A DNA stretch of 64,000 nt from Candidatus Woesearchaeota archaeon. Lineage in GTDB: Archaea; Nanobdellota; Nanobdellia; Woesearchaeales; UBA11576. Shown here piece after piece: positions 1-64,000 of this stretch. Within the stretch, counting starts at the first letter, position 1, and each line of letters starts with the position of its first letter. Position numbers and translations under genes: made by a program. Below the pieces are notes generated by a model. The model was not told where the DNA came from, made no database searches, and worked only from the letters and a program-made list of their open reading frames with translations. The stretch spans positions 248,001-312,000 of the forward strand of contig JABJCP010000035.1 in assembly GCA_018668595.1 (NCBI GenBank). The letters are read 5' to 3'.

Positions 1-408
1 TTTAAAAAATCAGGTCCTATTAGATGGATCAGTCAAGAAGGAATAGCATTTGATATTTTTCATGGTTCATATATTTTAGGTACGGATCTTCTGCATGATT
101 GTTTAAACAAGTCAAAATTTATTGAGTCTTTTGGTAAAATTAAACTTTACGCATTGAATCCATTAGATATTATAATTAGTAAATTAGCAAGGGGCGATGA
201 TAGAGATTTTGAAGATATTAAATCTATATTTAAGTCAGAAAAAATCGATTTAAAAGAGCTTGTGGACAGGTACAAAAAAACAATGGAAACTTCTATTGTT
301 TCAAATTCTAAACAAAAATTATTGGATTTGATTGAAATAAAATTTAGTGAATGGGAATATGATTTAGATGCTAAGTTAATTGGAGAGGTTAAAAAATGGG
401 ACAACTAA
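1..408 (+). CDS. Nucleotidyltransferase-like protein, 5' end outside window
   Basis: The frame is open from base 1 and stops at 406-408, so only the last 135 codons are seen. The segment NPLDIIISKLARGDDRD resembles the 'P-DLI--KL-AGRDRD--D' stretch found after the catalytic palm in DUF6036/AbiEii-like nucleotidyltransferase-fold proteins. The palm itself (GS...DxD) would lie before the window. The gene overlaps the next one by 13 bases, implying translational coupling and a two-gene, toxin-antitoxin-like module. Family assignment is moderate; function is inferred. Confidence 0.55.
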   Translation, partial: FKKSGPIRWISQEGIAFDIFHGSYILGTDLLHDCLNKSKFIESFGKIKLYALNPLDIIISKLARGDDRDFEDIKSIFKSEKIDLKELVDRYKKTMETSIVSNSKQKLLDLIEIKFSEWEYDLDAKLIGEVKKWDN

Positions 409-1247
409 GTGCACCTCTAATTGAAAAAGAATTAGATAGTGCAGGATATGCTATGCTTGGAAATGGTGGTAAGATAGAGAAATTGATTATTAACATAATT
501 AATTCTAAAAATATGAGATACCTTAAAGCAATTCCTTTTCTTATTTACAAACATGATCCAGATTTAATTTCTTTAAGTAAAAAAAATAAGAACAAAGATT
601 TATTCAACGAATTATTAAACATAACCAAAAAACTTTTTTTTGATTTTAATATTAATAAAGAACTGCCTTTAATTAGTAAGGTGAATACGCCGATTAAATT
701 ATTGAACTATCAAGAATTTAAAGAAGAATTTGAACTTCAAATGAAAAATCAAACATCGAGTGACTTGTTAATAGATAAACAAAAATTTCATTCCGAGAGA
801 AATTTACATTTTTGGCTGTCACAAATATTTACTAATAAAGAAAAACAAATTTTACAGAGAATTCTGGGCGACAAACCAATAAGTAGGACAGATTATGAAT
901 ATTATTCTAGAAAAACAAAGAAGAAAATAAGAAGTATAATTAATTTGCAGGATTTTTCTAAATCTTTATTAGAAAAAGCACCTAAATTAGATCCTGATTT
1001 ATTTACATTAAAATCTGATTTAGAAAATTGGATTAATAAACAAGAAAAAACCAAAATAATTGTATTAAATTACTTTACAAAAGAGGGATTAATTTCAATC
1101 AGCTTTAGAAAAATTAAAAATTTGAATGGTAAGAACTCACTTTCTTATGAAAAACAAACATTCAATATTGTCAAAAAGTTAAAAGAGATTTCTGATGAGC
1201 GCATAACTTATTTGCTTAATAAATATCCTAAGCACGATTTTAGTTAA
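396..1247 (+). CDS. Partner of the upstream nucleotidyltransferase-like gene, possible winged-helix protein
   Basis: This 283-residue protein starts inside the end of the preceding gene (13-base overlap), so the two are almost certainly co-translated. Around residues 150-190 it has KEKQILQRILGDKPISRTDY followed by EYYSRKTKKKIRSI. That resembles the winged-helix stretch 'L-G--LT-TEREYYSR--KKKL-A' of archaeal regulators that partner nucleotidyltransferase-like toxins. No signal peptide or membrane segment is visible. A regulator/antitoxin role is inferred from pairing and that motif only; otherwise it is unrecognised. Confidence 0.5.
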   Translation: MGQLSAPLIEKELDSAGYAMLGNGGKIEKLIINIINSKNMRYLKAIPFLIYKHDPDLISLSKKNKNKDLFNELLNITKKLFFDFNINKELPLISKVNTPIKLLNYQEFKEEFELQMKNQTSSDLLIDKQKFHSERNLHFWLSQIFTNKEKQILQRILGDKPISRTDYEYYSRKTKKKIRSIINLQDFSKSLLEKAPKLDPDLFTLKSDLENWINKQEKTKIIVLNYFTKEGLISISFRKIKNLNGKNSLSYEKQTFNIVKKLKEISDERITYLLNKYPKHDFS

Positions 1248-1510
1248 TATTTGCTTTATTATTACTTCTAACCCTCACTTTTCTTTTTTTCTTTATTATT
1301 TAATTATTTTTAAACGAAATAATCTCGACAATAATTAAATAAAATACAGAATAGATTAAAAAACAATCCTGACACGAAAAGCAATTAATTCCAACACAAT
1401 TATACAATAACATTAACAAAGAAAATAGAATAATTTTAACAATTCAATTCAATAAATTCAACATAGAAAATCCCGACATAAAATAGGGATAACATCAAAA
1501 TAATAAAAAC

Positions 1511-1536
1511 TTAAAACATTCAATCAAAGATAAAAT
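1511..1536 (+). repeat. Interspersed intergenic repeat, copy 1
   Basis: TTAAAACATTCAATCAAAGA is a variant of the consensus CTAAAACATTCWATCAAAAA found in several intergenic gaps between 1.5 and 8.2 kb. Confidence 0.5.
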
Positions 1537-1563
1537 AAATTAAGAATAATATAAGAAATAAAA

Positions 1564-1602
1564 ATTAAAACATTTAATCAAAGATAGCATTCTATAAACG
1601 CC
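1564..1602 (+). repeat. Interspersed intergenic repeat, copy 2
   Basis: TTAAAACATTTAATCAAAGA followed shortly by TTCTATAAAC. The same trailing TTCTATAAAC follows the copy at 8184, suggesting the shared unit is nearly 40 bases. Confidence 0.5.
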
Positions 1603-1606
1603 AAAA

Positions 1607-1652
1607 TTTATAAACTCAACACCCATTCCTAACATAAAAGAGGTTCTGGAGG
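1607..1652 (+). promoter_or_regulatory. Promoter and ribosome binding site of the methyltransferase-like gene
   Basis: A TATA box TTTATAAA (1607-1614) is followed by CTCAACACCCATTCCTAACA. A Shine-Dalgarno GGAGG lies at 1648-1652, five bases before ATG 1658. The post-TATA segment resembles those at 31282 and 61030 (see findings). Confidence 0.65.
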
Positions 1653-1657
1653 ATATT

Positions 1658-2389
1658 ATGTCTCGTTTATTATACAAAAACATAGAAGATAGAGCAAAGA
1701 TTGAAGAATTAATCAGATTAGATGACTCTATATTGGGTCGTTATCAAGGTTATTCTCCTAAAGCAGACTATACCTTTCTAACTGCGCCTATGAAACATCA
1801 AAGTGGTTTTATGTCTGTTCATAATCCTATTAGTATTGAATTTTACAGAAAATTTCTAAAAGATTCAACTTTATTAGATTTAGGTTGTGGAAGCGAAGAA
1901 TCTTACTCTTTAATGATTTCTTTTGCTGCATTGTGCGGAGTGAAAAAATATGGGGGGATTAACAAATTTGATATTCCGACCAATTATTATTCAATTGATC
2001 AAATAAAAAATATAATTTTAGAAAAAAAGTTATGCAATCAAGATCAACTTCCCGAAATTCAGTTCGCAAATGAAGATATGTTAAAATTTCTCTCAAAACA
2101 AGAGAACAACTCAGCAAACATTGTGATGTTTGGTATTGATGAAATTATTATTCCTTTTGAATTTAAAGAATATCATCAGGAGCTTGCAAAACAAATAGCG
2201 GCAGTGATTCCTAAAAGAGGCTTTGCAGCAGGTTCTAACACTCCTCATCTTCAAAATGTAGAAAAATATGGTTTGACAAGAATGACTGAGCTTACAGAAG
2301 GATTAAGATTAAGATCGCGTGTTATTAAATCTAGAACTTTTAATAATCAGGATAGAGAAATAGGAGATCAAATTTACACAAAAACTTAA
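1658..2389 (+). CDS. Class I SAM-dependent methyltransferase-like protein
   Basis: This 243-residue protein contains STLLDLGCGSEESYSLM at about residues 69-85. That fits motif I of Rossmann-fold SAM methyltransferases (hydrophobic stretch then DxGCG), where the adenosyl-methionine binds. A second acidic stretch, ANIVMFGIDEII, sits where motif IV would be. No NPPY or other substrate-specific motif is visible, so the substrate is unknown. ATG 1658 is chosen because GGAGG lies five bases upstream. It appears to be a single-gene unit with its own TATA box. Confidence 0.6.
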   Translation: MSRLLYKNIEDRAKIEELIRLDDSILGRYQGYSPKADYTFLTAPMKHQSGFMSVHNPISIEFYRKFLKDSTLLDLGCGSEESYSLMISFAALCGVKKYGGINKFDIPTNYYSIDQIKNIILEKKLCNQDQLPEIQFANEDMLKFLSKQENNSANIVMFGIDEIIIPFEFKEYHQELAKQIAAVIPKRGFAAGSNTPHLQNVEKYGLTRMTELTEGLRLRSRVIKSRTFNNQDREIGDQIYTKT

Positions 2390-2420
2390 ACTTTTTAATC
2401 AAAAACAAAACATTTTAATT

Positions 2421-2457
2421 CTTAAAACATTTAATCAATAATTAAATTCTTCAATCA
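2421..2457 (+). repeat. Interspersed intergenic repeat, copy 3
   Basis: CTTAAAACATTTAATCAATA, a degenerate member of the intergenic family, lies between two convergent genes. Confidence 0.4.
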
Positions 2458-2934
2458 CTTAATCAAACTCCCCATAACATCCTGAAAAAATATTTCTGAA
2501 CCTTTATGCATTACACTCTCACGACCAACAAAATAACTATACTCTCCATCAAACTTAAACTCATACTTGAAATCGCCAGAACAAAATCCATCTAATCCTC
2601 TGAATGGAACCGAAGCTGAAGAAGCAAGCAAAGCAGACTTCAAAAATCCATAAGTTTCATTAATAAAATCCTCAGAAAGTCTATCATCAACCTGGCCTTG
2701 ATAACTCATAGTCCATACTGGTTTTTCCTTAAAATACATAATTTCTTTACCCGGAGCCCATTCATGCCCTGAGTAAAAATCAACATATTTCCAATCTCCA
2801 TTTAAAACTAAAAATCCTTTATGTCCATCAATTATCTTTGCTCTATTTCTCTCCCTAACCTCTTTTGGCGCACAATATGTCTGACTATGCATTTTATGTA
2901 TTGTTTCTAATAAGTCTTGTTTTGTAAATGTCAT
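2455..2934 (-). CDS. DUF5680-like protein
   Basis: A 159-residue protein with a sequence pattern I associate with DUF5680: GDWKYVDFYSGHEWAPGKEI then MYFKEKPVWTMSYQGQ, and a C-terminal Y-YFVGRE---KGSEIFF. In bacteria this domain often follows an XRE helix-turn-helix, but here it stands alone. No membrane segment or signal peptide is visible. It is convergent with the methyltransferase-like gene. The domain call is from pattern memory and its biochemical role is unknown. Confidence 0.6.
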   Translation of the reverse strand: MTFTKQDLLETIHKMHSQTYCAPKEVRERNRAKIIDGHKGFLVLNGDWKYVDFYSGHEWAPGKEIMYFKEKPVWTMSYQGQVDDRLSEDFINETYGFLKSALLASSASVPFRGLDGFCSGDFKYEFKFDGEYSYFVGRESVMHKGSEIFFQDVMGSLIK

Positions 2935-3039
2935 ACTTTTAGCTATTCGTTGGTGCTTTAAATGTATTTCCTTGATTTGCTAATAATATTCAATCAAAAA
3001 ATAGAAAAATATGTATATTATTAATTATTTGCTTAAATC

Positions 3040-3252
3040 ATGGAATTATCTAAAGAAACATTGGCTAAGATTAAAAAATCTGAAGAAGACATTAAAGCAG
3101 GGCGAGTTTACACTCTTGAAGAAGTTAAGAAAGAAATAGGATTAACCGAAAATGAAAATTCTGAATTTGACCAATCTGTACAACACATTCAGAAAAAAAA
3201 GATGAAAGAATTGTGGGATAATGAGCAAGATTCTGAATGGGATGAAGCTTAA
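3040..3252 (+). CDS. Small antitoxin-like protein
   Basis: A 70-residue charged protein. The N-terminal half (ELSKETLAKIKKSEEDIKAG then YTLEEVKKEIGL) and the tail MKELWDNEQDSEWDEA resemble small archaeal antitoxins that end in an acidic ELWDN-ED--WDE peptide. No toxin gene is next to it; downstream is a 480-base gene-free gap. It could be an orphan antitoxin. The call rests on style of sequence, not on a diagnostic motif. Confidence 0.45.
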   Translation: MELSKETLAKIKKSEEDIKAGRVYTLEEVKKEIGLTENENSEFDQSVQHIQKKKMKELWDNEQDSEWDEA

Positions 3253-3734
3253 CTTTTTTATCACAAATTTCCACACTAGTTTACATAATTAAATTCTCCC
3301 AAATTCTGGTCGACATTTTCCCGCACAAATAATCAATCTACCCTAAATCGCACTCGATCATAACATCCTGTCCGTGAACCTTGGTTCCCTAAATCAAACC
3401 CCTCAAACTAACTTTTTCATTTTCGTCGGTATTTTCCCGCACTTTCTATCATCATCCCAAAACTTCCAGAGGAAGTTTGACATTATTCCATAATTTGCCA
3501 TTTTTTTAAATTCAGCATATTCGACATTTTGCCGAAACATTCATCAATCTATTTCCAACACAAAAAACATGGTTAATTTTCAAAAAAAGTTTAATTAATT
3601 GCCAACCCAAACTATTCATTTCAAAAGATCTTCTCGCACAAAGCTCATATCAAAGTTTGCTAAAAACATTCTATCAAAAACTAAACATTACAGGAGCATT
3701 ATTATTATAAATCCAATGATCCTAATTAATTTCG
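3253..3734 (+). other. Gene-free gap with three degenerate direct repeats and two small hairpins
   Basis: No convincing gene is present. Three imperfect copies of TCGACATTTTCCCGCAC start at about 3309, 3425 and 3528. Two of them are followed by AT-ATCAATCTA-like sequence. Short perfect hairpins occur at about 3378-3389 (GAACC/GGTTC) and 3460-3478 (AAACTTCC/GGAAGTTT). The stretch is C-rich and G-poor on this strand. Origin unknown. Confidence 0.45.
3659..3690 (+). repeat. Interspersed intergenic repeat, copy 4
   Basis: Reads CTAAAAACATTCTATCAAAA then ACTAAA, nearly identical to the copies at about 5474 and 7178 but in an unrelated context. Confidence 0.55.
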
Positions 3735-4184
3735 ATGATGCCTGAAGAACTTGCAAATCCAAAACAAATTAACTACAAAAACTTAGCTCAAGCTGCAATC
3801 ATTCTAACAAATCCAATTCATTTGTGCGCAGTCACTCATTGTCTTCTAAGTAAAAAAATAACTTCATTAGATCAATTAGTAAAAATAAAAAACCAAGAGT
3901 GTAAAAAAATAGGAATTGATCAAGAATATGTTAAAATTTTTTATAATCCATTTCAAACAGTTGGTTTTTGTGGAGATTTAATTTGCAATGAAACAAACAA
4001 ACCAGTCAAGAAATACATTGAACTGGGCGGATTATTCGCAACTCGTGCAGGGGTGCGACACGAATTATATCACATTCTAAAAAATCATAAAGCAAAATCA
4101 AATCTCAAAGAGTATTTATTAGAATATTATTTTATTCACGAACCGCAAGCTGATTTGTATCAAATGTTTGGAATAAAGATTTGA
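3735..4184 (+). CDS. Small zinc metallopeptidase-like protein
   Basis: A 149-residue soluble protein with RHELYHILKNHK, an HExxH zinc-binding motif. It is followed about 20-25 residues later by FIHEPQADLYQMFG, whose Glu could be the third zinc ligand as in IrrE/ImmA-type gluzincins. It is shorter than most such proteases and has no helix-turn-helix or signal peptide. There are two adjacent Met codons at the start (3735 and 3738). It stands alone. The zincin fold is likely; substrate unknown. Confidence 0.6.
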   Translation: MMPEELANPKQINYKNLAQAAIILTNPIHLCAVTHCLLSKKITSLDQLVKIKNQECKKIGIDQEYVKIFYNPFQTVGFCGDLICNETNKPVKKYIELGGLFATRAGVRHELYHILKNHKAKSNLKEYLLEYYFIHEPQADLYQMFGIKI

Positions 4185-4253
4185 TTATTTGATTAACAGT
4201 TCATAATTAACATATGATAATAAAAAAGAATGAAAAATTAAAATTTAAAAAAA

Positions 4254-4688
4254 TTAGTTGTAAGGTGAATCTGTAATTGACACTGCTGCAAGACCAAGCA
4301 TAAATCTATCTCCATCAACCATTATCTCTTTTACATCTGAGTTTGGTAATCTGTTGAGAATAGTGTGTGATCTGATTGTTTTAGCGAGCTCTTCACTTAC
4401 AGGAATTAGGTGTATTTCTCCTTGAATTCCAGTATAAATATCCTGCCATTGAATTTTAGATTCTCTTGCTCGTCCAGACATGTGATCAGATGCATTTGGT
4501 TTATATTTATTTTCTTCTTCTTGTTGTAGAAATTTTGCTTCTAGAGTGCTTATTTCTGTACATTTTTTATGTGCTTCAAGTTTTGCTTTTGCGTCATTAG
4601 CATTTAATTTCATTACTGCAACTTGCGGATAATATTTTGCGGCACCTCTCCAATCAACATCAAATACATAAAATTTATCGTTACTCAT
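4254..4688 (-). CDS. Hypothetical protein
   Basis: A 144-residue soluble protein, not recognised. The start at 4688 is supported by GGAGG ten bases upstream. It begins with FYVFDVDWRGAAKYYPQVAV, has a charged helical middle, and ends in an alternating hydrophobic segment DGDRFMLGLAAVSI. It is a single gene, convergent with the zincin-like gene. Confidence 0.5.
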   Translation of the reverse strand: MSNDKFYVFDVDWRGAAKYYPQVAVMKLNANDAKAKLEAHKKCTEISTLEAKFLQQEEENKYKPNASDHMSGRARESKIQWQDIYTGIQGEIHLIPVSEELAKTIRSHTILNRLPNSDVKEIMVDGDRFMLGLAAVSITDSPYN

Positions 4689-4892
4689 TATTTTCAGCCT
4701 CCGTGCTGTGTTATTATATTGTTATATTGACAAAAGTTTATTTAAATCTTTCGCCTTTTTACTACTTTAAAGTCATAATCAATAAAATATTCTAAATTCT
4801 AAACAAATAAGTAGTTTGTTAGCAAAATGCGCATTTTCAAATAATATATACTTATATTGCTGAATATATTACTATTTCTTAGGGTAATGAAG

Positions 4893-5414
4893 ATGAAATA
4901 CAGAAAAGCTTATGTTCCAATAGATCCTAATAAACCAATTATGAGGGGAATCAAAACACCATCTGAATTAGAGAAAAAAGTAATTCGAGATAAGCGAGTT
5001 AATGGTATTTTTAGAAAACTAACGGATTGGTACTACAAACCTAAGTCTTTTGAGAGAAGTGGTAAGATGTATACTCGACTTGGTGTTAGGTATTTTCAAA
5101 AAGGATTGATGAATAGTTATGGTGGTCTTTTGAGGTTTCTGGGAGGAAAAAAGGGTCCTGGTAATTATTTTATTGGAAACAAGAGAACTGTATCTGATAT
5201 GGTGACTTATGAAGGCTGGACTAGATTCAATGAATTAATTCACATGCCTCTTATGTTTACTTGCGGTTATGACATGCTTGAAAATTTATCTCAAGGAAAT
5301 TATGGTGCTGCTGCAGGAGAAGGGGCATTAGTTTTGCTTAACAGTTATTGCGTATTTCTTCAACGTTACAACAGAGCTAGAGTTTACAACACATTAGATC
5401 TCAAGTTAAAATAA
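4893..5414 (+). CDS. Membrane-associated acyltransferase-like protein, paralog A
   Basis: This 173-residue protein is a paralog of the one at 6600-7124. Both share FRKLT-WYY-PKSFERSGK, then YT-LGV-YFQK-LM, and an identical end LQRYNRARVYNTLDLKLK. The layout 'FE--G-LY--LG---', ending in a hydrophobic stretch and QRYNR-R, recalls the glycosyl-4,4'-diaponeurosporenoate acyltransferase (CrtO-like) family. That assignment is tentative. Start ATG 4893 (MKYRK) is chosen because it is the position conserved in the paralog. Promoter and 3' flank are also duplicated. Confidence 0.5.
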   Translation: MKYRKAYVPIDPNKPIMRGIKTPSELEKKVIRDKRVNGIFRKLTDWYYKPKSFERSGKMYTRLGVRYFQKGLMNSYGGLLRFLGGKKGPGNYFIGNKRTVSDMVTYEGWTRFNELIHMPLMFTCGYDMLENLSQGNYGAAAGEGALVLLNSYCVFLQRYNRARVYNTLDLKLK

Positions 5415-5473
5415 TCAATTTTCAATTTTTATTTTTTATTTTTTATTTATCAATTTCTAATTTTTTGTCACAT

Positions 5474-5506
5474 GCCTAAAACATTCTATCAAAAACTAAA
5501 TAATAT
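5474..5506 (+). repeat. Interspersed intergenic repeat, copy 5
   Basis: CCTAAAACATTCTATCAAAA then ACTAAA, inside the duplicated 3' flank shared with the paralog at 6600-7124. Confidence 0.6.
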
Positions 5507-5530
5507 TATTTGTTTTTTTGTGTTGTTGTA

Positions 5531-6259
5531 TTAGTTATTGTTTAAAATTTGCTCTAGGTTAACGAATTTTGCTCCTAACTTTTTCATTTCAGCTATTGCT
5601 TTTAGTGATGTTTCCTCGGCAAATCCTCTGATGGCATCTTCAACAACATAACATTGAATTCCGAGTTTTTGCATTCCTGCTACTGCGGTTTTAATTGAAT
5701 AGTCTGTAGAAACGCCATAAACAACTGCTTCATCAATCAGCCTATCGCCTATTAATAAGAATTCCATTGCGGGATTAGAAAAAACGTCAAAATGTTCTCT
5801 TTCAACATAACTAGGATATCTTATTTGATCTGTACGTTTGATTGATTTTAACGTATAGTTTATGTAGGCATTCCATCTTCTTAATTTGAGTATGTCCTTG
5901 GTGGTTTTTAATTTAAGATTGGATTGTGAAGAAATATAAGTTCCTCGGTCGCAATATCTTTGATTGTTTTCGCGTGCAAACGCGCGAAATGTAGTTTCCC
6001 CGATTTTTAATTCTCCTTTAGTTTGGTCTATACAATAATTAGTTGAGTGTTCTATTTTTTCTGAATTGGATTTGTCTGTTGGATCGGTTGATTTATGAAA
6101 ATTTTTAATCACAGAACCGAGTATTTGGATGCTATTAGAATATGCATACTTTGTTAGTTGATGTGCTGATTGTTTAATATTTTCAGCACCAGGAACGTAA
6201 AACGCGCCGTCTTTGTTCATTAAATCATTTTGTGTATCTATATCGCAAAATATTCTCAT
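5531..6259 (-). CDS. Nicotinamidase/isochorismatase-like protein lacking the catalytic Cys
   Basis: A 242-residue protein of the cysteine hydrolase fold. The N-terminus FCDIDTQNDLM matches the family's D-x-Q-ND-- motif (D8). HFDVFSNP and VYGVSTDYSIKTAV match later motifs. In active members a Lys precedes the DVF segment and a Cys follows the TDY; here these are Arg154 and Ser188. Two of the three D-K-C residues are therefore changed, suggesting a pseudoenzyme or changed chemistry. Start 6259 is chosen because GGAG lies just upstream; a longer form would begin at 6274. It is flanked by the two paralogous membrane-protein genes on the opposite strand. Confidence 0.75.
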   Translation of the reverse strand: MRIFCDIDTQNDLMNKDGAFYVPGAENIKQSAHQLTKYAYSNSIQILGSVIKNFHKSTDPTDKSNSEKIEHSTNYCIDQTKGELKIGETTFRAFARENNQRYCDRGTYISSQSNLKLKTTKDILKLRRWNAYINYTLKSIKRTDQIRYPSYVEREHFDVFSNPAMEFLLIGDRLIDEAVVYGVSTDYSIKTAVAGMQKLGIQCYVVEDAIRGFAEETSLKAIAEMKKLGAKFVNLEQILNNN

Positions 6260-6599
6260 TTTATTTAACTCCATTTAACTTGCTTAAGTTGATAGTTTTA
6301 TTAGTGCATATTAGTGTATGATGTACAATTATATAATCGTTTGTTGTATTTATCAGGACTACATTGAATAATTAATTAAAAGACTATTTGATATTCGAAA
6401 TAGAATTTAATAATTGGTTTTTTTAAGTATGATTAATTGAATATTTTGAATGCTAAACTCTTTGGATGAATGCGGAGTTGGTTTTTCAAAGGTTTTTTGT
6501 TAACTCTAAATTATTACTAAATTAATTAGAAAAACACGTAGTTTATAATGATATGTACTTATATTCCGCGCATACTTGCTATTTCTCAGGGTAATAAAA

Positions 6600-7124
6600 A
6601 TGAAATACAGAAAACCTTACAGTCCAATAGATCCTAATAAACCAATTATTGGAGGAATTAAAAATCCATCTGATTTAGAGAGCAAAATATTGGCTAAGAA
6701 AAAGAATGATCTTGGTATTTTTAGAAAACTAACAAATTGGTATTATAGGCCTAAGTCTTTTGAGCGAAGTGGTAAACTGTATACTTGGCTAGGGGTTAAA
6801 TATTTTCAAAAAGCCTTGATGGGAACTTATGGAAAATTTATAAAAAAACTTGGAGGTGCTAGACATCCTTCAAACTATTTTGTTGGTGAAAATAGGACGG
6901 TTCCTAATATGCTGACTTACGAATCAGGAACTAGATTTAATGAATTTATTCATACTCCTTTGATATTTATTTGTGGAAAAAACACAATTCAAAGCGCATC
7001 TGAAGGAAGAATTGACGAAGCAGTTGTTCATGCAGCGTTCATGGCACTTAACTTTTACTGCACAATTCTTCAACGTTACAACAGAGCTAGAGTTTACAAC
7101 ACATTAGATCTCAAGTTAAAATAA
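6600..7124 (+). CDS. Membrane-associated acyltransferase-like protein, paralog B
   Basis: A 174-residue paralog of 4893-5414 with the same order of motifs and a hydrophobic region before QRYNRARV. Most of the protein is only about half identical to its paralog. The last ~20 codons and about 100 bases of 3' flank are nearly identical at DNA level, which points to recent gene conversion. Start ATG 6600 follows CAGGGT. Function is as uncertain as for paralog A. Confidence 0.5.
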   Translation: MKYRKPYSPIDPNKPIIGGIKNPSDLESKILAKKKNDLGIFRKLTNWYYRPKSFERSGKLYTWLGVKYFQKALMGTYGKFIKKLGGARHPSNYFVGENRTVPNMLTYESGTRFNEFIHTPLIFICGKNTIQSASEGRIDEAVVHAAFMALNFYCTILQRYNRARVYNTLDLKLK

Positions 7125-7177
7125 TCAATTTTCAATTTTTATTTTTTATTTATCAATTTCTAATTTTTTGTCACATG

Positions 7178-7209
7178 CCTAAAACATTCTATCAAAAACT
7201 AAACTAATT
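7178..7209 (+). repeat. Interspersed intergenic repeat, copy 6
   Basis: CCTAAAACATTCTATCAAAA then ACTAAA, in the duplicated 3' flank of paralog B. Confidence 0.6.
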
Positions 7210-7322
7210 CATCTATTTTATCGTCGAGAGTCGGCATTTTACTAAAAGTTTATATACTAGTTTTTCAATTATAGTTCTTGTAAAATCTCGAATTTTAAAC
7301 AAACGGAGATTAATTTTCAAAA

Positions 7323-7859
7323 ATGGAGGTGAGTATTTTCGCAAAGACTAAAATAGTTCTACAAACACATGAACCAAGTATGAATCCTACGTCAGAGGAA
7401 CTTGCAAAGATTGTTATGGCACGAATTGGACTTGAACCTAGAAAATTAGGAAGTACTGATAAAATGTATCGTTGTCTTCTTGAATTGTATGAGCGTGCAA
7501 AGGTTTCTTACAGAGAAAAAAAGTTAGAATCTTCAGTTATGACTGTCGAGGAAATGGCATTTTATGCAGGAATTACTAGGCAGACAATGTACGATTACCT
7601 CAAGCGTTGGCTTATTTTAAATTTAATAGAAAAGACTAGTTACATTAAAGAAAACAAAGTTGTTATTGGCTACAAACTCAATGGGAATACATTGGAGCAA
7701 GCTTTTGAAAAAGCACATCATAACATTACAAAGAATCTAAATGAGACAATGCAGTACATACAACAGCTTCAGAAACTAATAAAGAATGAGAAGATCAGTA
7801 ATACTCAAAAACTAAAGGCAACAGAAGATACATTAACCACAACAGATTTAGCAAGTTAG
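7323..7859 (+). CDS. Helix-turn-helix transcriptional regulator
   Basis: A 178-residue protein. Residues about 70-100 (VMTVEEMAFYAGITRQTMYD then YLKRW) form a clear helix-turn-helix with recognition helix TRQTMYDYL. The C-terminal third is helical and polar. Upstream of the HTH a conserved-looking segment KMYRCLLELYERAKVSYREK is typical of a regulator family I associate with DPANN genomes. The start ATG 7323 overlaps its own GGAGGTGA; no better downstream start with proper spacing is visible. A TATA box precedes it at about 7247. A structured RNA element begins 54 bases after its stop. Confidence 0.7.
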   Translation: MEVSIFAKTKIVLQTHEPSMNPTSEELAKIVMARIGLEPRKLGSTDKMYRCLLELYERAKVSYREKKLESSVMTVEEMAFYAGITRQTMYDYLKRWLILNLIEKTSYIKENKVVIGYKLNGNTLEQAFEKAHHNITKNLNETMQYIQQLQKLIKNEKISNTQKLKATEDTLTTTDLAS

Positions 7860-7913
7860 AATTCTAGAACAAGTACAAAAACAGCAACACTAAGTCTGCA
7901 TAATACAAACACA

Positions 7914-8095
7914 GCAGCACTACCTTGGCATACAGTTGAATTAGTTTACTAATTCAATTGTGTTAAAACGCAGTTTTGATTCTGTCAGCGACGAGCATAG
8001 CGAGAAGCTGATTTATTGTGATAAAACGGCTGATTCATGCAAGCCGTTTTAGTTATTTCAAATTCATAGAATTTGATGAATTGCCGTAGTGCTGC
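7914..8095 (+). ncRNA. Structured RNA element, copy 1 of 3
   Basis: A 182-base element with a closing stem: GCAGCACTAC-ctt-GGCA (7914-7930) pairs with TGCC-GTAGTGCTGC (8082-8095). Inside are five hairpins: 7936-7957 (TTGAATTAG/CTAATTCAA), 7963-7979 (TTAAAAC/GTTTTGA), 7985-8011 (TCAGC/GCTGA around a GA-rich loop with GC-ATA-GC), 8023-8050 (AAAACGGCT/AGCCGTTTT with loop GATTCATGCA) and 8059-8075 (CAAATTC-ATA-GAATTTG). Two further copies share the architecture with compensatory base changes. Plus strand is preferred because of the GA-rich internal loop and position after a plus-strand gene; strand is not proven. Function unknown. Confidence 0.75.
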
Positions 8096-8388
8096 AAAAA
8101 ATAAGTAGTCAAGTAGATCTATATTTCTAAAAAATAAGTCTCACAACATCTCATCAAAACCTAAATCTTTCCATCAAAAATAAACTAAAACATTCAATCA
8201 AAAACTAAATTCTATAAACACTACAAATTAAGAAATAATCCAAACACATTGTCGACAAAACACCAATTCAACACAATCAAATAATAAAATAAATATTATC
8301 CAATAACAAAGTAGAAATAAAACAAACATGAATAATTAAAATAAAAACAATTGTCGAAATAATACAAACAGAAAAATATCAAATTTAA
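8096..8388 (+). other. Intergenic, G-poor
   Basis: No gene is visible. The region is almost free of G on this strand and contains one clear and one degenerate copy of the interspersed repeat. It separates the RNA element from a convergent ATPase gene. Confidence 0.5.
8184..8223 (+). repeat. Interspersed intergenic repeat, copy 7
   Basis: ACTAAAACATTCAATCAAAA then ACTAAATTCTATAAACACTA. A weaker copy (CTAAATCTTTCCATCAAAAA) sits immediately before it at about 8160. Confidence 0.55.
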
Positions 8389-9564
8389 TCAAACTTGTTT
8401 TGTTTCAAAAAAGTGAGTGTTAAAAAACTCGGAGCCTTTGGCCATAATTTTCTTTTTTCCTTTTACAGATTCAAATACTTTTTTTTGCTTAGTGGTTAAT
8501 TCAGAATTATACTTTGCTTCAATTAAATATTCTTTAGTGATAAAATCTATTTCAGTTAAATTTTCAATAAAATAACTAGGATTAAGATGTTTAATTTTCA
8601 GAAATACTAAGTTTTCATAACTAGCACCTAAATCTCTAAATCCTGTAATCATATTTTTAATGCCGACATCCCCTATATATATTTTCTTTGGAGCGGTAGT
8701 TTGCTGATTGTGAGATTTTGCAAATTTGTCGACGGTGTAAAACAAATATGCTTTTTCAAAATAATTTACAAATCGTTTAATAGAATCCACTGAAATATGG
8801 AGAATTCTAGAAAGTTTATTATAACTTATTATTTTACCTGCGCGCTCACATAAAAGCACAAACAATTCTTTAATAATTTTTTCATTTGTAATTTTATAGT
8901 TTACTATTATATCTTTGTAGATTATACTTTGAACTAATTCATTTAAATATTCTTTATCTTCTGTAATAACATATTGTGGAATTCCTCCAATTTTCAGATA
9001 ATCTTTAAAATATGATTCTTTAAGTTCTTGATCTGCTTTTGAAATTTTGATTTTTTTGAAATCTAAAAATTCTTGGAATGTTAAAGGCATTACTTCGATT
9101 GTTTTTGTTCGTCCAGTTAACAAAGAACTTTTATCTCTCATTAACGTTGCAATGGAGGAAGAACATATCACTTTAATATTTTCTGAGTCATAGATGCTTT
9201 TCAGTTCTTGTTCAAATTCATCTTTGGCAGTTACTTCATCAAGAATTAAATAAAAAAAATCCTTAACAGATTTTTTATGAATTTCCCTGTATTTTTCAAT
9301 TATCTGATGAATGTTAAAGTTCAAGAGTTTAAATGTATCAAGACTAACATAGCATATATCTGTTGGTTCGGTATTTTCTAATAATTTTGAGATTATTTGT
9401 TTAAGAATTGTTGTTTTTCCAATTCTGCGAAGTCCTGTAAGAAATATAATTTCTTTTGAATCTAAATTGCTTATTATTTTTTCTACGTAAAATTCTCGTT
9501 TAATGCTACTCTCTTCAAATTTTGATTCCCACCAAGCGTTTTGTTTAAAGAGTTCTGATTCCAT
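8389..9564 (-). CDS. AAA-type ATPase (AAA_14 plus DUF4143 type)
   Basis: A 391-residue protein with Walker A GLRRIGKT at residues 44-51 and Walker B FFYLILDEV. Sensor-like segment ICSSSIATLM and TGRTKTIEVMPLTFQEFL follow, typical of the archaeal/bacterial AAA_14-DUF4143 family. The C-terminal part (YIGDVGIKNM, then IDFITKEYLIEAKYN) matches DUF4143, including its nuclease-like ID--EAKY. Start ATG 9564 is chosen because a TATA box TTTATAAA lies about 26 bases upstream, consistent with a leaderless mRNA. Cellular role of this family is not settled. Confidence 0.85.
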   Translation of the reverse strand: MESELFKQNAWWESKFEESSIKREFYVEKIISNLDSKEIIFLTGLRRIGKTTILKQIISKLLENTEPTDICYVSLDTFKLLNFNIHQIIEKYREIHKKSVKDFFYLILDEVTAKDEFEQELKSIYDSENIKVICSSSIATLMRDKSSLLTGRTKTIEVMPLTFQEFLDFKKIKISKADQELKESYFKDYLKIGGIPQYVITEDKEYLNELVQSIIYKDIIVNYKITNEKIIKELFVLLCERAGKIISYNKLSRILHISVDSIKRFVNYFEKAYLFYTVDKFAKSHNQQTTAPKKIYIGDVGIKNMITGFRDLGASYENLVFLKIKHLNPSYFIENLTEIDFITKEYLIEAKYNSELTTKQKKVFESVKGKKKIMAKGSEFFNTHFFETKQV

Positions 9565-9586
9565 ATGACACAAAAAGTTAAACTAG

Positions 9587-9594
9587 TTTATAAA
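9587..9594 (-). promoter_or_regulatory. TATA box of the ATPase gene
   Basis: TTTATAAA centred 26 bases upstream of ATG 9564, implying transcription starts at or next to the start codon. Confidence 0.6.
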
Positions 9595-9597
9595 CTT

Positions 9598-9644
9598 TAC
9601 GATATAATAGTACAAATTATGAATTTTTGTACGATGTCATCGTA
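9598..9644. promoter_or_regulatory. Nested inverted repeat upstream of the ATPase promoter
   Basis: Outer arms TACGAT/ATCGTA (9598-9603 and 9639-9644) enclose inner arms GTACAAA/TTTGTAC (9610-9616 and 9626-9632). It lies directly upstream of the TATA box, where an activator or repressor could bind. Confidence 0.4.
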
Positions 9645-9712
9645 TAGTTTTTAAATAAGACTATGTTTTTAAATTTAATAATTTATTTAATATTTCAAAA
9701 GAAAAGTGAAGA

Positions 9713-10249
9713 TTAGCTAAGATTTTTCCCAACAATTATTCCGCTAGTCCCATCAGCATAAAATCTTGGAACTAATACCAAATCTTTAAAATTGAATTTT
9801 TTAAGTAAATGGTATGATTCTCCGTTTACACCTTTCCAACAAGTTGCATAAGTTTGTTTAGAATCTGTTTTTTTTATATCTTCTAAAATTCGATTAACTA
9901 ATTCAACGCCTATTCCTTTTTTTCTATAATCTTTTTTTACTGCGAGCATTTCAATAGCTTTTGCATTTTCTTCATACTTAAAGTCTGAATAAAATGCTGT
10001 TGAATCTTCATAAAGAAGTCTTTCTAAATCAGGAATTGTTCGATAAAGTCCAAAACCAACAGGAACATTATTCTCATAAGCCATCACAACTCCAGTTCCA
10101 GGATTATTTAACCAAGGAAGAATTATTGGAAGATATTCTGCTTTAGATTCACGACCATTAGGGCCTTTGAATAATTCAAATGCTAAATCTAGAACAAACT
10201 CGGGGTCAGATTCGTTTTTGAATGCATTAGATATTAACTCTATTGCCAT
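9713..10249 (-). CDS. GNAT family N-acetyltransferase
   Basis: A 178-residue protein. AIEMLAVKKDYRKKGIGVEL is the acetyl-CoA binding motif A of GNAT enzymes (R-x-x-G-x-G type loop, here YRKKGIG). The preceding strand NNVPVGFGLYRTI and the C-terminal LKKFNFKDLVLVPRFYADG fit the fold. Substrate is unknown. TATA-like CTTTAAATAG lies about 25 bases upstream on the minus strand, so the mRNA may be leaderless. It is divergent from the caspase-like gene, with a 22-base palindrome between them. Confidence 0.8.
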   Translation of the reverse strand: MAIELISNAFKNESDPEFVLDLAFELFKGPNGRESKAEYLPIILPWLNNPGTGVVMAYENNVPVGFGLYRTIPDLERLLYEDSTAFYSDFKYEENAKAIEMLAVKKDYRKKGIGVELVNRILEDIKKTDSKQTYATCWKGVNGESYHLLKKFNFKDLVLVPRFYADGTSGIIVGKNLS

Positions 10250-10291
10250 AATCGTGTAGATTTAGAAGGTGCTATTTAAAGTTTATTATTA

Positions 10292-10313
10292 TTAACCACT
10301 ACCAAGTGGTTAA
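10292..10313. promoter_or_regulatory. Palindrome between divergent promoters
   Basis: TTAACCACT-acca-AGTGGTTAA, perfect nine-base arms, between the acetyltransferase and caspase-like genes. The 11-mer TTAACCACTAC also occurs twice near the Fic promoter at 34.5 kb. Confidence 0.5.
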
Positions 10314-10380
10314 AAAGCGAAAGATTTATAAATAGTAATCAGTTTAGAAGCTCTAAATATTAAATTTGTGTTGAGATAAA

Positions 10381-12501
10381 ATGGCGAAAAAATTAAAAGA
10401 AGATTTATCGAAATCATTAGACCAGAGATTAAAAGATGAGCTTAATTTTTCTGATAAAGATGTTGATTCCTTTAAATCTGCTCGTTTTTCTTTACGTGCA
10501 GATCAACCTTCAAAAAAATTAGAGTTAATTGAACAAAATCCTGATTTATTGTTTAAGTATGTTCGGGTTTGTAAGGATCTATTTCCTAAATACTACTTCT
10601 ACTTGGGTGGATTAACTGCAATTTGGAAATGTCCAATTGATTTTTATGAAAAATTAGATACTCTTACAGAAATCTTAGATCATATTAGTGCAAAGCCAGA
10701 ATATGCTTCTACAGATTGGCTTACATCAGGTTTCAACCATCTATTTGAAAACAAAAAACTTTATACTAAATTAAAACAAAACAAAAAATATGTTTTAGAA
10801 TTATTTGAACGTTTTGGTTTAGCAGCAGTAAGTTTACTTCAGTTACCTAACCGAGAAGTTTTGAAATTTACTGATGAATTCGAAGAAATTTGTAAATATG
10901 TAAAATCTGATTCAAAAAAATCATTAGATTGTATCAATAAACGTAGAGATTTTATTAATTCTCAAAATTTATCTTATATTATTGAATTTGCAAAAAGTAT
11001 TGAAGGAGATGAAACTTACTCTTTGAGCGGCGCATTTACTTTATCTGCACTTGGAAAATTTGATATTGGCGAAAAAAAATCTTGGGAACTTTTAAAAAAA
11101 TATAGGAGTGGTATGTGGGGTTTGCTTAATGGTTTAGATGAAGTTAAATTATCTAAATACAATCAAAGACCAGATTGTTTTTTTAAATTTGAAGAAACGT
11201 ATGGTTGGATAACGGATATAATTTTAGATTTTTCATCACGTAAAAATTTTGATTTCGTTATTAATCAATTAAATACATATAATTTTCTTGAGTGGTTTGA
11301 AAAACCTAGTTATTTATTGAGATGCATTCCTGAATCTTCAGTAGATTTAGAAACAATTAATAAACTCCCTGATGAGTTTTTGAATGCGAATCCAGAACAC
11401 ACATTGGATTTATTCAAGCGTTATGGTTGTGCTGTTTTTTCTGTTCTTGAAAAAGAATTTAAAAATCCTGGCTTTGAAAAAAAGCATAGATCGTTTATTG
11501 AAAAAGTGAGTGAGTATGATCCTGAAGGTGATTGGTTAAGAACTATTGATGTTGATTTGATTGAGTCTCGACCAGAATTTGTATTAGAATTAGCAAAACA
11601 TGCGAAATATTGTACGCATAATGTTTTTGAATTATTCGGGTATATAGATCAGAAGATGCTTGAGTCTATATTAAATTCAGAAGAAGACATTCTTAAAATT
11701 GCAAAGTTGGCAGGAGTTGGTGCTGCAGGAGCAATTCATAGATATCATGATGAATTAAACAATCCCAAACTAGTAAAAAAAAGATTAAAAGTTTGTGAAA
11801 AAAATAAAGAATTATTTGGCATTACTCATTTTGGTCGTTATGAACCAGAAACTTTAGAAGAAAATCTACAAAATTTAGAAACTCCTAATGATGGTTCTAA
11901 ACCTATTTGTTTGTCTATTCTTAATCAGTACGATTGGAATACTGCATTTGAAACTAATAAAGTGATTGGTAAGTTAGGAAGATTTAGCAAAGGATACAGA
12001 TTTGTAAATTATGAAACTGATAATTCTCCTGATATTTTTAGAATAATTAAAGAAACTTATGAGCGAGAAGGAGAAATTTCAGTATTGCTTTTAGGCGGAC
12101 ATGGAACTTCTGTCTCAATGTGTTATGGGCATAGCCTTTATACAGATAATTTGCATTCCAGCGATGACATAATTGATTCAGGCCAAGGAGAAAAATATTT
12201 TTCAGTTTTAGATCAAGAAAAATTAGCAGAATTAGAATATTGTTTTGCTCCTGACGCAAAGATTGTTTTAATGGGTTGCAGTAATGCGAAAAAAAACTAT
12301 TGGTCAAATGAAGATAATTTAATGAAATCAGTTTCAAAAGCACTTCCTGGAAGAAGAGTTTATGCACCCAAAGAAGATTGTAATGTTATAAATCCAAAAT
12401 TCTACAAAACAGGATTACTCAAAACTGTTCAATTTCAATGGTGGGATGACATGGAAGGAAAATCAATAAGAAATCTTTCAGCTTCAATTTGTCAGAGATG
12501 A
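10381..12501 (+). CDS. Caspase-like (clan CD) cysteine peptidase with long helical N-terminal region
   Basis: A 706-residue protein. Near the C-terminus, ISVLLLGGHGT (His574) and KIVLMGCSNAK (Cys633), 59 residues apart, form the His-Gly/Cys dyad of the caspase/CHAT/gingipain clan, each preceded by a hydrophobic strand. Residues ~1-500 are a leucine-rich helical array with recurring 'P--L-LFKRYG', 'PEFVLELAKHA' and 'KKYVLELFERFG' segments, likely alpha-solenoid repeats that could sense a partner. No signal peptide is visible, so it is probably cytosolic. In other prokaryotes such proteases are often defence or cell-death effectors. Here an integrase remnant and an AbiE toxin-antitoxin pair follow. 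The peptidase call is well supported; the role is inferred. Confidence 0.75.
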   Translation: MAKKLKEDLSKSLDQRLKDELNFSDKDVDSFKSARFSLRADQPSKKLELIEQNPDLLFKYVRVCKDLFPKYYFYLGGLTAIWKCPIDFYEKLDTLTEILDHISAKPEYASTDWLTSGFNHLFENKKLYTKLKQNKKYVLELFERFGLAAVSLLQLPNREVLKFTDEFEEICKYVKSDSKKSLDCINKRRDFINSQNLSYIIEFAKSIEGDETYSLSGAFTLSALGKFDIGEKKSWELLKKYRSGMWGLLNGLDEVKLSKYNQRPDCFFKFEETYGWITDIILDFSSRKNFDFVINQLNTYNFLEWFEKPSYLLRCIPESSVDLETINKLPDEFLNANPEHTLDLFKRYGCAVFSVLEKEFKNPGFEKKHRSFIEKVSEYDPEGDWLRTIDVDLIESRPEFVLELAKHAKYCTHNVFELFGYIDQKMLESILNSEEDILKIAKLAGVGAAGAIHRYHDELNNPKLVKKRLKVCEKNKELFGITHFGRYEPETLEENLQNLETPNDGSKPICLSILNQYDWNTAFETNKVIGKLGRFSKGYRFVNYETDNSPDIFRIIKETYEREGEISVLLLGGHGTSVSMCYGHSLYTDNLHSSDDIIDSGQGEKYFSVLDQEKLAELEYCFAPDAKIVLMGCSNAKKNYWSNEDNLMKSVSKALPGRRVYAPKEDCNVINPKFYKTGLLKTVQFQWWDDMEGKSIRNLSASICQR

Positions 12502-12509
12502 TTAGCTTA

Positions 12510-12721
12510 CAGTTTTTACATTTTAAGATATAATTACGCAACATGTAGTTTGGAGCAAGGTGTTGATTTGTATTATATTCAACGAATTCTTGGGCATACT
12601 GGTGTGACCATTTACAAATGTTAAAGCTAAATTTGTTAGTGGTAAGTTGAGCAGAGATGAATTTAAAGAGAAGTATTTGTTGTTAAATAGTCTTGAAAGT
12701 GTTAATTGTGGTGTTTTTTAA
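12510..12721 (+). pseudogene. Remnant of a tyrosine recombinase C-terminus
   Basis: Reading from about 12510 gives ILRYNYATCSLEQGVDLYYI then QRILGHTGVT, matching the C-terminal catalytic block of Xer-type integrases (HxLRHSYATHLLE-G-D---IQ-LLGH). Both the expected His-x-x-Arg and the Tyr region are damaged: the HSYATH stretch reads NYATCS, and the frame shifts near 12612, after which TNVKAKFVSGKLSRDEF continues in another frame to a stop at 12721. No N-terminal part is present. It marks an old mobile-element or integration event. Confidence 0.7.
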
Positions 12722-12773
12722 CGAAACATTTTTATATTATAAGGTGTCAATAAGTATCACTTTATGATTTAAA

Positions 12774-13403
12774 ATGAAATATGGATTATTAGTGAAAAAA
12801 TTGAATTTAATTGATAAGAATATTATTGTGTCTGATGATTTGAAGAGCTATTGCTCTATTTTAAAGATGGAGTATCTTGATGCTATTAAATATTTAATTA
12901 GGCATAAGTATCTTCATCGCATTATGAGGGGAATTTTTTATAATCCTTCAATTAGAGAGCGAAAGATGGGTGGGTTTGATATTACTTATAGAGAAGCAAT
13001 TGTTAAGGCTTTGGAAATTAAAGGGGTAAATGATTGGTATTTTGGGCTTGAAACTGCACTTAAACTTAACAATCTCACACACGAATTTTTTGTTGTTGAT
13101 TACATTCTAAATGATAAAATTAGTAGACGTAAGTCTTTAGAAGTTTTTGGTAACAAAATAAAATTTGTTAAAGTTAAACCCAAACTTTGTAAGTTAGGTA
13201 TTAAAAAGTTGAAGTATATGAAATTTTCTGATGTTGAGAAAACTATTCTTGATTTTGTTTATTTGTTAAAATACAGGGGTTTTTCTGATGCTATTGTAAA
13301 AAATAAAATTATTGATTATTTAGAATTTGCTTCGAAAGAAAAATTATTAAGTTATTCAAAAAAATATAATAAAAAAGTCGAAGAGTTTGTGAGGTCACTG
13401 TGA
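12774..13403 (+). CDS. abiEi: AbiEi-type antitoxin/transcriptional regulator
   Basis: A 209-residue protein with an N-terminal winged-helix region: LKMEYLDAIKYLIRHKYLHR then IMRGIFYNP, the typical AbiEi pattern. The middle part ITYREAIVKALEIKG then NDWYFGLETALKLNN and SDVEKTILDFVYLL match the AbiEi C-terminal domain. It is the antitoxin and probable autorepressor of a type IV toxin-antitoxin pair. Its stop overlaps the toxin start by four bases (GTGA). A TATA-like TTTTTATATTATAA lies at about 12729. Confidence 0.8.
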   Translation: MKYGLLVKKLNLIDKNIIVSDDLKSYCSILKMEYLDAIKYLIRHKYLHRIMRGIFYNPSIRERKMGGFDITYREAIVKALEIKGVNDWYFGLETALKLNNLTHEFFVVDYILNDKISRRKSLEVFGNKIKFVKVKPKLCKLGIKKLKYMKFSDVEKTILDFVYLLKYRGFSDAIVKNKIIDYLEFASKEKLLSYSKKYNKKVEEFVRSL

Positions 13404-14308
13404 AAGATTTAATTATTTATTTGGCAGATACTTTAAAGATTAAGAATCATTTACTATTAGAAAAAGATATTCTTCTTCACAGAATTTTAATTAGATTAAT
13501 GAATACTTCTTTTAAAGAAAATTATGCTTTTAAAGGAGGGACTTGCCTTACCAAGTGCTATCTTGGTTATTATCGTTTCTCAGAAGATTTAGATTTTACT
13601 TTTATTCATCAAAATGAGTTTGAAGGGTTTAGCCAAAAAAAGTTAAGAAAAATATTATCTAAAAAAATCAATAAAGTTTTAGAACAGCTTGTTCTTCTAG
13701 CTAAAGATTTGAAACTTGATTTCAAATTAGACAAGTCAGATTCAAGATATGTGGTGCTTGGTGGTAACAATAAATTTGTAACATTTAAATTATGGTATAA
13801 ACCAGTAGTTGGAGTTAAAGAAGAGTTCATAAAAGTTCAAATAAACTATTATGAATTAATTATTAATAATATTGTTAAAATGCAAGCCCATAGTTTATTT
13901 TCTTCAATACCTAAAAACGAAATTGAACTGCTTCAACCAGAGCATGTTGATTTAATAGATGACGTTGAACTTATGGCTTATTCTTTGAACGAGATTTTTC
14001 TTGAAAAAATAAGAGCTATTCTTACAAGGAGAGGAACAAAAAGCAGAGATTATATTGATTTGTATTTGATAACAGAAAAAATAAATGTTAATTTTGAGAA
14101 AGAAGAAGAAAATATTTTAAGAAAGATTAAATTTATGTTGGTTTATGATAAGTATCTGCAAAATTTGTCTGTTATTAATCCTGAGAATTTAATTCTTGGC
14201 GAAGAAGAAAATCTTCTTTTAGAACCGCTTGATAAAAATTTTGAAAAATTCTTGCCTAGTTTTTTTGAATATTTAAAACAATTAGAAGAAAAATTAAATG
14301 CTAAATAG
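13400..14308 (+). CDS. abiEii: AbiEii-type nucleotidyltransferase toxin
   Basis: A 302-residue protein starting at GTG 13400, overlapping the AbiEi stop by four bases. FKGGTCLTKCYLGYYRFSED then LDFTF is the GG-(T/S)...S-DLDF nucleotidyltransferase motif of AbiEii toxins. ELMAYSLNEIFLEKIRAILT then RRGTKSRDYIDLYLI matches the downstream conserved helix with the R-RDYIDL segment. Toxins of this family add nucleotides to RNA, for example the 3' end of tRNAs in studied homologs; the target here is unknown. All key motifs look intact. Confidence 0.85.
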   Translation: MKDLIIYLADTLKIKNHLLLEKDILLHRILIRLMNTSFKENYAFKGGTCLTKCYLGYYRFSEDLDFTFIHQNEFEGFSQKKLRKILSKKINKVLEQLVLLAKDLKLDFKLDKSDSRYVVLGGNNKFVTFKLWYKPVVGVKEEFIKVQINYYELIINNIVKMQAHSLFSSIPKNEIELLQPEHVDLIDDVELMAYSLNEIFLEKIRAILTRRGTKSRDYIDLYLITEKINVNFEKEEENILRKIKFMLVYDKYLQNLSVINPENLILGEEENLLLEPLDKNFEKFLPSFFEYLKQLEEKLNAK

Positions 14309-14411
14309 TGAACAATTGTTTACTGTAGAGTATTTTTTTTGGGTAACTGTGTTGGCAACTATTCATTATCAAAATCAATATTGTCTAAACAAAAAAACAA
14401 ATCTTCCAATT

Positions 14412-14918
14412 TCATTTCTTCAGCATTATCTCAACAACATTCTTCAATTTATTATCTCTAACAGTCAATAAATTTAATCTATCGACCACACATTCAAAAT
14501 CTAATTCATGATTTTGTCGTATTTCTTTTATTGCGCGATTAATCTCGGCTCTAGATTCAAAAACTCCTAATGTCAAATGTGGAATTACTGGGATCTTTTT
14601 CAAATATTTTTTATATTTTGACTTGTAAAATCTTTTATGAATTTTATTAATAACCGACTTACCCTTTCCAACAATTAAATACAAATAATATTCTGTTGGT
14701 GATGCACAAACTCCTCGAAGTCGCATTTCAAACTTACCAATTCCAGAAACTGATTTCTTAATCTGTAATAAAATTTCTTTTTTGGATTCAGAAGAAGGAA
14801 TTGGATAAACAACAGTAACATGAGGTTTAATATTAGCACATCCAGGATCATATTTCCGACGTATCTTTTGAATAGATTTTTGTTTAATCTTGGGAAATAT
14901 TGTTATTGCGTAGATCAT
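14412..14918 (-). CDS. 2H phosphoesterase (2'-5' RNA ligase/LigT family)
   Basis: A 168-residue protein carrying two HxTx motifs, PHVTVVYP (about residue 33) and PHLTLGVF (about residue 113), that form the 2H phosphoesterase active site. Family members act on 2'-5' or cyclic phosphates in RNA or nucleotides. It overlaps the upstream tandem Lrp regulator gene by four bases (ATGA), so the two are co-translated. The link between an Lrp-type regulator and a 2H enzyme is unexplained. Confidence 0.8.
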   Translation of the reverse strand: MIYAITIFPKIKQKSIQKIRRKYDPGCANIKPHVTVVYPIPSSESKKEILLQIKKSVSGIGKFEMRLRGVCASPTEYYLYLIVGKGKSVINKIHKRFYKSKYKKYLKKIPVIPHLTLGVFESRAEINRAIKEIRQNHELDFECVVDRLNLLTVRDNKLKNVVEIMLKK

Positions 14919-15895
14919 TTTATCAACTCTTTTGGGAAGTAATCTATTTTGTATTCATCAAATATTATTATTGATTCATATGTTTTTATAACGTCTGAAA
15001 ACTTTTCTTTTAATTCTAGCAAAACTTCTTTAAACTCTTTTGTATCTTTGACGTGTATGTCGAGCATTAAATTATAATTTCCAATTGTATTTGTCACGTA
15101 ATAAATATTGTCTTGTTCTTTGCAAAAATTAATGAATTCATTTTTTCTTTTTTTATTTGTGAGTTGAAATTGTATCAATAACAGATGCCATTGAAAACCT
15201 AATTTGCTAACATTTATTTTGGGTTTAAAACCTTCTATTATTTGTTCTTTAATTAATTTTTTTAAATTATATCTTACTGTGTGAACTGGAATTTTTGTTT
15301 TTTGCGATATTTGAAATGCATTTAGTCTTGCATTTTGAGAAATTGTTTCAATTATTTTTTTGTCTTGGTTATTTAATTCTACTAGTTTTAATTTTTCAGT
15401 TTGTTTAATTTTATTTGTATTTTTAGTTTTGAGAAATTTATAGTGTATATGTTCTGATGTGATTAAGTTAGTAAACGAATATTCGTGAACATGTTCTCCG
15501 CATAGATCTAATATTTCACTAAGTAGTTCATCAAATTCTGAAATTGATTTTGAGTATGTTAATAGAATTAGATCCCATCTTCCTGTTCCACTAACTAGCC
15601 AACCAACATAATTTAGTTTAGTTAATTTTTTTATTAAGTTTTGTTCTTGTTCTTTGTTTATTTTTTGTAGTTGTAAAAACACATAGTTTGAGTTTAATCC
15701 TAATCGACCTACATTAATTATTGTATAGAAATTGGTTATTATTTTTTTATTAATTAGTTTTTGTATTCTGTAATTAATTACTTGTTTGCTTACGCCTATT
15801 TTATTTGAAATTAGAGTATCTGATTGTCTGGCATCTGCATCTAATTGAGCAAGGAGTTTTCTATCTTTTTCATCTATGTCCAAAATATAAGTCAT
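14915..15895 (-). CDS. Tandem Lrp/AsnC-type transcriptional regulator
   Basis: A 326-residue protein made of two Lrp/AsnC units. Unit one has an HTH (DEKDRKLLAQLDADARQSDT then LISNKIGVSKQVINYRI) and a RAM-like ligand domain. Unit two begins at LNNQDKKIIETISQNARLNA then FQISQKTKIPVHTVRYNLKK and repeats the arrangement. Such double-length Lrp proteins appear again at 63446. No cofactor-binding residues can be assigned by eye. It is the first gene of a two-gene operon with the 2H phosphoesterase. Confidence 0.8.
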   Translation of the reverse strand: MTYILDIDEKDRKLLAQLDADARQSDTLISNKIGVSKQVINYRIQKLINKKIITNFYTIINVGRLGLNSNYVFLQLQKINKEQEQNLIKKLTKLNYVGWLVSGTGRWDLILLTYSKSISEFDELLSEILDLCGEHVHEYSFTNLITSEHIHYKFLKTKNTNKIKQTEKLKLVELNNQDKKIIETISQNARLNAFQISQKTKIPVHTVRYNLKKLIKEQIIEGFKPKINVSKLGFQWHLLLIQFQLTNKKRKNEFINFCKEQDNIYYVTNTIGNYNLMLDIHVKDTKEFKEVLLELKEKFSDVIKTYESIIIFDEYKIDYFPKELIK

Positions 15896-16019
15896 ATTCT
15901 TTATTAAGTAATAAATAGTATATAAATTTTATCATTTTGTCAATTTAATTACTGCAAAATTTTAAATATAGGTATAGTACTATTGAGTAGTATTAAAATT
16001 GAATTGAGGTGAATTGAAT

Positions 16020-16436
16020 ATGAATATTCAAAATATTAAAAATAAAATAGTACAAAAAACAAAAAGAGCAGTAGATTGCGGAATTACAATTGGTGTGTTA
16101 ACGCTTTTTGGAGCAAGTATAACTATTGCAGTAAACGCGCCATTAATTCCAATTCAAGCAGGAATAGAATGTTTGCTTGACGAAGACCAAATAACTGCAG
16201 AAGGGACTTTAATGGAAATAAAATCCAGAACAATGATGCAGACAAAAGGTATGCTTTATTCGGGAGTTTTTGAATTAGATTCTGGAGAAACTATTGAGTT
16301 GTATGATTCGTCTAGAATTCTTGAAGGTAAATATTTTGCAAACAGCATTATGCTGAATTTAGAAATTGGAGAAAAATATGTGATGGAATTTCAAGGTTCT
16401 GATATGTTGGGCTATGTTATTACAGACACAAATTAA
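16020..16436 (+). CDS. Small single-pass membrane protein
   Basis: A 138-residue protein with one membrane helix near residues 20-45 (ITIGVLTLFGASITIAVNAP) and a C-terminal domain starting AEGTLMEIKSR, rich in beta strands, that ends in EKYVMEFQGSDMLGYVI. The arrangement is like small DUF1523-type proteins, but the family signature is not clear. ATG 16020 is chosen because GAGGTGA lies seven bases upstream. Single gene. Function unknown. Confidence 0.55.
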   Translation: MNIQNIKNKIVQKTKRAVDCGITIGVLTLFGASITIAVNAPLIPIQAGIECLLDEDQITAEGTLMEIKSRTMMQTKGMLYSGVFELDSGETIELYDSSRILEGKYFANSIMLNLEIGEKYVMEFQGSDMLGYVITDTN

Positions 16437-16544
16437 TTTTTTTTATTTGATTTTAGTTTTTTATTTGCTTTTAACCAAAACATTTATATATAAAACACGT
16501 TTTAATATTAAAATATATTGTAAATCTAAAATTTGGAGGTCAAA

Positions 16545-16820
16545 ATGGAATTTGCTATAACTAAACTTTCACAAAACGGTCAGGTCGTTATACCGTCTGA
16601 AATAAGAAAAGATGCTAATCTGGCGCCATCAACTAAATTTATTGTCTTTAATCAAGGAGGAAATATTTTGCTAAAACAGGTGACAAAAGAAGCACTATTA
16701 AGAGAAATGCAGCTTGCAGAATCAATTTTGAGAAGTGAAGAAGAAATAGCCAAAGGAAAAGTGACTAGAGTAAATGCAAAAATGTCTGATAATGAAATCG
16801 ATTCTTTATTGATGGACTAA
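16545..16820 (+). CDS. AbrB/MazE/SpoVT-fold antitoxin
   Basis: A 91-residue protein whose first half, TKLSQNGQVVIPSEIRKDAN then LAPSTKFIVFNQGG, is the swapped-hairpin AbrB fold used by antitoxins to bind DNA. The C-terminal half is a charged helix that probably wraps the toxin. ATG 16545 follows GGAGGT. It is immediately followed by a RelE-like toxin gene. TATA sequence CATTTATATATAAAA lies upstream at about 16480, so the pair is likely autoregulated here. Confidence 0.8.
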   Translation: MEFAITKLSQNGQVVIPSEIRKDANLAPSTKFIVFNQGGNILLKQVTKEALLREMQLAESILRSEEEIAKGKVTRVNAKMSDNEIDSLLMD

Positions 16821-17075
16821 GTGACTAAAATGGAAATTATTTTTTCAGAGAGTTTCAAAAAAGATTTTAAAAGAATAAAAGAGAAATCACTTAGATTGAG
16901 GTTAATTAAACAGATTAAAAAATTAGCTACGCTTCCTGATTCTGGAAAACCACTTAAACACAATCTAAAAAATCATAGATCAATTAGGATTCCTCCATTT
17001 AGAATTATTTATAGAATTGAAGATGATAAAATCATTATTAATTGTTTTGATCATAGAAAAGCAGTGTATAAATGA
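16821..17075 (+). CDS. RelE/ParE-family toxin
   Basis: An 84-residue basic protein starting at GTG 16821 directly after the antitoxin stop (an in-frame ATG is at 16830). SESFKKDFKRIKEKSLRLRL, GKPLKHNLKNHRSIRI and FRIIYRIEDDKIIINCFDHR are the classic order of RelE-superfamily elements. They end with the conserved DHR-AVYK tail. Likely a ribosome-dependent mRNA interferase or related toxin; target not deducible. Confidence 0.85.
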   Translation: MTKMEIIFSESFKKDFKRIKEKSLRLRLIKQIKKLATLPDSGKPLKHNLKNHRSIRIPPFRIIYRIEDDKIIINCFDHRKAVYK

Positions 17076-17171
17076 TTGTTCCCTACTCTTTCAGCAAACT
17101 TTATATAATTTAAAATAATAAACATTGATTAATCAAATTTACTTTAAAAAGTAATAAATGAGGCGATATAT

Positions 17172-17618
17172 ATGAGTTTTTTTCATCAAACATTTAATAA
17201 ATTCTATGAACTTTGGCACAAAGCAATAACAATTCATGATCATGGAAAGGATCTAAATGAATGTTTTCATACAATTAACCAGCTTCAGGATGAAGCAGAT
17301 ACTAGCATTAGAATTATTAATGGGGAGATAACTTCATTAGAAAAGGTTAGTAGTGATTCTGCAGAACTTGCTAGTAAATTGAGTTGTGCTAAAGACGCAC
17401 TTAACAAACTTATTAAAGATGGTAGTAAAGAACGTTATGAGTTTATGTTAAGAAAAAAACCAGAAGCTGAATTTAATGAATATAGGCGTAAAATAAGAAA
17501 CCACATTAGCGAAATCACGCAAGAGTTAGTAAGATGTCATGATTTATTCAAAGAACTTGACAAAGATCACGAATTACTAAAAGACAAAGAACACAAGTTC
17601 GTAGAAGAAATACAATAA
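17172..17618 (+). CDS. Hypothetical helical protein
   Basis: A 148-residue protein, almost entirely predicted helix by composition, with heptad-like leucine spacing between about residues 30 and 145. No signal peptide or membrane helix. A GAGGCG ribosome site sits before ATG 17172. Not recognised. It is a stand-alone gene convergent with the patatin-like gene. Confidence 0.5.
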   Translation: MSFFHQTFNKFYELWHKAITIHDHGKDLNECFHTINQLQDEADTSIRIINGEITSLEKVSSDSAELASKLSCAKDALNKLIKDGSKERYEFMLRKKPEAEFNEYRRKIRNHISEITQELVRCHDLFKELDKDHELLKDKEHKFVEEIQ

Positions 17619-17637
17619 ATTTAATTTTTTTCTTTTT

Positions 17638-18897
17638 TCATCCGAACCTAAACTCATACTTCTCCAAAGCTTTATCTGCAGATTCGTATCCTTTCTTAAC
17701 CATTCGTTCAATATAGCTTTTGCTCATTCCCATGTGCCATTCTAAAAAGAAGTCTTCGTCGTTAGGATCTGGGTGAATAAATACATAATCCACATTTCTT
17801 TTAATGTCTAAATTAGAAACTAAATCTCCGACAAGTGATTCTCGACTAGAAACTAAAAAATCTTCAAACTGAGGCATTTTTTTAATTAATTTTTCGTACT
17901 CATCTTGCACTCTATCATGAACATAATTTTTCTCATTATTTGCTTTTCTGGACGCAAGTATTTTTTCTTCTATCAATAAGTATACTGATTGAATTACTGT
18001 TTTAATCAAACCAAATTTTTTTATTGATCCAATTTCTGGTTTGAATTGATAAGGTACGTGAGTGTATGAAACGAAAACTAAATCTGCTCCGTTGTCAGAT
18101 GCAATTTTGTAGGACAATGTTTTTCTTGTTTCTCCGTCAACAACATCTATTTTTTCTCCATTTTTGTGTTCAATACAAAAAGGATAGAAAAATTGTAAAG
18201 AGCAAGATCCTGCAACTGTCGAAGAAATATTTGCATCATTTCTGTAAATTATTCTCCCATTTTCTTGGTGATCTTTTCTGCAATATACTATTCGTTTAGT
18301 TTGATTAAGAGGTGTTGTCACAATAAATAAATCTGATGCTACTTTTGTAAAATCTTCTGTGTCTAAAAATTTGTGGAGTTTTTTTTCTAATGGGCCTAGA
18401 TGTATTGGACTCATTATTGCAAGTGATTCTGGATTTATTCTTTTTTTTAGTATTTTTTTTGCACTTTTTAGCGCTTGAGTTATTGCTTGGGTATTTAGTG
18501 ATGCGTAATGTAGTACGCCTCTTCGCAGTCCTGACTTTCGCAGTAGCCAATCGTTCATAAAAAGGTCGCGCATTTCTTCTGGTGAGTATCCCATTGCAAC
18601 GCCTATTCCAAAAAGTGCTCCGCCACTTGAGCAAACATACATGTCTATTTTGTTATTTCCTTCTGGACCGGGTAATAATAAGTCTGTTTTTGATCTTGAA
18701 AGAACACCTCCACTGAACTTAAATCCTACTTCCTCAAGTCGCATTCCAACGCCCATATGAAAGAAATGTGCTTTTAGACCGCCGCCACTAGCAACCATTG
18801 CATTACGTCGTTTACCAGAAATTATAATTTTCTCTAGGTCGCTATTAGTGTATGTCTCTATCATATTATTAGCTATGTAGGTGGTATTTTTAAACAT
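17638..18897 (-). CDS. Patatin-like phospholipase
   Basis: A 419-residue protein. MVASGGGLKAHFFHMGV (about residues 34-50) is the glycine-rich oxyanion loop. VCSSGGALFG places the nucleophile at Ser91 within C-S-S-G-G instead of the usual G-x-S-x-G. DVVDGE supplies the catalytic Asp254-Gly255. The Ser-Asp dyad therefore looks complete although the nucleophile elbow is atypical. No signal peptide is visible, so it likely acts on the inner membrane face. Bacterial patatins can be defence effectors, but nothing nearby indicates that. Single gene. Confidence 0.8.
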   Translation of the reverse strand: MFKNTTYIANNMIETYTNSDLEKIIISGKRRNAMVASGGGLKAHFFHMGVGMRLEEVGFKFSGGVLSRSKTDLLLPGPEGNNKIDMYVCSSGGALFGIGVAMGYSPEEMRDLFMNDWLLRKSGLRRGVLHYASLNTQAITQALKSAKKILKKRINPESLAIMSPIHLGPLEKKLHKFLDTEDFTKVASDLFIVTTPLNQTKRIVYCRKDHQENGRIIYRNDANISSTVAGSCSLQFFYPFCIEHKNGEKIDVVDGETRKTLSYKIASDNGADLVFVSYTHVPYQFKPEIGSIKKFGLIKTVIQSVYLLIEEKILASRKANNEKNYVHDRVQDEYEKLIKKMPQFEDFLVSSRESLVGDLVSNLDIKRNVDYVFIHPDPNDEDFFLEWHMGMSKSYIERMVKKGYESADKALEKYEFRFG

Positions 18898-18926
18898 TGT
18901 TATCTAAAATTTAGTCTTTATACGGT

Positions 18927-19118
18927 TTATTCTAGTTCAAATGTCTTTCTGAGAAAAGGAATTCCATAATATGCAACTAATGCACTTAGAATTATTACAA
19001 TCCAAAAAACTAACGGAGGAATTCTAAATAAAAAGAACAAAATAAAATCTACAACAACAATCACAATAAATACAATAGAAATTCCTTTAAGTAAAATTGA
19101 TTTTTCTTGTTTATTCAT
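18927..19118 (-). CDS. Small two-helix membrane protein
   Basis: A 63-residue protein with two hydrophobic helices, about residues 10-30 (GISIVFIVIVVVDFILFFLF) and 34-52 (PLVFWIVIILSALVAYYGIP). ATG 19118 overlaps the end of the ACT-domain gene by eight bases, so it is co-translated with it. Function unknown. Confidence 0.55.
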   Translation of the reverse strand: MNKQEKSILLKGISIVFIVIVVVDFILFFLFRIPPLVFWIVIILSALVAYYGIPFLRKTFELE

Positions 19119-19500
19119 TTTCAATCACTTCGACGCCTAATTCTTGAAATACTTTTTTTGCTTTTTCTAAATAATTGTCTTTTATTAAAAAATGGTCTTT
19201 AGAATATGCTGCAATAGGCATTATGCTTATTCCTTCTTTTGCTAGAGCTGTTGCGACTTTTGCAGTCACTCCTACAACCTCCATAGAAAACAAAATGTTT
19301 AAAGTGAATATTTTCCAATCTCTTTCAATACTCATTATATTTTCTTGTTTTACTTTTGTTTGATCTAAAATAACTGTTGTTTCTGTATTGTCAATAATAT
19401 TTGCAAACGCGTCAGAATCTGGTTTTTTTGCTTTGATTATTGCAAATCGTTCTTTCCAAATTGTTACTGTTGATTCATCGAAATAGTTATCTAGTTCCAT
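19111..19500 (-). CDS. ACT-domain protein
   Basis: A 129-residue protein. The C-terminal part (LFSMEVVGVTAKVATALAKE then GISIMPIAAYSKDHFLIKDN) is a beta-alpha-beta ACT-like domain of the type in single-domain amino-acid-binding proteins (CASTOR/ACT_7-like: 'IS--PI-AYS-DH-LV---'). The N-terminal part carries TVILDQTKVKQENIMSIE. It may sense an amino acid; no enzyme domain is attached. Co-translated with the small membrane protein downstream. Confidence 0.65.
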   Translation of the reverse strand: MELDNYFDESTVTIWKERFAIIKAKKPDSDAFANIIDNTETTVILDQTKVKQENIMSIERDWKIFTLNILFSMEVVGVTAKVATALAKEGISIMPIAAYSKDHFLIKDNYLEKAKKVFQELGVEVIENE

Positions 19501-19587
19501 TTTATTGTTTTTAAATCATTCAGAGTATTTAATTTTTGCTTTATTTTCACAATAAATTTATATATTATTGTAATTGAATGCCGTAAT

Positions 19588-19980
19588 ATGTTAATTGCTA
19601 ATATTAAATTCCAAAGAGCAGAAATAGGATCTTTTTCAATTAAAGACGGTGTTAGAATCAAGATTTTTTTTAGTGACGGATCCAATAAAGTTCTTAGTTT
19701 TGAGCCTGGTTTATTGGATTTAGATAAAGATGCTCATGTTATTATTAGCAAGGTTAGGCAGTATGAGAAAGAGCTTAACATGAAGCTAGTAGAGCGAGGA
19801 GATTCATTCTTAGATAGTTTTGTTAATGTTGTTATTGAAGATGAAGAGGGTGTAGAGGCTAAGCTAAAGGTTTTTTTACGTAAGATTAAGGATAGCATTA
19901 GTCATTTAAGAGGTAGTCGTATGGCTACAGGTTATCTGGATACAATTAATAGAGTTAAAGGTATTAAGGAAGAATTCTGA
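19588..19980 (+). CDS. Hypothetical protein
   Basis: A 130-residue soluble protein, not recognised. It is beta-rich at the N-terminus (GVRIKIFFSDGSNKVLSFEP) and helical at the C-terminus. A TATA box AATTTATATATTAT lies about 25-30 bases before ATG 19588, so the mRNA is probably leaderless. It is divergent from the ACT-domain gene. Confidence 0.5.
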   Translation: MLIANIKFQRAEIGSFSIKDGVRIKIFFSDGSNKVLSFEPGLLDLDKDAHVIISKVRQYEKELNMKLVERGDSFLDSFVNVVIEDEEGVEAKLKVFLRKIKDSISHLRGSRMATGYLDTINRVKGIKEEF

Positions 19981-20001
19981 TTCTATTTTTTTAGTTTTTT
20001 G

Positions 20002-20142
20002 TTAAACTTCTCGCACAATTTGATCTGCACTTTTTTCAGTAACTAACTTGCCTTCTGTTGAGCAGTAAGGGCATCTTGTTGGTGCGCGATTACTTTTTGG
20101 TACGAATCTATAATTACAATTCATACATCTGTAGTTTGCCAT
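20002..20142 (-). CDS. 46-residue zinc-ribbon protein
   Basis: A short gene read from the minus strand: MANYRCMNCNYRFVPKSNRA then PTRCPYCSTEGKLV. Two CxxC pairs (C6/C9 and C24/C27) form a rubredoxin/zinc-ribbon knuckle. GAGGTGAT lies six bases before ATG 20142, a good ribosome site. Stand-alone zinc ribbons of this size are common in archaea and often accessory to transcription or translation proteins; the partner is unknown. Confidence 0.75.
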   Translation of the reverse strand: MANYRCMNCNYRFVPKSNRAPTRCPYCSTEGKLVTEKSADQIVREV

Positions 20143-20322
20143 ATTATCACCTCTTAACTCAATTTAGTTTATTATTTCTTTTCTATATAAATTTTATTCT
20201 TTACTTTTGTTCAAATTTGCAGATTTTAGGGTTTTAAACCCAAATCAACCTTTTAAAATTCTTACTTTTTAGTAGTAAATAAACAGAAAAATTTATAAAG
20301 AGAATTACATTTCCTATAGATA

Positions 20323-20421
20323 GTTTTGATTAATCTATTATTTCAACAACTGTAGTTGTTCAAATTATCAAAATCAAAACTCTCTTTGAGAATTTTGTGC
20401 AAATTTCATATGTTAATCAAA
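20323..20421 (+). promoter_or_regulatory. Structured 5' leader with competing hairpins
   Basis: A TATA box ATTTATAAAG (about 20291) predicts transcription starting near 20317, giving a ~120-base leader before ATG 20439. A large hairpin spans 20323-20380, with outer arms GTTTTGATT/AATCAAAAC and inner arms AACAACT/AGTTGTT. CAAAA at 20375-20379 also pairs with TTTTG at 20393-20397 (hairpin CAAAAcTCTC-ttt-GAGAaTTTTG). TTTGATTAA near 20325 can pair with TTAATCAAA at about 20413. These pairings exclude each other, as in riboswitch-like leaders. No known riboswitch class is recognised. Confidence 0.5.
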
Positions 20422-20438
20422 GTTCTTAATATATTAAA

Positions 20439-20927
20439 ATGGTAATGTCTAATGGATTAGGGGATGGAGAACTGGTAAAAAATCAAGAAAAAAAACTAGT
20501 TAGATTAGAAGTTATGTTACCAGAATCTAAATATGTTAAGGAATGGGGTTATTCGCAAGGAACAACATATGCAAGTATGACACTTAATATTGCAATAAAA
20601 GCAGAATATGATTTTGATCTTATGCAAAAATTATTAGTTGATAGTGGTTTGCAAATTAATAGCATTTCAAATGGAGGAATTTTTGTTGACAAGAGATGGT
20701 TTAAAGGAGATCTGACAAAAGATTCAAGATATGATATTCGCGTTTCAGGTCAACATGATGGTGGTTTTACCAAAGTTCAATTATATGCAAATTCAAATTA
20801 CAAAAAAGATAATCCTAAAATTCAAGATTTTCCAACATTAGTTAAAGTAGTTTCAGATTATATTAATCAAGTTGAAAAAACAAAAGAAGAAAAACAAGAC
20901 GATCCTGATTTATTACACGACGCATAA
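20439..20927 (+). CDS. Hypothetical protein with structured leader
   Basis: A 162-residue soluble protein, not recognised. It has a central mixed region (GGIFVDKRWFKGDLTKDSRY then DIRVSGQHDGGFTKVQLYAN) and an acidic C-terminus ending EKQDDPDLLHDA. No Shine-Dalgarno is visible before ATG 20439 (second Met at 20445). The preceding ~120-base leader can form mutually exclusive hairpins, so expression may be controlled there. Confidence 0.5.
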   Translation: MVMSNGLGDGELVKNQEKKLVRLEVMLPESKYVKEWGYSQGTTYASMTLNIAIKAEYDFDLMQKLLVDSGLQINSISNGGIFVDKRWFKGDLTKDSRYDIRVSGQHDGGFTKVQLYANSNYKKDNPKIQDFPTLVKVVSDYINQVEKTKEEKQDDPDLLHDA

Positions 20928-21047
20928 ACCTATGTTAATTTAATTATATATCATTTTTTTTATCTTAATTACTTTTTTCAAAAGGGGCTATGATTTATAA
21001 CCAGTAAATTTAACTAGTCAGATAATTATATTTTCGGAGGGGCAAAA

Positions 21048-21635
21048 ATGGAAGATTTACAAACAATGATTCAGAAAACAGTTTTAGAATTAGAGTTGGA
21101 TGATGTGGTTCAACAAACAGTTTTTACAGGTATTGCAAACGCATTAGCTATTTCAAATTCTAAATTTCAAGAATATTGTAGTTCACCTGAACTTCAACAA
21201 AAATACGATAAAGATCCTGAAACTGTTGACGAAGAAGTGCAGATTTACAATGACATGGGTAAAAAAATGGGTTCTATTTTTAGAAATGCTTATGATTCTC
21301 GAGATGAGTTCGAATCTCTTGGAGAACAAGCAGAAAAACTAAGAGATAATTTAGCAGATTCATTTACAGAAATATATGTTTTATTATTATCTAATCAAGC
21401 ATATAGTGATTTTATCGCTAAAAAAGTTGAAGGTCTTGCTGACTTAGGGGAAGAAGAATTAGAAAAATTAGAGCAAGAGGGTGAAGAAGGAATTGTTAAC
21501 AGAACTAAAGAGTTTGCCAAAGAATTTGTTGATAAGTTAGAAGTCAAAGATGAAACAAAAACATATTTAGTATCTCAGTCCGAATTTTTAGCAAGACAAT
21601 TTATTGCTGTAGATAAACGCAGTTCTTATTTTTAA
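21048..21635 (+). CDS. Hypothetical helical protein, paralog of next gene
   Basis: A 195-residue acidic helical protein with a strong ribosome site (CGGAGGGGCAAAA before ATG). It shares overall plan with the next gene: an N-terminal 'I---V-ELELDDV-Q--V---A-A---SK' segment, a long charged middle and a C-terminal 'TKEFAKEFVDKLEV-D--K-YL'. The two appear to be diverged tandem paralogs. Function unknown. Confidence 0.5.
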   Translation: MEDLQTMIQKTVLELELDDVVQQTVFTGIANALAISNSKFQEYCSSPELQQKYDKDPETVDEEVQIYNDMGKKMGSIFRNAYDSRDEFESLGEQAEKLRDNLADSFTEIYVLLLSNQAYSDFIAKKVEGLADLGEEELEKLEQEGEEGIVNRTKEFAKEFVDKLEVKDETKTYLVSQSEFLARQFIAVDKRSSYF

Positions 21636-21688
21636 TAAATTTTTAATATTTTAAAATTATTTTATTTAATTTCCTGGAGGGGATTTTA

Positions 21689-22219
21689 ATGATAGATGAA
21701 CTTTCAAATAAAATTGAAACAGTTGTTAGGGATTGTGGAATCGATGATGTTTTTGAATCTATTGTAGGTTACGCTTTGTCAGAAAGTGCAAAAGAAGCAG
21801 TGGTAAAGTGCAAAAATTATTTAGAGTCTGAAATAAGAGTGCAGTATGAAGCAAGTTTTAAAACTTGGGAATCAGATATAGATTTAATTAGCAATCTTGC
21901 AGATAAAGTTGTTGAGTATTTTAAAGAAGATTTTCAAAAAAAAGATGCAATTATTAGTTTGTTAGATAATAAAGAATTTGATTTAATGGATACATACTCT
22001 GGTTTAATTTCAGATCAGTATAAACTTTCTATGGTTGATTCAACATTTCGTAAATTTATGTCTGAAAAAATAATAGAAATTCCTCAAGAAAAATCAAATG
22101 CTGAATTCGAAAGTGAAATCTTCAAAATAACGGAAGAGTTTGCAGAAAAATTAAATTTAACAATTTATAACGATAATAAATCTAAAGTAAATGAATATTT
22201 GCATTCTTTATTTACTTAA
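21689..22219 (+). CDS. Hypothetical helical protein, paralog of previous gene
   Basis: A 176-residue helical protein with GGAGGGG before ATG 21689. The opening IETVVRDCGIDDVFESIVGY and ending KITEEFAEKLNLTIYNDNKS parallel the preceding protein, suggesting a tandem duplication. No motif of known function. The genes lie 53 bases apart with separate ribosome sites, probably one transcript. Confidence 0.5.
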   Translation: MIDELSNKIETVVRDCGIDDVFESIVGYALSESAKEAVVKCKNYLESEIRVQYEASFKTWESDIDLISNLADKVVEYFKEDFQKKDAIISLLDNKEFDLMDTYSGLISDQYKLSMVDSTFRKFMSEKIIEIPQEKSNAEFESEIFKITEEFAEKLNLTIYNDNKSKVNEYLHSLFT

Positions 22220-22356
22220 GTTTATTTATTTATTTATTTTCTTGTAGTTTTATTTGGTTCATTTATTCATTCTTGCATTTTTTTCTTTCTTTCTTTTCTC
22301 TATGTTTAACTAATATAAGCTAAATATATTTAACTTAGTTTTATATTTTTTTAGTT

Positions 22357-22755
22357 ATGGAATTCGAAAATAATAATCCAATAAATTCAACTATAAAGCA
22401 AAATCTTGCATTGATGAATTCAACTTCAGAAGGATCTTTAATGGATATATTGATTGAAGATAGTTTAGGTGGTAATGCAGGGGATTGGAATGATTTGTCT
22501 TGTGTTGCTACAAATTTTTGTTATAATCCGAACACTGGAGCATTAATTAAGTTTGATAATTATTCTGAGGAGTCTCAAATGCTTGGTGCTTGTTCTCGCG
22601 GTTATTTTAGAATTGCGATTGATTTCAAAGAGCTTGATGACAAAGTAAGTTCTGGAATTATTGAGTTAGATGCAAGGGATGCTTCTGATTCTGCGAAAAT
22701 TGTTCTTAAAAAAACAGTCGAAGAATTTAATCGTTTGAATTCGTTTTACGGCTAA
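22357..22755 (+). CDS. Hypothetical protein
   Basis: A 132-residue acidic protein, unrecognised. The centre CVATNFCYNPNTGALIKFDN looks like a beta-rich domain. A TATA-like TAAATATATTTAAC about 30 bases before ATG 22357 suggests a leaderless mRNA. The next gene follows after 40 bases, so they may be co-transcribed. Confidence 0.45.
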   Translation: MEFENNNPINSTIKQNLALMNSTSEGSLMDILIEDSLGGNAGDWNDLSCVATNFCYNPNTGALIKFDNYSEESQMLGACSRGYFRIAIDFKELDDKVSSGIIELDARDASDSAKIVLKKTVEEFNRLNSFYG

Positions 22756-22795
22756 ATTATTCATTTAGTAATTAAAATTTGTGAGGGATGTTGAA

Positions 22796-23128
22796 ATGGT
22801 TGTACATACAATTGATGGAAATAAAGATTATAGACAAGGATTAGAATTAACACTAAAATTGGAAGAAGATGATAAAGTTTTGTTTAGATTCAAAGGGGGT
22901 TGTGATGATCGTTCTTATCCAGTTTTGCATGTTGTAGATCAACTTCATAAAAAAGGTTTTGATATGAGACTCCTTGCTGAGTTTCCTTATGGTGCATTTA
23001 GATATGAGCCAGAAAACAATAGACCAAAAATGCCGCATGATATTTATTCATTAATTGGATCTGGCAGTGGAGATGCAGTTCATCCTCAATATGTTAATGA
23101 AATTGTTGCTAAGAAAAAGAATAGTTAA
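22796..23128 (+). CDS. Hypothetical protein
   Basis: A 110-residue protein. GGCDDRSYPVLHVVDQLHKK and EFPYGAFRYEPENNRPKMPH are its most distinctive segments. ATG 22796 is chosen because GAGGGA lies eight bases upstream; a GTG at 22781 is the alternative. No known family recognised. Confidence 0.45.
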   Translation: MVVHTIDGNKDYRQGLELTLKLEEDDKVLFRFKGGCDDRSYPVLHVVDQLHKKGFDMRLLAEFPYGAFRYEPENNRPKMPHDIYSLIGSGSGDAVHPQYVNEIVAKKKNS

Positions 23129-23165
23129 TTTTTAATTTTTTTTTTAAATATTGTTTTTAAAATTT

Positions 23166-23594
23166 TTATTCTTCAGTCACATGCTGGATAAATGCGTTGT
23201 AATGGTTTGACATGCTGTATGGGAGTTCAGTTCCCCAAATTCCTTTAGGATTTACATAAATTCCGACGAGACATTTAGCATCTATACTATACATAAGTCG
23301 TTTACATAAAGAATGAGGATCTTGTATTCCTTCAAAGTTTTTTATAATCAATAAATAATTAGGATCGTCTGTTTGAATTGTAGGTAATTGTTCTTCATCA
23401 AGTTTTATTTCTTTAAATTCAAAAGGTAGATTTTTTCCTGTTAATTTATCTGATAAATAATCTATACTGTTTTGAAATATTTGTTCATTTGATCTGCAAA
23501 AAAATATTGTTGGTCCGGATTCAGAAAATGAATATCCTGTTACTAAACCATCTAATCGTTCTGTAATTTCGGTTGGAAGATCTGTATTTTTCAT
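23166..23594 (-). CDS. Hypothetical protein
   Basis: A 142-residue soluble protein, not recognised. It has alternating strands such as PTIFFCRSNEQIF, NYLLIIKNFEG and KCLVGIYVNPKGIWG, suggesting an alpha/beta fold. Single gene on the minus strand, convergent with the plus-strand hypothetical genes. Confidence 0.45.
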   Translation of the reverse strand: MKNTDLPTEITERLDGLVTGYSFSESGPTIFFCRSNEQIFQNSIDYLSDKLTGKNLPFEFKEIKLDEEQLPTIQTDDPNYLLIIKNFEGIQDPHSLCKRLMYSIDAKCLVGIYVNPKGIWGTELPYSMSNHYNAFIQHVTEE

Positions 23595-23701
23595 TTTATT
23601 TGCCTGTTTATTTACTGGTCATATTGACTTTAATGTCTCAGAATATGTTTGCTATTTATAAGTCTTTCTATTTGTAATTACTGGCGAGTTACTAATTGTG
23701 G

Positions 23702-24001
23702 CTAATAATGATTTGATTCTTCTTCAGATTCTTCAATCCTATAAAGCTGTCCTGAAACATAAGAGTCATCATCGTGAATTTGTTTGATAGTCATAGCAAA
23801 AGCATTGGCTTTATACCACAGATTCTGCGCTTTAGCTCCATCTGCTATTATGCAATACGGTGTGCGTCTAGAACACCAATATTTTGATTCATTTCCAACA
23901 ATAGGATTCCCAAGCGGCCTTGGGTAAACAGTCTCTCCTGTGCTTTTTTTAACAAATCTTCCATCTTTGAACAATATCTCTTCTAGTTTGCGTTTTGCCA
24001 T
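23702..24001 (-). CDS. Hypothetical small protein
   Basis: A 99-residue basic protein with an acidic tail EESEEESNHY. The start at 24001 has an unusually strong GGAGGAGGG ribosome site. The segment KYWCSRRTPYCIIADGA contains two Cys but no full metal-binding set. Not recognised. Confidence 0.45.
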   Translation of the reverse strand: MAKRKLEEILFKDGRFVKKSTGETVYPRPLGNPIVGNESKYWCSRRTPYCIIADGAKAQNLWYKANAFAMTIKQIHDDDSYVSGQLYRIEESEEESNHY

Positions 24002-24185
24002 GTAATTCCCTCCTCCTGCATATCTGATGTGTTGTTTAGCGCTTAATCTATTGCTCTATTCCAATAATAATTAATAAAGAATACAATAAAAATGTTATGT
24101 ATGTATTTTATGCCTTTTACGTACTTTAATAAAAAATAACATAAAAAAAGAAATGGAAAAAATTTAATAAAAAATTAAAAGTTTA

Positions 24186-24279
24186 TTTCAAATTTATGTT
24201 GATGAATTTAAATTTGAAATGCAGAAAATCGAGTGTAATAAGATGCTGCGCAATTCAATGCGCAGAATTACTCGATTTT
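24186..24279 (-). terminator. Two tandem hairpins after the L15e gene
   Basis: Directly after the L15e stop (minus strand), 24225-24279 forms a long hairpin: AAAATCGAG/CTCGATTTT, TAAT/ATTA and CTGCGCA/TGCGCAG around loop attcaa. A second perfect hairpin follows at 24187-24221 with arms ATTTCAAATTTA/TAAATTTGAAAT. This is a plausible terminator or mRNA 3'-end stabiliser for the ribosomal gene. Confidence 0.6.
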
Positions 24280-24281
24280 TT

Positions 24282-24860
24282 TCATTTCGCTCTTCGCTTA
24301 TTCGCTCTTAGTCCAGGTCTAATTTTCTCAGCACCCTTACCTTTGTTTCTCAAACCACGACTCTTTCTACCTGCACTTGTAAGTCCTCTAGTGACTCTTC
24401 TTGCTTGTCCAGGTTTAGTAGCCCACTTAAGATTTTTATCTTTTACAATTTGAGGGTGAGCTGTATCGACGAGAATTACTTCGTGCCAATGATATTTTCC
24501 ATCTTTAGCAACCCAGTATGAATTTATAACATTGCAGTTTGGATACTTTTTTTGTACTCTTTCTTCTGCAACTCTTTGATAATTTACTCCAAGAATTTTA
24601 AGTCTTCTCATTGCTTTTGGTCTTCTACCGCCTGCAAATTTAGGACGCATTCTTCCGCCTCTATTAACTCTTTGTCTTATTAGAATTATTCCTTGTTTTG
24701 CTTTATATCCTAAAGAACGAGCTCGATCTAATCTTGTAGGTCTCTCGATTCGAACTGTTACAGGCTCTCTTCGCCATTTAATAAGCCTTTCTCTCCACAA
24801 TTCAGGTATATTAGCTTTAGGTTTCTTCCAAAGCTCTTTAACGTATTTTAAATATCCCAT
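24282..24860 (-). CDS. rpl15e: 50S ribosomal protein L15e
   Basis: A 192-residue, very basic protein recognisable from end to end as archaeal/eukaryotic L15e: MGYLKYVKELWKKP, RIERPTRLDRARSLGYKAKQ, VNRGGRMRPKFAGGRRPKAM, VLNSYW-like VINSYWVAKDGKYHWHEVI, and the C-terminal LTSAGRKSRGLRNKGKGAEK. It is a large-subunit protein absent from bacteria, so it fixes the window as archaeal. GGAGG precedes ATG 24860. It appears monocistronic, followed by strong hairpins. Confidence 0.97.
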   Translation of the reverse strand: MGYLKYVKELWKKPKANIPELWRERLIKWRREPVTVRIERPTRLDRARSLGYKAKQGIILIRQRVNRGGRMRPKFAGGRRPKAMRRLKILGVNYQRVAEERVQKKYPNCNVINSYWVAKDGKYHWHEVILVDTAHPQIVKDKNLKWATKPGQARRVTRGLTSAGRKSRGLRNKGKGAEKIRPGLRANKRRAK

Positions 24861-24922
24861 TTTTACTTAGCCTCCATTGTTTTGCTATTTAAAGCACTCT
24901 AAATGAATTTAAAGTACTTTTT

Positions 24923-24958
24923 TTGAGATTCAGGTAAGCTATTACCTACATTTCTCAA
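24923..24958. promoter_or_regulatory. Two-part inverted repeat upstream of L15e
   Basis: TTGAGA-ttc-AGGTAA-gcta-TTACCT-acatt-TCTCAA, upstream of the TATA-like elements of the L15e gene and of the divergent phosphoesterase gene. Could be a regulator site. Confidence 0.35.
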
Positions 24959-25064
24959 ACATAACAATCAAAGATGTGTTTATAAATGTTTTCCGAATAT
25001 ATTACTACTGATGAGTGATCAATAATCGGAACATTTATATATTAGTTCAAGACAAAAATTACTT

Positions 25065-26069
25065 ATGGTCGAAAAAAGATATGGTATAATTGCAGATTTG
25101 CACAAACATCCTGCAATTGTTGGTTTAGCAGTAGATGCACTTATCAAAGAAGGTATTGATACTTTAATTCTTAATGGAGATCTTGGAAATGATGCAGTAA
25201 TTCAAGTAGCTGGAGGTCAAGCTAAAGTTTCAGGCTATGATTTTATCGACGCTGTTTTAGAAATCGTTGCTCAAAAAGGTCTTGAAACATTTGTTTCTGC
25301 AGGAGGAGTTGATAAAATTCATGTTCAACCAGGAAGTCACGAATCTGTTGCGGCATTCCATGAAGTTATAAAAGAAAAATCAAAAAAATATTCTAATATT
25401 ATTAGTGTTTTTGACGTTCCAAAAGTCGAAGAAGATTCTCATCATTTAGTTTTTCTTCCAGGATCTGATTGGGTTAGTGGAGGACAATATCATGTTTTTC
25501 CTGAAAGTTCAGGTCTTAAAAGCGGAGTTTATCTTAATGATGGTTCAAATTATCATAAAATAGAAGACGATAATTTAATGAGTCAAATTGCAGCAGATCC
25601 TAGATATAGAGACTCTCTTATGTGGGTTACTAATATGGAGGATGTTAGAGATCTTGTAACCCAACCTGATAAAACAATTCTTGTTTCACATATACCTCCA
25701 AAATTTGATAATGTTGATAATTGTGTTGACTTTGCACATTTTTGTAAAATTAATGATGGTGGGATAGCTCCTATTTTTGCTGCAGACTATTTCAGAGCTC
25801 AAGGCGCAACGGTTGTGGAAAAAAAGGAAAATAGAGGTAATGCTGATTTAAGAAAATTAATTGATGATGTTGGAATTACTAAAGGAGTTCATAACCATTT
25901 TCACGAATCAGGTCATAGAGCAAACAATTTAAGATCTGATTCTGTAAAACAAGGAGAATTTGTCGACGATCTTTTTTATAATTCGGGAAGTCCTGATCAA
26001 GGTCAGTGTGGTATTTATAGTGTAAGAAGTGATGGAAAAGTTGCTTACAAAAATATTTCTTTATCTTAA
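25065..26069 (+). CDS. Calcineurin-like metallophosphoesterase
   Basis: A 334-residue protein. The motif order IIADLHKH (D-x-H), LILNGDLGND (GDxxD-like), GSHES (GNHE equivalent), ILVSHIPP (GHxx/SHxP) and VHNHFHESGH gives the five metal-binding blocks of calcineurin-like phosphoesterases. It has no signal peptide or nuclease-type capping domain, and substrate is unknown. A TATA box CATTTATATATTAG lies about 27 bases before ATG 25065, indicating a leaderless mRNA. Its stop overlaps the convergent zincin-like gene by four bases. Confidence 0.8.
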   Translation: MVEKRYGIIADLHKHPAIVGLAVDALIKEGIDTLILNGDLGNDAVIQVAGGQAKVSGYDFIDAVLEIVAQKGLETFVSAGGVDKIHVQPGSHESVAAFHEVIKEKSKKYSNIISVFDVPKVEEDSHHLVFLPGSDWVSGGQYHVFPESSGLKSGVYLNDGSNYHKIEDDNLMSQIAADPRYRDSLMWVTNMEDVRDLVTQPDKTILVSHIPPKFDNVDNCVDFAHFCKINDGGIAPIFAADYFRAQGATVVEKKENRGNADLRKLIDDVGITKGVHNHFHESGHRANNLRSDSVKQGEFVDDLFYNSGSPDQGQCGIYSVRSDGKVAYKNISLS

Positions 26070-27130
26070 TTCAAAGTATTTATTATCAATTCATAACCTC
26101 GACCACCAGGAGAATTTGCTCCAATCAATCGATCACTTAAATCTGAAAATTTACCATAGAATTCACTAAGTGCATATTTTTTTATTTCTTCATTTGTTGC
26201 AAGATTTAAATTTTTAACATTGCACACTCCCACAATTCCATCTGAATGAGTTTCAATATTAATCAATTCAATATCGCATTTTGCAGGATCATATTGTAAC
26301 ATATTTGTTCCAAAAAAACTAGTTAGTGCGTGAATTTTTCCAAGTTTTAGATTAAATGCATTTATTATTGAATTCGAATCTACTTTGTTAACTCCATTAT
26401 GTGCGTGTGTTGCAAGCAAAATAACTTCATTTTTTGTAAATAGATTATAGTCTGTAGGATTAGGAATATTGAATTTTTTAGCAGAATTTTGTAAAACTAA
26501 ATCTTCTTCATTATTTGGTAATCTGAATGGATTTTTTAAATTTTTTTGATTAATCAAATGAGTTCTAAATTCAATTTCGTGAGGTGTGATTTCAATAATG
26601 TGTTCTGAATCATAAAATAGCTCGACGAAATAATGTGCAATATATTCTGCAGCAGCGTGCATTGACAAAGCACAATTAAGATGATCTGTTAATGGTTTAA
26701 AATTTTTTTCTAAAACAGAGTTATTTAATGCAGTTTCATGTTGTTGTGCATATGATCTGATAAATTCTTTCATACTTTTATTTAAATTAAAATGATATCC
26801 GTGAAAAACTTCGTGAACAAAATGTTCTGGTTTAATATCTTTTTTTTCTGTTTCATTTGGAAATTCGATTATATTATCTTTATTAAGTGGTCTATATTGT
26901 GCAATTATTGTTCCGAGTTTAGGTTTGTGTAGGGCATCGGAATTAGTTTTTTGATCTATTTCTGTTTTGAATAATTCTTGATCAAACTCAGGTTTCACAG
27001 AAGTTTTTTCAATTCGTCCTGCTTTAAATTGAATATAATTTACATTAAGAAATTTAGAAATGAGTTGACTTTTTTCATCAACAAATTTTTGAAGCTCTGC
27101 TATTTTTCCTTCTTCACTCAATACACTCAT
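26066..27130 (-). CDS. Zincin-like metalloprotein
   Basis: A 354-residue soluble protein with KPEHFVHEVFHGYHFNLN, an HExxH zinc motif, and about 55 residues later MHAAAEYIAHYFVELFY, whose Glu could complete the site. The C-terminal half is unrecognised. ATG 27130 is chosen because a TATA box TTTATAAAAT sits about 25 bases upstream; a longer GTG-started form from 27178 would place the TATA box inside the coding region. A peptidase role is likely but substrate unknown. Confidence 0.6.
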   Translation of the reverse strand: MSVLSEEGKIAELQKFVDEKSQLISKFLNVNYIQFKAGRIEKTSVKPEFDQELFKTEIDQKTNSDALHKPKLGTIIAQYRPLNKDNIIEFPNETEKKDIKPEHFVHEVFHGYHFNLNKSMKEFIRSYAQQHETALNNSVLEKNFKPLTDHLNCALSMHAAAEYIAHYFVELFYDSEHIIEITPHEIEFRTHLINQKNLKNPFRLPNNEEDLVLQNSAKKFNIPNPTDYNLFTKNEVILLATHAHNGVNKVDSNSIINAFNLKLGKIHALTSFFGTNMLQYDPAKCDIELINIETHSDGIVGVCNVKNLNLATNEEIKKYALSEFYGKFSDLSDRLIGANSPGGRGYELIINTLN

Positions 27131-27278
27131 ATATTTGGTATTGTTACAAGATTTATAAAATTTATGCAAATTAATCACTAAAAAGTAAATACTGTGTTAT
27201 AATGTGTATTATTTATAAGTATAATGAGGAAATTTTACTTAATTTTAAATACCTCTTCAAAATATAGTTGATAATACA

Positions 27279-28928
27279 ATGGAAAAAAAGAAAATCGGGA
27301 TTATTGCTTCACGACTAATGTTTGCAGATTCTGTGTGTGTGAATTCTCAGAAATGGATAGATAAATTTCTAGAAATGGGATTTGATGTTCATCTTCTTTA
27401 TGGTAAAATTGGTGTTAAGTCTAATTTGCCTAAATTCGAACTGGCTGAGATGGATTACAAACATAGCGAGATAAGAGCAATCAAAAGAATGGCATTTGAT
27501 TCTAATCTTGATAAGGCAGGTATAAAAGCATTTGATATATTGCTTAATAATTTAATTTCAAGAATAAAAAAACCTCTTAGAAAATATATAGAGGATAACA
27601 AAATTGATTACTTGTGTGTTGAAGATATTTTAGGCGGTGGAAAAAATCTACCTTTGATTTTGACATTAAACAAAATTATTTCAGATTTAAAGATTCCTAC
27701 TATTGGTAAACATTACAAATTATTTTGGGATATTAATTATTTTACTAAAAATCTAAATATTCCTAAAATATTAAATCAACTTCCTTCTAATTCAAAGAAA
27801 ATTACTCACATCACTAGCAATAGTATTGCACAAAAATCATTGGTTGAAAAAAGAAATATTTCTAGTATGATGATTCCTCATTTGATAAACTTAAAGGCAA
27901 TGCAGGAATTAGATGAATTTAATAAAGAGTTTAGAAAAGAGTTTGGAATCAACAACGATCAGATTTTAATTCTCCAACCAACTAAAATAAGTCGTACAAA
28001 AGGTGTTGAAAAGTCAATAAAACTTCTTCAAGAAATAAATAAAGCAACTAAGAAAGATAATGTTCTAATGATAACAGGACATCCTGTTTATCATAGGGGA
28101 AATTATTTTGAAGAAATTGTTAAGCGGATTAATAAAGCAGATGTTAATGTTATTTTTGCTAATGAAAAAATTAGTTTAAAGCGTCAGCAAAATGGAGATG
28201 AAAAGATTTTTTCTATTTGGGATGCTTATATTCATGCAGATATTATTTCATTTCCAACAACAGGCGTAGGTTTTGGAAATCCAGTTATTGAATCAATGAC
28301 TTACAAAAAACCATTGATTGTAACTAAGTTTGAAAATTTACAGTCATTTATTGATAAGGGTGCGCAGTTTGTTGTGGTTGATCAATCAATCAATCAAGAT
28401 TCTGTTAGTGATATCTGTGAATTAATTTTTGACAAAAAAAAGCGAAAGCAAGTAGTCGAAAATAATTTTAAAATAATTAAAGATTCTTATGATGTTGATA
28501 TTCTCGACGAAAAAATCACATCAATAATAAAATCCTATGAAACCGAATCATTGTTTAGGTGGATGACTAGACAAGCAAGAAGGGTTGGGCGATATGTTCC
28601 ACATCCTGAAAAGTTAATTCCTGAGTTTATCAAAGGAAGACCTAGGTATAGAGCAAAACAAAATAATAGAAACAATAATGCAAATCATAAGCAAGATTCA
28701 ACAAAGTTATTGGCAAATCCTAAAGGGACTGCTCAACAAAATAAAAAACCAAAAGGAGTTTCTGAGCATGATATATTGGGTGAATATGATAAATTAACAG
28801 AGGCAGAATTTAGTGGTAAAAAAGATAGTTCAAAAGATTTTTCAGATAAAAAACAAGATCGTAGAAATAATATTTCTAAAAAACCAGTTTATAAAAAAAA
28901 ACTTGGTAAAAAAACAGGCCCTCAATAA
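27279..28928 (+). CDS. Glycosyltransferase (GT-B, family 4-like) with basic tail
   Basis: A 549-residue protein. The N-terminal IGIIASRLMFADSVCVNSQK and the central QPTKISRTKGVEKSIKLLQE (phosphate-binding K/R-x-x-K block) match GT4-type glycosyltransferases. GNPVIESMTYKKPLIVTKFE is the E-x7-E-like donor-binding motif. The last ~100 residues are low-complexity and rich in Lys, Asn and Gln, probably disordered and possibly binding nucleic acid or membrane. Nine bases separate it from the next zinc-ribbon gene, so they form an operon. Sugar substrate unknown. Confidence 0.75.
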   Translation: MEKKKIGIIASRLMFADSVCVNSQKWIDKFLEMGFDVHLLYGKIGVKSNLPKFELAEMDYKHSEIRAIKRMAFDSNLDKAGIKAFDILLNNLISRIKKPLRKYIEDNKIDYLCVEDILGGGKNLPLILTLNKIISDLKIPTIGKHYKLFWDINYFTKNLNIPKILNQLPSNSKKITHITSNSIAQKSLVEKRNISSMMIPHLINLKAMQELDEFNKEFRKEFGINNDQILILQPTKISRTKGVEKSIKLLQEINKATKKDNVLMITGHPVYHRGNYFEEIVKRINKADVNVIFANEKISLKRQQNGDEKIFSIWDAYIHADIISFPTTGVGFGNPVIESMTYKKPLIVTKFENLQSFIDKGAQFVVVDQSINQDSVSDICELIFDKKKRKQVVENNFKIIKDSYDVDILDEKITSIIKSYETESLFRWMTRQARRVGRYVPHPEKLIPEFIKGRPRYRAKQNNRNNNANHKQDSTKLLANPKGTAQQNKKPKGVSEHDILGEYDKLTEAEFSGKKDSSKDFSDKKQDRRNNISKKPVYKKKLGKKTGPQ

Positions 28929-28936
28929 CTGATAAA

Positions 28937-29884
28937 ATGAGATTTTTAAAAAAGAAAAAAGTTCTTGATGAACAAAGTATTGAAGAAAAACAAGAAGTAG
29001 TTAATGATTCTGGTAATGTGTATTTAGTTCCTAAAGGATGTCCTATTTGTAGGAAAGATCTAAAAGGAAATGATCAGGTTAAGTATTTCTGTGAAAAATG
29101 TAATGTTTTATTTGATAGAAAAGATATTCGTTCTTATGAAGATCGCATAAAAGATGTAGAAGAAGAGAAAAAGTCAAAGCAAGAAAAAGAAGATAGAGAA
29201 TTAAATGAAGCTAAAGAAGAATCATTGGAGCAAATAAGAAATGCAGTAGAAGAAAAAATAACAAAGTCAGAACAAGACGATGTTTCAAAAGAAGAAACTT
29301 CTACAGAAAAACAAAAAGCAGAATCTGTGGACGAGAAAGAACAACAACTAGAAAAACCAAAAGAACAACAACTAGAAAAATCAAAAGAAAAACCAAAAGA
29401 ACAAGAAATGCAAAAACCTATTGTCCAATCAGAAAAATCAAATGTTCAACCAAAAAAACCTATTGTTCAATCAGAAAAGTCTGTTGATACTGAAGATGAA
29501 TTAATGCAAGCTTTGGGTATGAGTGATTCAAAAAAAAATGTAGAACAAGATGTAAAAAAAGATCCAGAACCTGCACCTCGACAATCACAATCTGAAGAAA
29601 AACAAGTTGAAGAAAAAACAGTAGAAGAAAAGCAAGTAGAAAAACCAACACAAAAAACAAAAACTAAATCAAAAGGAGAATTCACTCTCGAAACTCAAGA
29701 AAAAGTTATTGCAAGTAGTGAATCTAAAAAAATTCATGCAGGTAATTGTCATTTCGTAAGTATGATTCAACCAAATAATCGTATTTATTTTGATTCAATT
29801 GAAGAAGGCGAAAAAAAAGGTTATGAACTATGTGTTTGTCTTAGAAGATTAAAAGCAATAATGCGTGCCAAAGCAAAAGAGTAA
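28937..29884 (+). CDS. Zinc-ribbon protein with disordered middle and Ada-like C-terminal metal-binding domain
   Basis: A 315-residue protein in three parts. Residues ~33-62 hold a zinc ribbon (CPIC ... CEKC). Residues ~70-255 are charged low complexity rich in E, K and Q, with short repeats such as QSEK, EKPKEQ and KPIVQSEKS. The C-terminal ~45 residues (SKKIHAGNCHFVSMIQPNNR then IYFDSIEEGEKKGYELCVCL) resemble the Cys-rich metal-binding domain at the N-terminus of Ada. It is co-transcribed with the glycosyltransferase gene. A copy of the structured RNA element starts 33 bases after its stop. Function unknown. Confidence 0.6.
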   Translation: MRFLKKKKVLDEQSIEEKQEVVNDSGNVYLVPKGCPICRKDLKGNDQVKYFCEKCNVLFDRKDIRSYEDRIKDVEEEKKSKQEKEDRELNEAKEESLEQIRNAVEEKITKSEQDDVSKEETSTEKQKAESVDEKEQQLEKPKEQQLEKSKEKPKEQEMQKPIVQSEKSNVQPKKPIVQSEKSVDTEDELMQALGMSDSKKNVEQDVKKDPEPAPRQSQSEEKQVEEKTVEEKQVEKPTQKTKTKSKGEFTLETQEKVIASSESKKIHAGNCHFVSMIQPNNRIYFDSIEEGEKKGYELCVCLRRLKAIMRAKAKE

Positions 29885-29917
29885 AAAGCATTAACAATTA
29901 ATTCTAATCAATAAAAA

Positions 29918-30097
29918 GTGGCACTACCTTGGCATGGATGTTTGAACATCAGGTGTTCAATTTGTTCGAGCGTAGCTCGATTATGTCTACAATGAGCAAA
30001 GCGAATTGTTGATTTAAATCAGAAAACGACCTGATTTATGCAAGGTTGTTTTCGTTGTTTAAAATTCATAGAATTTTATAAACTGCCGTAGTGCTAC
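29918..30097 (+). ncRNA. Structured RNA element, copy 2 of 3
   Basis: A 180-base element, most diverged of the three. Closing stem GTGGCACTAC-ctt-GGCA (29918-29934) pairs with TGCC-GTAGTGCTAC (30084-30097). Hairpins: 29942-29960 (TTGAACA/TGTTCAA), 29966-29980 (TCGAGC-GTA-GCTCGA), 29989-30009 (ACAAT/ATTGT around GAGC-AAA-GCGA), 30022-30053 (GAAAACGACCT/AGGTTGTTTTC with loop GATTTATGCA) and 30061-30077 (AAAATTC-ATA-GAATTTT). Stem sequences differ from the other copies but pairing is kept. It lies between convergent genes. Confidence 0.75.
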
Positions 30098-30248
30098 AAA
30101 ATTAAAAAACTAGAACTAAAAAACAATAACTCGATTCTTCATTTTGAAATTCATTGAACTCACAAAACTCGTTTAAAATTCAAATAAAAAAAAGAAGTTA
30201 TTAAAAAAATAATAAAAAATAAATTAATAAAAAATTTAAAATAATTAT

Positions 30249-30629
30249 TTACAAGTTATACATTTCTCTGTATGTTTGAGCTTCGAATTCCATGTGGTAA
30301 TTATTGTATTTAGCCCATAGATCTTTTTTATTTTTTTCATTAACTCTGATCACTTTTGCATCTCCGCCAACCATTACAACATTGCCGCTATTATCAATAA
30401 AGCTCCATCCATCAGAGTTTCCTTCACTGTCACAAAATACATCTTCCATTTTCCAGACATCCATAATTCTTCCGCCGCTTTGGCTGATTACTATGTAGTC
30501 TCCTTCATAAGATCCAAATACTCCGCCATCTTTTTCAACGCTTTTACTCCATTTAGCACAACCTGCACTAGACATTGCTATTGCTGCTAGTCCTGTTAGA
30601 GCTAATCCTGCCATTAATTTTTTATTCAT
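30249..30629 (-). CDS. Small lipoprotein
   Basis: A 126-residue secreted protein: positively charged N-terminus, hydrophobic core (LMAGLALTGLAAIAMSSAG) and lipobox SAGC at Cys24, followed by a beta-rich domain with IVISQSGGRIMDVWKMEDVF. Likely anchored on the outer face of the membrane. It lies 50 bases from the next minus-strand membrane protein and both start with similar AGGTAAAAT-type ribosome sites, so they may be co-transcribed. Confidence 0.7.
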   Translation of the reverse strand: MNKKLMAGLALTGLAAIAMSSAGCAKWSKSVEKDGGVFGSYEGDYIVISQSGGRIMDVWKMEDVFCDSEGNSDGWSFIDNSGNVVMVGGDAKVIRVNEKNKKDLWAKYNNYHMEFEAQTYREMYNL

Positions 30630-30678
30630 TTTATTTTACCTCTCTAAGTTTAGTTAATATTTAATCATTTTACAATTT

Positions 30679-31056
30679 TTATTCTAAATCATAACAATCT
30701 GCACTTACAATATTTTTATATGACGAAAAAAATGGAATTCTAAAGCCATATGTTTTTATGTCGCAAACTTGTCCTTCTTTTTCTGCTGAGCTTAGTTTTG
30801 CTTGTAGGTCTGATGAACTATACTTTAATTCAAGAAGTGAATCTGTATTTTCAAAACTTCTTTCAACACCTGATTCAATATCTGATGTGAAGACTACATA
30901 TTTTTCTTCATCGCCATCTTTTACTCTTTCTGTTCCTACAATTTTTACTTTGTAATCAGATCTTACAAAGTGGTGTCTTCCGATTAATCCTAGTCCAACA
31001 ACTGCTACTCCTGCAACAATTGCTGTTGTTTTTAATGTTTTTTTTACATCTACCAT
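30679..31056 (-). CDS. DUF1523-like membrane-anchored protein
   Basis: A 125-residue protein with one N-terminal membrane helix (TTAIVAGVAVVGLGLI), then KIVGTERVKDGDEEKYVVFT, FENTDSLLELKYSSSDLQAK and TYGFRIPFFSSYKNIVSADC. The 'FEN-DSLL--K--S-DL' and 'YG-RIPF-S-Y-NI' segments match DUF1523, a small envelope-associated family of unknown function more familiar from bacteria. The domain probably faces outward. Confidence 0.65.
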   Translation of the reverse strand: MVDVKKTLKTTAIVAGVAVVGLGLIGRHHFVRSDYKVKIVGTERVKDGDEEKYVVFTSDIESGVERSFENTDSLLELKYSSSDLQAKLSSAEKEGQVCDIKTYGFRIPFFSSYKNIVSADCYDLE

Positions 31057-31281
31057 TTTATTTCTACCTCTATAATTTACTCTAGTGAGTATTATAATAA
31101 TTTACAATATTAGAACCTCTCTTTTTATTACTGTCAAAAGACAACAATTAATCCTTAGAAACTCGCGTCTCTTTATAAATCTTTCGATTTTTAGGGGCAT
31201 TTTAGCACATATTAAGTATAAAATAGAAAAAAAATGCACAGAATTGATTTATCACTAAATAGTGCTCTTAATTTAGAAAAT

Positions 31282-31305
31282 TTTATAAATTCAGCACCCA
31301 TATTT
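31282..31305 (+). promoter_or_regulatory. Promoter sharing a post-TATA motif
   Basis: TTTATAAATTCAGCACCCAT (31282-31301), close to the sequences at 1607 and 61030. Drives the gene starting at 31350. Confidence 0.5.
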
Positions 31306-31349
31306 CATAATATTATTTGTTTTTTACAGAATTTAGGGGGTTTTACAAA

Positions 31350-31919
31350 GTGGGGGCAAAGCTCATAAAATTAGCTGAAATTAAGTTTCAAGATACAGAC
31401 TGTGATATTCCTGAATCTAGAATAGTCTATAATGATCTTGTTCAGACATTAAAATACAATTCTTCTAAATATCTTAGACCTGAAGTTGATTTAGAAAATA
31501 ACTTGGTAAAAAATTCAATAATGGCTTTGGCTGCAAGAGATGCAGGACTTGAAAAGATTATTGTTGAAACACAAAATTCTGAAGATCACTTGCAAATAAG
31601 ATCAACATCAAAAAAATTGTTTGTTAATTATGTTTTCTTTGAATCTAATATTATTGATTCTTCTAATTTATCAAGAGCATTTAGCAATTATTTAGAAGAA
31701 TGTAAAAAAGTTTTTTCAGATCATGTTGTAAATTTTGGAAAAATAAATTCTGTCAAGTTTAATATTCTCGATAAAAATGTTTTAGAATTTTCTATTTCTG
31801 GTTTAACTGAAAGTCCCGATAACAAGCATGAATTATATGCTGTTACTAAAAAGCTTTATTCAGAATTTGAAAAAAGTTATGGGAAAATAAGGTCTGTTAA
31901 TGGGATAAAATTAGAATAA
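31350..31919 (+). CDS. Hypothetical protein
   Basis: A 189-residue soluble protein, not recognised. GTG 31350 is preferred because AGGGGG lies about ten bases upstream; an in-frame TTG at 31317 would lack a ribosome site. It has alternating helices and strands (KKLFVNYVFFESNIIDSSNL) and no catalytic motif visible. The stop is four bases from the convergent gene. Confidence 0.45.
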   Translation: MGAKLIKLAEIKFQDTDCDIPESRIVYNDLVQTLKYNSSKYLRPEVDLENNLVKNSIMALAARDAGLEKIIVETQNSEDHLQIRSTSKKLFVNYVFFESNIIDSSNLSRAFSNYLEECKKVFSDHVVNFGKINSVKFNILDKNVLEFSISGLTESPDNKHELYAVTKKLYSEFEKSYGKIRSVNGIKLE

Positions 31920-31923
31920 TAAT

Positions 31924-33078
31924 TTATAATTTTTCTATCAAACCTAGTCTTACGTATGTGTTAAATAAGGGAAATCTGGATAGTGGAATAAAATATGCAT
32001 TTTCATAAGCTTCTATTGATTCATTATCTCCGTCTCTGCCTGACTTATCGTCCTGTAAAAAAAGTGATTTAAATAATTTATCAGGCATCTTGAATGAAAC
32101 AACGTTTAATGAATTGTGGATGTTGTAATCAATACTCTGATCTAGTTTTATTTTAAACGCATATTCTTTTTTAGTGCATACAAAAAAACCGCCAGGATAT
32201 TTTGATTCAAGAAGAGGAAATGACATGCGTCTATTTTCAGTTGCGTGATATAGAACAATAATTGGCCCATCTGCAAGTTTTTTAACTGCTGAAGTGTATT
32301 CGATGATGTTTTGTAAGTCAGAAAATAGTTCAACTTCTGAAAAATATTTTAGTACTTGTGATCTAAGATCTGAGATATCTCGATTAATATGTCTGTTAAT
32401 TAGAATCATGGATTCTTCTCTAATAAAATGTTTTAGTTTTTGTATGTCGACTAAAAATTCATCCCATTCTTTGAAAATTTGTTCTTTATTTTCAAGAACA
32501 TTCGAATATAATTCCACAGATTTGTAATTTCGTCTATTGCACGAATAATCTGTATCCCATAATTCTTTATTGCCTACAAAGCGTTTAAATTTGGAGAGTA
32601 TTTTGTTGACTAGATCTAGTTGTCTGGAGAGGTATTTTTCAATACTTTCAAATTTCGATTTAAATTCTTCAATATCTGAAATAGAATTTTTTATTTTTTT
32701 ATCTGTTATAATTAGATTTACTAATCTATAGTGGATGAAATATAATTCTTCTTGTTCCTCTTCTTCATCTCGATATTCTTGTTCAATTAATTTTTTTATT
32801 CGTTTAAGCCTTTTTTTAACTAAGTGAAAATATTTTTTGTATAATCTTATTGAATTAGTATGGCCATAGCCTTTTCTGAGTAAACGAGCATCATCTTTTT
32901 CAAAAAAATGTTTGTTATAGAAGTCGCCTATTTTAAGTGAAAGGTCTTGAAATGTTTCTATTTTTTCAATGTGTCTGTCAAGATACTTTTTGAAGTTTTT
33001 TACTGCTTTTTTTGCACTTTTAGAACTTTCAATCCATTTTTTGATTTGTTCATTTTTAAATGTGCTTAGTAGTACCAT
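31924..33078 (-). CDS. Coiled-coil protein with possible ADP-ribosyltransferase-like C-terminal domain
   Basis: A 384-residue protein. Residues 1-265 are strongly helical and charged, with basic and acidic heptad-like runs. The last ~120 residues read PIIVLYHATENRRMSFPLLE then PGGFFVCTKKEYAFK, and later ENAYFIPLSRFPLF. The order 'LYH-T ... GGFF-----YA' resembles the H-Y and substrate-binding strands of ART-fold (DUF3990-like) ADP-ribosyltransferases. The catalytic Glu is not certain. No signal peptide. If correct it could be a toxin or protein-modifying enzyme; this is a tentative reading. Confidence 0.4.
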   Translation of the reverse strand: MVLLSTFKNEQIKKWIESSKSAKKAVKNFKKYLDRHIEKIETFQDLSLKIGDFYNKHFFEKDDARLLRKGYGHTNSIRLYKKYFHLVKKRLKRIKKLIEQEYRDEEEEQEELYFIHYRLVNLIITDKKIKNSISDIEEFKSKFESIEKYLSRQLDLVNKILSKFKRFVGNKELWDTDYSCNRRNYKSVELYSNVLENKEQIFKEWDEFLVDIQKLKHFIREESMILINRHINRDISDLRSQVLKYFSEVELFSDLQNIIEYTSAVKKLADGPIIVLYHATENRRMSFPLLESKYPGGFFVCTKKEYAFKIKLDQSIDYNIHNSLNVVSFKMPDKLFKSLFLQDDKSGRDGDNESIEAYENAYFIPLSRFPLFNTYVRLGLIEKL

Positions 33079-33186
33079 ATTTAAGACATACTTTTTTTAT
33101 GTATTTAAATTTATTTAAAATTTATTAAAAAAATAGTATTTTGAAGTACAGAAATCAATTTAAACAATTAAATAACCAAAATTCAA

Positions 33187-33570
33187 ATGAAACCCAAAAT
33201 AGTAATTGGATCAAGTATGAAAAATAGATCTTTAATTAAAGAAACGCTGTCTGATCTAGAAGCGCTAGGATTTGAAAGTTTGTTTCCAAATATTGATGCA
33301 AGCATGGAAAACAAAGATGTTGCTGAAAACTTAGAACAAAAAGCAGGTTTTGCTCGGGATCATTACAAAGCAATTGACGAGGCAGATGCAGTTTATTTTA
33401 TTCTTCCAAAAGGATACATGGGTTCGAGTTGTAAAATAGAACTAGGTTATTCTATAGCTTTAAAAAAACCAATTTATTTCTCAGAACTAACTGGAGAATT
33501 TGATCTTGACTGTTATCCTAAAAAAATTATTTCTTTGGATGAATTGGATTTATTTAATGAAGAATTCTAA
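33187..33570 (+). CDS. Nucleoside 2-deoxyribosyltransferase-like protein
   Basis: A 127-residue protein. IVIGSSMKNRSLIKETLSDL, then HYKAIDEADAVYFILPKGYM and GSSCKIELGYSIALKKPIYF, follow the pattern of the nucleoside 2-deoxyribosyltransferase/TIR-like Rossmann family. In that pattern the Glu of 'C-IELGY-IAL-KPI' is the nucleophile. Members hydrolyse or transfer from nucleosides or nucleotides. Its end overlaps the convergent Fic gene by four bases. Confidence 0.7.
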   Translation: MKPKIVIGSSMKNRSLIKETLSDLEALGFESLFPNIDASMENKDVAENLEQKAGFARDHYKAIDEADAVYFILPKGYMGSSCKIELGYSIALKKPIYFSELTGEFDLDCYPKKIISLDELDLFNEEF

Positions 33571-34493
33571 TTAATATTTACAAATGAGTATTGATTAATA
33601 TATTCTTGAAAACAGAATTGAGATATTGCTTCTATTTTTCCTCTTCTTGAATTTTCGAGGGCAGATAAATATTGAGATCTATTTTGATAACTTATTGCGA
33701 GAGGCATTAATTTTTTATACAGTAATATCCAGTTCAAGATTAATCTTCCAACACGACCATTTCCATCGACAAAAGGATGAATTATTTCAAATTGAGCGTG
33801 TGATTGAAATGCTACTTCGAATTCATTTATTTTTTTTAATGCTTTTTTTATCCAATTAAGCAGTTCATCAATTCTTTCAGATACAAATAAAAAAGATGTT
33901 GTATGCACATCACCTATGTAGTTTTGATTTTTTTTAAATTTTCCTAATGTTTGATCTGTTTCAATTCCTCTATTTACTAAACTATGCAAACTAAGGAGAT
34001 CTTCAGGTGTGGGAAATCGATCGCAATTTTTTTCTAAATAATGCCATGCATCAAGAAGATTTGATGCCATGAATAATTCTTTTTTTGTGTGTCTTTGTGG
34101 AACAGTATCATTAAATAGAAATTCAAAGGTTTCTTTAGGAGTCATTGTTGAACCTTCGATTGAATTACTATTTGCAATAAAAATACTTAGAAATTTTTCT
34201 TTTTCTTTAGAGTTGGATATTGGATCAAGCTCATTAACATATTTTGAATATTCTTTAGAAACATGCAGTAAGGTTTCGTGGTCTTGATATGATAACTCAT
34301 CTTTGAATTGGGTTAGAATCCAATCTTCTTTTTTGTGTGATATTTGCATAGATTCGAATTCTTCTTTGGTGATTGGTCTTTTTTTACCAATATATTTTAT
34401 GGATTTTTGCACTACTTTAGTTCCAGTTCTTATTGATTCAACTAGATATAGATATTTATTATTGTGTATTGTTTTAACTACTATTGATACCAT
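33567..34493 (-). CDS. Fic-domain protein (AMP transferase)
   Basis: A 308-residue protein with the full Fic active-site loop HPFVDGNGRVGR (residues 239-250; catalytic His239). An inhibitory-helix motif S-x-x-x-E-G (SNSIEG, residues 109-114) lies before the Fic core, so it is a self-inhibited class II enzyme. Such proteins usually AMPylate a protein target. The N-terminal ~60 residues (KYLYLVESIRTGTKVVQKSI) look like a small DNA- or protein-binding extension common in archaeal Fic proteins. A TATA-like TTTAAATAG about 27 bases before the ATG implies a leaderless mRNA with an operator-like 11-mer in between. Confidence 0.9.
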   Translation of the reverse strand: MVSIVVKTIHNNKYLYLVESIRTGTKVVQKSIKYIGKKRPITKEEFESMQISHKKEDWILTQFKDELSYQDHETLLHVSKEYSKYVNELDPISNSKEKEKFLSIFIANSNSIEGSTMTPKETFEFLFNDTVPQRHTKKELFMASNLLDAWHYLEKNCDRFPTPEDLLSLHSLVNRGIETDQTLGKFKKNQNYIGDVHTTSFLFVSERIDELLNWIKKALKKINEFEVAFQSHAQFEIIHPFVDGNGRVGRLILNWILLYKKLMPLAISYQNRSQYLSALENSRRGKIEAISQFCFQEYINQYSFVNIN

Positions 34494-34501
34494 GAATATA
34501 T

Positions 34502-34578
34502 TTAACCACTACATCTATTTAAATTTATCGTCTATTATTTATAAATAACTAATTTAATAATTAGTTTTAACCACTACA
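34502..34578. promoter_or_regulatory. Two copies of TTAACCACTAC at the Fic promoter
   Basis: The exact 11-mer TTAACCACTAC occurs at 34502-34512 and 34568-34578, each followed by ACAT and a TTTAAA run. The first lies between the Fic TATA box and start codon. The same 11-mer is at 10292-10302. Possible shared operator. Confidence 0.45.
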
Positions 34579-34607
34579 TTTAAACAATTCAATTCGAAAA
34601 TAGCGAA

Positions 34608-34662
34608 AAATTTATATAAGATATAACCTTTATAGAGGTTATTATAACCTAAATGGAGGTTA
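34608..34662 (+). promoter_or_regulatory. TATA box and tandem operators of the MntA/HepT pair
   Basis: TATA sequence AATTTATATAAG at about 34610 is followed by two inverted repeats of identical form, TAACCT-n6-AGGTTA, at 34624-34641 and 34645-34662, three bases apart. The predicted transcription start (~34640) falls at the junction. The second repeat contains the ribosome site GGAGGT for ATG 34667, so a bound protein could block both transcription and translation. Confidence 0.7.
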
Positions 34663-34666
34663 ATTT

Positions 34667-35179
34667 ATGGATTTATTAAAATTCCTTGATCAAAACGAGA
34701 ATTCAAGAAAAATCTTTGGAAAAAGAGAACTTAAGATAATTGAAAAACAATTAAACGGAGTTGAGTTGACTCAATCAGAGAAAAATAGATTATCTAGATC
34801 TATTAGAAAAAAATTAGAATTTATAGAACGAGCAGCTAATTTTTCTGACGAGTTCAAACTGAAAAAAGGCAGTAGGATTAACAGAATCATAGAAGAAACA
34901 GTTAAAGAAATTTTATCAGATGAATTAAGGAATAAAATATTGAAAATCTATCTATACGGCTCTTTTGTAGAAAATAAATTTACATTATTCTCTGATATTG
35001 ATATTGCAGTGGATTTTAAAGAAATAAATTTGAAGCTAGCAACTTTATTCAGACAAAGAATTTTTGGTAGAGTTAATGAAAAAGTTGATATACAAGTACT
35101 TAATATTCTTCCTAATAAAATAAAAACAGAAATATTTTCAAAAGGTAAAATAATATATGAATCAGAGAATAAAAGATAA
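34667..35179 (+). CDS. mntA: MntA-type nucleotidyltransferase antitoxin
   Basis: A 170-residue protein. IYLYGSFVENKFTLFSDIDI then AVDF is the GS...SDIDIAV nucleotidyltransferase motif of MNT-domain proteins. In characterised MntA/HepT systems this protein adds AMP to HepT and so neutralises it. The N-terminal ~75 residues are a helical extension not seen in minimal MNT proteins. It overlaps the HepT-like gene by 23 bases, indicating coupled translation. Tandem operators lie upstream. Confidence 0.8.
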   Translation: MDLLKFLDQNENSRKIFGKRELKIIEKQLNGVELTQSEKNRLSRSIRKKLEFIERAANFSDEFKLKKGSRINRIIEETVKEILSDELRNKILKIYLYGSFVENKFTLFSDIDIAVDFKEINLKLATLFRQRIFGRVNEKVDIQVLNILPNKIKTEIFSKGKIIYESENKR

Positions 35180-35591
35180 AATTAGTGAAGTAGAACAATT
35201 TCTTACTGAATTAGAATCATTTATACCTTCAAAGTTTATTGATTATTCACATGATCTTAAAACTAGAGCTGCATGTGAAAGATATTTTGAAAAAATTATT
35301 GAAGCAGTAGTCGATCTTTCTTTTTTATTAATCAGAGAAATTGGAGCCATGTTACCTGAAGATGAAAAAGGATCATTTGACTCGCTTAAGAACGAAGGCA
35401 TTATTTCTGAAAAATTATGTAATAAATTAAAAGATGCTAAAGGTATGAGCAATATAATAGCACATAATTATGGTTCTGTTGACGATGAGATAGTATTTAA
35501 TTCTTTAAATGAAGAGTTAATTACTGACGTATCTGATTTTTTAGATCAAATATCAAAAAGAAAAGAGATAAAAAAAAATTTAAAAAAGTAA
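35157..35591 (+). CDS. hepT: HepT-like toxin with altered catalytic motif
   Basis: A 144-residue helical protein of the HEPN/HepT family. The family RNase motif R-x4-H-x-Y appears here as S98-NIIA-H103-N-Y105, so the catalytic Arg is replaced by Ser while His and Tyr (the AMPylation target in studied systems) remain. Codons are unambiguous. The protein may be RNase-dead or use another residue. Its start lies inside the mntA end. Confidence 0.75.
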   Translation: MNQRIKDKISEVEQFLTELESFIPSKFIDYSHDLKTRAACERYFEKIIEAVVDLSFLLIREIGAMLPEDEKGSFDSLKNEGIISEKLCNKLKDAKGMSNIIAHNYGSVDDEIVFNSLNEELITDVSDFLDQISKRKEIKKNLKK

Positions 35592-35595
35592 AGAT

Positions 35596-36477
35596 TTAAA
35601 ACTCGATTTCTAGTTCTGGAGCTCTGTTCATATCTTCTACAATTACAACAACTGTTTCAGATACTGTGTGTGTTCCATCAGTTGCTTCGATTAGAACTTC
35701 GTGCTCTCCAGCTTCATCATAGCCTACTTTTTTTATGCTTGTTGTCATCCATCCACTATAGGTAACTTCAACATCGTCGCCTTCTGGATCAGTTATTTCT
35801 GGTTTAAGACTAATTGTTTCGCCTTCATTTATTGTCACTTCTGATAACACTTCAACTACTGGTGGCTTGTTCTTATGCATTACAACAACATTTACTTGTT
35901 GAGATGTTTCTGCAAGACCATCTGATACACTCACTGTTACTGTGTATTCTCCAGCGTCTCCAATCTCTGTTAACCATTCTCCATCATTGTCTAAAGGTGC
36001 GGAAAACTCATATTCAAGATCATCTCCATCAGGATCTGTTGCTTGTACATTTAGTTTTACTAACTCGCCTTCGGTCACTGTTATTTTATTTAACTCTGAT
36101 AATTCTCCACCAACTGGTTTCCAAATTTTTTCAGAAAATGGTTCTACTTCTTCCTCTTCAACCATTGCTTCTGGTTCTTCTTCAGCTTCTTCCTCTTCAA
36201 CCATTGCTTCTGGTTCTTCTTCAGCTTCTACTTCAGGTTCTTCTACAACTTTCTTAACCACTTTCTTTACAGGTTTTTTCTCTTCTACTTCCATTGGTGC
36301 AGTTTCGTCTGCTTCTACTTCAAATTCTGGTTCTTCTACATCCATAGGTTCTTCTAACGGTGCTTCATCACCTAATTCTGTTTCAGGGTCTTGGTATGGT
36401 ACTTCATATCTAGCACAACCTACTAAGAACATTAACATAACCAAAATTGCAGAAACCAATATAATACTTCGCCTCAT
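35596..36477 (-). CDS. Secreted lipoprotein with acidic linker and two Ig/cadherin-like domains
   Basis: A 293-residue protein. Signal peptide with lipobox LVGC (Cys21), then a ~95-residue acidic linker containing a direct duplication of EEEPEAMVEEEE and a basic patch KKPVKKVVKKVV. Two beta-sandwich domains follow, each with the 'V-EGE-V-L---A-DPDGDDLEY' and 'AGEYTVTVSVSDG' type signature of PKD/cadherin-like cell-surface domains. The DPDGDD and DPEGDD loops could bind calcium. Likely extracellular and membrane-anchored. Confidence 0.8.
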   Translation of the reverse strand: MRRSIILVSAILVMLMFLVGCARYEVPYQDPETELGDEAPLEEPMDVEEPEFEVEADETAPMEVEEKKPVKKVVKKVVEEPEVEAEEEPEAMVEEEEAEEEPEAMVEEEEVEPFSEKIWKPVGGELSELNKITVTEGELVKLNVQATDPDGDDLEYEFSAPLDNDGEWLTEIGDAGEYTVTVSVSDGLAETSQQVNVVVMHKNKPPVVEVLSEVTINEGETISLKPEITDPEGDDVEVTYSGWMTTSIKKVGYDEAGEHEVLIEATDGTHTVSETVVVIVEDMNRAPELEIEF

Positions 36478-36759
36478 TTTACCACCTCAAATCTATTCGC
36501 GGATAAACCGTAATAATTTGCCTTGTTTTTTTTTCAATTAATCCTAAAATTCGGATTTCGTTGCTATTGTAGAATAATACAATAGTATTTAAATTTTATG
36601 ATAGTAAAAACTTAATTTGATATGACTATTAAATAGAGACAATGTGTTTCCGTCGAGTTTCGTCTCAAATTTGGGACAAGATTTTAAAAACATTATTGAA
36701 TTATTAAAAACATACCTGCACCACAAAGTATTTAAAAAATAGACAATGCATATTTTTTC

Positions 36760-39261
36760 ATGATTTTAAATTGGATAAAATTGGTGAATATTAGAAGTTT
36801 TGTTGATGCACAAATTAAATTTCCAACAGGAAGTATTTTGCTTAGTGGAGATATAGGTTCAGGCAAGTCAACTATTCTTTCTGCGTTTGAGTTTGGATTA
36901 TTTGGTGCAATGCGCGGAGTATTATTATCTAATGCATTATTAAGAAAGGGAACGTCGAGAGGAAGTGTTGAAATTTGTTTTAGTATAGATAATAAAAATA
37001 TAGTTATTAAAAGAAATTTAAAAGCGCAAAATAGTAGTGTAATTCAAGAACCAGGTTATGTTATTATTAATGGGCTTAAAACTGAAGGAACATCAACAGA
37101 GCTTAGAGCAATTGTTCTTGATTTGTTAGGTTACCCAAAAGAAATGTTAACAAAAAGTAAAGGCATGATTTTTAGGTATACTATTTATACGCCTCAGGAT
37201 CAAATGAAGCAAATAATTCTTGAAGATAAAGAGTTACGTCTTAACACATTGCGTAGTGTTTTTGGAATTGATAAATATAAACGAATTTCAGAAAATGCAA
37301 AATCGTATACTAAAAAACTAAAAGATCGCAAAAAGGAATTAGGAGGTATTATTTACGATCTCGACGATAAAAAATCAAAATTAAATAAATTTAAAGAAGA
37401 TTTTGAAGCTCGATCAATAGAAGAATCTAAAATATTTCCTCTTTTAATTTCTGTTAAAGAAAGTTTGATTAAAAAACGTGCGGAATTGAAACTGTTTGAA
37501 GAAAAATTAGCAAGTTATAATGAAATAAACAAAAAAATAGAAGTTATAACAAATATTCTTGCTGAAAAATCAACTCAGAAAAATAAACAATTTGAAAATA
37601 TTGAAAAATTACAGCAAGCATCTGCTGTTTTAAAAGAATCTGTCGATCAATTAAACAAAAATATTTTTTCAGATGATTCGTTTGAAGTTATTGATGAAAA
37701 GTTATCAAAAAAAGAAATAGAACTTGGGAATTTAGAAGAGACTGAGAGAAAAACCATTCGTGAAGGTACGCTTTGTAGAGAACGAAAGATTCAGATTGAA
37801 AAAAGAATGGAAGAATTAACAGAAAACAAATCGAAAAATTCTGAAAAACTCACAGTTATTAAAGAAAAACAAAATTTGTATAAAGAATTAGTTGAGCAAA
37901 TTAAAGATAAAGAATTGATTAATATTAAACTTGATGAAATCAATAAAGAGATTGAAAAAATTAATTCGCAACTTAGTTCAAACTCGACAATTATTGAACA
38001 AAGTGAAAAACTTAAACAAAAAATAGAGGGGATTGATGTTTGTCCAACATGCGAACAGGTTGTTTCCCAAACTCATAAACATTCAATTATTTCAAGAGAA
38101 GATGAAAAGATTTATTCTCTAAAAAAGAGATTGGCAGAATTTGAAACTCAAAAATCAGAGTTTACTAAATCAATTGATCGTGAAAAAGAATATTTAGAAA
38201 AGATTCGAGAGATTGAAAAAAAAATTGCAGTTCTTGGGTCTGAAGTTAAACAGTCTGAAGAATTAGAGTACGAACTTGAAAAGTTAGAAAAAGCCAAGCT
38301 TGATCTTCAAAAAGAGCGATCTGATTTGATTGAAAAAATAGAACAGTTTGACCTAACTAAATTAGACGAGGTTCGTGAAAAAATAGGCGTGTTTAAAGAA
38401 GAACTAAAAGGTTTTCAAAAACTTAAGTTAAGTATTCAGGAAAAATCAAATCTTGAGAAAAACCTTGCTGACAAAAATCAACAAATTGAAGATATTAAAT
38501 CTTTGCTTGAAGAAGCAGATATTATGATTAAAAATTTAAATTTAAAAAAAGAAGATATGAATGAAAGGTTGAAAAGTTTTGAAAATATTATTGAAAATCA
38601 TAATCTGTTAAAACAAGAATTAGATAAATTACTTGATGAAGAAAAGCAAGTTGAATTAAAAAAACAAGGTATTGAACAAGAAATGGAAACGTGTCAAAGA
38701 TTTATTGATGAACTCACAAAAGAAGTTATTGTAAAAGAAGAAGCAAAACATAATCGTAACAAAGTTGAAAAAGATGTTCAGTGGTTTGATGATTTTTTTA
38801 TTTCACTTATGGGTGTTATGGAAAAACATGTTTTGATGAAGGTATATCATGAATTTAAGGATTTATTCACAAAATGGTTTGATGCGCTTATTGAAGATGA
38901 AACAATTACTGTTTCTCTTAATGATGAATTTACTCCTGTTGTAATTCAAAATGGTTATGAGGTTGAGGTTGAGAATTTAAGTGGTGGTGAAAAAACTAGT
39001 GTTGCATTAGCATATAGACTTGCACTTAATAAGGTTATTAATGATGTTGTGTCAGATATTAAGACTAAGAGTATTATTGTTTTAGATGAGCCAACAGATG
39101 GATTTTCTAATGAGCAGTTAGATAGAGTGCGGGAAGTTTTGGATCAGTTAGATGTTGAGCAAATCATACTTGTATCTCATGAAACTAAGATCGAAGGATT
39201 TGTAGATCAAGTTATTCGTATTCAAAAAAATGATCATGTGAGTGAAGTTATAGTTAGTTGA
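36760..39261 (+). CDS. rad50: Rad50-like SMC-family ATPase
   Basis: An 833-residue protein with N-terminal Walker A GDIGSGKST (~residue 30), two long coiled coils, a central zinc hook C428-PT-C431, and a C-terminal signature NLSGGEKT, Walker B SIIVLDEPTDG and D/H-loop ILVSHE. This is the complete Rad50 plan. It acts with the nuclease Mre11 in DNA double-strand break processing, but no Mre11-like gene is adjacent. TATA-like TATTTAAAAAATAG about 28 bases before ATG 36760 suggests a leaderless mRNA. Confidence 0.9.
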   Translation: MILNWIKLVNIRSFVDAQIKFPTGSILLSGDIGSGKSTILSAFEFGLFGAMRGVLLSNALLRKGTSRGSVEICFSIDNKNIVIKRNLKAQNSSVIQEPGYVIINGLKTEGTSTELRAIVLDLLGYPKEMLTKSKGMIFRYTIYTPQDQMKQIILEDKELRLNTLRSVFGIDKYKRISENAKSYTKKLKDRKKELGGIIYDLDDKKSKLNKFKEDFEARSIEESKIFPLLISVKESLIKKRAELKLFEEKLASYNEINKKIEVITNILAEKSTQKNKQFENIEKLQQASAVLKESVDQLNKNIFSDDSFEVIDEKLSKKEIELGNLEETERKTIREGTLCRERKIQIEKRMEELTENKSKNSEKLTVIKEKQNLYKELVEQIKDKELINIKLDEINKEIEKINSQLSSNSTIIEQSEKLKQKIEGIDVCPTCEQVVSQTHKHSIISREDEKIYSLKKRLAEFETQKSEFTKSIDREKEYLEKIREIEKKIAVLGSEVKQSEELEYELEKLEKAKLDLQKERSDLIEKIEQFDLTKLDEVREKIGVFKEELKGFQKLKLSIQEKSNLEKNLADKNQQIEDIKSLLEEADIMIKNLNLKKEDMNERLKSFENIIENHNLLKQELDKLLDEEKQVELKKQGIEQEMETCQRFIDELTKEVIVKEEAKHNRNKVEKDVQWFDDFFISLMGVMEKHVLMKVYHEFKDLFTKWFDALIEDETITVSLNDEFTPVVIQNGYEVEVENLSGGEKTSVALAYRLALNKVINDVVSDIKTKSIIVLDEPTDGFSNEQLDRVREVLDQLDVEQIILVSHETKIEGFVDQVIRIQKNDHVSEVIVS

Positions 39262-39342
39262 TTATAGTTAGTTGATGTATGTGTTTATAATAATCATTCT
39301 AGTTGAGAAATTTTTATATATTGTTGCAGAATAGCAAGTTGT

Positions 39343-39756
39343 ATGAAGAAATTATTAATTCCATCATTTTGTATAATTACTGCACTGGCAGGACTCGGTT
39401 CTGGGTGTAATCCTGTTAAGACTGAAGAATCAATTCAAAAAACATATCCTGTTGAATCTATTGATTTTTATGTAAAAAAAGGTGAACAGAAAAATGTGTA
39501 TTATCATCCAGGAGGTTTTGCACCTAAGTTTAATATTCTTGTAAAATATGATGGTAAACTCAATGAATCAGGAGATCTTGAAGTATATGTTGGCAAAGAA
39601 TTAGTTCCCTTAAAAGTGGGTGCGTCATATAAGCTTGGAGAACATAAAATTTCAAAACAGAAAATTGAACTTACAGTTCTTGAACTCATTGCAGAAGGTA
39701 ATGATTCTATTGGTGTTGCACATTTTAAGTTAAGTGGTCCAATGTTAAATGATTAA
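39343..39756 (+). CDS. Lipoprotein
   Basis: A 137-residue secreted protein. Signal sequence LLIPSFCIITALAGLG with lipobox GSGC (Cys22), then a beta-rich domain (VESIDFYVKKGEQKNVYYHP, FNILVKYDGKLNESGDLEVY). A TATA box TTTTTATATATTG lies about 25 bases before ATG 39343, consistent with a leaderless mRNA. Function unknown. Confidence 0.65.
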   Translation: MKKLLIPSFCIITALAGLGSGCNPVKTEESIQKTYPVESIDFYVKKGEQKNVYYHPGGFAPKFNILVKYDGKLNESGDLEVYVGKELVPLKVGASYKLGEHKISKQKIELTVLELIAEGNDSIGVAHFKLSGPMLND

Positions 39757-39882
39757 GACCTGTCTTTATCTATTCCCTATCTACGAAAATTTTATAAACT
39801 TATTAATCTTACATTTTCTTACTATTAAAAAACAAAAATCTATTAAGAATCAAGTGTATAAATTCAAACGAGGGGAGTAATT

Positions 39883-41364
39883 ATGAAAAGGGGTTTACTA
39901 GCTTTATTAATTGTCGTTCTATTTAGTCTATTTTCAGCTCCATTAGCACAAGGTATTGAAGTTATTGTACCTGCATTTTATGTTGATATAGAGCCAGTGC
40001 GTGATGAAATTACATTAGAAGAATATGCTATTTTCAATGTAACTGTAAAAAATGTGCAGGATTTTGAAGATAATTTTAGAATAAGACCTCTTGAAGATTT
40101 AAAATGGGGATTTCAAACAGTTCCTTTAACAGATTATTTCTCAGGTAAGACTATTGATTCAGGTGAAGAAGCAACTATTGTTATGTATCTAAAACCTGCA
40201 AAAAATATGGATAGTGGTAAATATAACATTAAGCTTGAGATTGAAAGTGAAGAAAGTGACCGTCTTGTAACATCTGTTCTAAAAATTGGTGTTGGTATGC
40301 CTGTAATTGAAGGTATTTATACTCCTTTAACTAATTTTGATATTGAATTAAATGTTCCTGATCGTATTGATCCTCGTTCAAAATATACTATTGATCTTCA
40401 TCTTGTTAACAATAACGCACTTGTGTTAAACGACATAACTGTTTTATTTGAAAGTGATTTAATTGGTTCTGATCAAACATCTCTTGATCTAGGTTCTAAT
40501 GAAGATAAAACTGTTCAGTTTGCAGTTCAGTTTCCGTCGGATACCAAACCAAATTCAGGTTATGCTAAAGTCACAGTACTTTACAAAGATGAAAAAGTGT
40601 TTGAAGAATCTCAAAATTTTAATATTGTAGGATATACTCCTGCATTTGAAAAATCAATTAATACATCTGAATTTTCTGGCAAGACTATTCGCAGAGTTGA
40701 TATTGTAAGTTTGAGTAATGTTGAAAAAACTGAACATATTAAATTAGAAACATCCTCTTGGGAGAATTTTTTTACATCTTCAAATCCGCAAGCAGAAGTT
40801 ATTGAAGATGAAGAAACAGGTTTGATGTATTATTCATGGATTGTAACTCTTGAACCTGAAGAGTCAACTCAATTAGAAATAACAACATCTTATAGACCGT
40901 TATACATTTTAGCAGTTTTCATTATTGCAGGTTTGATTTTGTTTTATGCTTTTAGAAATCCTATTGTTGCAAAAAAACAAATCCAGGCTATTCGCAGATC
41001 TCATGGTGCAGTAACTCATGCAAAGATTTTAGTTACTGTTAAGAATAGGGGTTCTAAAACTTTGAAGGATTTAAAAATTGTTGAACGTGTTCCAAAGTTG
41101 TTTAATGTTTCAAGTACTTTTGATGGAACTCTTAGTCCTACAAGAAAATATACTCATTCTAAAGAAGGAACTGTTTTAGAGTACAAGCTTGATCGAATGG
41201 ATCCACACGAGGAGAGAATTATTAAGTATGAAGTTAGTCCATCTCTTCACACAGTGGGCGAAGTAACTCTTAAGCCAACAATAATTACGTTCAAGGCAAA
41301 ACAGAACTTACAACTAAAATCAACCAGTAATCAGCTAACCTTAGATGGCGAACCTAAGTTGTAA
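39883..41364 (+). CDS. Exported membrane protein with Ig-like domains
   Basis: A 493-residue protein with signal peptide (LLALLIVVLFSLFSAPLAQG). Extracellular beta-sandwich repeats follow, with phrases such as YAIFNVTVKNVQDFEDNF and SKYTIDLHLVNNNALVLNDI, typical of COG1361/NEW3-like domains. A membrane helix (PLYILAVFIIAGLILFYAF, ~residues 340-358) precedes a cytosolic-side or second beta domain with ILVTVKNRGSKTLKDLKIVE, a DUF11/CARDB-like strand pattern. Probably an envelope structural protein. A copy of the structured RNA starts 87 bases after the stop. Confidence 0.7.
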   Translation: MKRGLLALLIVVLFSLFSAPLAQGIEVIVPAFYVDIEPVRDEITLEEYAIFNVTVKNVQDFEDNFRIRPLEDLKWGFQTVPLTDYFSGKTIDSGEEATIVMYLKPAKNMDSGKYNIKLEIESEESDRLVTSVLKIGVGMPVIEGIYTPLTNFDIELNVPDRIDPRSKYTIDLHLVNNNALVLNDITVLFESDLIGSDQTSLDLGSNEDKTVQFAVQFPSDTKPNSGYAKVTVLYKDEKVFEESQNFNIVGYTPAFEKSINTSEFSGKTIRRVDIVSLSNVEKTEHIKLETSSWENFFTSSNPQAEVIEDEETGLMYYSWIVTLEPEESTQLEITTSYRPLYILAVFIIAGLILFYAFRNPIVAKKQIQAIRRSHGAVTHAKILVTVKNRGSKTLKDLKIVERVPKLFNVSSTFDGTLSPTRKYTHSKEGTVLEYKLDRMDPHEERIIKYEVSPSLHTVGEVTLKPTIITFKAKQNLQLKSTSNQLTLDGEPKL

Positions 41365-41451
41365 ACTTTATTATTATTTTTTTATTTATTATTTCATTTA
41401 TTATTAATTAATTCTACATCATAAAGAACTAATAGTGCATAAAGAAAAATA

Positions 41452-41634
41452 GCAGCACTGCCTTGGCATATAGTTGAATTAGTTTACTAATTCAAGGATT
41501 TCAAAGCTTGCTTTGATAATGTCAGCGACGAGTGTAATGAGGAGCTGATGTGGGGCGTAAGAACTGCCGATTCATGCAGGCAGTTCGTCGAGATGTCATG
41601 CGCCATAGGCGATGATAATCTGCCGCAGTGCTGC
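41452..41634 (+). ncRNA. Structured RNA element, copy 3 of 3
   Basis: A 183-base element. Closing stem GCAGCACTGC-ctt-GGCA (41452-41468) pairs with TGCC-GCAGTGCTGC (41621-41634); the G-C here replaces the A-T of copy 1. Hairpins: 41474-41495 (same as copy 1), 41501-41516 (TCAAAG-CTTG-CTTTGA), 41522-41548 (TCAGC/GCTGA around GAG-TGTAAT-GAG), 41561-41586 (GAACTGCC/GGCAGTTC with loop GATTCATGCA) and 41597-41614 (CGCC-ATA-GGCG core). It lies between two plus-strand genes. Confidence 0.75.
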
Positions 41635-41766
41635 AAAAAAGAAAAAAAACAAACCCAGCACTAACTCACTTTGCTCGTTGGTTTACATCAAAACTTCATT
41701 TTGAACAATATTGAACAGAGTTTAATTCAACAAATTTATATAATAACTCCTCTTAATATATCTCGA

Positions 41767-42558
41767 ATGAAAGAAAAAATAAAACAACTTTGCGAATACA
41801 TTGAAAAAGAAAATAATGTTGAAGTACTCTTCGCAGTAGAGAATGGAAGCAGAGCGTGGAGAATGGAAAGTAAAAATAGTGACTATGATGTTAGATTTGT
41901 TTTTGTAAGACCTACAAAAGATTACATTCAGATTGATACGCCTAGAAATGTTATTGAAGCTGCGTTTGATAAAGATGGAAATAGCTGTCCAGTCAAAGGA
42001 TCTTTAATTGATATTTCTGGTTTTGATATTTTTAAGTATGTTAGATTACTTTCGAATTCAAATCCTACAACAATTGAATGGTTAATGAGTGATATTGTTT
42101 ATTGTGGAAAACAGAATGAAATTTTCAAATCATTTGCTTTGAATAAATTCACTAAAAAAACATTGTATCTTCATTATAAGTCTCTGTGCAAAAATAATTA
42201 TTTGAACTATATTAAATCAGGTAAATTAATCACATATAAAAAATATCTTTATGCCTATAGAGGTCTTGTTAATGCAAAGTGGGTTGTTAATAAAAATACT
42301 ATTCCTCCAATAATATTTGCTGATGCAATGGCTGAGATGAAAAATATTATTCCAAATAATATATTAAATAATTTAGAGAATATAATCGAATTAAAGTCAC
42401 AGGGAAAAGAGAAAGATATTATTCAGAATATTGTAGAACTGGATAAGTATATTGAGACATTTTTTGAATATGAATCAGAAACACCTGATGATGAAACCAA
42501 CAGAGATTTTGATGAATTAAATGATGAACTAAGAAAAATTGTTTTAGGTGATTTTTAA
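41767..42558 (+). CDS. RlaP-like nucleotidyltransferase
   Basis: A 263-residue protein. FAVENGSRAWRMESKNSDYD then VRFVFVRP is the nucleotidyltransferase motif of the PF10127 (RlaP/YcgL-type) family, and GSLIDISGFDIFKYVRLLSN and NPTTIEWLMS match its following blocks. These proteins are associated with RNA repair or with phage-borne functions; substrate unknown. ATG 41767 is chosen because a TATA box AATTTATATAAT lies ~28 bases upstream. The next small gene starts one base after the stop. Confidence 0.8.
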   Translation: MKEKIKQLCEYIEKENNVEVLFAVENGSRAWRMESKNSDYDVRFVFVRPTKDYIQIDTPRNVIEAAFDKDGNSCPVKGSLIDISGFDIFKYVRLLSNSNPTTIEWLMSDIVYCGKQNEIFKSFALNKFTKKTLYLHYKSLCKNNYLNYIKSGKLITYKKYLYAYRGLVNAKWVVNKNTIPPIIFADAMAEMKNIIPNNILNNLENIIELKSQGKEKDIIQNIVELDKYIETFFEYESETPDDETNRDFDELNDELRKIVLGDF

Positions 42559-42559
42559 A

Positions 42560-42742
42560 ATGAATAATGAATACCAAAACGGAGAATTTTGCAAAGCTGT
42601 AAATTGTGAAGTTAGAATAAAATGGGAAGAATCTGGTGCAGATGTTTCTGAACTCAAAAAGATCTGTAAATCTGGATGTATTAAATCAGCTTATGAGTTC
42701 CATGATTATTTGATTGAGAAGGGTTATAGCATTAAAAAATAA
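42560..42742 (+). CDS. Small four-cysteine protein
   Basis: A 60-residue protein with FCKAVNCEVRIKW and CKSGCIKSAYEFHDYLIEKG. The four Cys (C-x4-C ... C-x3-C) could form a metal site. It begins one base after the RlaP-like gene and is clearly co-transcribed with it. Similar small Cys proteins accompany nucleotidyltransferases elsewhere in my recollection, but no function is known. Confidence 0.6.
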   Translation: MNNEYQNGEFCKAVNCEVRIKWEESGADVSELKKICKSGCIKSAYEFHDYLIEKGYSIKK

Positions 42743-42885
42743 GATTGTGCTAATTCTGCGAGATTCATTCAAAATATATTGTGAAATATTTTCAATTTTC
42801 TTGAAAATTTACACAGGACACTGGACATGGGCGCGTGAACCTTTTATATGATCCTGTTTTTAATTTATTTAAATAAATTAATTGT

Positions 42886-43689
42886 ATGAAGGTTCTAACA
42901 ACTATGACAAAAAATTTGAATATTACTCCTGAAATTTCAGAACTTTGCGGAATAATTTCTGGAGACGGACATTTAAGCAGATATGTTTCTTCAAAAAGAA
43001 GCAGTTATAAAATTGAAATTGCAGGCGATAAGACTGAAGAGATAGATTATTTCAAACATATTTCTTTATTATTCTATAGTTCATTTAAGGTTGAAACTAA
43101 GTTTAAAATTAAGAAAAATTATGCTAATTTATACATTCATTCAAAAAAACTTCTTGAGTTTTTTGAAAACATAGGCATAATAGTTGGGAAAAAATCAGGT
43201 AGAGTGAGAATTCCTCAAAAAATAATCAATAATAACGAATTATCTCTTCATTTTTTAAGAGGACTTGCAGATACCGACTTTAGTATTTGTTTTAAAAAAG
43301 GGAATAGAAAAAGTAATTCATATCCTCGAATAATTGCAGAATTTTGTTCTGAAGAAATTATTAAAGACATTCAAACTGTCTTAGATCGTCTGAAAATTAG
43401 TTATTGTAATCTACAAGGTATAAAAACAAATTCATTTGGCACGTTTAATTTTTTTAGGCTTGAAATCAATGGAATAAATAATTTAAATAAATGGTTGAGA
43501 CATATTGGTTTTTCAAATCCCAAGCATAGTAGCAAAATAAAAGTATGGAACAAATTAGGATATTGTCCTCCAAAAACTACATATTCTGAAAGAATGAAAA
43601 TAATAAAAGAAGAGGGCGTAAATCGTCCTGCTTCTAAGAATTCCTCCCTCCTGACTTCAGAAGCAAAGAAAAATAGCCCATTTGGATAA
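42886..43689 (+). CDS. LAGLIDADG-type homing endonuclease-like protein
   Basis: A 267-residue free-standing protein with two LAGLIDADG motifs: LCGIISGDGHL (residues 20-30) and FLRGLADTDFS (123-133), each giving the helix plus acidic residue needed for the two-domain active site. Length and the intervening beta-rich parts fit a monomeric enzyme. Alternative start ATG 42904. The 18-base palindrome AATTTATTTAAATAAATT lies just upstream. It ends 89 bases before an intron-containing tRNA-Tyr gene, suggesting it once mobilised (or helps process) such introns, although it is not encoded within one. Confidence 0.8.
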   Translation: MKVLTTMTKNLNITPEISELCGIISGDGHLSRYVSSKRSSYKIEIAGDKTEEIDYFKHISLLFYSSFKVETKFKIKKNYANLYIHSKKLLEFFENIGIIVGKKSGRVRIPQKIINNNELSLHFLRGLADTDFSICFKKGNRKSNSYPRIIAEFCSEEIIKDIQTVLDRLKISYCNLQGIKTNSFGTFNFFRLEINGINNLNKWLRHIGFSNPKHSSKIKVWNKLGYCPPKTTYSERMKIIKEEGVNRPASKNSSLLTSEAKKNSPFG

Positions 43690-43778
43690 TGTTTTGAAAC
43701 ATATCTAAGCAATCATAATGTAAATCCTGTTTTGAAAACAAAACCTTTTTAAAGAATCTAATTTTTAATGTAAAATAT

Positions 43779-43942
43779 CCCTACCTAGCTCAATTGGCTA
43801 GAGCGCGCGGCTGTAGAAGTTGTCCGACATGGTTCCTAAATTAAGGAACTAAGAATGATAGACAATCAGTCGTAACCGCGAGGTTCCTGGAAAGCTGTAT
43901 CATGAGTGATTAGCTTGGGAAATTCAAGTCCGGGGGTGGGGA
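43779..43942 (+). tRNA. tRNA-Tyr (GTA) with two introns
   Basis: Acceptor CCCTACC (43779-43785) pairs with GGTGGGG plus discriminator A (43935-43942), giving the C1-G72 pair of archaeal tRNA-Tyr. D arm GCTC/GAGC, anticodon stem CGCGG/CCGCG with loop CTGTAG-A, anticodon GTA at 43813-43815. Intron 1 is at position 37/38 (43817-43874, 58 bases, with a GTTCC/GGAAC hairpin). The T arm CCTGG...TTCAAGTCCGGG is interrupted by intron 2 (43891-43922, 32 bases) between positions 53 and 54. Intron 2 forms a textbook bulge-helix-bulge: bulge GG|A, four-pair helix TCCT/GGGA, intron helix AAGCT/AGCTT, bulge AA|T. CCA is not encoded. Confidence 0.9.
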
Positions 43943-44217
43943 TATTTTTCTTTAATTATTATAACTAAGAATTAATGTTTTAGCATACTGCTGTTGCGTA
44001 TTCTGGTTGAAATAAATCTGATCGATGTTGTTATAGCATTGAAAATTTTTCGGTTTTGTTGTATGTTTTTTCAATTGTTTATAAGTTGTTTTGAAAATGT
44101 CTCTAAGTTTGTTGAAAATCTTTCAGTTTTGTTGGAGGGTTTTTCTGTTTTTTCCACTGAAAGTTTATAAACTTGAAGAGTCATTAACAATTGCATTAAC
44201 TTTCGGGGTGATATGAA
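43943..44217 (+). other. T-rich gap with an imperfect direct repeat and the PHP gene promoter
   Basis: No gene visible. TTGAAAATTTTTCGGTTTTG (from about 44039) recurs as TTGAAAATCTTTCAGTTTTG (from about 44112). Inverted relatives occur at about 55766 and 55693. The promoter (TATA GTTTATAAAC at about 44164) and ribosome site GGGGTGA of the PHP gene occupy the right end. Confidence 0.5.
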
Positions 44218-45207
44218 ATGAAACAAAATTTAAAATGGGATGGTCATGTGCATACGTATTTTTCTGATGGTGATTATTCGCCGGAGTGCATGGTTAAGAT
44301 GGCTAAGGATTCTGGGCTTGATGTGATTTGTATTACAGATCATGATACTGTTAATGGTGTTGCAAGAGCGATTGCTGCAGGTAATGCTTGTGGTATTAAA
44401 GTTATTTCTGGTGTTGAGGTTAGTTCTAAGACTAAGTCTGATTTGAGTTATGCTGGTGTTGGCACTCATATTCTTGGTTATGGTGTTGATTATAAGAAAA
44501 TGTATTTTGATGATAAGCTTCAACAAACACTCGACGCTAGAACTGAACGAGGATGGAAGCAAGTCGAAATCTACAAAGAAAATGGTATTGAGTTAGATAT
44601 TCTTGATTTTGAAGAGGGTTATTTGAATAGGGTTGTTATTGGTAAGGCTAGGTTTTTGCAAAAGCATGGAATATCTGTTAAGGATGCCATGGATTTGTGG
44701 GGTTTGGATAAGTCACATAAAGAGATTAGGGCTTTGATTGATGAGACGGGTAGTCGTGGTTTTGCTAATGTTCCGTATCCTGATGATAAATTTATGTCTC
44801 CTCAGCAGGCTTGCGATCTTGTTAATTCTTATGGTGGTGTTGCGGTTCTTGCTCATCCTGGAGAGTTTGTTGATAAGTATAGGAAGAAATTAGAAAAAAA
44901 GAATGAGTATTCTGATAAAAAGATGGATTCTGTTTGTTGGGAGTCTTTGGTTGATTTTGTGACTTTGCTTCAGAGAGATCATGGTTTGAAAGGTATTGAA
45001 GTTTATTCGTCTAAGAATTCTGATGAATTAACAAAGCAATTAGAATTATTAGCAGAAGATTTTGGTTTGATTAAAACTTTAGGTACTGATTATCATGGTT
45101 TAGAAGCTCAGCCCAAGATCAAACTTGGTGAAGGAATTGATAATAATGTTGGTAAGTACAATAATGGGTCTGGAGAAATAGAAAAACTTATTAATATTTT
45201 AAATTAA
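44218..45207 (+). CDS. PHP-domain phosphoesterase
   Basis: A 329-residue protein with the four PHP metal-binding blocks: GHVHTYFSDGDYSP (H10, H12), CITDHDT, VAVLAHPGEF and GTDYHG near the end. Overall order resembles the 3',5'-nucleoside phosphatase / RNase AM-like branch of the family, which hydrolyses phosphoesters of nucleotides or short RNA. Start ATG 44218 follows GGGGTGAT. Its promoter and first 31 codons are duplicated 2 kb downstream. Confidence 0.85.
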   Translation: MKQNLKWDGHVHTYFSDGDYSPECMVKMAKDSGLDVICITDHDTVNGVARAIAAGNACGIKVISGVEVSSKTKSDLSYAGVGTHILGYGVDYKKMYFDDKLQQTLDARTERGWKQVEIYKENGIELDILDFEEGYLNRVVIGKARFLQKHGISVKDAMDLWGLDKSHKEIRALIDETGSRGFANVPYPDDKFMSPQQACDLVNSYGGVAVLAHPGEFVDKYRKKLEKKNEYSDKKMDSVCWESLVDFVTLLQRDHGLKGIEVYSSKNSDELTKQLELLAEDFGLIKTLGTDYHGLEAQPKIKLGEGIDNNVGKYNNGSGEIEKLINILN

Positions 45208-45272
45208 ATAGTTGATATTGTAAATAAGGGAAAAAATGTAAAAAAATTTGAAAAAGCAATTAAGGTGTGATA

Positions 45273-46106
45273 ATGACAAATAAATTAATTGTATTTGAGG
45301 ATAAGCGCATTAGAAGGAAATGGCACAAAAATGATTGGTATTATGTTATAGAGGATGTTGTTTATGCTATTACTGAAAGTAAAAACCCTAAAGATTATAT
45401 GAATAAAATTCGAAAGAGGGATCTCGGTCTTTCTGAAGGGTGGGGACAAATTGTCCATACCCTTGAAGTTGAAACTAGGGGTGGAAAACAACTTATGAAC
45501 TGTGCTAATAATAAGGATATTTTCAGGATAATTCAGTCAATTCCTTCTAAAAGAGCAGAGCCGTTCAAGCAATGGTTGTCACAATTAGGACGGGAAAGGA
45601 TTGAAGAAATAGAGAATCCTGAACTTGCTCAAAATAGGGCAAAGGAATATTATGAACTTAAAGGATATCCTAAAAAATGGATTGACAAAAGATTGAGAGG
45701 AATTGCTATACGGCAGGAGTTAACAGAGGAATGGCAAAAACGTGGGGTGGAGGAGCGAAGAGATTTTGCAATTCTTACTAATGAAATAAGTGAGGCAACA
45801 TTTGGAATTGGGATCAAGCAACATAAATTATTTAAAAATATTCCGAAACAATCAAAATCTAATTTGCGGGATCACATGAATGATTTAGAGCTTATTTTTA
45901 CTATGCTTGGAGAAAAAGCTACAACTGAAATAACACAAACTCACAGGTCTGAAGAGTTTCATCAATTAAAACAGGATTCTAGAAAAGGCGGTTCAATTGC
46001 GAGGAATGCTAGATTAGAACTTGAAAAGGAAACTGGCAGAAAAGTTATTTCTAAAGAGAATTATATTGATATAACAAAACGAAAAAAGAAAAAAAAATTG
46101 GAATAA
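45273..46106 (+). CDS. BRO-N / DinD-like protein
   Basis: A 277-residue protein. The first ~110 residues (KRIRRKWHKNDWYYVIEDVV, then FRIIQSIPSKRAEPFKQWLS QLG) are a BRO-N domain as in phage antirepressors. The rest (RLRGIAIRQELTEEWQKRGV, TFGIGIKQHKLFK and LRDHMNDLELIFTMLGEKAT) matches the DNA-damage-inducible protein D family. Basic C-terminal tail KRKKKKKLE. ATG 45273 preceded by AAGGTG. It sits between the PHP gene and that gene's partial copy, a pattern suggestive of insertion. Confidence 0.75.
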   Translation: MTNKLIVFEDKRIRRKWHKNDWYYVIEDVVYAITESKNPKDYMNKIRKRDLGLSEGWGQIVHTLEVETRGGKQLMNCANNKDIFRIIQSIPSKRAEPFKQWLSQLGRERIEEIENPELAQNRAKEYYELKGYPKKWIDKRLRGIAIRQELTEEWQKRGVEERRDFAILTNEISEATFGIGIKQHKLFKNIPKQSKSNLRDHMNDLELIFTMLGEKATTEITQTHRSEEFHQLKQDSRKGGSIARNARLELEKETGRKVISKENYIDITKRKKKKKLE

Positions 46107-46182
46107 TATTACTAGAAGAAAAAATTATAACACAACTTTTTTCTTGCATATTATTCAAAAATCTTGAATGGTTTTTTCAATT

Positions 46183-46342
46183 TTTTCCACTGAAAGTTTA
46201 TAAACATAAACAGTCATTAACAATTGCATTAACTTTCGGGGTGATATGAAATGAAAAAAGATTTGAAAGGGGATGGTCATGTGCACACGTATTTTTTTGA
46301 TGGTGATTATTCGCCAGAGTATATGGTTAAGATGGCTAAGGA
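46183..46342 (+). repeat. Duplicate of the PHP gene promoter and first 31 codons
   Basis: This ~160-base block closely matches about 44150-44310, covering the TATA region, CATTAACAATTGCATTAACT, the ribosome site GGGGTGATATGAA and the first 31 codons. Similarity ends abruptly after GGCTAAGGA. Confidence 0.8.
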
Positions 46343-46508
46343 CTTTAGAGGTACTTTGAAACTTGGCGGTCCTGAGGCTGAGATTAATTCAGACGAGAAT
46401 TCTTATTTGTTGGAGTGGTTCCCTATTAATAAATTAAAAAGTATTTTATTGTATTCCAATAATATTGCTGATAAAATTATTTCTAAATTTGATATAAGTT
46501 CTATTTAA
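46251..46508 (+). pseudogene. Chimeric remnant: PHP N-terminus fused to a Nudix C-terminus
   Basis: The 85-codon frame begins with 31 residues copied from the PHP phosphoesterase (DGHVHTYFFDGDYSPEYMVK). It then switches to RGTLKLGGPEAEINSDENSY then LLEWFPINKLKSILLYSNN, which reads as the C-terminal part of a Nudix hydrolase. Neither part keeps a full active site: the PHP piece has one of four metal blocks and the Nudix box is absent. The frame is open and has a promoter and ribosome site, so a fusion peptide could be made, but it most likely records a recombination. Confidence 0.75.
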
Positions 46509-46778
46509 TTTTTTGTACATTTTTTTCACATTATATTTTATAAACTCTATTTCTCGTCGAGAATTTGGTGAAAAACGAAAGAATTATAAACTTTAAAATC
46601 TATCTTATCTATAAATTAAAAGAGATCCTTATAATCGCTGACAGGACTAAATCTCGCATTCTTCTCGTAGAGTCGGGATTGAAAAAATTACAAAACTAGA
46701 AACATTAGATGTAGAAAAGTCAGTGTTGTTTTATTTTGTTGAGAATTAATATTTTTAATAATTTTTTTTATTTAGAGT
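46509..46778 (+). other. Intergenic region
   Basis: No convincing gene. There is a small palindrome TTCTCGtcGAGAA at about 46552 and a ~35-codon open stretch around 46590-46697 (IADRTKSRILLVESGLKKLQ) without a recognisable start context. It separates the PHP/Nudix remnant from the convergent ars operon. Confidence 0.35.
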
Positions 46779-46973
46779 TTAGTTTTTATCAATTTTAAAA
46801 ACAAATAAGTTTTTGTTTTCTTTTAACGAAAAAGCATCACCACATTCAATAGGTTTTATATGATTAAATTTGCATAAAAAAACATATGGACAACTAAATT
46901 TATTAGATTCATTATAATTAATAATGTTGTATTTTAAATCATCATTAATAAATTTTTTAGTTTCTTCAGCCAA
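46779..46973 (-). CDS. Small hypothetical protein at the end of the ars operon
   Basis: A 64-residue protein 14 bases after the permease stop, on the same strand, so probably the last gene of the operon. It has three Cys (FSCPYVFLCKFNHIKPIECG) that could bind metal or arsenic. Not recognised. Confidence 0.4.
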   Translation of the reverse strand: MAEETKKFINDDLKYNIINYNESNKFSCPYVFLCKFNHIKPIECGDAFSLKENKNLFVFKIDKN

Positions 46974-46987
46974 TTCATAAGATGATT

Positions 46988-48103
46988 TTAGGTAAAAGTC
47001 CCGAATACTAAACCTGCAATTGTTGAATAAACTACAACCAATCCAACATATACTGCTGTTTTTTTGTTTCCTAATACTTTTCTGACAACAAGCATGTTAG
47101 GTAAACTTAAACTCGGTCCTGCTAAAAGTAAAGCCAATGCAGGGCCTGAATGCATTCCTTTAGCGATCAATGCTTGCAATATTGGAATTTCAGTTAGGGT
47201 TGAGAAATACATAAAAGCTCCAAAAATAGACGCAATTAAATTTCCAATAATTGTATTCTGTCCGACTAAGTTTTCAATTAAAGTCTGTGGCAAAAGGGGC
47301 ATAATAAACCCTGCAATAAAAACTCCAATAAATAACAAGGGAAGTAACATTTTTGAAAAATTCCAGGTTTCATTCAGCCATTTTTGAGTAATGTGCTTTT
47401 TGAACTTCCAAAAAACTAAAACTGCAACTCCAAAAGTGAAAAATCCCAGTAAAGAGTATTTTATTATTTTATCAATTTGTAAACCATTCACAACTAAAAC
47501 TCCAATCATCAAGACAAAAAAAGTAATTAATACTTTATTGGATAATTGCAAGTTTTCAGTTTGTTCAATTAACAATTTCTTTTTTTCAACTTTTTCTCTA
47601 AAAATCAAAGCCATAGTTAAGCCAGCTAAAATAGAAAGTAAAATTGCAAATATAATTCTGGCTAATCCTATTTTAATTCCTAGCACACTCATTGTTAAAA
47701 AAATAGCGGCAACATTAATTGCTGGACCAGCGAATAAAAAGGTTATGGCAGGTCCAAGTCCTGCTCCTCTTTTTCTAATTCCTGCAAATAAAGGTAAAAT
47801 AGTGCAAGAACAAACTGCTAGAATTGCTCCAGAAACAGATGCAACACCATATGAAACATACTTCTTTGCTTCATGTCCCAAATATTTCATTACTTTTTCT
47901 TTCTTAATAAAAACAGCAATAGCTCCTGCAATAAATAAAGCAGGAATTAAACAAGTTAAAACATGTTGTTTTGCGTAATCACTCAAAAGATTTATTCCTG
48001 AGATGATGGAGGTGTTAAACCATTCTGCGTTATAAGGAATAAAATAAAATACTCCGAAAGTTAATACTATGCCAATTAACCAGTTCCAATCTTTGCTTTT
48101 CAT
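46988..48103 (-). CDS. Permease of the ArsP/YraQ (DUF318) family
   Basis: A 371-residue polytopic membrane protein with about ten hydrophobic helices. AVCSCTILPLFAGIRKRGAG then PAITFLFAGPAIN is the family signature, including the Cys-x-Cys in a membrane segment. A second half-repeat has MYFSTLTEIPILQALIAKG and LLLAGPSLSLPN. ArsP proteins export trivalent organoarsenicals; related YraQ permeases have other or unknown cargo. Its place behind arsG and arsF supports an arsenical efflux role. The gene begins one base after the arsG stop. Confidence 0.8.
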   Translation of the reverse strand: MKSKDWNWLIGIVLTFGVFYFIPYNAEWFNTSIISGINLLSDYAKQHVLTCLIPALFIAGAIAVFIKKEKVMKYLGHEAKKYVSYGVASVSGAILAVCSCTILPLFAGIRKRGAGLGPAITFLFAGPAINVAAIFLTMSVLGIKIGLARIIFAILLSILAGLTMALIFREKVEKKKLLIEQTENLQLSNKVLITFFVLMIGVLVVNGLQIDKIIKYSLLGFFTFGVAVLVFWKFKKHITQKWLNETWNFSKMLLPLLFIGVFIAGFIMPLLPQTLIENLVGQNTIIGNLIASIFGAFMYFSTLTEIPILQALIAKGMHSGPALALLLAGPSLSLPNMLVVRKVLGNKKTAVYVGLVVVYSTIAGLVFGTFT

Positions 48104-48104
48104 T

Positions 48105-48815
48105 TTAAAAAATCAGCCCTCCAATATAATACAATCCTACAATAATAAAAACAATTCCAACTATTCTCCTCATCCATAATTCAAAAATTTGAACTTTGCC
48201 CATAATCTTACCTAATTTCGAAATACTTTTAACTAAAATTATTGAGAATATTATTACTGGCAATCCAGTTGCGAATGCGAAAACTGTGGGAATTATTAAA
48301 CCATCTCCTGCTTTTAATGCTAGAGGGATGAGCATTCCAAAAAACAATACTGCACTGAATGGACAAAATGCTAAAGCAAATATTACGCCAAGCAAAAATG
48401 CTCCAAGAAATCCTTTCTTTGCTAGTTTTTCTTTTAATTTATTTAATCTCCCGTTTGATTTAAAAAAACGTAATTTTAATACATCAAGCATTATAATTCC
48501 GAAAACTAATAATAGTGGGCCAAGAATTTTTTCTCCATATTTTTGTAAAAATAATGCTATTGTTCGTGTTTGCATACCAAAAAATACAATTAAAGAAGCA
48601 AGACTAACATAAGTAAATGTTCTGCCTAATGTATAAAGAAATCCTACAAGTAATGTGTGTTTACTATCGTCGATCTTTTTGCTAGTATAAGCTATGGCCG
48701 TTATGTTGGTTGCTAATGGACATGGACTTATAGCAGTCATTAATCCAATAAAGAACGCAGCAATTATTGGAATGCTACTTGTTCCCATTGTTTCCATAAA
48801 CGCCATAAAATTCAT
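48105..48815 (-). CDS. arsG: ArsG-type aromatic arsenical efflux permease (CcdA/DsbD-like)
   Basis: A 236-residue membrane protein with six hydrophobic helices. AISPCPLATNI at the start and ALAFCPFSAVLFFGM in the second half are the paired Cys-Pro motifs of the CcdA/DsbD fold; the first is typical of the ArsG branch. ArsG has been linked to efflux of aminoaromatic arsenicals. It lies in a tightly packed operon behind arsR, a thioredoxin-like gene and arsF. Confidence 0.8.
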   Translation of the reverse strand: MNFMAFMETMGTSSIPIIAAFFIGLMTAISPCPLATNITAIAYTSKKIDDSKHTLLVGFLYTLGRTFTYVSLASLIVFFGMQTRTIALFLQKYGEKILGPLLLVFGIIMLDVLKLRFFKSNGRLNKLKEKLAKKGFLGAFLLGVIFALAFCPFSAVLFFGMLIPLALKAGDGLIIPTVFAFATGLPVIIFSIILVKSISKLGKIMGKVQIFELWMRRIVGIVFIIVGLYYIGGLIF

Positions 48816-48816
48816 T

Positions 48817-49272
48817 TTAATTTCCTGCTAGTTTTTGTTCAATAATTCCTTTAAGATAAAACATGTAATTTTGCTTATCTTTTATTTTATACCAAACATT
48901 TACATTCTCTTCTTGATCAAACTCTTTTTCATTATAAGTTCCCAGCCATAAAGAAGAACCCGTAGCACCATACTTGACAACTAAATCCTGATTCTCAGGT
49001 AAATCCACATTAATATGATCGAAGACGATGATTCCTTTTTCAAGTTCGTCTTTGAAGTATGTATTTATGGTTTCTTCTGCGTATGCACCGACTGTTTTAC
49101 AAGAATAACATTGGTTAGTTGCATGAAAATGATAAATCTCAAGTTTATCAATATTTACTTCAATTAAATTGTCAAGAGCCCCATTGTCTGTTGTAAACTT
49201 ATTAGTTTTAGAACAACCGACTAACAAAAAAAGACTCGTAACTAAAACAATAAAGAAAAATTTGTTGCTCAT
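48817..49272 (-). CDS. arsF: ArsF-like lipoprotein
   Basis: A 151-residue secreted lipoprotein: signal with lipobox LVGC (Cys20), then LEIYHFHATNQCYSCKTVGA, the H-x-x-x-x-C-x-x-C pattern of ArsF, annotated as a subunit that reduces nitro groups on aromatic arsenicals. The CYSC pair probably does redox chemistry. It overlaps the thioredoxin-like gene by four bases and is followed closely by arsG. Confidence 0.75.
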   Translation of the reverse strand: MSNKFFFIVLVTSLFLLVGCSKTNKFTTDNGALDNLIEVNIDKLEIYHFHATNQCYSCKTVGAYAEETINTYFKDELEKGIIVFDHINVDLPENQDLVVKYGATGSSLWLGTYNEKEFDQEENVNVWYKIKDKQNYMFYLKGIIEQKLAGN

Positions 49273-49499
49273 TTCAGCATCGCCTTTATTTCTTCAACAC
49301 TAGCAACTTTTCCATAGCTTTTCACTTCACCATCAACCACTATGGCTGGAGTTGACATAACGCCATACTCAACAATCTTAGTGATATCAGTAACTTTGAT
49401 AACTTCTGCGTTTATACTCAATTCAATAAGAGCTTTTTTTGTGTTTTCTTCTAATGTTTTACAATTAGGACAGCCAGATCCTAAAATCTCAATTTTCAT
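49269..49499 (-). CDS. Thioredoxin/glutaredoxin-like protein (TM0996/MTH895 type; ArsE-like)
   Basis: A 76-residue thioredoxin fold: KIEILGSGCPNCKTLEENTK carries the redox CPNC, and MSTPAIVVDGEVKSYGK contains the cis-Pro loop. In ars loci the equivalent small protein (ArsE) works with ArsF and ArsG. It overlaps both neighbours by four bases, so translation of arsR, this gene and arsF is coupled. Confidence 0.8.
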   Translation of the reverse strand: MKIEILGSGCPNCKTLEENTKKALIELSINAEVIKVTDITKIVEYGVMSTPAIVVDGEVKSYGKVASVEEIKAMLK

Positions 49500-49798
49500 T
49501 TATATCTCTCCATACAACCACATTTTTTTAATATTTTACAGTTCTTATCACCCAAAGCTTTAAACACAGCACATACTCGCAAATCATTAATTGAATAAAA
49601 TATTTTTTTCCCTTCCCTTCTTGATTTTAATATATCTGCTTTTTCTAGTTTTCCCAATTGTGTGGACGTAGTTGATTGAGTTCTTTTAACATGAGGAAAA
49701 ATTTCACAAACACATTTTTCTCCACTCAAAAGAAATTTAACTATCTTTAATCTAGTGCCGTCTGATAGTGCCTTCATAATTTTTAATGTTTCATCCAT
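49496..49798 (-). CDS. arsR: ArsR-family metalloregulator
   Basis: A 100-residue winged-helix repressor. LSDGTRLKIVKFLLSGEKCV then CEIFPHVKRTQSTTSTQLGK contains the E-K-CVC-E arsenic/antimony-binding motif in helix alpha-3 followed by the recognition helix. The C-terminus adds CKILKKCGC, possible extra thiol ligands. It heads the ars operon. A perfect inverted repeat lies between its TATA region and ATG and is the likely operator. Confidence 0.9.
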   Translation of the reverse strand: MDETLKIMKALSDGTRLKIVKFLLSGEKCVCEIFPHVKRTQSTTSTQLGKLEKADILKSRREGKKIFYSINDLRVCAVFKALGDKNCKILKKCGCMERYK

Positions 49799-49801
49799 TT
49801 T

Positions 49802-49825
49802 ACATATTGATAAACATCAATATGT
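49802..49825. promoter_or_regulatory. ArsR operator
   Basis: ACATATTGAT-aaac-ATCAATATGT, a perfect ten-base inverted repeat directly before the arsR start codon and overlapping the expected transcription start. TATA-like TTTAAATA is just upstream on the minus strand. ArsR-type repressors typically bind such sites. Confidence 0.75.
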
Positions 49826-49889
49826 ATTTAAATTTTTCTATTTGTTAATGCATTTCACAAAATCTCAGGTTCTTAACTCGTATTGCAGT

Positions 49890-50195
49890 TCATTTATATT
49901 TGTTACCTGGACCAATTATTCCTGCGTAATAAATATCTTTTAATTTAATAGAAACAGCAGATTCTTCAAAACTTGAAGCAATTCCATTTAAAAATTTATT
50001 TTCCTCCAATTCAAATTCTTCCTCTAACTTTAAAAAATCATCTTTATACGTTTCTCTTATTTGTGCGTGGAATCTTTCATGGTAATATCCGCCATTTACA
50101 AAGAATTCTTTGTCAACATTCGCATCTAAAAATAATGTTCCTTTTCCAAATTCATCGGAATGAGGTAAAAATGAGGAGGATGTATGTTTTAAAAC
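49890..50195 (-). pseudogene. C-terminal cassette C (start-less copy of the HERFH module)
   Basis: A 101-codon open frame without a start codon. It begins right after an in-frame TAA six bases past the stop of the 50201 gene. It reads HSDEFGKGTLFLDANVDKEF, VNGGYYHERFHAQIRETYKD and ENKFLNGIASSFEE, the same module as residues ~668 onward of the 877-residue protein, with intact HERFH. It then ends in its own tail LKDIYYAGIIGPGNKYK. It cannot be translated alone from a normal start and looks like a silent replacement cassette or decayed duplicate. Confidence 0.7.
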
Positions 50196-50200
50196 TTAAT

Positions 50201-50797
50201 TTATTCCTTCTTTCCCACAGGCCATTTGCTAACTCTTAGTTTACGCCAAGGGCCAGGATCATATGTGCAGTTTTCAGCTGTTAATTTACTAAGTTCTGCT
50301 TTATATTTTTCCATCTGTTCTATAAGTTCTTTTGAGTATAAATGTTTAGTTTTTTCTGAATAAAACCAGTTTAGTGCAGGGAAGAAAAGCATAACTTCCG
50401 TCGATTTATTGCTGTCGTTAAATAGATTGTTTAATAATTTTCTTTTTAAGCGTATTATTGTATTTTCATTATTAAACTCTTCTAAAATGAACTTTTTCAC
50501 ATCACTTATGGATGTTTCAAATTTTAATAAATAATACATAAGTAAATTCGAACTCATATATTTAAAGAATTCTGCAGGCAGAATAAGATTCTCTTCAATT
50601 TTTTTTAATTGATCTAAGTCATACACTGAAGCTATACTGTTAATTACTGCATCACTAACAAATTCATTTTTTCGATACGTATCCAAAAAATTGAATTTTT
50701 TAAATTCCTCTTTTCGATCAACTAAATTATAGTCTGGTAAATAATCTAATAGTATATAATCAAATGCTTGTTTGTTAAGTTTAAGTCTTTTTTTCAT
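50201..50797 (-). CDS. Partner protein B of the HERFH locus (putative immunity protein)
   Basis: A 198-residue helical soluble protein. The C-terminal block (FFPALNWFYSEKTKHLYSKE then LIEQMEKYKAELSKL, ending RKLRVSKWP) matches that of the protein at 51412-52098 (INFLALKWFLNEQTKKLFSE ... RKWFRLR), so the two are paralogs. Each sits immediately after one C-terminal module, as immunity genes do behind toxin tips. Function is inferred from position only. Confidence 0.55.
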   Translation of the reverse strand: MKKRLKLNKQAFDYILLDYLPDYNLVDRKEEFKKFNFLDTYRKNEFVSDAVINSIASVYDLDQLKKIEENLILPAEFFKYMSSNLLMYYLLKFETSISDVKKFILEEFNNENTIIRLKRKLLNNLFNDSNKSTEVMLFFPALNWFYSEKTKHLYSKELIEQMEKYKAELSKLTAENCTYDPGPWRKLRVSKWPVGKKE

Positions 50798-50799
50798 TT

Positions 50800-51405
50800 T
50801 TATTCTCCTAATTCTTTTTGTTTATTTAAATATTCTGATAATGGATTTAATAAATTTTCAGTTTGTTTGTGAATGTCTAAAAATAAGTTTGTTTGTTCAA
50901 TCATTGTTTTATGTTCTGGAAGGAAATCTAGTTTACCAAGAGTTTCCTGTAGTGCATCTCCTGCTTGTTTATTAACATGACTAATAGTTGCTATTGCTTC
51001 AGAATTTGTTAATATTGAGTAAGGATCACTAAAATCTTTTCTAAAAAAGTCCTCAACTGAATCTTTGTCAAATGGGTCAACTTGATATTTTTCGTATATC
51101 TGTTGTTCTAATTTATTTTTATCTTCCATAAATTCATAAGTTTTCATATCTGCCGCAACTTCTTCAAAACTAGCAACCACATCATTGAAATAACCATTAT
51201 TCCCTAAATCAAATTCCTCCTCCAACTTTAAAAAATCATCTTTATACGTGTCTCTTATTTGCGCATGGAATCTTTCGTGATAGTATCCTCCATTTACAAA
51301 GAAATCTTTATTTATATTTTCATCTAAAAACAGAGTTCCTTTTCCAAATTCATCGGATGGCGGTAAAAATGATGCAGGAGTATTTGTAAAATGTTTTTTA
51401 AGAGG
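50800..51405 (-). pseudogene. C-terminal cassette B (start-less copy of the HERFH module)
   Basis: An uninterrupted 201-codon frame that begins just after an in-frame TAA, three bases past the stop of the 51412 gene. It reads PLKKHFTNTPASFLPPSDEF, VNGGYYHERFHAQIRDTYKD and ASFEEVAADMKTYEF, homologous to residues 668-877 of the full protein, then diverges strongly in the last ~100 residues. HExxH is intact and no frameshift is seen, so the coding capacity is under selection or recent. The first possible start (TTG 51225) would remove the zinc motif. It is followed two bases later by partner gene B. Confidence 0.7.
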
Positions 51406-51411
51406 TTAATT

Positions 51412-52098
51412 TCATGTTCTAAGTCTGAACCACTTCCTGTGACCTTCTTCACTTGCTTGTATTGCCTTTTCAAATGTAATTTCTTGAAATTTCTTTTCAT
51501 ATTTGTTCATTTCTTGAATTATCTCTTCTGAAAATAGCTTTTTGGTTTGTTCATTTAAGAACCATTTTAATGCTAAGAAATTTATTTCAGGCATTAATAT
51601 TTTGAATGTGTTTGGATGCTGTCTCATTCTATATGAATTTATATAAAACATACTATGATTAGCAAACTGATCCATAATAAAATCTAAAACAGATTTAATA
51701 GTATTATTTTCAAAATTTTTCTTTAATAAATAGTATAACAGAATATTCCCAAAAATCATTCTTAAATCAATGGACTTATCTGCCACAGGAATGTATTTTT
51801 CAAATCCTTTTGATTTAAGTTCAGCCAAAATTAATTTATTTGCTCTAGACTCAATCTCTAAAAGTTGTTCATATTTTTCATCCAATATCTGAATATTTTT
51901 ACTATCATCGCTATGTTTAATTTTTTCGACTTCAAGGAAATTAGCATATATTTTGTTTTCATCTAAAAGCACAATTATTTGTTCTTTCAAGACTGTTAAA
52001 TCTAAGCTAATTAGAAATTTATTATATAAACTTAAATGCTTTGATTGGTATATTATTTTTCTTTCATTCTTCAAATTGTAAAGCCATTTATAATTCAT
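51412..52098 (-). CDS. Partner protein A of the HERFH locus (putative immunity protein)
   Basis: A 228-residue helical protein overlapping the end of the 877-residue protein gene by four bases (ATGA), so translation is coupled. Its C-terminal ~70 residues are homologous to partner B at 50201, while the N-terminal halves differ. It has no signal peptide or membrane helix. It is an immunity or chaperone candidate by analogy with polymorphic toxin loci; no known family recognised. Confidence 0.55.
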   Translation of the reverse strand: MNYKWLYNLKNERKIIYQSKHLSLYNKFLISLDLTVLKEQIIVLLDENKIYANFLEVEKIKHSDDSKNIQILDEKYEQLLEIESRANKLILAELKSKGFEKYIPVADKSIDLRMIFGNILLYYLLKKNFENNTIKSVLDFIMDQFANHSMFYINSYRMRQHPNTFKILMPEINFLALKWFLNEQTKKLFSEEIIQEMNKYEKKFQEITFEKAIQASEEGHRKWFRLRT

Positions 52099-54728
52099 TT
52101 TCGAAACCTCTCATTTTCTGATATATTATATTTTCTATCTAGATTATTTAATGTATTCGTAACCCCATTTATTAAATTTTCCTGTTCGATCTGAGTTTTC
52201 ATTTCTTTGAAAGCATCCTTAATAAATTCAACCTGTTCGATTCCTATTTTTTCTTGGTTATAATTTAGTCGCTCTTCTATTTTGTCATACCTTTCTTTAT
52301 CTACGTGATAAAAAGTTAGCATAGATTCTGCAACTTCAAATTCAGGACTACTTTCTATGAATTTATCTACTGCTAAATTAGATTTTGAAACTGTTTTTGG
52401 AAATTGATATTTTTCATTTAAATTATTAAGAAACCTGTTTTTATCATCAACGAAATCATAAGTTTTTAGATCTGTTGTTACTTCTTCAAAACTTGAAGCA
52501 ATTCCATTCAAAAATTTATTATTCCCTAAATCAAATTCTTCCTCCAACTTTAAAAAATCATCTTTATACGTTTCTCTTATTTGTGCATGGAATCTTTCGT
52601 GATAATATCCTCCATTTACAAAAAAGTCTTTATCCATATTTTCGTCTAAAAACAGAGTTCCTTTTCCAAATTCGTCAGAGGGAGGTAAAAATGATGCAGG
52701 AGTATTTGTAAATTGTTCTTTAAGTGGTTCAAATTCCACTTCATCAAACTTAGGCGAGTTCTTATCAAAAAACATTGTCTGTCCTAAATAATCCGGAGAT
52801 ATGTTGATCTCATTTCCTTTTCTAAAAACATCTAATACTTCTTGATCTTTGAACAGTTCTGTTATTTTTACTGCTGATTCAATGTCTGGAATGAATGTTT
52901 TTGTGTCAAAGTCCAGTCCTGATAGTTTTGATGCAAATACCATGTTTGTATGTGCATTAACATAGTCTGTGTATTTTTCTAGTTTTAGTTCTTCTGTTTC
53001 AAATTTAAATTCTTGTCCAAACTGTTTGAAGTCAGGCATTAATGAATCTGGTTTAATTCTATCTAAGTATGATAGTTTTTGTAAGTCTGTTTGAGTTTCT
53101 AAACTGAACAATTTCTTCTCGTCTATAAATTGGTTTGCAGCATCCATTAATGGTTTTAAATTTAATGTCTCAAATTCGATTTGAGCAGGGTTATATTCTT
53201 GTAGTGGTTGCGCTTGCATAGACTGTTGATATCCTTTCTGAACTAAATCTAAGTCATCTAGTTGATCTAGTTTTAATTCTTTGATAACATAATCATTTTG
53301 TAATGCTGAAGTTATTTCTTGAATAGGAATTTCTTCTTGAATATTTGATAGTGGAGTTTGTGATTCAATTTTGAATTTTTTAGTTTCTTCTTCTAAATTT
53401 TTTACAACATTATCTAAATAATTAGTTTGAGTAAGTTGTGTTACTGGTTCAAAGTCGATTTCTTGTTTTATTTCTGATTGTGGTGTTGTTGATTTAAATC
53501 CAACATCTTCTTGTAATTTTGTACTTAGTGCAGATATTGCGGCATAATCTATTACATTTGAAGTGGATTCTATTTTTGTAGGTTTAGAATCTGTTTTTAG
53601 TTGGAGTTCAATTCGTTCTTCTAATAGATCTGTTAGTGTTTGAACAGCGTCTACATTAAATTCATCTGACATTGCAACTTTTACAAACAAATCTTGTTCT
53701 TGGATTGATGATTGTGGTGTTGGTGATGATATTTTGAATGTTTCTTGTAATTGATCTACAATTCCTTCAAGTTGTTTGTATTCTATTTTAGGAACTTCAA
53801 TTTTTTCAGACGGAGGGATGTATAACTCTGTTTTGAGTTCGACATCGTGAGTTTTTATTTCAATATTGTTTTGTTCTAATGGTTTAATATTTGGTTTAGG
53901 CAATTCAACAATTACTTGTTCTTGCATTATGGGTTCTACTTTTTGTTTAGGTACTTCTATTGGTTTTTGTTTAAGATATTCATGTCCTGCTGGCATAATT
54001 ATTGCTGATTCTTGTTTTATTGGTTTTGAGATTATTGTTGATTTTGTAGCGTCGATAAGTTGTGTGTGTTCAGTTTGCTGAGTTGGACTAAATATTACTG
54101 GTTTGTAATCTTCAACTGGGCGAATTGAATCTGTTTGAATTTCAGATATTGGTGTTGTTGAATTGAATTCAGCTTCTTTTTTCCATTGTTCCGACGTATT
54201 AGTTATAGTGTCTATGAACGAATTTTTTTCTGTTTTTTCTTGTGGAGTCCAAATAATTGATGATTCAGGTGCTGATGAAGCAGCATTGTGTCCTTGACTT
54301 GCAGCGTCTCCTATTTCTGAAAAATAATTATTTGTTTGTATGCTGGATTCTTCTGTTGCTGAACAAAAATTAGCATCTTGTTTCCATTCTTCTGTTTTTT
54401 GAGTTAAGAATGAAAAGTCAATTTGTTCTTGTGGTCTTGCTTGACTCAAATTAGATTCTTCTGTTGTTGAACAAAAATTAATTTCTTTTTTCAAATTTTC
54501 TGTAACTTGAGCGATCGCATCTAAATTTATTCCTAAATTATTATTTTCAGGCGCATAATCTATTTGAGATGCAGGTGCTGATGATGCTTGCTTTACTGGT
54601 TCAAATAGTGACGAGCCAGCGGACTCAAAAGCATTGTTGCTAGATTCTGGTTGTTCAAATGGATTTATTTCAGCAGGAGGTGCAAATGCGATTGGGCCTG
54701 CGTCAAATTTAGGGGGATCGAATGTCAT
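52095..54728 (-). CDS. 877-residue repeat protein with C-terminal zincin-like HERFH domain (toxin-like)
   Basis: Residues ~1-660 are low-complexity and Gln/Glu/Pro-rich. At least six degenerate repeats of the form 'W/L-K-E---F-STTP/E-S-IQ' are present (near residues 84, 121 and 188, then more widely spaced, e.g. LQEDVGFKSTTPQSEIKQ). From residue ~668 a module begins: NTPASFLPPSDEFGKGTLFL, VNGGYYHERFHAQIRETYKD (HExxH at 710-714) and ASSFEEVTTDLKTY, whose Glu could be the third zinc ligand. There is no signal peptide. ATG 54728 follows AAAGGTGAA. The layout (long variable scaffold, enzymatic C-terminal tip, partner gene, spare tips downstream) suggests a polymorphic effector. This is inference. 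Confidence 0.6.
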   Translation of the reverse strand: MTFDPPKFDAGPIAFAPPAEINPFEQPESSNNAFESAGSSLFEPVKQASSAPASQIDYAPENNNLGINLDAIAQVTENLKKEINFCSTTEESNLSQARPQEQIDFSFLTQKTEEWKQDANFCSATEESSIQTNNYFSEIGDAASQGHNAASSAPESSIIWTPQEKTEKNSFIDTITNTSEQWKKEAEFNSTTPISEIQTDSIRPVEDYKPVIFSPTQQTEHTQLIDATKSTIISKPIKQESAIIMPAGHEYLKQKPIEVPKQKVEPIMQEQVIVELPKPNIKPLEQNNIEIKTHDVELKTELYIPPSEKIEVPKIEYKQLEGIVDQLQETFKISSPTPQSSIQEQDLFVKVAMSDEFNVDAVQTLTDLLEERIELQLKTDSKPTKIESTSNVIDYAAISALSTKLQEDVGFKSTTPQSEIKQEIDFEPVTQLTQTNYLDNVVKNLEEETKKFKIESQTPLSNIQEEIPIQEITSALQNDYVIKELKLDQLDDLDLVQKGYQQSMQAQPLQEYNPAQIEFETLNLKPLMDAANQFIDEKKLFSLETQTDLQKLSYLDRIKPDSLMPDFKQFGQEFKFETEELKLEKYTDYVNAHTNMVFASKLSGLDFDTKTFIPDIESAVKITELFKDQEVLDVFRKGNEINISPDYLGQTMFFDKNSPKFDEVEFEPLKEQFTNTPASFLPPSDEFGKGTLFLDENMDKDFFVNGGYYHERFHAQIRETYKDDFLKLEEEFDLGNNKFLNGIASSFEEVTTDLKTYDFVDDKNRFLNNLNEKYQFPKTVSKSNLAVDKFIESSPEFEVAESMLTFYHVDKERYDKIEERLNYNQEKIGIEQVEFIKDAFKEMKTQIEQENLINGVTNTLNNLDRKYNISENERFRK

Positions 54729-54744
54729 TTTGTTTCACCTTTTT

Positions 54745-55449
54745 TTAGATATATTTTTTTAGTAGTTTCTCTGCATCTAAGAAATGATCATTAGAATTAT
54801 TGAGTGTTACAGCGCCTGTTTTTTTGTTGAGTTTAACATACATTCTTAGATCTAGTAGTTTTTTGTCAAGGTCTGTTTTTGGAAATTCTAAAACATTTGA
54901 TAATGTTACATTTGAGTTTCCCATCTCATATTTTTGTCTAAATGACAAATAACTTAATGAATAAGTTAGAACTGATAATGATTTTAGAACATCAAATGTT
55001 TGTATTTGTTCAGATTTATTTTTGAGTAAGGTATTGCAAATCTCATCTGCAGATTTTGATTGTTTAAACATGTCGGTTAATAGATTATTTTTTCCTAGTT
55101 CATATAATTTCTTTGCTTGAAAAAATGTTTCTATACTTCTTTTATTCAAATAGTCTAAATTTTGTTCATTAGGTTTATTATTTTTTAAATATTCTAATGA
55201 TGATTTAAACAATTCATTGTTTCCTTCAACAAAACTTCCTGTAAGAATTGGTTCTGTGTATTCTAAATCCCAGTTTGTCAGTCTAAATAAATAGTCTGAT
55301 TTAGTGACTTGACTTAGATCATAGTTATCTTTGATTTGGTTCTTTTCAATCGGGCCATTTTCATATACTAATAATAAGTCAATATCACTTTCTTTTTTTC
55401 TTGATCCATATAAAACAACTAATTCTGGTTTTAAAAGTTGGGCTTGCAT
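54745..55449 (-). CDS. Nucleotidyltransferase-fold protein heading the HERFH operon
   Basis: A 234-residue protein. ELVVLYGSRKKESDIDLLLV then YENG is a short-loop GS...SDIDLL nucleotidyltransferase motif. The rest is helical, with KSADEICNTLLKNKSEQIQT and FDVLKSLSVLTYSLSYLSFR, resembling a HEPN-like or kanamycin-nucleotidyltransferase C-terminal helical domain. ATG 55449 is chosen because GGAGGTAGG lies just upstream. It lies 16 bases before the 877-residue protein gene and so is in its operon. It may modify or regulate the downstream protein. Confidence 0.65.
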   Translation of the reverse strand: MQAQLLKPELVVLYGSRKKESDIDLLLVYENGPIEKNQIKDNYDLSQVTKSDYLFRLTNWDLEYTEPILTGSFVEGNNELFKSSLEYLKNNKPNEQNLDYLNKRSIETFFQAKKLYELGKNNLLTDMFKQSKSADEICNTLLKNKSEQIQTFDVLKSLSVLTYSLSYLSFRQKYEMGNSNVTLSNVLEFPKTDLDKKLLDLRMYVKLNKKTGAVTLNNSNDHFLDAEKLLKKYI

Positions 55450-55488
55450 TTTACCTACCTCCATAGCTTTCGCTAGGTATATTGAATG

Positions 55489-55574
55489 TATGCTAATTCA
55501 GGAATAAGTTTCCTTACTTGTTTGAATTAGCATATGCCAAAAGAAATTAAAAGTTCAAATTTTTAATTTCTTTT
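55489..55574 (-). promoter_or_regulatory. Two strong inverted repeats in the leader of the HERFH operon
   Basis: TATGCTAATTCA (55489-55500) pairs with TGAATTAGCATA (55523-55534). AAAAGAAATTAAAA (55539-55552) pairs with TTTTAATTTCTTTT (55561-55574), 14 perfect pairs. GCATAT flanks both sides of the second repeat, allowing alternative pairing. A TATA-like TTTAAATTTTATAC near 55600 on the minus strand would place both in the 5' leader of the nucleotidyltransferase gene. Confidence 0.55.
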
Positions 55575-55942
55575 TAGCATATAATTTTTTGTGTATAAAA
55601 TTTAAACGAGTATATATTGCGTGTTTGTTATATGTTTTAGTAGTTTATCAGGTTTATTAACCTTTCTCGAAAATTTCATACGTTTTTTCAGCAAAACCGG
55701 AAATCTGTGCAAACTTTCCGGACGCTTTTTCAATTCCCTTTTAAACATCTTGAAAATATTTCAATAAAACTGAAGGATTTTCAACACATCTTTAGAAGCT
55801 CTAATTCCTCATTATTTATAACTCTCAGAGACCAAAATTCTCTTACAAATTTTAACTTTCTAGTAGTTACAAAACAAAAACTTTATATATGATGAGTGCA
55901 ACCCTTACTATTATTAACTATTTATTATAAGGTGATTTTATT
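55575..55942 (+). other. Intergenic region with relatives of the 44.0 kb repeat
   Basis: No gene seen. AAAACTGAAGGATTTTCAAC at about 55766 is the reverse complement of the repeat at about 44112, with a looser copy AAAACCGGAAATCT near 55694. The right end carries the promoter (CTTTATATATG) and ribosome site AAGGTGAT of the next lipoprotein. Confidence 0.4.
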
Positions 55943-56608
55943 ATGAAAAGATATGTTATAACAACTTTACTTACTATTGCTTTAGGCGCTTGTGGAGGAA
56001 ATGGAGTTTCTAATCCAGAAGAAGATTTATTTCCTGAAGATGTACAAGAAGAAGTTCAACCTGACACACAGCAAATTGATTTAGAGCAAGAAATTGATAA
56101 TGAAGATGCTGTTTCTGAAGTTGGTCAAGACACAGATTCAAACGAACCTGATGAGTACAATCCATGCAATAAAGTAACAAGTCAAGATTGTAAGGATTTA
56201 TACGAATGCGTAGTTCCAGGATCACTTGAATGTCAAGCTTATTGCGAAGAAGATGGAACTGCAAACGAGCCAGAGTGTGATTATGAAGTTCCTGAGTTGA
56301 GTTGTCAAATCGGAAGTGATTCTTTAGGTCAGGGATTTGGCGGGATTTGTCAAAGAATTACTGAAAAAGTTAACGGAAATTCTACTTTGTTTAAATTAGG
56401 TGAATATGATTTAGTAACTAAATCTGGAGAGAAGCTTAGTTTTTATATGTCTCCTCAGGATGGAGATTTTATGAGTAATGAATTTTTAGATAATTCTCAA
56501 GAATATAGTTTTGAAATGTTGTTGTGCGAGGATTCTAATAATAATGGGCAGTTAGAATTAGATGAATCTAATTGTGGAAATCATATAATAACTGGAACAG
56601 TTAACTAA
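55943..56608 (+). CDS. Cysteine-rich lipoprotein
   Basis: A 221-residue secreted protein. Signal (VITTLLTIALGA) with lipobox LGAC (Cys17), an acidic linker of ~60 residues, then a Cys-rich domain with ten Cys between residues ~73 and 125 (NPCNKVTSQDCKDLYECVVP, ECQAYCEEDG) and a beta-rich C-terminus ending in CEDSNNNGQLELDESNC, an EF-hand/dockerin-like calcium loop. Extracellular and membrane-anchored. The end overlaps the convergent giant gene by four bases. Confidence 0.7.
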   Translation: MKRYVITTLLTIALGACGGNGVSNPEEDLFPEDVQEEVQPDTQQIDLEQEIDNEDAVSEVGQDTDSNEPDEYNPCNKVTSQDCKDLYECVVPGSLECQAYCEEDGTANEPECDYEVPELSCQIGSDSLGQGFGGICQRITEKVNGNSTLFKLGEYDLVTKSGEKLSFYMSPQDGDFMSNEFLDNSQEYSFEMLLCEDSNNNGQLELDESNCGNHIITGTVN

Positions 56609-59600
56609 ATATTTTTTCTTTCAAATTTTAGTATGCAAGATTTTTCAATTGCATTATTTATTTTGATTTTCTTATTTGCGAAATTAGGAATTAAGTTGAG
56701 GTTACAATTAGTATTATCAGGATACGTTTTTGCAGTTATTTCATATTTGAAATCAACAAAGTTAATTTCTAAAGTGGTTGTTAATTCTCCTGTAGACATT
56801 TCGGGGAATTGGGTTGGCGAACTTGAAATTATTAAATTTATTAAAAAGTTAGGATTTGCCTTTGGAGGTATACATATGAATGTTTTTGATCCTAATTGAT
56901 TTAGTTCGGGTATTTCTAATTCTATGATTGTTCCTGCGGTATATTCTCCCTCGGGGATATTTCCGCATTCACACAATCCAGTTCTAACTTTATTATTACC
57001 TGCACCTCCATATGTATATTCTTCTTGTAAACATTGCATTCCTTCGAGGCTGTTTCCTGTGAAGAATCCTGGAAGTACGTCTTTCATTTTATTTATGCAG
57101 ATATTATTATTACTTCCACACATAACCTTCCCTTGGTTTGCATCATTTGGTTTGTTGTAAATATTTCCTGTTGTTCCTATGCAGGTCGGATCAAACTGAT
57201 CTGTTAATGCATCACAATCATTATCCATTTCGTCCCAACAAGTATCTGAGAAATATCCTTCTGAGTTTAATATTGGTTTATTATCGTTTTTCGGACTTAC
57301 ACTATCGATACATTTCAAATCCTCGTCGACACATTCCATTAACAAAGGTTCTTCTCCTTCCATTTCTAATAATTCATTTCCATCTATTCGTCCATCGCAA
57401 CAAATTTTTTCTCCTAATTTATTCTCACTTACTACTTCGTATGCTTGGTCTCCGCAGAAGTCTTTTTGGTTTGAGGCGTATCCTCCGACGTTATCTTCTC
57501 CTTTAGTGATGAAATCAATATTAGGACCTTCTGATTTACATGCTTCTACAATTTCTTTTTTATTGTCGTTTATAGGTATCTGTACTTCTGTTAGTGGTTT
57601 TAATTCTGCTGTACAAAGATCTGGTTTATTATTATCATCGCAAATATATACATTTGTTTCATAGTTTGTTTTGTCTTCAATTCCATCAAGATCGTCATAA
57701 TCAATATTGTTTGTAAAGTCGCAATAATAATTTTCAGAATCCATTGATATTTTCCCATCGTGAAGCGAACAACTATGCAATATGGTTTTTGTTGTAACAT
57801 TAGAGTTTCCATATAAATCTAAACTACATCCTCCTCCGTGACAACCACTTCCCGTCGAGATATCATTACCAACGCATTTTGCAGTTGAGTTACAAACTCC
57901 ATTAGCTTCTCCGCCTGTTTTTTTGGCAAGTCCGTATGCTTGTTCGAATGTTTTGTTTCCGTCGTTGTAGTTGTAGTTAAAACATTCTTGTAGTGGTGTT
58001 CCTGTTAGTGGCCATTTTATTTTTGGATCTGGTCCGCTACAAGTTTCTTCAACTCCGACATCAAGACATGGATGGAATACTTTTCTTACGTCTACAAAAC
58101 TTCCTTCGCAGGTATTGCCTCGGTAATCTGAGCATTTTCTTGTAATTTCTCTTTTGATAATATCATTTTTTAATTTTTCATCAGGTATTTTGTTTAGATT
58201 ATCTTGATCAATTTCGTATTGTAATCCTGTTTCTGGATTTATGTATAGGCTAAATGTAGTTTCTTCAAAACTGTAGGGGTGTCCGTATTGTAATCCTCCT
58301 TTGAAACATTTCGTCGAGGAACCTAAGTATTGCCCATATGATGGATAGTTTGGATCTGTCGAATCTATTTGTAATTTGAATGTATTGGGTGTTGTTCCGG
58401 GTAATGGAAATTTGAATGAGACATTGACAAATGTTTTATTTAATGTTATGTTTAAGTAGGATGGAAAATTTTCTGTAGTCCCTAAAAATTGTGCATTTTT
58501 CCAAGCAACAGGAACTGTTTCAAATAGTCCTGGTTGAGTTGAGAAAATTGCCGCAGAAACTTCATCGCCAAATTCATGTTCTACTAAAATCGAACCATCT
58601 ATTAAATCTGTTGTCACGTCTATATATTCCTCCATAACACCTCCATTACTACAACATGCATGACTTGCCAAATAAGGATCTATTGGAACTTCATCTCCAT
58701 CTTTTGTAATATTATTATATGGATATGGATAAGGATGTTCTTCGTTTCGATGTGGTAGACATTGCATTACTTGTACTTGGTGTAATGCTGCTGGTGGGTA
58801 CGACGGAGAAACAGTCATTGAAATATTATGTGTTTTGTTTAGTTTTCCGTTTGGATTATTAAACAAATGTATCATTTTCTTAAATGGTGAGTTTTCATCT
58901 ATTGTTTTAATATCAAAATTATCCCAGGGTATTGATAAATAGTAATCCCATTTTTTTTCGTCTTCATGAGCAGAAATCTTCTTCTCAAATCCTTCTATTG
59001 AATCATTAAAAACTAAGTCTACTAAGTTTGTAAAGTAGTGTTGTACAAATGCGTGCAGATTATAAACATCTTCAATTGATGCATAATGATCAGGTATGTC
59101 GTCGTATACATTTGATCCATTAAGATACAATTTAGGAACATCGTAAACCATCACGCGTACAATTTGATAATCGCACAATCCTCCAGCATCGCATACATAA
59201 ACTGTTAAATTATGTGGTCCGATGTCGTCGTGTTCCAAACTGATAGTCGCATTCTTAGACGAACTCATATAATTTATAGAACTAGTCCATTTTTTTGGAT
59301 TTCTTAAATCAACATTTTCATTTGAACCTTTCATTAAATAACTTGTCTGTGGTTGCAAATGCGAACAAGAATCTTCTACTTTTCCTGTTTCAAAATTAAA
59401 TTTTTCATTACAAGTTTCTTTCCAACCTACGTAATCATAAAATAGTTTATCCTCGTCTGGATCATAAATTGGAATATAACAAGAATCTCCCGAACACTTG
59501 TACCCTGAAGGATTAGGACTAATAGTAATATTCTCATATTCCATTGCTATAATATCGAACTCACCAATTGGATTGTAATCTATTAAATCTAGTGCAGGTA

Positions 59601-60627
59601 TTCTGTTTTCTCGTGCAAAACGATAAACATATGACATACCATCAAGAGCGCTTTTAGAATCAGTAATTTCTATAATGTCTGTGTAGTCTCCAATAAAACT
59701 TAGTGGTGAGTAAATTTTTACAGATAAGTATTCATCCCATCCTCCTAATAATTTATATTTTGAATAATTAAATGATAATCTTTCAACATCAAGAGAATTT
59801 AAAACTGCAACAAATTCTGCTATTTTTTTTATTCTTACAGGAAATGATGCTTCGAAGTTTGCGTATGTAAACGTCGATCCTATTCCTCTCATTTGTAATT
59901 CCATTGGATAACTTACTTTTACAAATACAGAAGATGTTCCAAATGTTACAGTAGTATTAACAGCGCCAGTTTGATTTATTTTATATCCTGTGCTTTCTTG
60001 TATTGCTGTCCAGTTGACGCACTCTGCCATTCGTCCAGAAATGAAGTGTTCCATTTGTTCTTGTGTTGACCAAAATGAAGTATATTGATTGTAGTAACAT
60101 ATTGGATTAAAGTATAATTCAGAAATAGAAAATGGTCTATTTGATCCATTAATATCGCATAACTTTCGCAAATTATTTATCCCAAAATATCCGCGATCAC
60201 TAAAATTTAATTTAGATGTCTGTCCTTTTCCTGGATAATTTGGGGGGTGTGGATAAAGTGAATAATTATTTAGTAATGGCTTTTTTATTCCATATGATAC
60301 TTTTGTCGACGGATATGCTTGTATTGATGATGAGATTTGTATTGTTTTGATATTTTCCGGGATCATTCCACCTTGGTAAGAATAAATATTTCCTCCTTGT
60401 AAACCAACTAACCATAATGCTTCTTTTGTAGTTTTTTCAAGGCATAATTTAGCATAATATTGTACTGCTTGTGATTGGAGTAGATCTTGTCCTACTCTTT
60501 GCGCTGCTGCATCTGTTTGTGCTTCTGCTACTGTTGTATTCAAATAATTCATAAAGAAGTAAATACTAATAATAACTATTCCGATTAAAATAAATAATGT
60601 TATTTGTGCTTTTTTATTATTAAACAT
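56605..60627 (-). CDS. Giant cell-surface protein with pilin-like N-terminus
   Basis: A 1340-residue protein. The N-terminus MFNNKKAQITLFILIGIVII resembles a class III (type IV pilin-like) signal: basic residues, a KKAQ-type site, then an uninterrupted hydrophobic helix. The body is extracellular: many Asn/Thr glycosylation-type sequons, Ig-like stretches (NATISLEHDDIGPHNLTVYV), several Cys-rich segments, and acidic loops like DNDCDALTDQFDPT and DGRIDGNELLEMEG that resemble calcium-binding repeats. ATG 60627 is chosen so that the signal is N-terminal; GTG 60651 is an alternative. It begins one base after the preceding lipoprotein stop, so they form an operon. Adhesion or attachment to a host is plausible. 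Confidence 0.65.
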   Translation of the reverse strand: MFNNKKAQITLFILIGIVIISIYFFMNYLNTTVAEAQTDAAAQRVGQDLLQSQAVQYYAKLCLEKTTKEALWLVGLQGGNIYSYQGGMIPENIKTIQISSSIQAYPSTKVSYGIKKPLLNNYSLYPHPPNYPGKGQTSKLNFSDRGYFGINNLRKLCDINGSNRPFSISELYFNPICYYNQYTSFWSTQEQMEHFISGRMAECVNWTAIQESTGYKINQTGAVNTTVTFGTSSVFVKVSYPMELQMRGIGSTFTYANFEASFPVRIKKIAEFVAVLNSLDVERLSFNYSKYKLLGGWDEYLSVKIYSPLSFIGDYTDIIEITDSKSALDGMSYVYRFARENRIPALDLIDYNPIGEFDIIAMEYENITISPNPSGYKCSGDSCYIPIYDPDEDKLFYDYVGWKETCNEKFNFETGKVEDSCSHLQPQTSYLMKGSNENVDLRNPKKWTSSINYMSSSKNATISLEHDDIGPHNLTVYVCDAGGLCDYQIVRVMVYDVPKLYLNGSNVYDDIPDHYASIEDVYNLHAFVQHYFTNLVDLVFNDSIEGFEKKISAHEDEKKWDYYLSIPWDNFDIKTIDENSPFKKMIHLFNNPNGKLNKTHNISMTVSPSYPPAALHQVQVMQCLPHRNEEHPYPYPYNNITKDGDEVPIDPYLASHACCSNGGVMEEYIDVTTDLIDGSILVEHEFGDEVSAAIFSTQPGLFETVPVAWKNAQFLGTTENFPSYLNITLNKTFVNVSFKFPLPGTTPNTFKLQIDSTDPNYPSYGQYLGSSTKCFKGGLQYGHPYSFEETTFSLYINPETGLQYEIDQDNLNKIPDEKLKNDIIKREITRKCSDYRGNTCEGSFVDVRKVFHPCLDVGVEETCSGPDPKIKWPLTGTPLQECFNYNYNDGNKTFEQAYGLAKKTGGEANGVCNSTAKCVGNDISTGSGCHGGGCSLDLYGNSNVTTKTILHSCSLHDGKISMDSENYYCDFTNNIDYDDLDGIEDKTNYETNVYICDDNNKPDLCTAELKPLTEVQIPINDNKKEIVEACKSEGPNIDFITKGEDNVGGYASNQKDFCGDQAYEVVSENKLGEKICCDGRIDGNELLEMEGEEPLLMECVDEDLKCIDSVSPKNDNKPILNSEGYFSDTCWDEMDNDCDALTDQFDPTCIGTTGNIYNKPNDANQGKVMCGSNNNICINKMKDVLPGFFTGNSLEGMQCLQEEYTYGGAGNNKVRTGLCECGNIPEGEYTAGTIIELEIPELNQLGSKTFICIPPKANPNFLINLIISSSPTQFPEMSTGELTTTLEINFVDFKYEITAKTYPDNTNCNLNLIPNFANKKIKINNAIEKSCILKFERKNI

Positions 60628-60628
60628 T

Positions 60629-60919
60629 TTATATTTTTGGTAGTGATTCACATTTATTATCTATGCATTGCATAGGGTATGGGCAGTATCCTTCACACAC
60701 AAAGTCTTGTCGATCAACACATCTTTCAAAGTATTTCATATTGCCTAGATAGCACATTCCTGTTTCAGAATCAAAACCATTACAAACACAATCAGAATCT
60801 GAACCACAATATGTAGAATTTATTTCTGAGCAGCTAACAAAGGGGTTATATTTTTCTTCACAGCCCATAATAAGAATTATTGCTATTATTAATACTACTA
60901 ATAATACTAACTTTTTCAA
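60629..60919 (-). CDS. Small cysteine-rich lipoprotein
   Basis: A 96-residue secreted protein: hydrophobic signal LVLLVVLIIAIILI with lipobox IMGC (Cys20), then ten further Cys in C-x7-C, C-V-C and C-x4-C-type spacing, suggesting a compact disulfide-bonded domain. It is immediately upstream of the giant surface protein gene and co-transcribed with it, so it may assist its display or adhesion. Confidence 0.65.
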   Translation of the reverse strand: MKKLVLLVVLIIAIILIMGCEEKYNPFVSCSEINSTYCGSDSDCVCNGFDSETGMCYLGNMKYFERCVDRQDFVCEGYCPYPMQCIDNKCESLPKI

Positions 60920-61029
60920 TTAATACACCCCTTTTATAATATAATTTATATAATAATAATTGTTTTCTTTTATATATTTTTCTGTAAATTTGGTTGAGAG
61001 AACATTAATTAAACTATATGTTAGAAATC

Positions 61030-61055
61030 TTTAAAAATCAGACACCTATTCCTAA
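61030..61055 (+). promoter_or_regulatory. Promoter sharing a post-TATA motif
   Basis: TTTAAAAATCAGACACCTAT then TCCTAACATT immediately before ATG 61061. It aligns with 1607 (TTTATAAACTCAACACCCAT then TCCTAACAT) and 31282. The spacing makes the 61061 mRNA leaderless. Confidence 0.55.
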
Positions 61056-61060
61056 CATTC

Positions 61061-61669
61061 ATGACAAATAATTTAATTGCAAAAGTAATTCCTATAAAAT
61101 CAGGATCAAAGTATCATATTAAAAGTGCAGGTGATTTTTGTTTAGACTGCCTTAAACACAGATCGCCTAATGGGTTTTCTATTTATACTGATGCTTCTTA
61201 TTTTCCTGGTCTTTCTGGAAGAACTCTTCCTGTAGAACTGTGCGGTGCAGTTCATAAAATAATTCAGGTTACTATGGATCAGGATTTAGAATCTGTTTTG
61301 GGAAGAATTGGTTTTGTGGAAACAGATAAATTTCCAAGGTTAGGTAGTGCTACTTTCTTTGGTGGCATTGGCAGTATTGCTTATAGAGTTTCTTACAAAG
61401 AAAACTCAGAAAAAAAGAAAATAGATTCAATTTTAAGATTTTATGGTAAAGAAAGAAACAAAGATTCAGTTGATTTACCTGGATTCCTTTCATCAAGAAT
61501 TGATTTTTATACAGAAAACAAAACTACTGATGCAATCTACACAGTCACAAAAGCTTTACTAAAAAATGGAAGCAATGTAGCAATTCCAAATTCAGAAGAT
61601 AATATCAATAAATATTTCCGACTTAAACCTAATAAGCAAGGGTTTACTACACGGGAAATTATTGTTTAA
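61061..61669 (+). CDS. Hypothetical protein
   Basis: A 202-residue soluble alpha/beta protein, not recognised. It has two nearby Cys (DFCLDCLKHRSPNGFSIYTD) and a glycine-rich segment ATFFGGIGSIAYRVSYKE. The TATA box lies ~28 bases before ATG, giving a leaderless mRNA. The stop overlaps the convergent gene by four bases. Confidence 0.45.
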   Translation: MTNNLIAKVIPIKSGSKYHIKSAGDFCLDCLKHRSPNGFSIYTDASYFPGLSGRTLPVELCGAVHKIIQVTMDQDLESVLGRIGFVETDKFPRLGSATFFGGIGSIAYRVSYKENSEKKKIDSILRFYGKERNKDSVDLPGFLSSRIDFYTENKTTDAIYTVTKALLKNGSNVAIPNSEDNINKYFRLKPNKQGFTTREIIV

Positions 61670-62787
61670 TCATTCACTACCAAACTTTCCAAAAAACCAA
61701 TATATTTCTCATTAAGTTTTACTGCTCGGTCTACTAACAAATCTATTTGTATTTTGTATTTTTCTTCTTGTTCTAATTCATGTATTTTAGAGGTATATCT
61801 GTATTTTTCAAGGTCTAATTTTTCTTCAATAACTGTTTGAGGCGGAAGTAATCCATCTGTTACATAACCGCAGTGTGAAAAATCGTGTGATCTTCTACGT
61901 TCATATTTTAGTTCTACAATATCTTTTATTGAAAAACCAACACTTCTTAATGATTTTAGTGCGATTTCTGTATTTATTTTCCAATACTCCACATATAATT
62001 CATCTTGTTCGTCTAAAATTTCTGATGGAACCTCTACTTTTTGAGATCCTCCTCTTGAAACTTGTACTTCTTCTGGAATTGCAGAAAATGAGCAAAATGA
62101 ACTGTTCCGTGTTATAGACCAATTTGTCATTTTTCTTGACTGAATTAATTCTTCTTCAACATAGTCTTGTTCAACTATTGCATCAAGTTTATCGGGTCGT
62201 GGATAATTTATTTTCTTTGGTTCTTTCGCAGGTTTATATTCAGTATCAATAAATGAATTTAAAAAATCAAGATATTCTTCACACACTTTAGTTGCTCTTT
62301 TTGCTAAATCCGCATAGTCTTGTAGAATTTCTTTATCGCTTTCATTCAGTTCCCAATATTTTTTTATGAATGCATTATATTTTTTCTGAGGAAGTATAGT
62401 TTGTAGAGCATTTTCTATCTGCCCATATTTTGGTTTTATATGTATGTTTGGATCTCTAAATAATTTTTGAAATATTTCTTCGACAGGCATTGGTGAGGCT
62501 TTTGTTGCAATCTTTACATTAATTTTGTTAAGTTCTTCTCCAATTGCATAATATTCTTTTTCAAATTCAGGAGAAACGTTGCAAAAGTAAAAAAACTCAC
62601 TTAATCCTTTAGTATCTCCATATGCTCTGTCAAACTGAGTTCTATCAGGCATAAGAGGATGTGGATTATCCATCACTTTCATTGAATATAATTTTGTTCT
62701 TGTAAATGGTATCAACCAATTTTCTAAATAATATTTATTTATTTTTTCTTTCATTTTTTTACCTCTTTTATTTTTGTTAACATTCAT
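61666..62787 (-). CDS. Hypothetical helical protein
   Basis: A 373-residue soluble, mostly helical protein. Its most distinctive segment is RRRSHDFSHCGYVTDGLLPP near residue 310. ATG 62787 overlaps the upstream stop by four bases (ATGA), but ATG 62754 has a better ribosome site (AGAGGTAAAAAA). Not recognised. It is the second gene of a two-gene operon. Confidence 0.45.
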   Translation of the reverse strand: MNVNKNKRGKKMKEKINKYYLENWLIPFTRTKLYSMKVMDNPHPLMPDRTQFDRAYGDTKGLSEFFYFCNVSPEFEKEYYAIGEELNKINVKIATKASPMPVEEIFQKLFRDPNIHIKPKYGQIENALQTILPQKKYNAFIKKYWELNESDKEILQDYADLAKRATKVCEEYLDFLNSFIDTEYKPAKEPKKINYPRPDKLDAIVEQDYVEEELIQSRKMTNWSITRNSSFCSFSAIPEEVQVSRGGSQKVEVPSEILDEQDELYVEYWKINTEIALKSLRSVGFSIKDIVELKYERRRSHDFSHCGYVTDGLLPPQTVIEEKLDLEKYRYTSKIHELEQEEKYKIQIDLLVDRAVKLNEKYIGFLESLVVND

Positions 62788-63350
62788 TTATCATAATAAT
62801 CAAATCTTAATTCATCTACTTCAATGTTTAATCCTAATTTTTCTTTATGTTTTCTTAATGTCTTCAAAGCCAACTTATCATAATCTCGTTCACCTTGATG
62901 TCCTGCTTTGACATATCCTTGTTCTGCAAAATAGTAAATACTTGCAATTTCTTCTAGAGCATACCCAACTAATCTATCAATGTCAGAATGATTTTTTTCT
63001 ACTTTGGTTTTATTGTACGTAATCTTTCTTGTTTGTCGCATAAATATTTCATCAGTAACATATAATTTTTTAAGTTCACAAAAAATATTTTGAAATCTTT
63101 TATTTTCAGATAATATGTTCCAAGAATTAATATTAATTCCGGAGATTTCATCTCGCAACTCATTTCCTAGTTCTATAATTTTTTCTTTTAAACTTACATC
63201 TACCTTATTGCCATTATATTTTTGAATTTCATCTGCAATAATTATATCTAACACATCATAATCTTGCAAAGATTCGACACATTTTCTCATTTTTGTTAAG
63301 TATGCAGAATATAATCCGATTCCTGTCCACACTCTTTTTTGTTTTGTCAT
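62784..63350 (-). CDS. Hypothetical helical protein
   Basis: A 188-residue helical protein, unrecognised. The central part (LVGYALEEIASIYYFAEQGY then VKAGHQGERDYDKLALKTLR) looks like a helical bundle. It is translationally coupled to the 61666-62787 gene. ATG 63350 is used; GTG 63356 is possible. Confidence 0.45.
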   Translation of the reverse strand: MTKQKRVWTGIGLYSAYLTKMRKCVESLQDYDVLDIIIADEIQKYNGNKVDVSLKEKIIELGNELRDEISGININSWNILSENKRFQNIFCELKKLYVTDEIFMRQTRKITYNKTKVEKNHSDIDRLVGYALEEIASIYYFAEQGYVKAGHQGERDYDKLALKTLRKHKEKLGLNIEVDELRFDYYDK

Positions 63351-63445
63351 AACCACACAGGAGTAACGGCAACACTAAATAAGTTTCTACTAATTTATTG
63401 CTGATTATAACAAAATTTATATACTAATTGTGATTATAAGTAATT

Positions 63446-64000
63446 ATGCTAACAAAAACTGAACAAAAGATATTATTTGAATTAGACAAAAATGCTAGAT
63501 TATCAGGATCTCAAATAGCTAAAAAACTAAAATATTCTCCTGAAGCAGTAAATTATAACATCAGAAACCTTGAAAAAAAAGGAATAATTACAGATTATAT
63601 TACTGTTACTGATTTTTCAAAATTAGGATTAACACACTATAAATTTAATTTAAAATTTAATAACTTAAATGAAAAAATAAGAAAAGAAGTAGTGGATTTT
63701 CTAAAAACAAAGAAATCAGTTAAATGGATTGCAGATTGTGAAGGAAATTTTGATCTAATGTTTTCTGTTAGATGTAAAACTTGTTCTGATTTTGAAAAAC
63801 TAAAATATGATCTTTTCTATAATTTTGATAAATATCTTAATAAGAAAACTATTGCCATTATTTCAGAAGCAGTAACTTACACAAGGGAATACATATTACA
63901 TTCAGATGAACAGACTAATTTCGAAAAAAATGAATTTATTCTTTACTCAGGTTCAGAACAAATTAACTTAACCAAAGAAGAACTAAAAATTTTGGATTCC
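63446..64000 (+). CDS. Lrp/AsnC-type regulator, 3' end outside window
   Basis: An open frame of 185 codons running to the window edge. The N-terminus LTKTEQKILFELDKNARLSG then SQIAKKLKYSPEAVNYNIRN is an Lrp/AsnC helix-turn-helix, followed by a RAM-like domain (WIADCEGNFDLMFSVRCKTC). It ends in INLTKEELKILDS, the start of a second HTH, so this is another double-length Lrp like the one at 14915-15895. TATA sequence AATTTATATAC about 27 bases upstream suggests a leaderless mRNA. Confidence 0.75.
   Translation, partial: MLTKTEQKILFELDKNARLSGSQIAKKLKYSPEAVNYNIRNLEKKGIITDYITVTDFSKLGLTHYKFNLKFNNLNEKIRKEVVDFLKTKKSVKWIADCEGNFDLMFSVRCKTCSDFEKLKYDLFYNFDKYLNKKTIAIISEAVTYTREYILHSDEQTNFEKNEFILYSGSEQINLTKEELKILDS

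Follow-up and report, generated by a model that had tools for sequence, protein, structure and literature searches.

Three structured repeats in a Woesearchaeales genome as probable copies of a MITE-like mobile hairpin element

Bacterial MITEs of the ERIC/NEMIS type are multi-copy, intergenic units of about 100-200 bp with foldable transcripts, and ERIC has effects on the mRNA of its neighbouring genes that depend on its orientation (PMC2229807). ERIC is the closest precedent for the element described here, which has the same general properties but is archaeal, has a multi-junction covarying core with an invariant bulge and loops, and is found in at least three vehicles with terminal inverted repeats (TIRs); the comparison implies no relation in sequence. 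Archaeal MITEs moved in trans by insertion sequences (IS) have also been reviewed (PMC10969869), and the compact copies of our element resemble them in having TIRs, 9-bp target duplications and a matching TIR on an IS5-like partner; a term search of that review found no description of a covarying internal core, whereas in the genome studied here an extended, TIR-less form dominates. REP/BIME palindromes and their RAYT partners (PMC6006769, PMC8266576) are likewise high-copy extragenic hairpins, but the Woesearchaeal element is larger and multi-hairpin, and the genomes rich in it are without a Y1 transposase. In the archaeal bulge-helix-bulge (BHB) splice motif, a 3-nt bulge adjoins a 4-bp helix (PMC7714728). 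The same arrangement is seen in our element, which differs in being without the second bulge and the outer helix. The attC sites of integrons are hairpins with extrahelical bases, which often lie right behind a co-oriented gene and occur as species-specific family variants. These properties, too, recur in the Woesearchaeal copies, which are however dispersed in core operons, with no cassette arrays and no R/L box consensus seen.

The three sequences under study lie in a 64-kb window, i.e. the whole stretch of DNA that was analysed, which belongs to the 2.3 Mb genome of an uncultured archaeon (G000). An initial annotation of the window had reported three plus-strand copies behind plus-strand genes, and the coordinates hold: copy 1, of the extended form (182 nt), occupies 7914..8095, copy 2 (180 nt) 29918..30097 and copy 3 (183 nt) 41452..41634, all on the plus strand and 54, 33 and 87 nt past the stop of the preceding gene, respectively. 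These plus-strand genes code for proteins of 178 aa with a weak Crp-like HTH (7323..7859), of 315 aa without a Pfam match (28937..29884) and of 493 aa with an Ig-like match that is sub-threshold only (39883..41364); a further co-oriented plus-strand gene (41671..42558) starts 36 nt past copy 3. The closing stem, the CTT bulge, the GGCA/TGCC helix and the five hairpins in fixed order, all of which had been annotated, were found to be real. In copy 1, the 5' arm of the closing stem P1 (GCAGCACTAC, 7914-7923) pairs with 8086-8095, the CTT bulge lies at 7924-7926, the P2 5' arm GGCA (7927-7930) pairs with TGCC (8082-8085), the loop of P3, the fourth hairpin, reads GATTCATGCA (8032-8041), the tip of the fifth hairpin is TTC-ATA-GAA (8063-8071), and P2' and P1' close the element as TGCC GTAGTGCTGC (8082-8095). 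The same parts are present in copy 2 (P1 29918-29927/30088-30097, CTT 29928-29930, P2 29931-29934/30084-30087, loop GATTTATGCA 30033-30042, fifth hairpin tip 30065-30073) and in copy 3 (P1 41452-41461/41625-41634, CTT 41462-41464, P2 41465-41468/41621-41624, loop GATTCATGCA 41569-41578, fifth hairpin tip 41602-41610), each on the plus strand. The fold of copy 1 is predicted at -70.7 kcal/mol, as compared with -41.0 ± 3.8 in shuffles (z = -7.8).

The description of the element as three copies of about 182 nt is accurate for the window but has to be revised for the genome, in which there are about 50 copies (39 matches by BLAST, 54 by the covariance model R1), and for the conserved unit, which is a core of about 100 nt. 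This core consists of the 10-bp closing stem P1, the CTT bulge, the 4-bp P2, a stretch leading to a CAG linker, the P3 hairpin with the loop GATTYATGCA, a variable P4 hairpin, and P2' and P1'; the extended form of about 180 nt seen in the window is the core plus three inserted hairpins (hairpins 1-3), added in G000, and weak matches in related genomes span only about 100 nt. The annotation had proposed searching the genome and its relatives with a covariance model, and in addition to the copies in G000 a covariance-type model of the compact core (R2), run on 353 genomes of the order Woesearchaeales, finds matches in 19 of them, a patchy distribution, with 69 in G261, 47 in G000, 37 each in G040 and G318, 35 in G324 and 32 in G323. 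Scanning 84,980 species by pattern gave many matches, of which those with a valid fold come only from genomes labelled as Woesearchaeota or from SM23-78 (G277), filed as Euryarchaeota and belonging to the same order. The four matches of a pattern scan of IMG/VR are all without the fold, a search of Rfam at gathering and permissive thresholds gave nothing credible, in line with the earlier failure to recognise a known RNA class, and literature searches found no description of the hairpin element. The family is previously unlisted, order-specific, structured and multi-copy. As separate observations, G000 also carries solo 5' halves, in which a P1 arm and CTTGGCA are followed by nothing further, sometimes in tandem (past the copy at L026; L014, at C31:19151; L395, at C14:62622; L397, at C22:169066; L041); at L042 and L016 there are head-to-tail junctions in which a 3' end and the next 5' end use one palindrome, GCAGTACTGC; and L047 and L051 (G040:C24) are enlarged copies, which carry several nested hairpins in the bulge and after P4 and exceed 200 nt.

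The explanation favoured here, which we hold to be reasonably probable, is that the three window sequences belong to a non-autonomous, MITE-like family of mobile hairpins in Woesearchaeales, a mobile hairpin element having been among the options that were raised at the outset. In G000, four compact copies (L322-L325) lie inside elements with GGCTAATATGAA..TTCATATTAGCC TIRs, and the three that are well preserved have 9-bp target duplications, L324 (GAGAAAAAT), L325 (TTAAAGTTC) and L323 (ACA(A/G)ACAAG), with none seen at L322. Duplications of 9 bp also flank L225 (CTCTTGAAC) and L260 (GAAAAACAA), and the one at L239 is degenerate; together with L222 and L103, these make up the compact TIR-flanked copies, which show the TIRs and, though not legibly in each copy, the duplications by which MITEs are defined. 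The core is found in other vehicles as well, namely in GGTAAAGTCAAGTT elements with 9-bp duplications in G261 and in GGCTCTGT..ACAGAGCC elements with duplications of about 8-9 bp in the f21 genomes. A 1018-bp IS in G261, which is bounded by GGCTAATATGAA-type TIRs, codes for a DDE_Tnp_1, IS5-family-like transposase (NCBIfam score 131.6, just below the cut-off of 140), and a homologous transposase C-terminus is present in multiple copies at contig ends of G000, with GGCTAATATGAA-type TIR ends; an autonomous relative with a matching TIR was found for the GGCTAATATGAA type only. That the compact TIR-flanked form is mobilised in trans by a transposase is well supported, because its TIRs are common to IS5-family IS, from which we infer the act itself by standard MITE logic. 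Target duplications in combination with a related transposase had been named in the initial annotation as findings that would speak against a functional RNA, and both are found in G000 where this core occurs in its compact form. Several near-identical copies of the TIR elements terminate assembly contigs in G000, and the count of mobile-form copies in this genome is an underestimate because contigs end about one k-mer inside GGCTAATATGAA elements or their IS; such ends are seen on C6, C12, C15-C17, C29, C33, C37, C40 and C41.

Two further observations concern the vehicles. A further structured core, distinct from the first (..GTCGAGCTT..GACAAGGGGG..) and apparently of another hairpin family, lies in GGCTCTGT/GGCTTAGT elements and is seen in G261 at L256:2862-3051, L222:6774-7023 and L160:~5150-5273. 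Several copies of G324 (L148, L149, L150 and L152) have outer flanks of about 20 nt in common (TACCTCGTGCTTCAGCTCGA), which may represent a further vehicle.

The extended copies, to which those of the window belong, are multi-copy, non-coding and insertion-polymorphic. An inverted repeat outside P1 is present in 1 of 35 of them, as compared with 5% by chance, and direct repeats at their ends are not above chance (p = 0.06). Since the extended copies are without TIRs or above-chance duplications, we infer the arrival of the window copies, which would have descended from insertions of the compact kind, gained hairpins, and either lost a visible vehicle or never had one. In the mechanism proposed, the core would move inside TIR elements, with an IS5-type transposase acting in trans on the compact form; its stems turn over fast yet stay Watson-Crick paired, with the loops fixed, at orthologous loci too; and the pairing would be kept at the level of DNA, be it as a cruciform, as a single-stranded hairpin, or by arm-to-arm template switching or inter-copy conversion. 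The insertions would then survive chiefly where the mRNA tolerates or profits from them, namely just past stop codons and, in the two AT-rich genomes, chiefly as sense copies.

The turnover of the copies can be followed between related genomes. At orthologous junctions in the congener G001, no element is present at pnp, prs, three ABC operons, uvrC, pyk, elp3 and others. For the sister species G318 and G320, eight orthologous loci were compared, of which four have kept the copy in both, and in G320 two copies have decayed and two are absent. The compensatory changes reported for the three window copies are real and reach far beyond them, with both-side changes in 32 of 54 pairs across 22 copies from G000. 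For 66 distinct compact copies, the covariation score is 0.623, as compared with 0.163 ± 0.009 in shuffled data and at most 0.137 with slid partners; 92.4% of the cells are paired, and 493 cells are changed on both sides as compared with 148 ± 10 in shuffled data. The paired cells are, however, about 98% Watson-Crick, with G.T no more frequent than A.C: internal pairs in the compact set comprise 1214 Watson-Crick, 13 G.T and 14 A.C, and those in the strict G000 set 1058, 13 and 7. An early excess of G.T over A.C in the G000 set (36:8) was gone (13:7) once poorly paired columns had been removed. The share of G.T is about 1% in the element and 6% in tRNA, the latter from a small control of eight Woesearchaeal tRNAs, in which G.T is tolerated by design (157 Watson-Crick, 10 G.T, 0 A.C). 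With pairing that is Watson-Crick only and strand-symmetric, the data are more easily explained by DNA hairpins, or by a rewriting of one arm from the other, than by RNA helices under selection. The reading of the covariation as the hallmark of a functional RNA is not supported in the form in which it was put: the pairs are Watson-Crick only without a G.T excess, copies are absent from orthologous sites in G001, and turnover is fast.

A related explanation, compatible with the mobile-hairpin reading, holds that the covariation is mutational in origin, in that template switching in the palindrome or gene conversion between copies rewrites both arms, while only the loops are selected or serve as conversion anchors; we regard it as a serious possibility, though one that falls short of an even chance. 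In three orthologous copy pairs, the P3 arms differ at 52-56% of positions with near-complete compensation and the loop at 3%; in the pair L230/L191, four contiguous base pairs have changed jointly between flanks that are about 93% identical; and at orthologous loci, blocks of 4-8 contiguous base pairs change as a unit while the flanks are 93-99% identical. The stems diverge faster than the flanks and the loops, and the Watson-Crick-only, strand-symmetric pairing points in the same direction. Block rewriting of both arms, by template switching or inter-copy conversion, is the simplest mutational reading, stepwise compensation being also possible. Against a purely mutational origin, the conserved junctions, bulge and loops require some selection, and the rewriting is not universal, as several copies decay freely.

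What is conserved in the compact copies is, invariantly or nearly so, GATT.ATGCA, the loop-closing C-G pair, CTTG and CAG; the CTT bulge, always of 3 nt, is followed by a helix of exactly 4 bp, and the core also shows a bulged A and tandem G.A steps. That the CTT, the CAG linker and the loop are so strictly kept in several families and in three TIR vehicles suggests that the core does more than hitch-hike. A bolder and tentative proposal, which we consider rather improbable, is that the core is a modular, functional RNA or DNA hairpin without described precedent, which several unrelated TIR vehicles would have adopted and carried behind genes; a host or transposon factor would read its loops, and the two arms of its stems would be rewritten jointly and wholesale on species time scales. 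Separately, some copies with unlike stems have a P3 loop that is interrupted by an extra hairpin, always at one position (GATT^YATGCA), which marks this position as an insertion hot spot (L033, L038, L329, L330, L332, L380 and L382 in G000; L358 in G320, of another family).

A less likely rival is a cis-acting RNA of 3'-UTRs or intercistronic regions with a role in stability, processing or termination, perhaps a domesticated mobile repeat like ERIC, in which the sense strand would fold in the mRNA and a protein would bind the loops. Based on simple ORF or codon-model gene calls, 33 of 37 copies in G000 sit behind a co-oriented gene, and in tandem gene pairs the ratio of sense to antisense copies is 21:3 in G000 and 17:1 in G261 (38:4 jointly), both AT-rich genomes. 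Copies are often located 3-20 nt past a stop codon and are present within core operons (purA-purB, uvrC-uvrB, PNP-phosphoribosyltransferase and three ABC operons). The strictly conserved loops and linker, the bulged A and tandem G.A steps, the retention of copies with compensated stems at orthologous loci, and the precedent of orientation-dependent mRNA effects of ERIC (PMC2229807) are likewise consistent with such a role. It has to be noted that the sense bias is not expected from plain DNA transposition and in this respect argues against the mobile reading. Two other causes of the orientation were considered and rejected: GC skew (replication strand, IS200/605-like) has opposite signs on contigs C21 and C22, on both of which the copies are mostly on the plus strand, and A-tract target polarity is about equal in tandem intergenics (A7 48, T7 44). 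Of the remaining arguments for an effect at RNA level, the sense bias is the strongest. A cis-RNA is made less likely by the lack of a G.T excess and the low G.T share as compared with tRNA, by the tandem pairs of four f2-family genomes, in which sense and antisense are balanced (8:7), by the orthologous operons of G001 without the element, by decay and loss between sister species, by upstream genes that are diverse housekeeping genes, among which no shared regulon was found, and by the lack of an Rfam match. The 3'-UTR regulator suggested initially is a possibility in view of how strongly the copies follow the orientation of their upstream genes in G000 and G261, but is not favoured overall. 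More generally, an RNA function is kept possible by the co-orientation in the two AT-rich genomes and the strict loop conservation, and the classical regulatory RNA is a possible but less favoured reading than a jumping DNA hairpin.

An element that moves as single-stranded DNA, by an HUH Y1 transposase (IS200/IS605, REP/RAYT) or by integron attC-like recombination with the CTT as extrahelical bases, is largely disfavoured and improbable. A hairpin on one strand with a fixed bulge and loops, and extended copies without target duplications, would agree with it; on the other side, Y1_Tnp has 0 matches in the copy-rich G000, G261, G040, G323 and G324, the orientation is independent of GC skew, TIRs of the classical kind and 9-bp duplications are present on the compact copies, and the ends carry no conserved GTT/AAC core. 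Excision by the archaeal splicing endonuclease at a BHB formed by the CTT and the 4-bp P2, giving a circular RNA, is very improbable: the invariant 3-nt bulge and the helix of exactly 4 bp make up half of the BHB definition (PMC7714728), but no helix follows beyond a second 3-nt bulge (pairing 0.258, as compared with 0.315 in shuffled sequences) and no convincing intragenic copies were found. Hardly more can be said for a family of trans-acting small-RNA genes, with which the many intact structured copies and the conserved exposed loop would agree, but for which no recognisable promoter or terminator of their own was established, the copies being set tightly between operon genes and turning over between species. 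A retroposed repeat borne by a reverse transcriptase was rejected, with 0 matches to RVT_1 in G000.

If the mobile-hairpin reading is correct, the element would be a case in which textbook covariation, usually taken as proof of a functional RNA, arises from a family of mobile DNA hairpins, which is of relevance for the calling of structured-RNA candidates from metagenomic data. A name is also given to a repeat that is abundant between the genes of Woesearchaeales and that offers a natural system for asking whether the arms of palindromes co-vary by selection or by template switching. Should the orientation bias reflect an RNA function, the family would represent a new, transposon-derived element of archaeal 3' ends.

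Follow-up and report, generated by a model that had tools for sequence, protein, structure and literature searches.

Caspase-type proteases are classic cell-death switches, and to our knowledge their roles in archaea are barely known. One published account puts the number of archaeal p20 (caspase-like) proteins at 93 (PMC6426788), and another places the catalytic His and Cys of clan CD at the C-terminal ends of the third and fourth core strands (PMC4357240). Among the systems closest to the locus described here, the TPR-CHAT protein Csx29 (Craspase) carries a TPR part that, as described in PMC10028731, relays activation to its CHAT site, and Tce1, a Pseudomonas T6SS effector (PDB 9qpe, annotated DUF4347 in the PDB), is presented in PMC13323088 as an injected protein; PMC8262886 and PMC10907252 are further literature cited. 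We set these and other clan CD systems beside one gene, P0001, from a 64,000-nt stretch of a Candidatus Woesearchaeota genome, hereafter the window.

P0001 (10381-12501, + strand) encodes a 706-aa caspase-like protein. Its ATG start sits two codons past the preceding stop, its 706-codon frame compares with a longest stop-free run of at most 184 codons in 20 mononucleotide shuffles of the window, its GC content is 0.295 against 0.293 for the window, and the 2.3-Mb genome holds this one copy only. Neither Rfam nor a tRNA scan found a match in the window. The whole protein matched no Pfam family at E<=1 and only chance-level entries in a PDB sequence search. A first-pass annotation of this DNA had called it a caspase-like peptidase with His574 in LLLGGHGT and Cys633 in VLMGCSN. 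Both motifs are present as described in the 706-residue protein, and the caspase reading is sound, backed as it is by a family profile, by the invariance of His and Cys, and by fold searches, in which caspases and CHAT proteases come up; the defence role offered with it is one of several readings. P0001 is very probably a protein-cutting enzyme related to the enzymes of animal programmed cell death. With about even confidence we propose, more specifically, that it is a cytosolic, array-gated clan CD cysteine protease whose regulated promoter supplies it on demand.

The domain belongs to a family. When the whole protein was searched against 287 genomes of its order, the last ~220 residues were matched in six others (E<1e-8), with weaker matches besides; weak matches to the N-terminal part (L009, L013, L015 and others) were dropped, since by eye they belong to AsnC-type or otherwise unrelated proteins. 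Built from nine domains, a profile (A1) finds the caspase-like domain in 41 of 352 order genomes (22 of the 180 of good quality), with two to four copies in some of them, and a 32-domain profile has matches in 31 of 371 genomes sampled from the phylum. The genomes searched hold no orthologue of full-length P0001, and within its own taxonomic family one other genome has the domain alone. No relative turned up when full-length P0001 was searched against viral contigs, plasmids and phages, nor in a genome-contig search with P0001 alone, and the family profile matched nothing in viral contigs. Relatives from named collections come from Candidatus Woesearchaeota or Nanoarchaeota MAGs at 8 of 9 loci, the ninth being a Bacteroidales MAG; the member there (L063, 5410-6534) has neighbours that look bacterial by eye, possibly a case of inter-domain transfer. 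Another member (L017, 3364-10086, - strand) is a 2,241-residue frame with two caspase-like domains, both retaining His and Cys, and further long same-strand frames upstream may form one larger gene with it.

Across this family, the columns of His574 (codon 12100-12102, + strand) and Cys633 (12277-12279, + strand), the predicted catalytic pair, are invariant in 32 of 32 distinct domains. A larger alignment has 47 rows, one of them a fragment short of the sites and two repeating one domain, and its His and Cys sites are H and C in all 46 rows that reach both; with such constancy the two residues go beyond chance motifs. Around the dyad, the motifs KPxA, GHG, SCS(T)G and NLA are conserved in the 32 distinct domains. 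Clan CD pseudo-enzymes exist in bacteria according to PMC6426788, and P0001 might likewise be an inert scaffold that has kept the caspase fold. We think this very improbable, since H and C stay constant in those 46 rows where most other columns vary. For the active protease that we favour, Asp518 (codon 11932-11934, + strand) is a candidate S1-pocket acid: it belongs to YDWNTAF and sits after strand 1 and before helix 1, and of 47 rows 40 have Asp at the corresponding position of the DWN(G/T)AF motif. Its placement near the start of helix 1 resembles that of MALT1 Asp365 and RgpB Asp163, the comparators for an S1 role in PMC4357240, and hints, if the residues are equivalent, at a P1 preference for Arg or Lys. 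For the same role another conserved Asp, near 611-612, was weighed and dropped: residue 612 of P0001 is Gln, and the larger alignment shows no conservation in that column.

The conserved C-terminal region (residues 477-706; 11809-12498, + strand), supported by profile and fold searches, consists of a GITHFxRY linker and the caspase-like domain. In an AlphaFold2 model of P0001, built with nine relatives, mean pLDDT is 54.8 and blocks of the C-terminal core reach 92-93. Core strands 509-515, 540-546, 566-572 and 622-631 alternate with helices; His574 follows the third, which ends at 572, and Cys633 the fourth, which ends at 631. The modelled topology of the pair is thus the one required of clan CD as laid out in PMC4357240. 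Foldseek searches of the PDB with this model returned mostly caspases, plus SAVED-CHAT, at E values of about 0.01 and above. In a second structural search all 50 rows listed are caspases or SAVED-CHAT, the latter at Z 9.7 (140 aligned, 4.3 A) and caspases at Z about 8-9. The caspase-1 row, 1sc4, aligns P0001 504-639 to 158-291; were the end of that alignment ungapped, caspase-1 Cys285, its position taken from the title of the 1sc4 entry (C285A), would fall on residue 633, which agrees with the dyad and is no proof of it. The domain of a relative, L055, models far better (pLDDT 87.7, pTM 0.89), and its core strands likewise end just before His and Cys. It matches SAVED-CHAT (Z 11.2), Tce1 (Z 11.0), TPR-CHAT (Z 9.5), RgpB (Z 9.3), a Vibrio cholerae RTX domain (Z 8.5) and caspases; judged by entry names, 48 of the 50 rows listed are clan CD proteases, alone or within a complex, and the other two are DdvA. 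On these models, and among the structural matches listed, the C-terminal ~200 residues of P0001 have the caspase-haemoglobinase fold of clan CD.

None of the described systems coincides with P0001. DUF4347 (PF14252) is the commonest Pfam match among the 32 relatives (13 of 32, best E 6.8e-9), and Tce1 is the second-ranked structural match of the L055 model (147 aligned, 18% identity) and the only PDB chain matched by the family profile (E 0.97). Tce1 and P0001 have in common a putative His/Cys dyad and an extra N-terminal part. P0001 differs in its other N-terminus, its archaeal origin, the lack of any secretion system in evidence, and the lack of Pfam matches: the DUF4347, PF00656 and CHAT (PF12770) models all miss it, and its domain alone matches no family at E<=0.1. 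TPR-CHAT and SAVED-CHAT proteins, which are among the top structural matches, resemble it in having a helical or sensory part ahead of a C-terminal clan CD protease; unlike them, and in contrast to the type III-E CRISPR locus in which TPR-CHAT sits beside Cas7-11, P0001 has no Cas gene of any kind and no SAVED gene or domain in a Pfam scan of nine neighbours (4857-18897), and the Pfam CHAT model matches only 1 of the 32 relatives, at 0.064. With orthocaspases and metacaspases (Peptidase_C14) it shares fold, dyad and archaeal occurrence, yet of the 32 relatives PF00656 picks up two (best E 6e-4), and it leaves P0001 unmatched. The MARTX/TcdB cysteine protease domain (C80) and gingipain (C25) are likewise structural matches to L055, through the RTX domain and RgpB respectively, but the relatives have no Pfam sequence match to either. 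NCBIfam has no model that convincingly matches the domain. Among the literature matches listed for Woesearchaeota caspases or promoter motifs, DUF4347 and DPANN cysteine peptidases, there is no account of this family or of the promoter element described below; what is new here is the extent of the family, its invariant dyad, its mixture of cytosolic and exported members, and the promoter element.

The front half of P0001 (residues 1-480; 10381-11820, + strand) had been read as helical repeats, in the manner of an alpha-solenoid. DSSP of the AlphaFold2 model assigns 349 of these residues to helix and 0 to strand, at block pLDDT values of 33-74. Residues ~31-205 align to ~240-406 with a self Smith-Waterman score of 62 against a shuffle mean of 39.8, and 1 of 400 shuffles scores as high. 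The helical part of that reading thus stands in a low-confidence model, and its repeats come down to one internal duplication; the Pfam TPR model does not match P0001. Much stronger repeats precede the caspase-like domain in L034, L041 and L107, the three relatives tested, and judged from sequence the combination of a repeat array with this domain is a recurrent one in the family. By eye the arrays of L107 and L109 resembled that of P0001; a repeat profile of related cytosolic members failed to match it, however, with 150 of 500 shuffles scoring as high, and common descent of the arrays is therefore unsupported. In the mechanism we propose, a partner or ligand would bind the helical array and so arrange the active site or bring in the substrate, much as the TPR part of Csx29 does, and the C-terminal domain would then cut proteins, its His574/Cys633 dyad perhaps cleaving after Arg or Lys.

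Where the protein would act is a question on which the family divides. A strongly hydrophobic N-terminus, lipobox-like in several members, is present in 31 of the 39 with a complete 5' end, which excludes a cytosolic role for the family as a whole. P0001 has none (best 15-mer mean 0.16). A tree of 40 domains unites it with L017 (two domains), L033, L004, L007, L047 and L091 in a group of eight that is supported at 95/98, and within this group L017 and L033 also lack a hydrophobic N-terminus. By their N-termini, then, most relatives look exported and P0001 does not. The exported look of those 31 members, the injected fold neighbour Tce1, and the occurrence of the promoter element described below ahead of SLT transglycosylase, matrixin-like metallopeptidase and lipoprotein genes would all suit a protease directed at a host or neighbour, leaving the cell by an unrecognised route as part of a symbiotic or predatory life. 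For P0001 itself we consider this quite unlikely, its own N-terminus and those of its close relatives L017 and L033 being what they are, and we retain the cytosolic protease. In one locus of the family, L056 (3196-5671), three tandem, similar lipoprotein-like ORFs lie downstream of the caspase-like gene.

The surroundings of P0001 had suggested a small defence-like island to the first-pass annotation. Its elements are real: the gene is followed by 41 codons left over from the C-terminus of a tyrosine recombinase (12502-12624, + strand; PF00589 positions 127-159, E 0.18), 42% identical over 31-33 aa to two integrase copies in the same genome, and then by an AbiEi/AbiEii toxin-antitoxin pair (12774-14308, + strand; PADLOC AbiEi E 7.5e-43 and AbiEii E 7e-63, PF08843 E 4e-28). 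Together with a PDC-S01-type ATPase (PADLOC, E 9.5e-74) the pair lies within 3 kb of P0001. One could therefore picture a defence executioner, whose array detects a viral or plasmid product and whose protease kills or arrests the cell by abortive infection, alongside AbiE and PDC-S01; the closeness of its fold to the SAVED-CHAT and TPR-CHAT defence proteases is to the same effect, as are nucleotidyltransferase genes near the cytosolic relatives L109 and L017. Several findings go the other way. P0001 matches no PADLOC family, although an absent model excludes nothing, and the 32 relatives have no convincing match there either (4 weak ones, one member each). Homologue loci, read by eye and uncounted, hold mostly housekeeping or cell-envelope genes, with no conserved partner. 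Those targets of the promoter element that can be recognised are not genes typical of defence. P0001's genome has AbiEii-type genes at 3 places, and PF01909 nucleotidyltransferases number 8, 15 and 23 in three genomes, common enough that adjacency may be chance. We judge the executioner unlikely. As an island, the stretch keeps its AbiE pair and integrase relic and is weakened by its window-like GC content and by relatives that live among ordinary genes, so that the label is possible but unproven; the defence or cell-death role attached to it goes unsupported, for want of a PADLOC match or a conserved partner and with 31 of 39 relatives looking exported. An island/empty-site comparison with a same-genus genome (G002) failed, the flanking genes lying at unrelated places.

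Three cytosolic members have nucleotidyltransferase-type genes close by: the AbiEii gene of the pair at 12774-14308 in the window, and genes at L109 673-1236 and L017 846-1496, the types represented being AbiEii, Polbeta/NTP_transf_2 and DUF2204. A functional link was considered and set aside as post hoc, such genes being common in these genomes. At another locus (L107, 439-2832, genome G345) a caspase-like gene is directly followed by a protein-kinase gene, in a genome with four caspase-like genes. Elsewhere in the window, two similar CrtO-like genes lie about 1.2 kb apart (4857-5414 and 6576-7124), the first matching PF18927 (E 5e-12) and the second recognised by eye.

Upstream, P0001 faces away from a GNAT acetyltransferase gene (9713-10249, - strand; PF00583 E 5e-13), and the palindrome that the two had been said to share in their promoter region proves both real and recurrent. 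It reads TTAACCACT-ACCA-AGTGGTTAA (10292-10313, between the two genes) and, given its recurrence in the genome, is a putative operator. On the P0001 side it is followed in fixed register by the BRE-like AAAGCGAAA and the TATA-like TTTATAAATA (10314-10334, + strand), facing the P0001 gene; at the same distance on its other side a TATA-like TTTAAATAG (10272-10280, - strand) faces the acetyltransferase, with 4 mismatches to the extended pattern of palindrome, BRE and TATA. With up to 2 mismatches the palindrome has 12 sites in P0001's genome, against 1 for the reversed pattern. When the 12 are oriented by their TATA, each has a BRE-like, A-rich stretch, which contains GAAA at 10 sites, and then a TATA-like box, in the same register throughout save for one shifted by 1 nt. 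The extended pattern was fitted to this genome, in which it has 19 sites at up to 3 mismatches and its reversed control 0; other genomes are an independent test. Ten genomes of the taxonomic family give 54 sites (control 0), nine of the ten having it, and 208 of 334 order genomes carry it, with 0 for the reversed control among the matches listed. As 39 of 112 assigned first genes start 28-34 nt past the TATA (11 of 54 within P0001's family and 28 of 58 outside it), a spacing shared with leaderless archaeal genes, the element is supported as a set of true, leaderless promoters. A recurrent DNA switch thus appears, from its sequence, to control the P0001 gene. In P0001's genome (G000) the sites lie at 12 loci, L115-L126, plus L127-L134, and a weaker copy with 4 mismatches stands at 25004 (+ strand) of the window.

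The element is also tied to the caspase-like family. With up to 5 mismatches and spacing +-1, it stands before 9 of the 44 different caspase-like genes, compared with 6 of the 197 remaining ORFs of those loci (Fisher 2.3e-4, or 7.5e-4 without P0001; reversed pattern 0 of 44). Three mismatch thresholds were tried and chosen after looking; at 3 mismatches the counts are 4 against 2 (0.011) and at 4 mismatches 6 against 3 (0.0015). Outside P0001's own family, 60 stretches were picked from the listed sites with up to 2 mismatches; two lacked a usable gene, and no caspase-like gene comes first at any of the 58 assigned sites. Genes first behind the element are mostly without recognisable function and follow no single functional theme. 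In P0001's family they include protein kinases (4 of 50), a matrixin-like metalloprotease, an SLT transglycosylase, a calcineurin-like phosphatase and lipoproteins, and in other families TFB (2 of 57), GH15, a response regulator and PPDK-like proteins.

In our proposal the palindrome, upstream of BRE and TATA, would be the site of a regulator through which P0001 is expressed on demand, although we infer the inducibility; the same regulator would serve at least 18 other promoters in the genome and, in the opposite orientation, probably the acetyltransferase too. Such a switch could equally belong to a house-keeping or stress protease that carries out regulated proteolysis of the cell's own proteins, with no death involved. 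The four protein kinases, two TFB, GH15-like, response regulator and PPDK-like genes behind the element would fit a general response regulon of this kind. Against it, neither a partner nor a substrate gene is conserved, and the distribution is patchy (41 of 352 order genomes); we rate it as possible, though rather unlikely. From sequence it cannot be told whether death, defence, attack or remodelling is the end served. Returning to the array-gated protease made on demand, a larger and more speculative picture, one that we think improbable as a whole, is of an inducible regulon common to Woesearchaeales, under one palindrome-binding regulator, with caspase-like proteases as executioners that are cytosolic and array-gated here and exported in most relatives. 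If true, episymbiotic archaea would possess a caspase-centred programme of death, attack or remodelling, with its own sensors, kinases and switch. As it is, a family with an invariant active site and interchangeable helical or repeat front parts is tied to an order-wide promoter element, and that element offers a handle on hardly cultivable organisms, as it predicts genes that switch together, which can be checked in metatranscriptomes.

Two sets of genes behind the element recur between genomes. In two genomes of another family it precedes a TFB gene (L209, 1024-1932; L211, 1030-1944, - strand), and the regulon may accordingly include this general transcription factor. In three families (L160, L189 and L220) it precedes GH15-like genes that are 52-57% identical to one another, a possible conserved core target.
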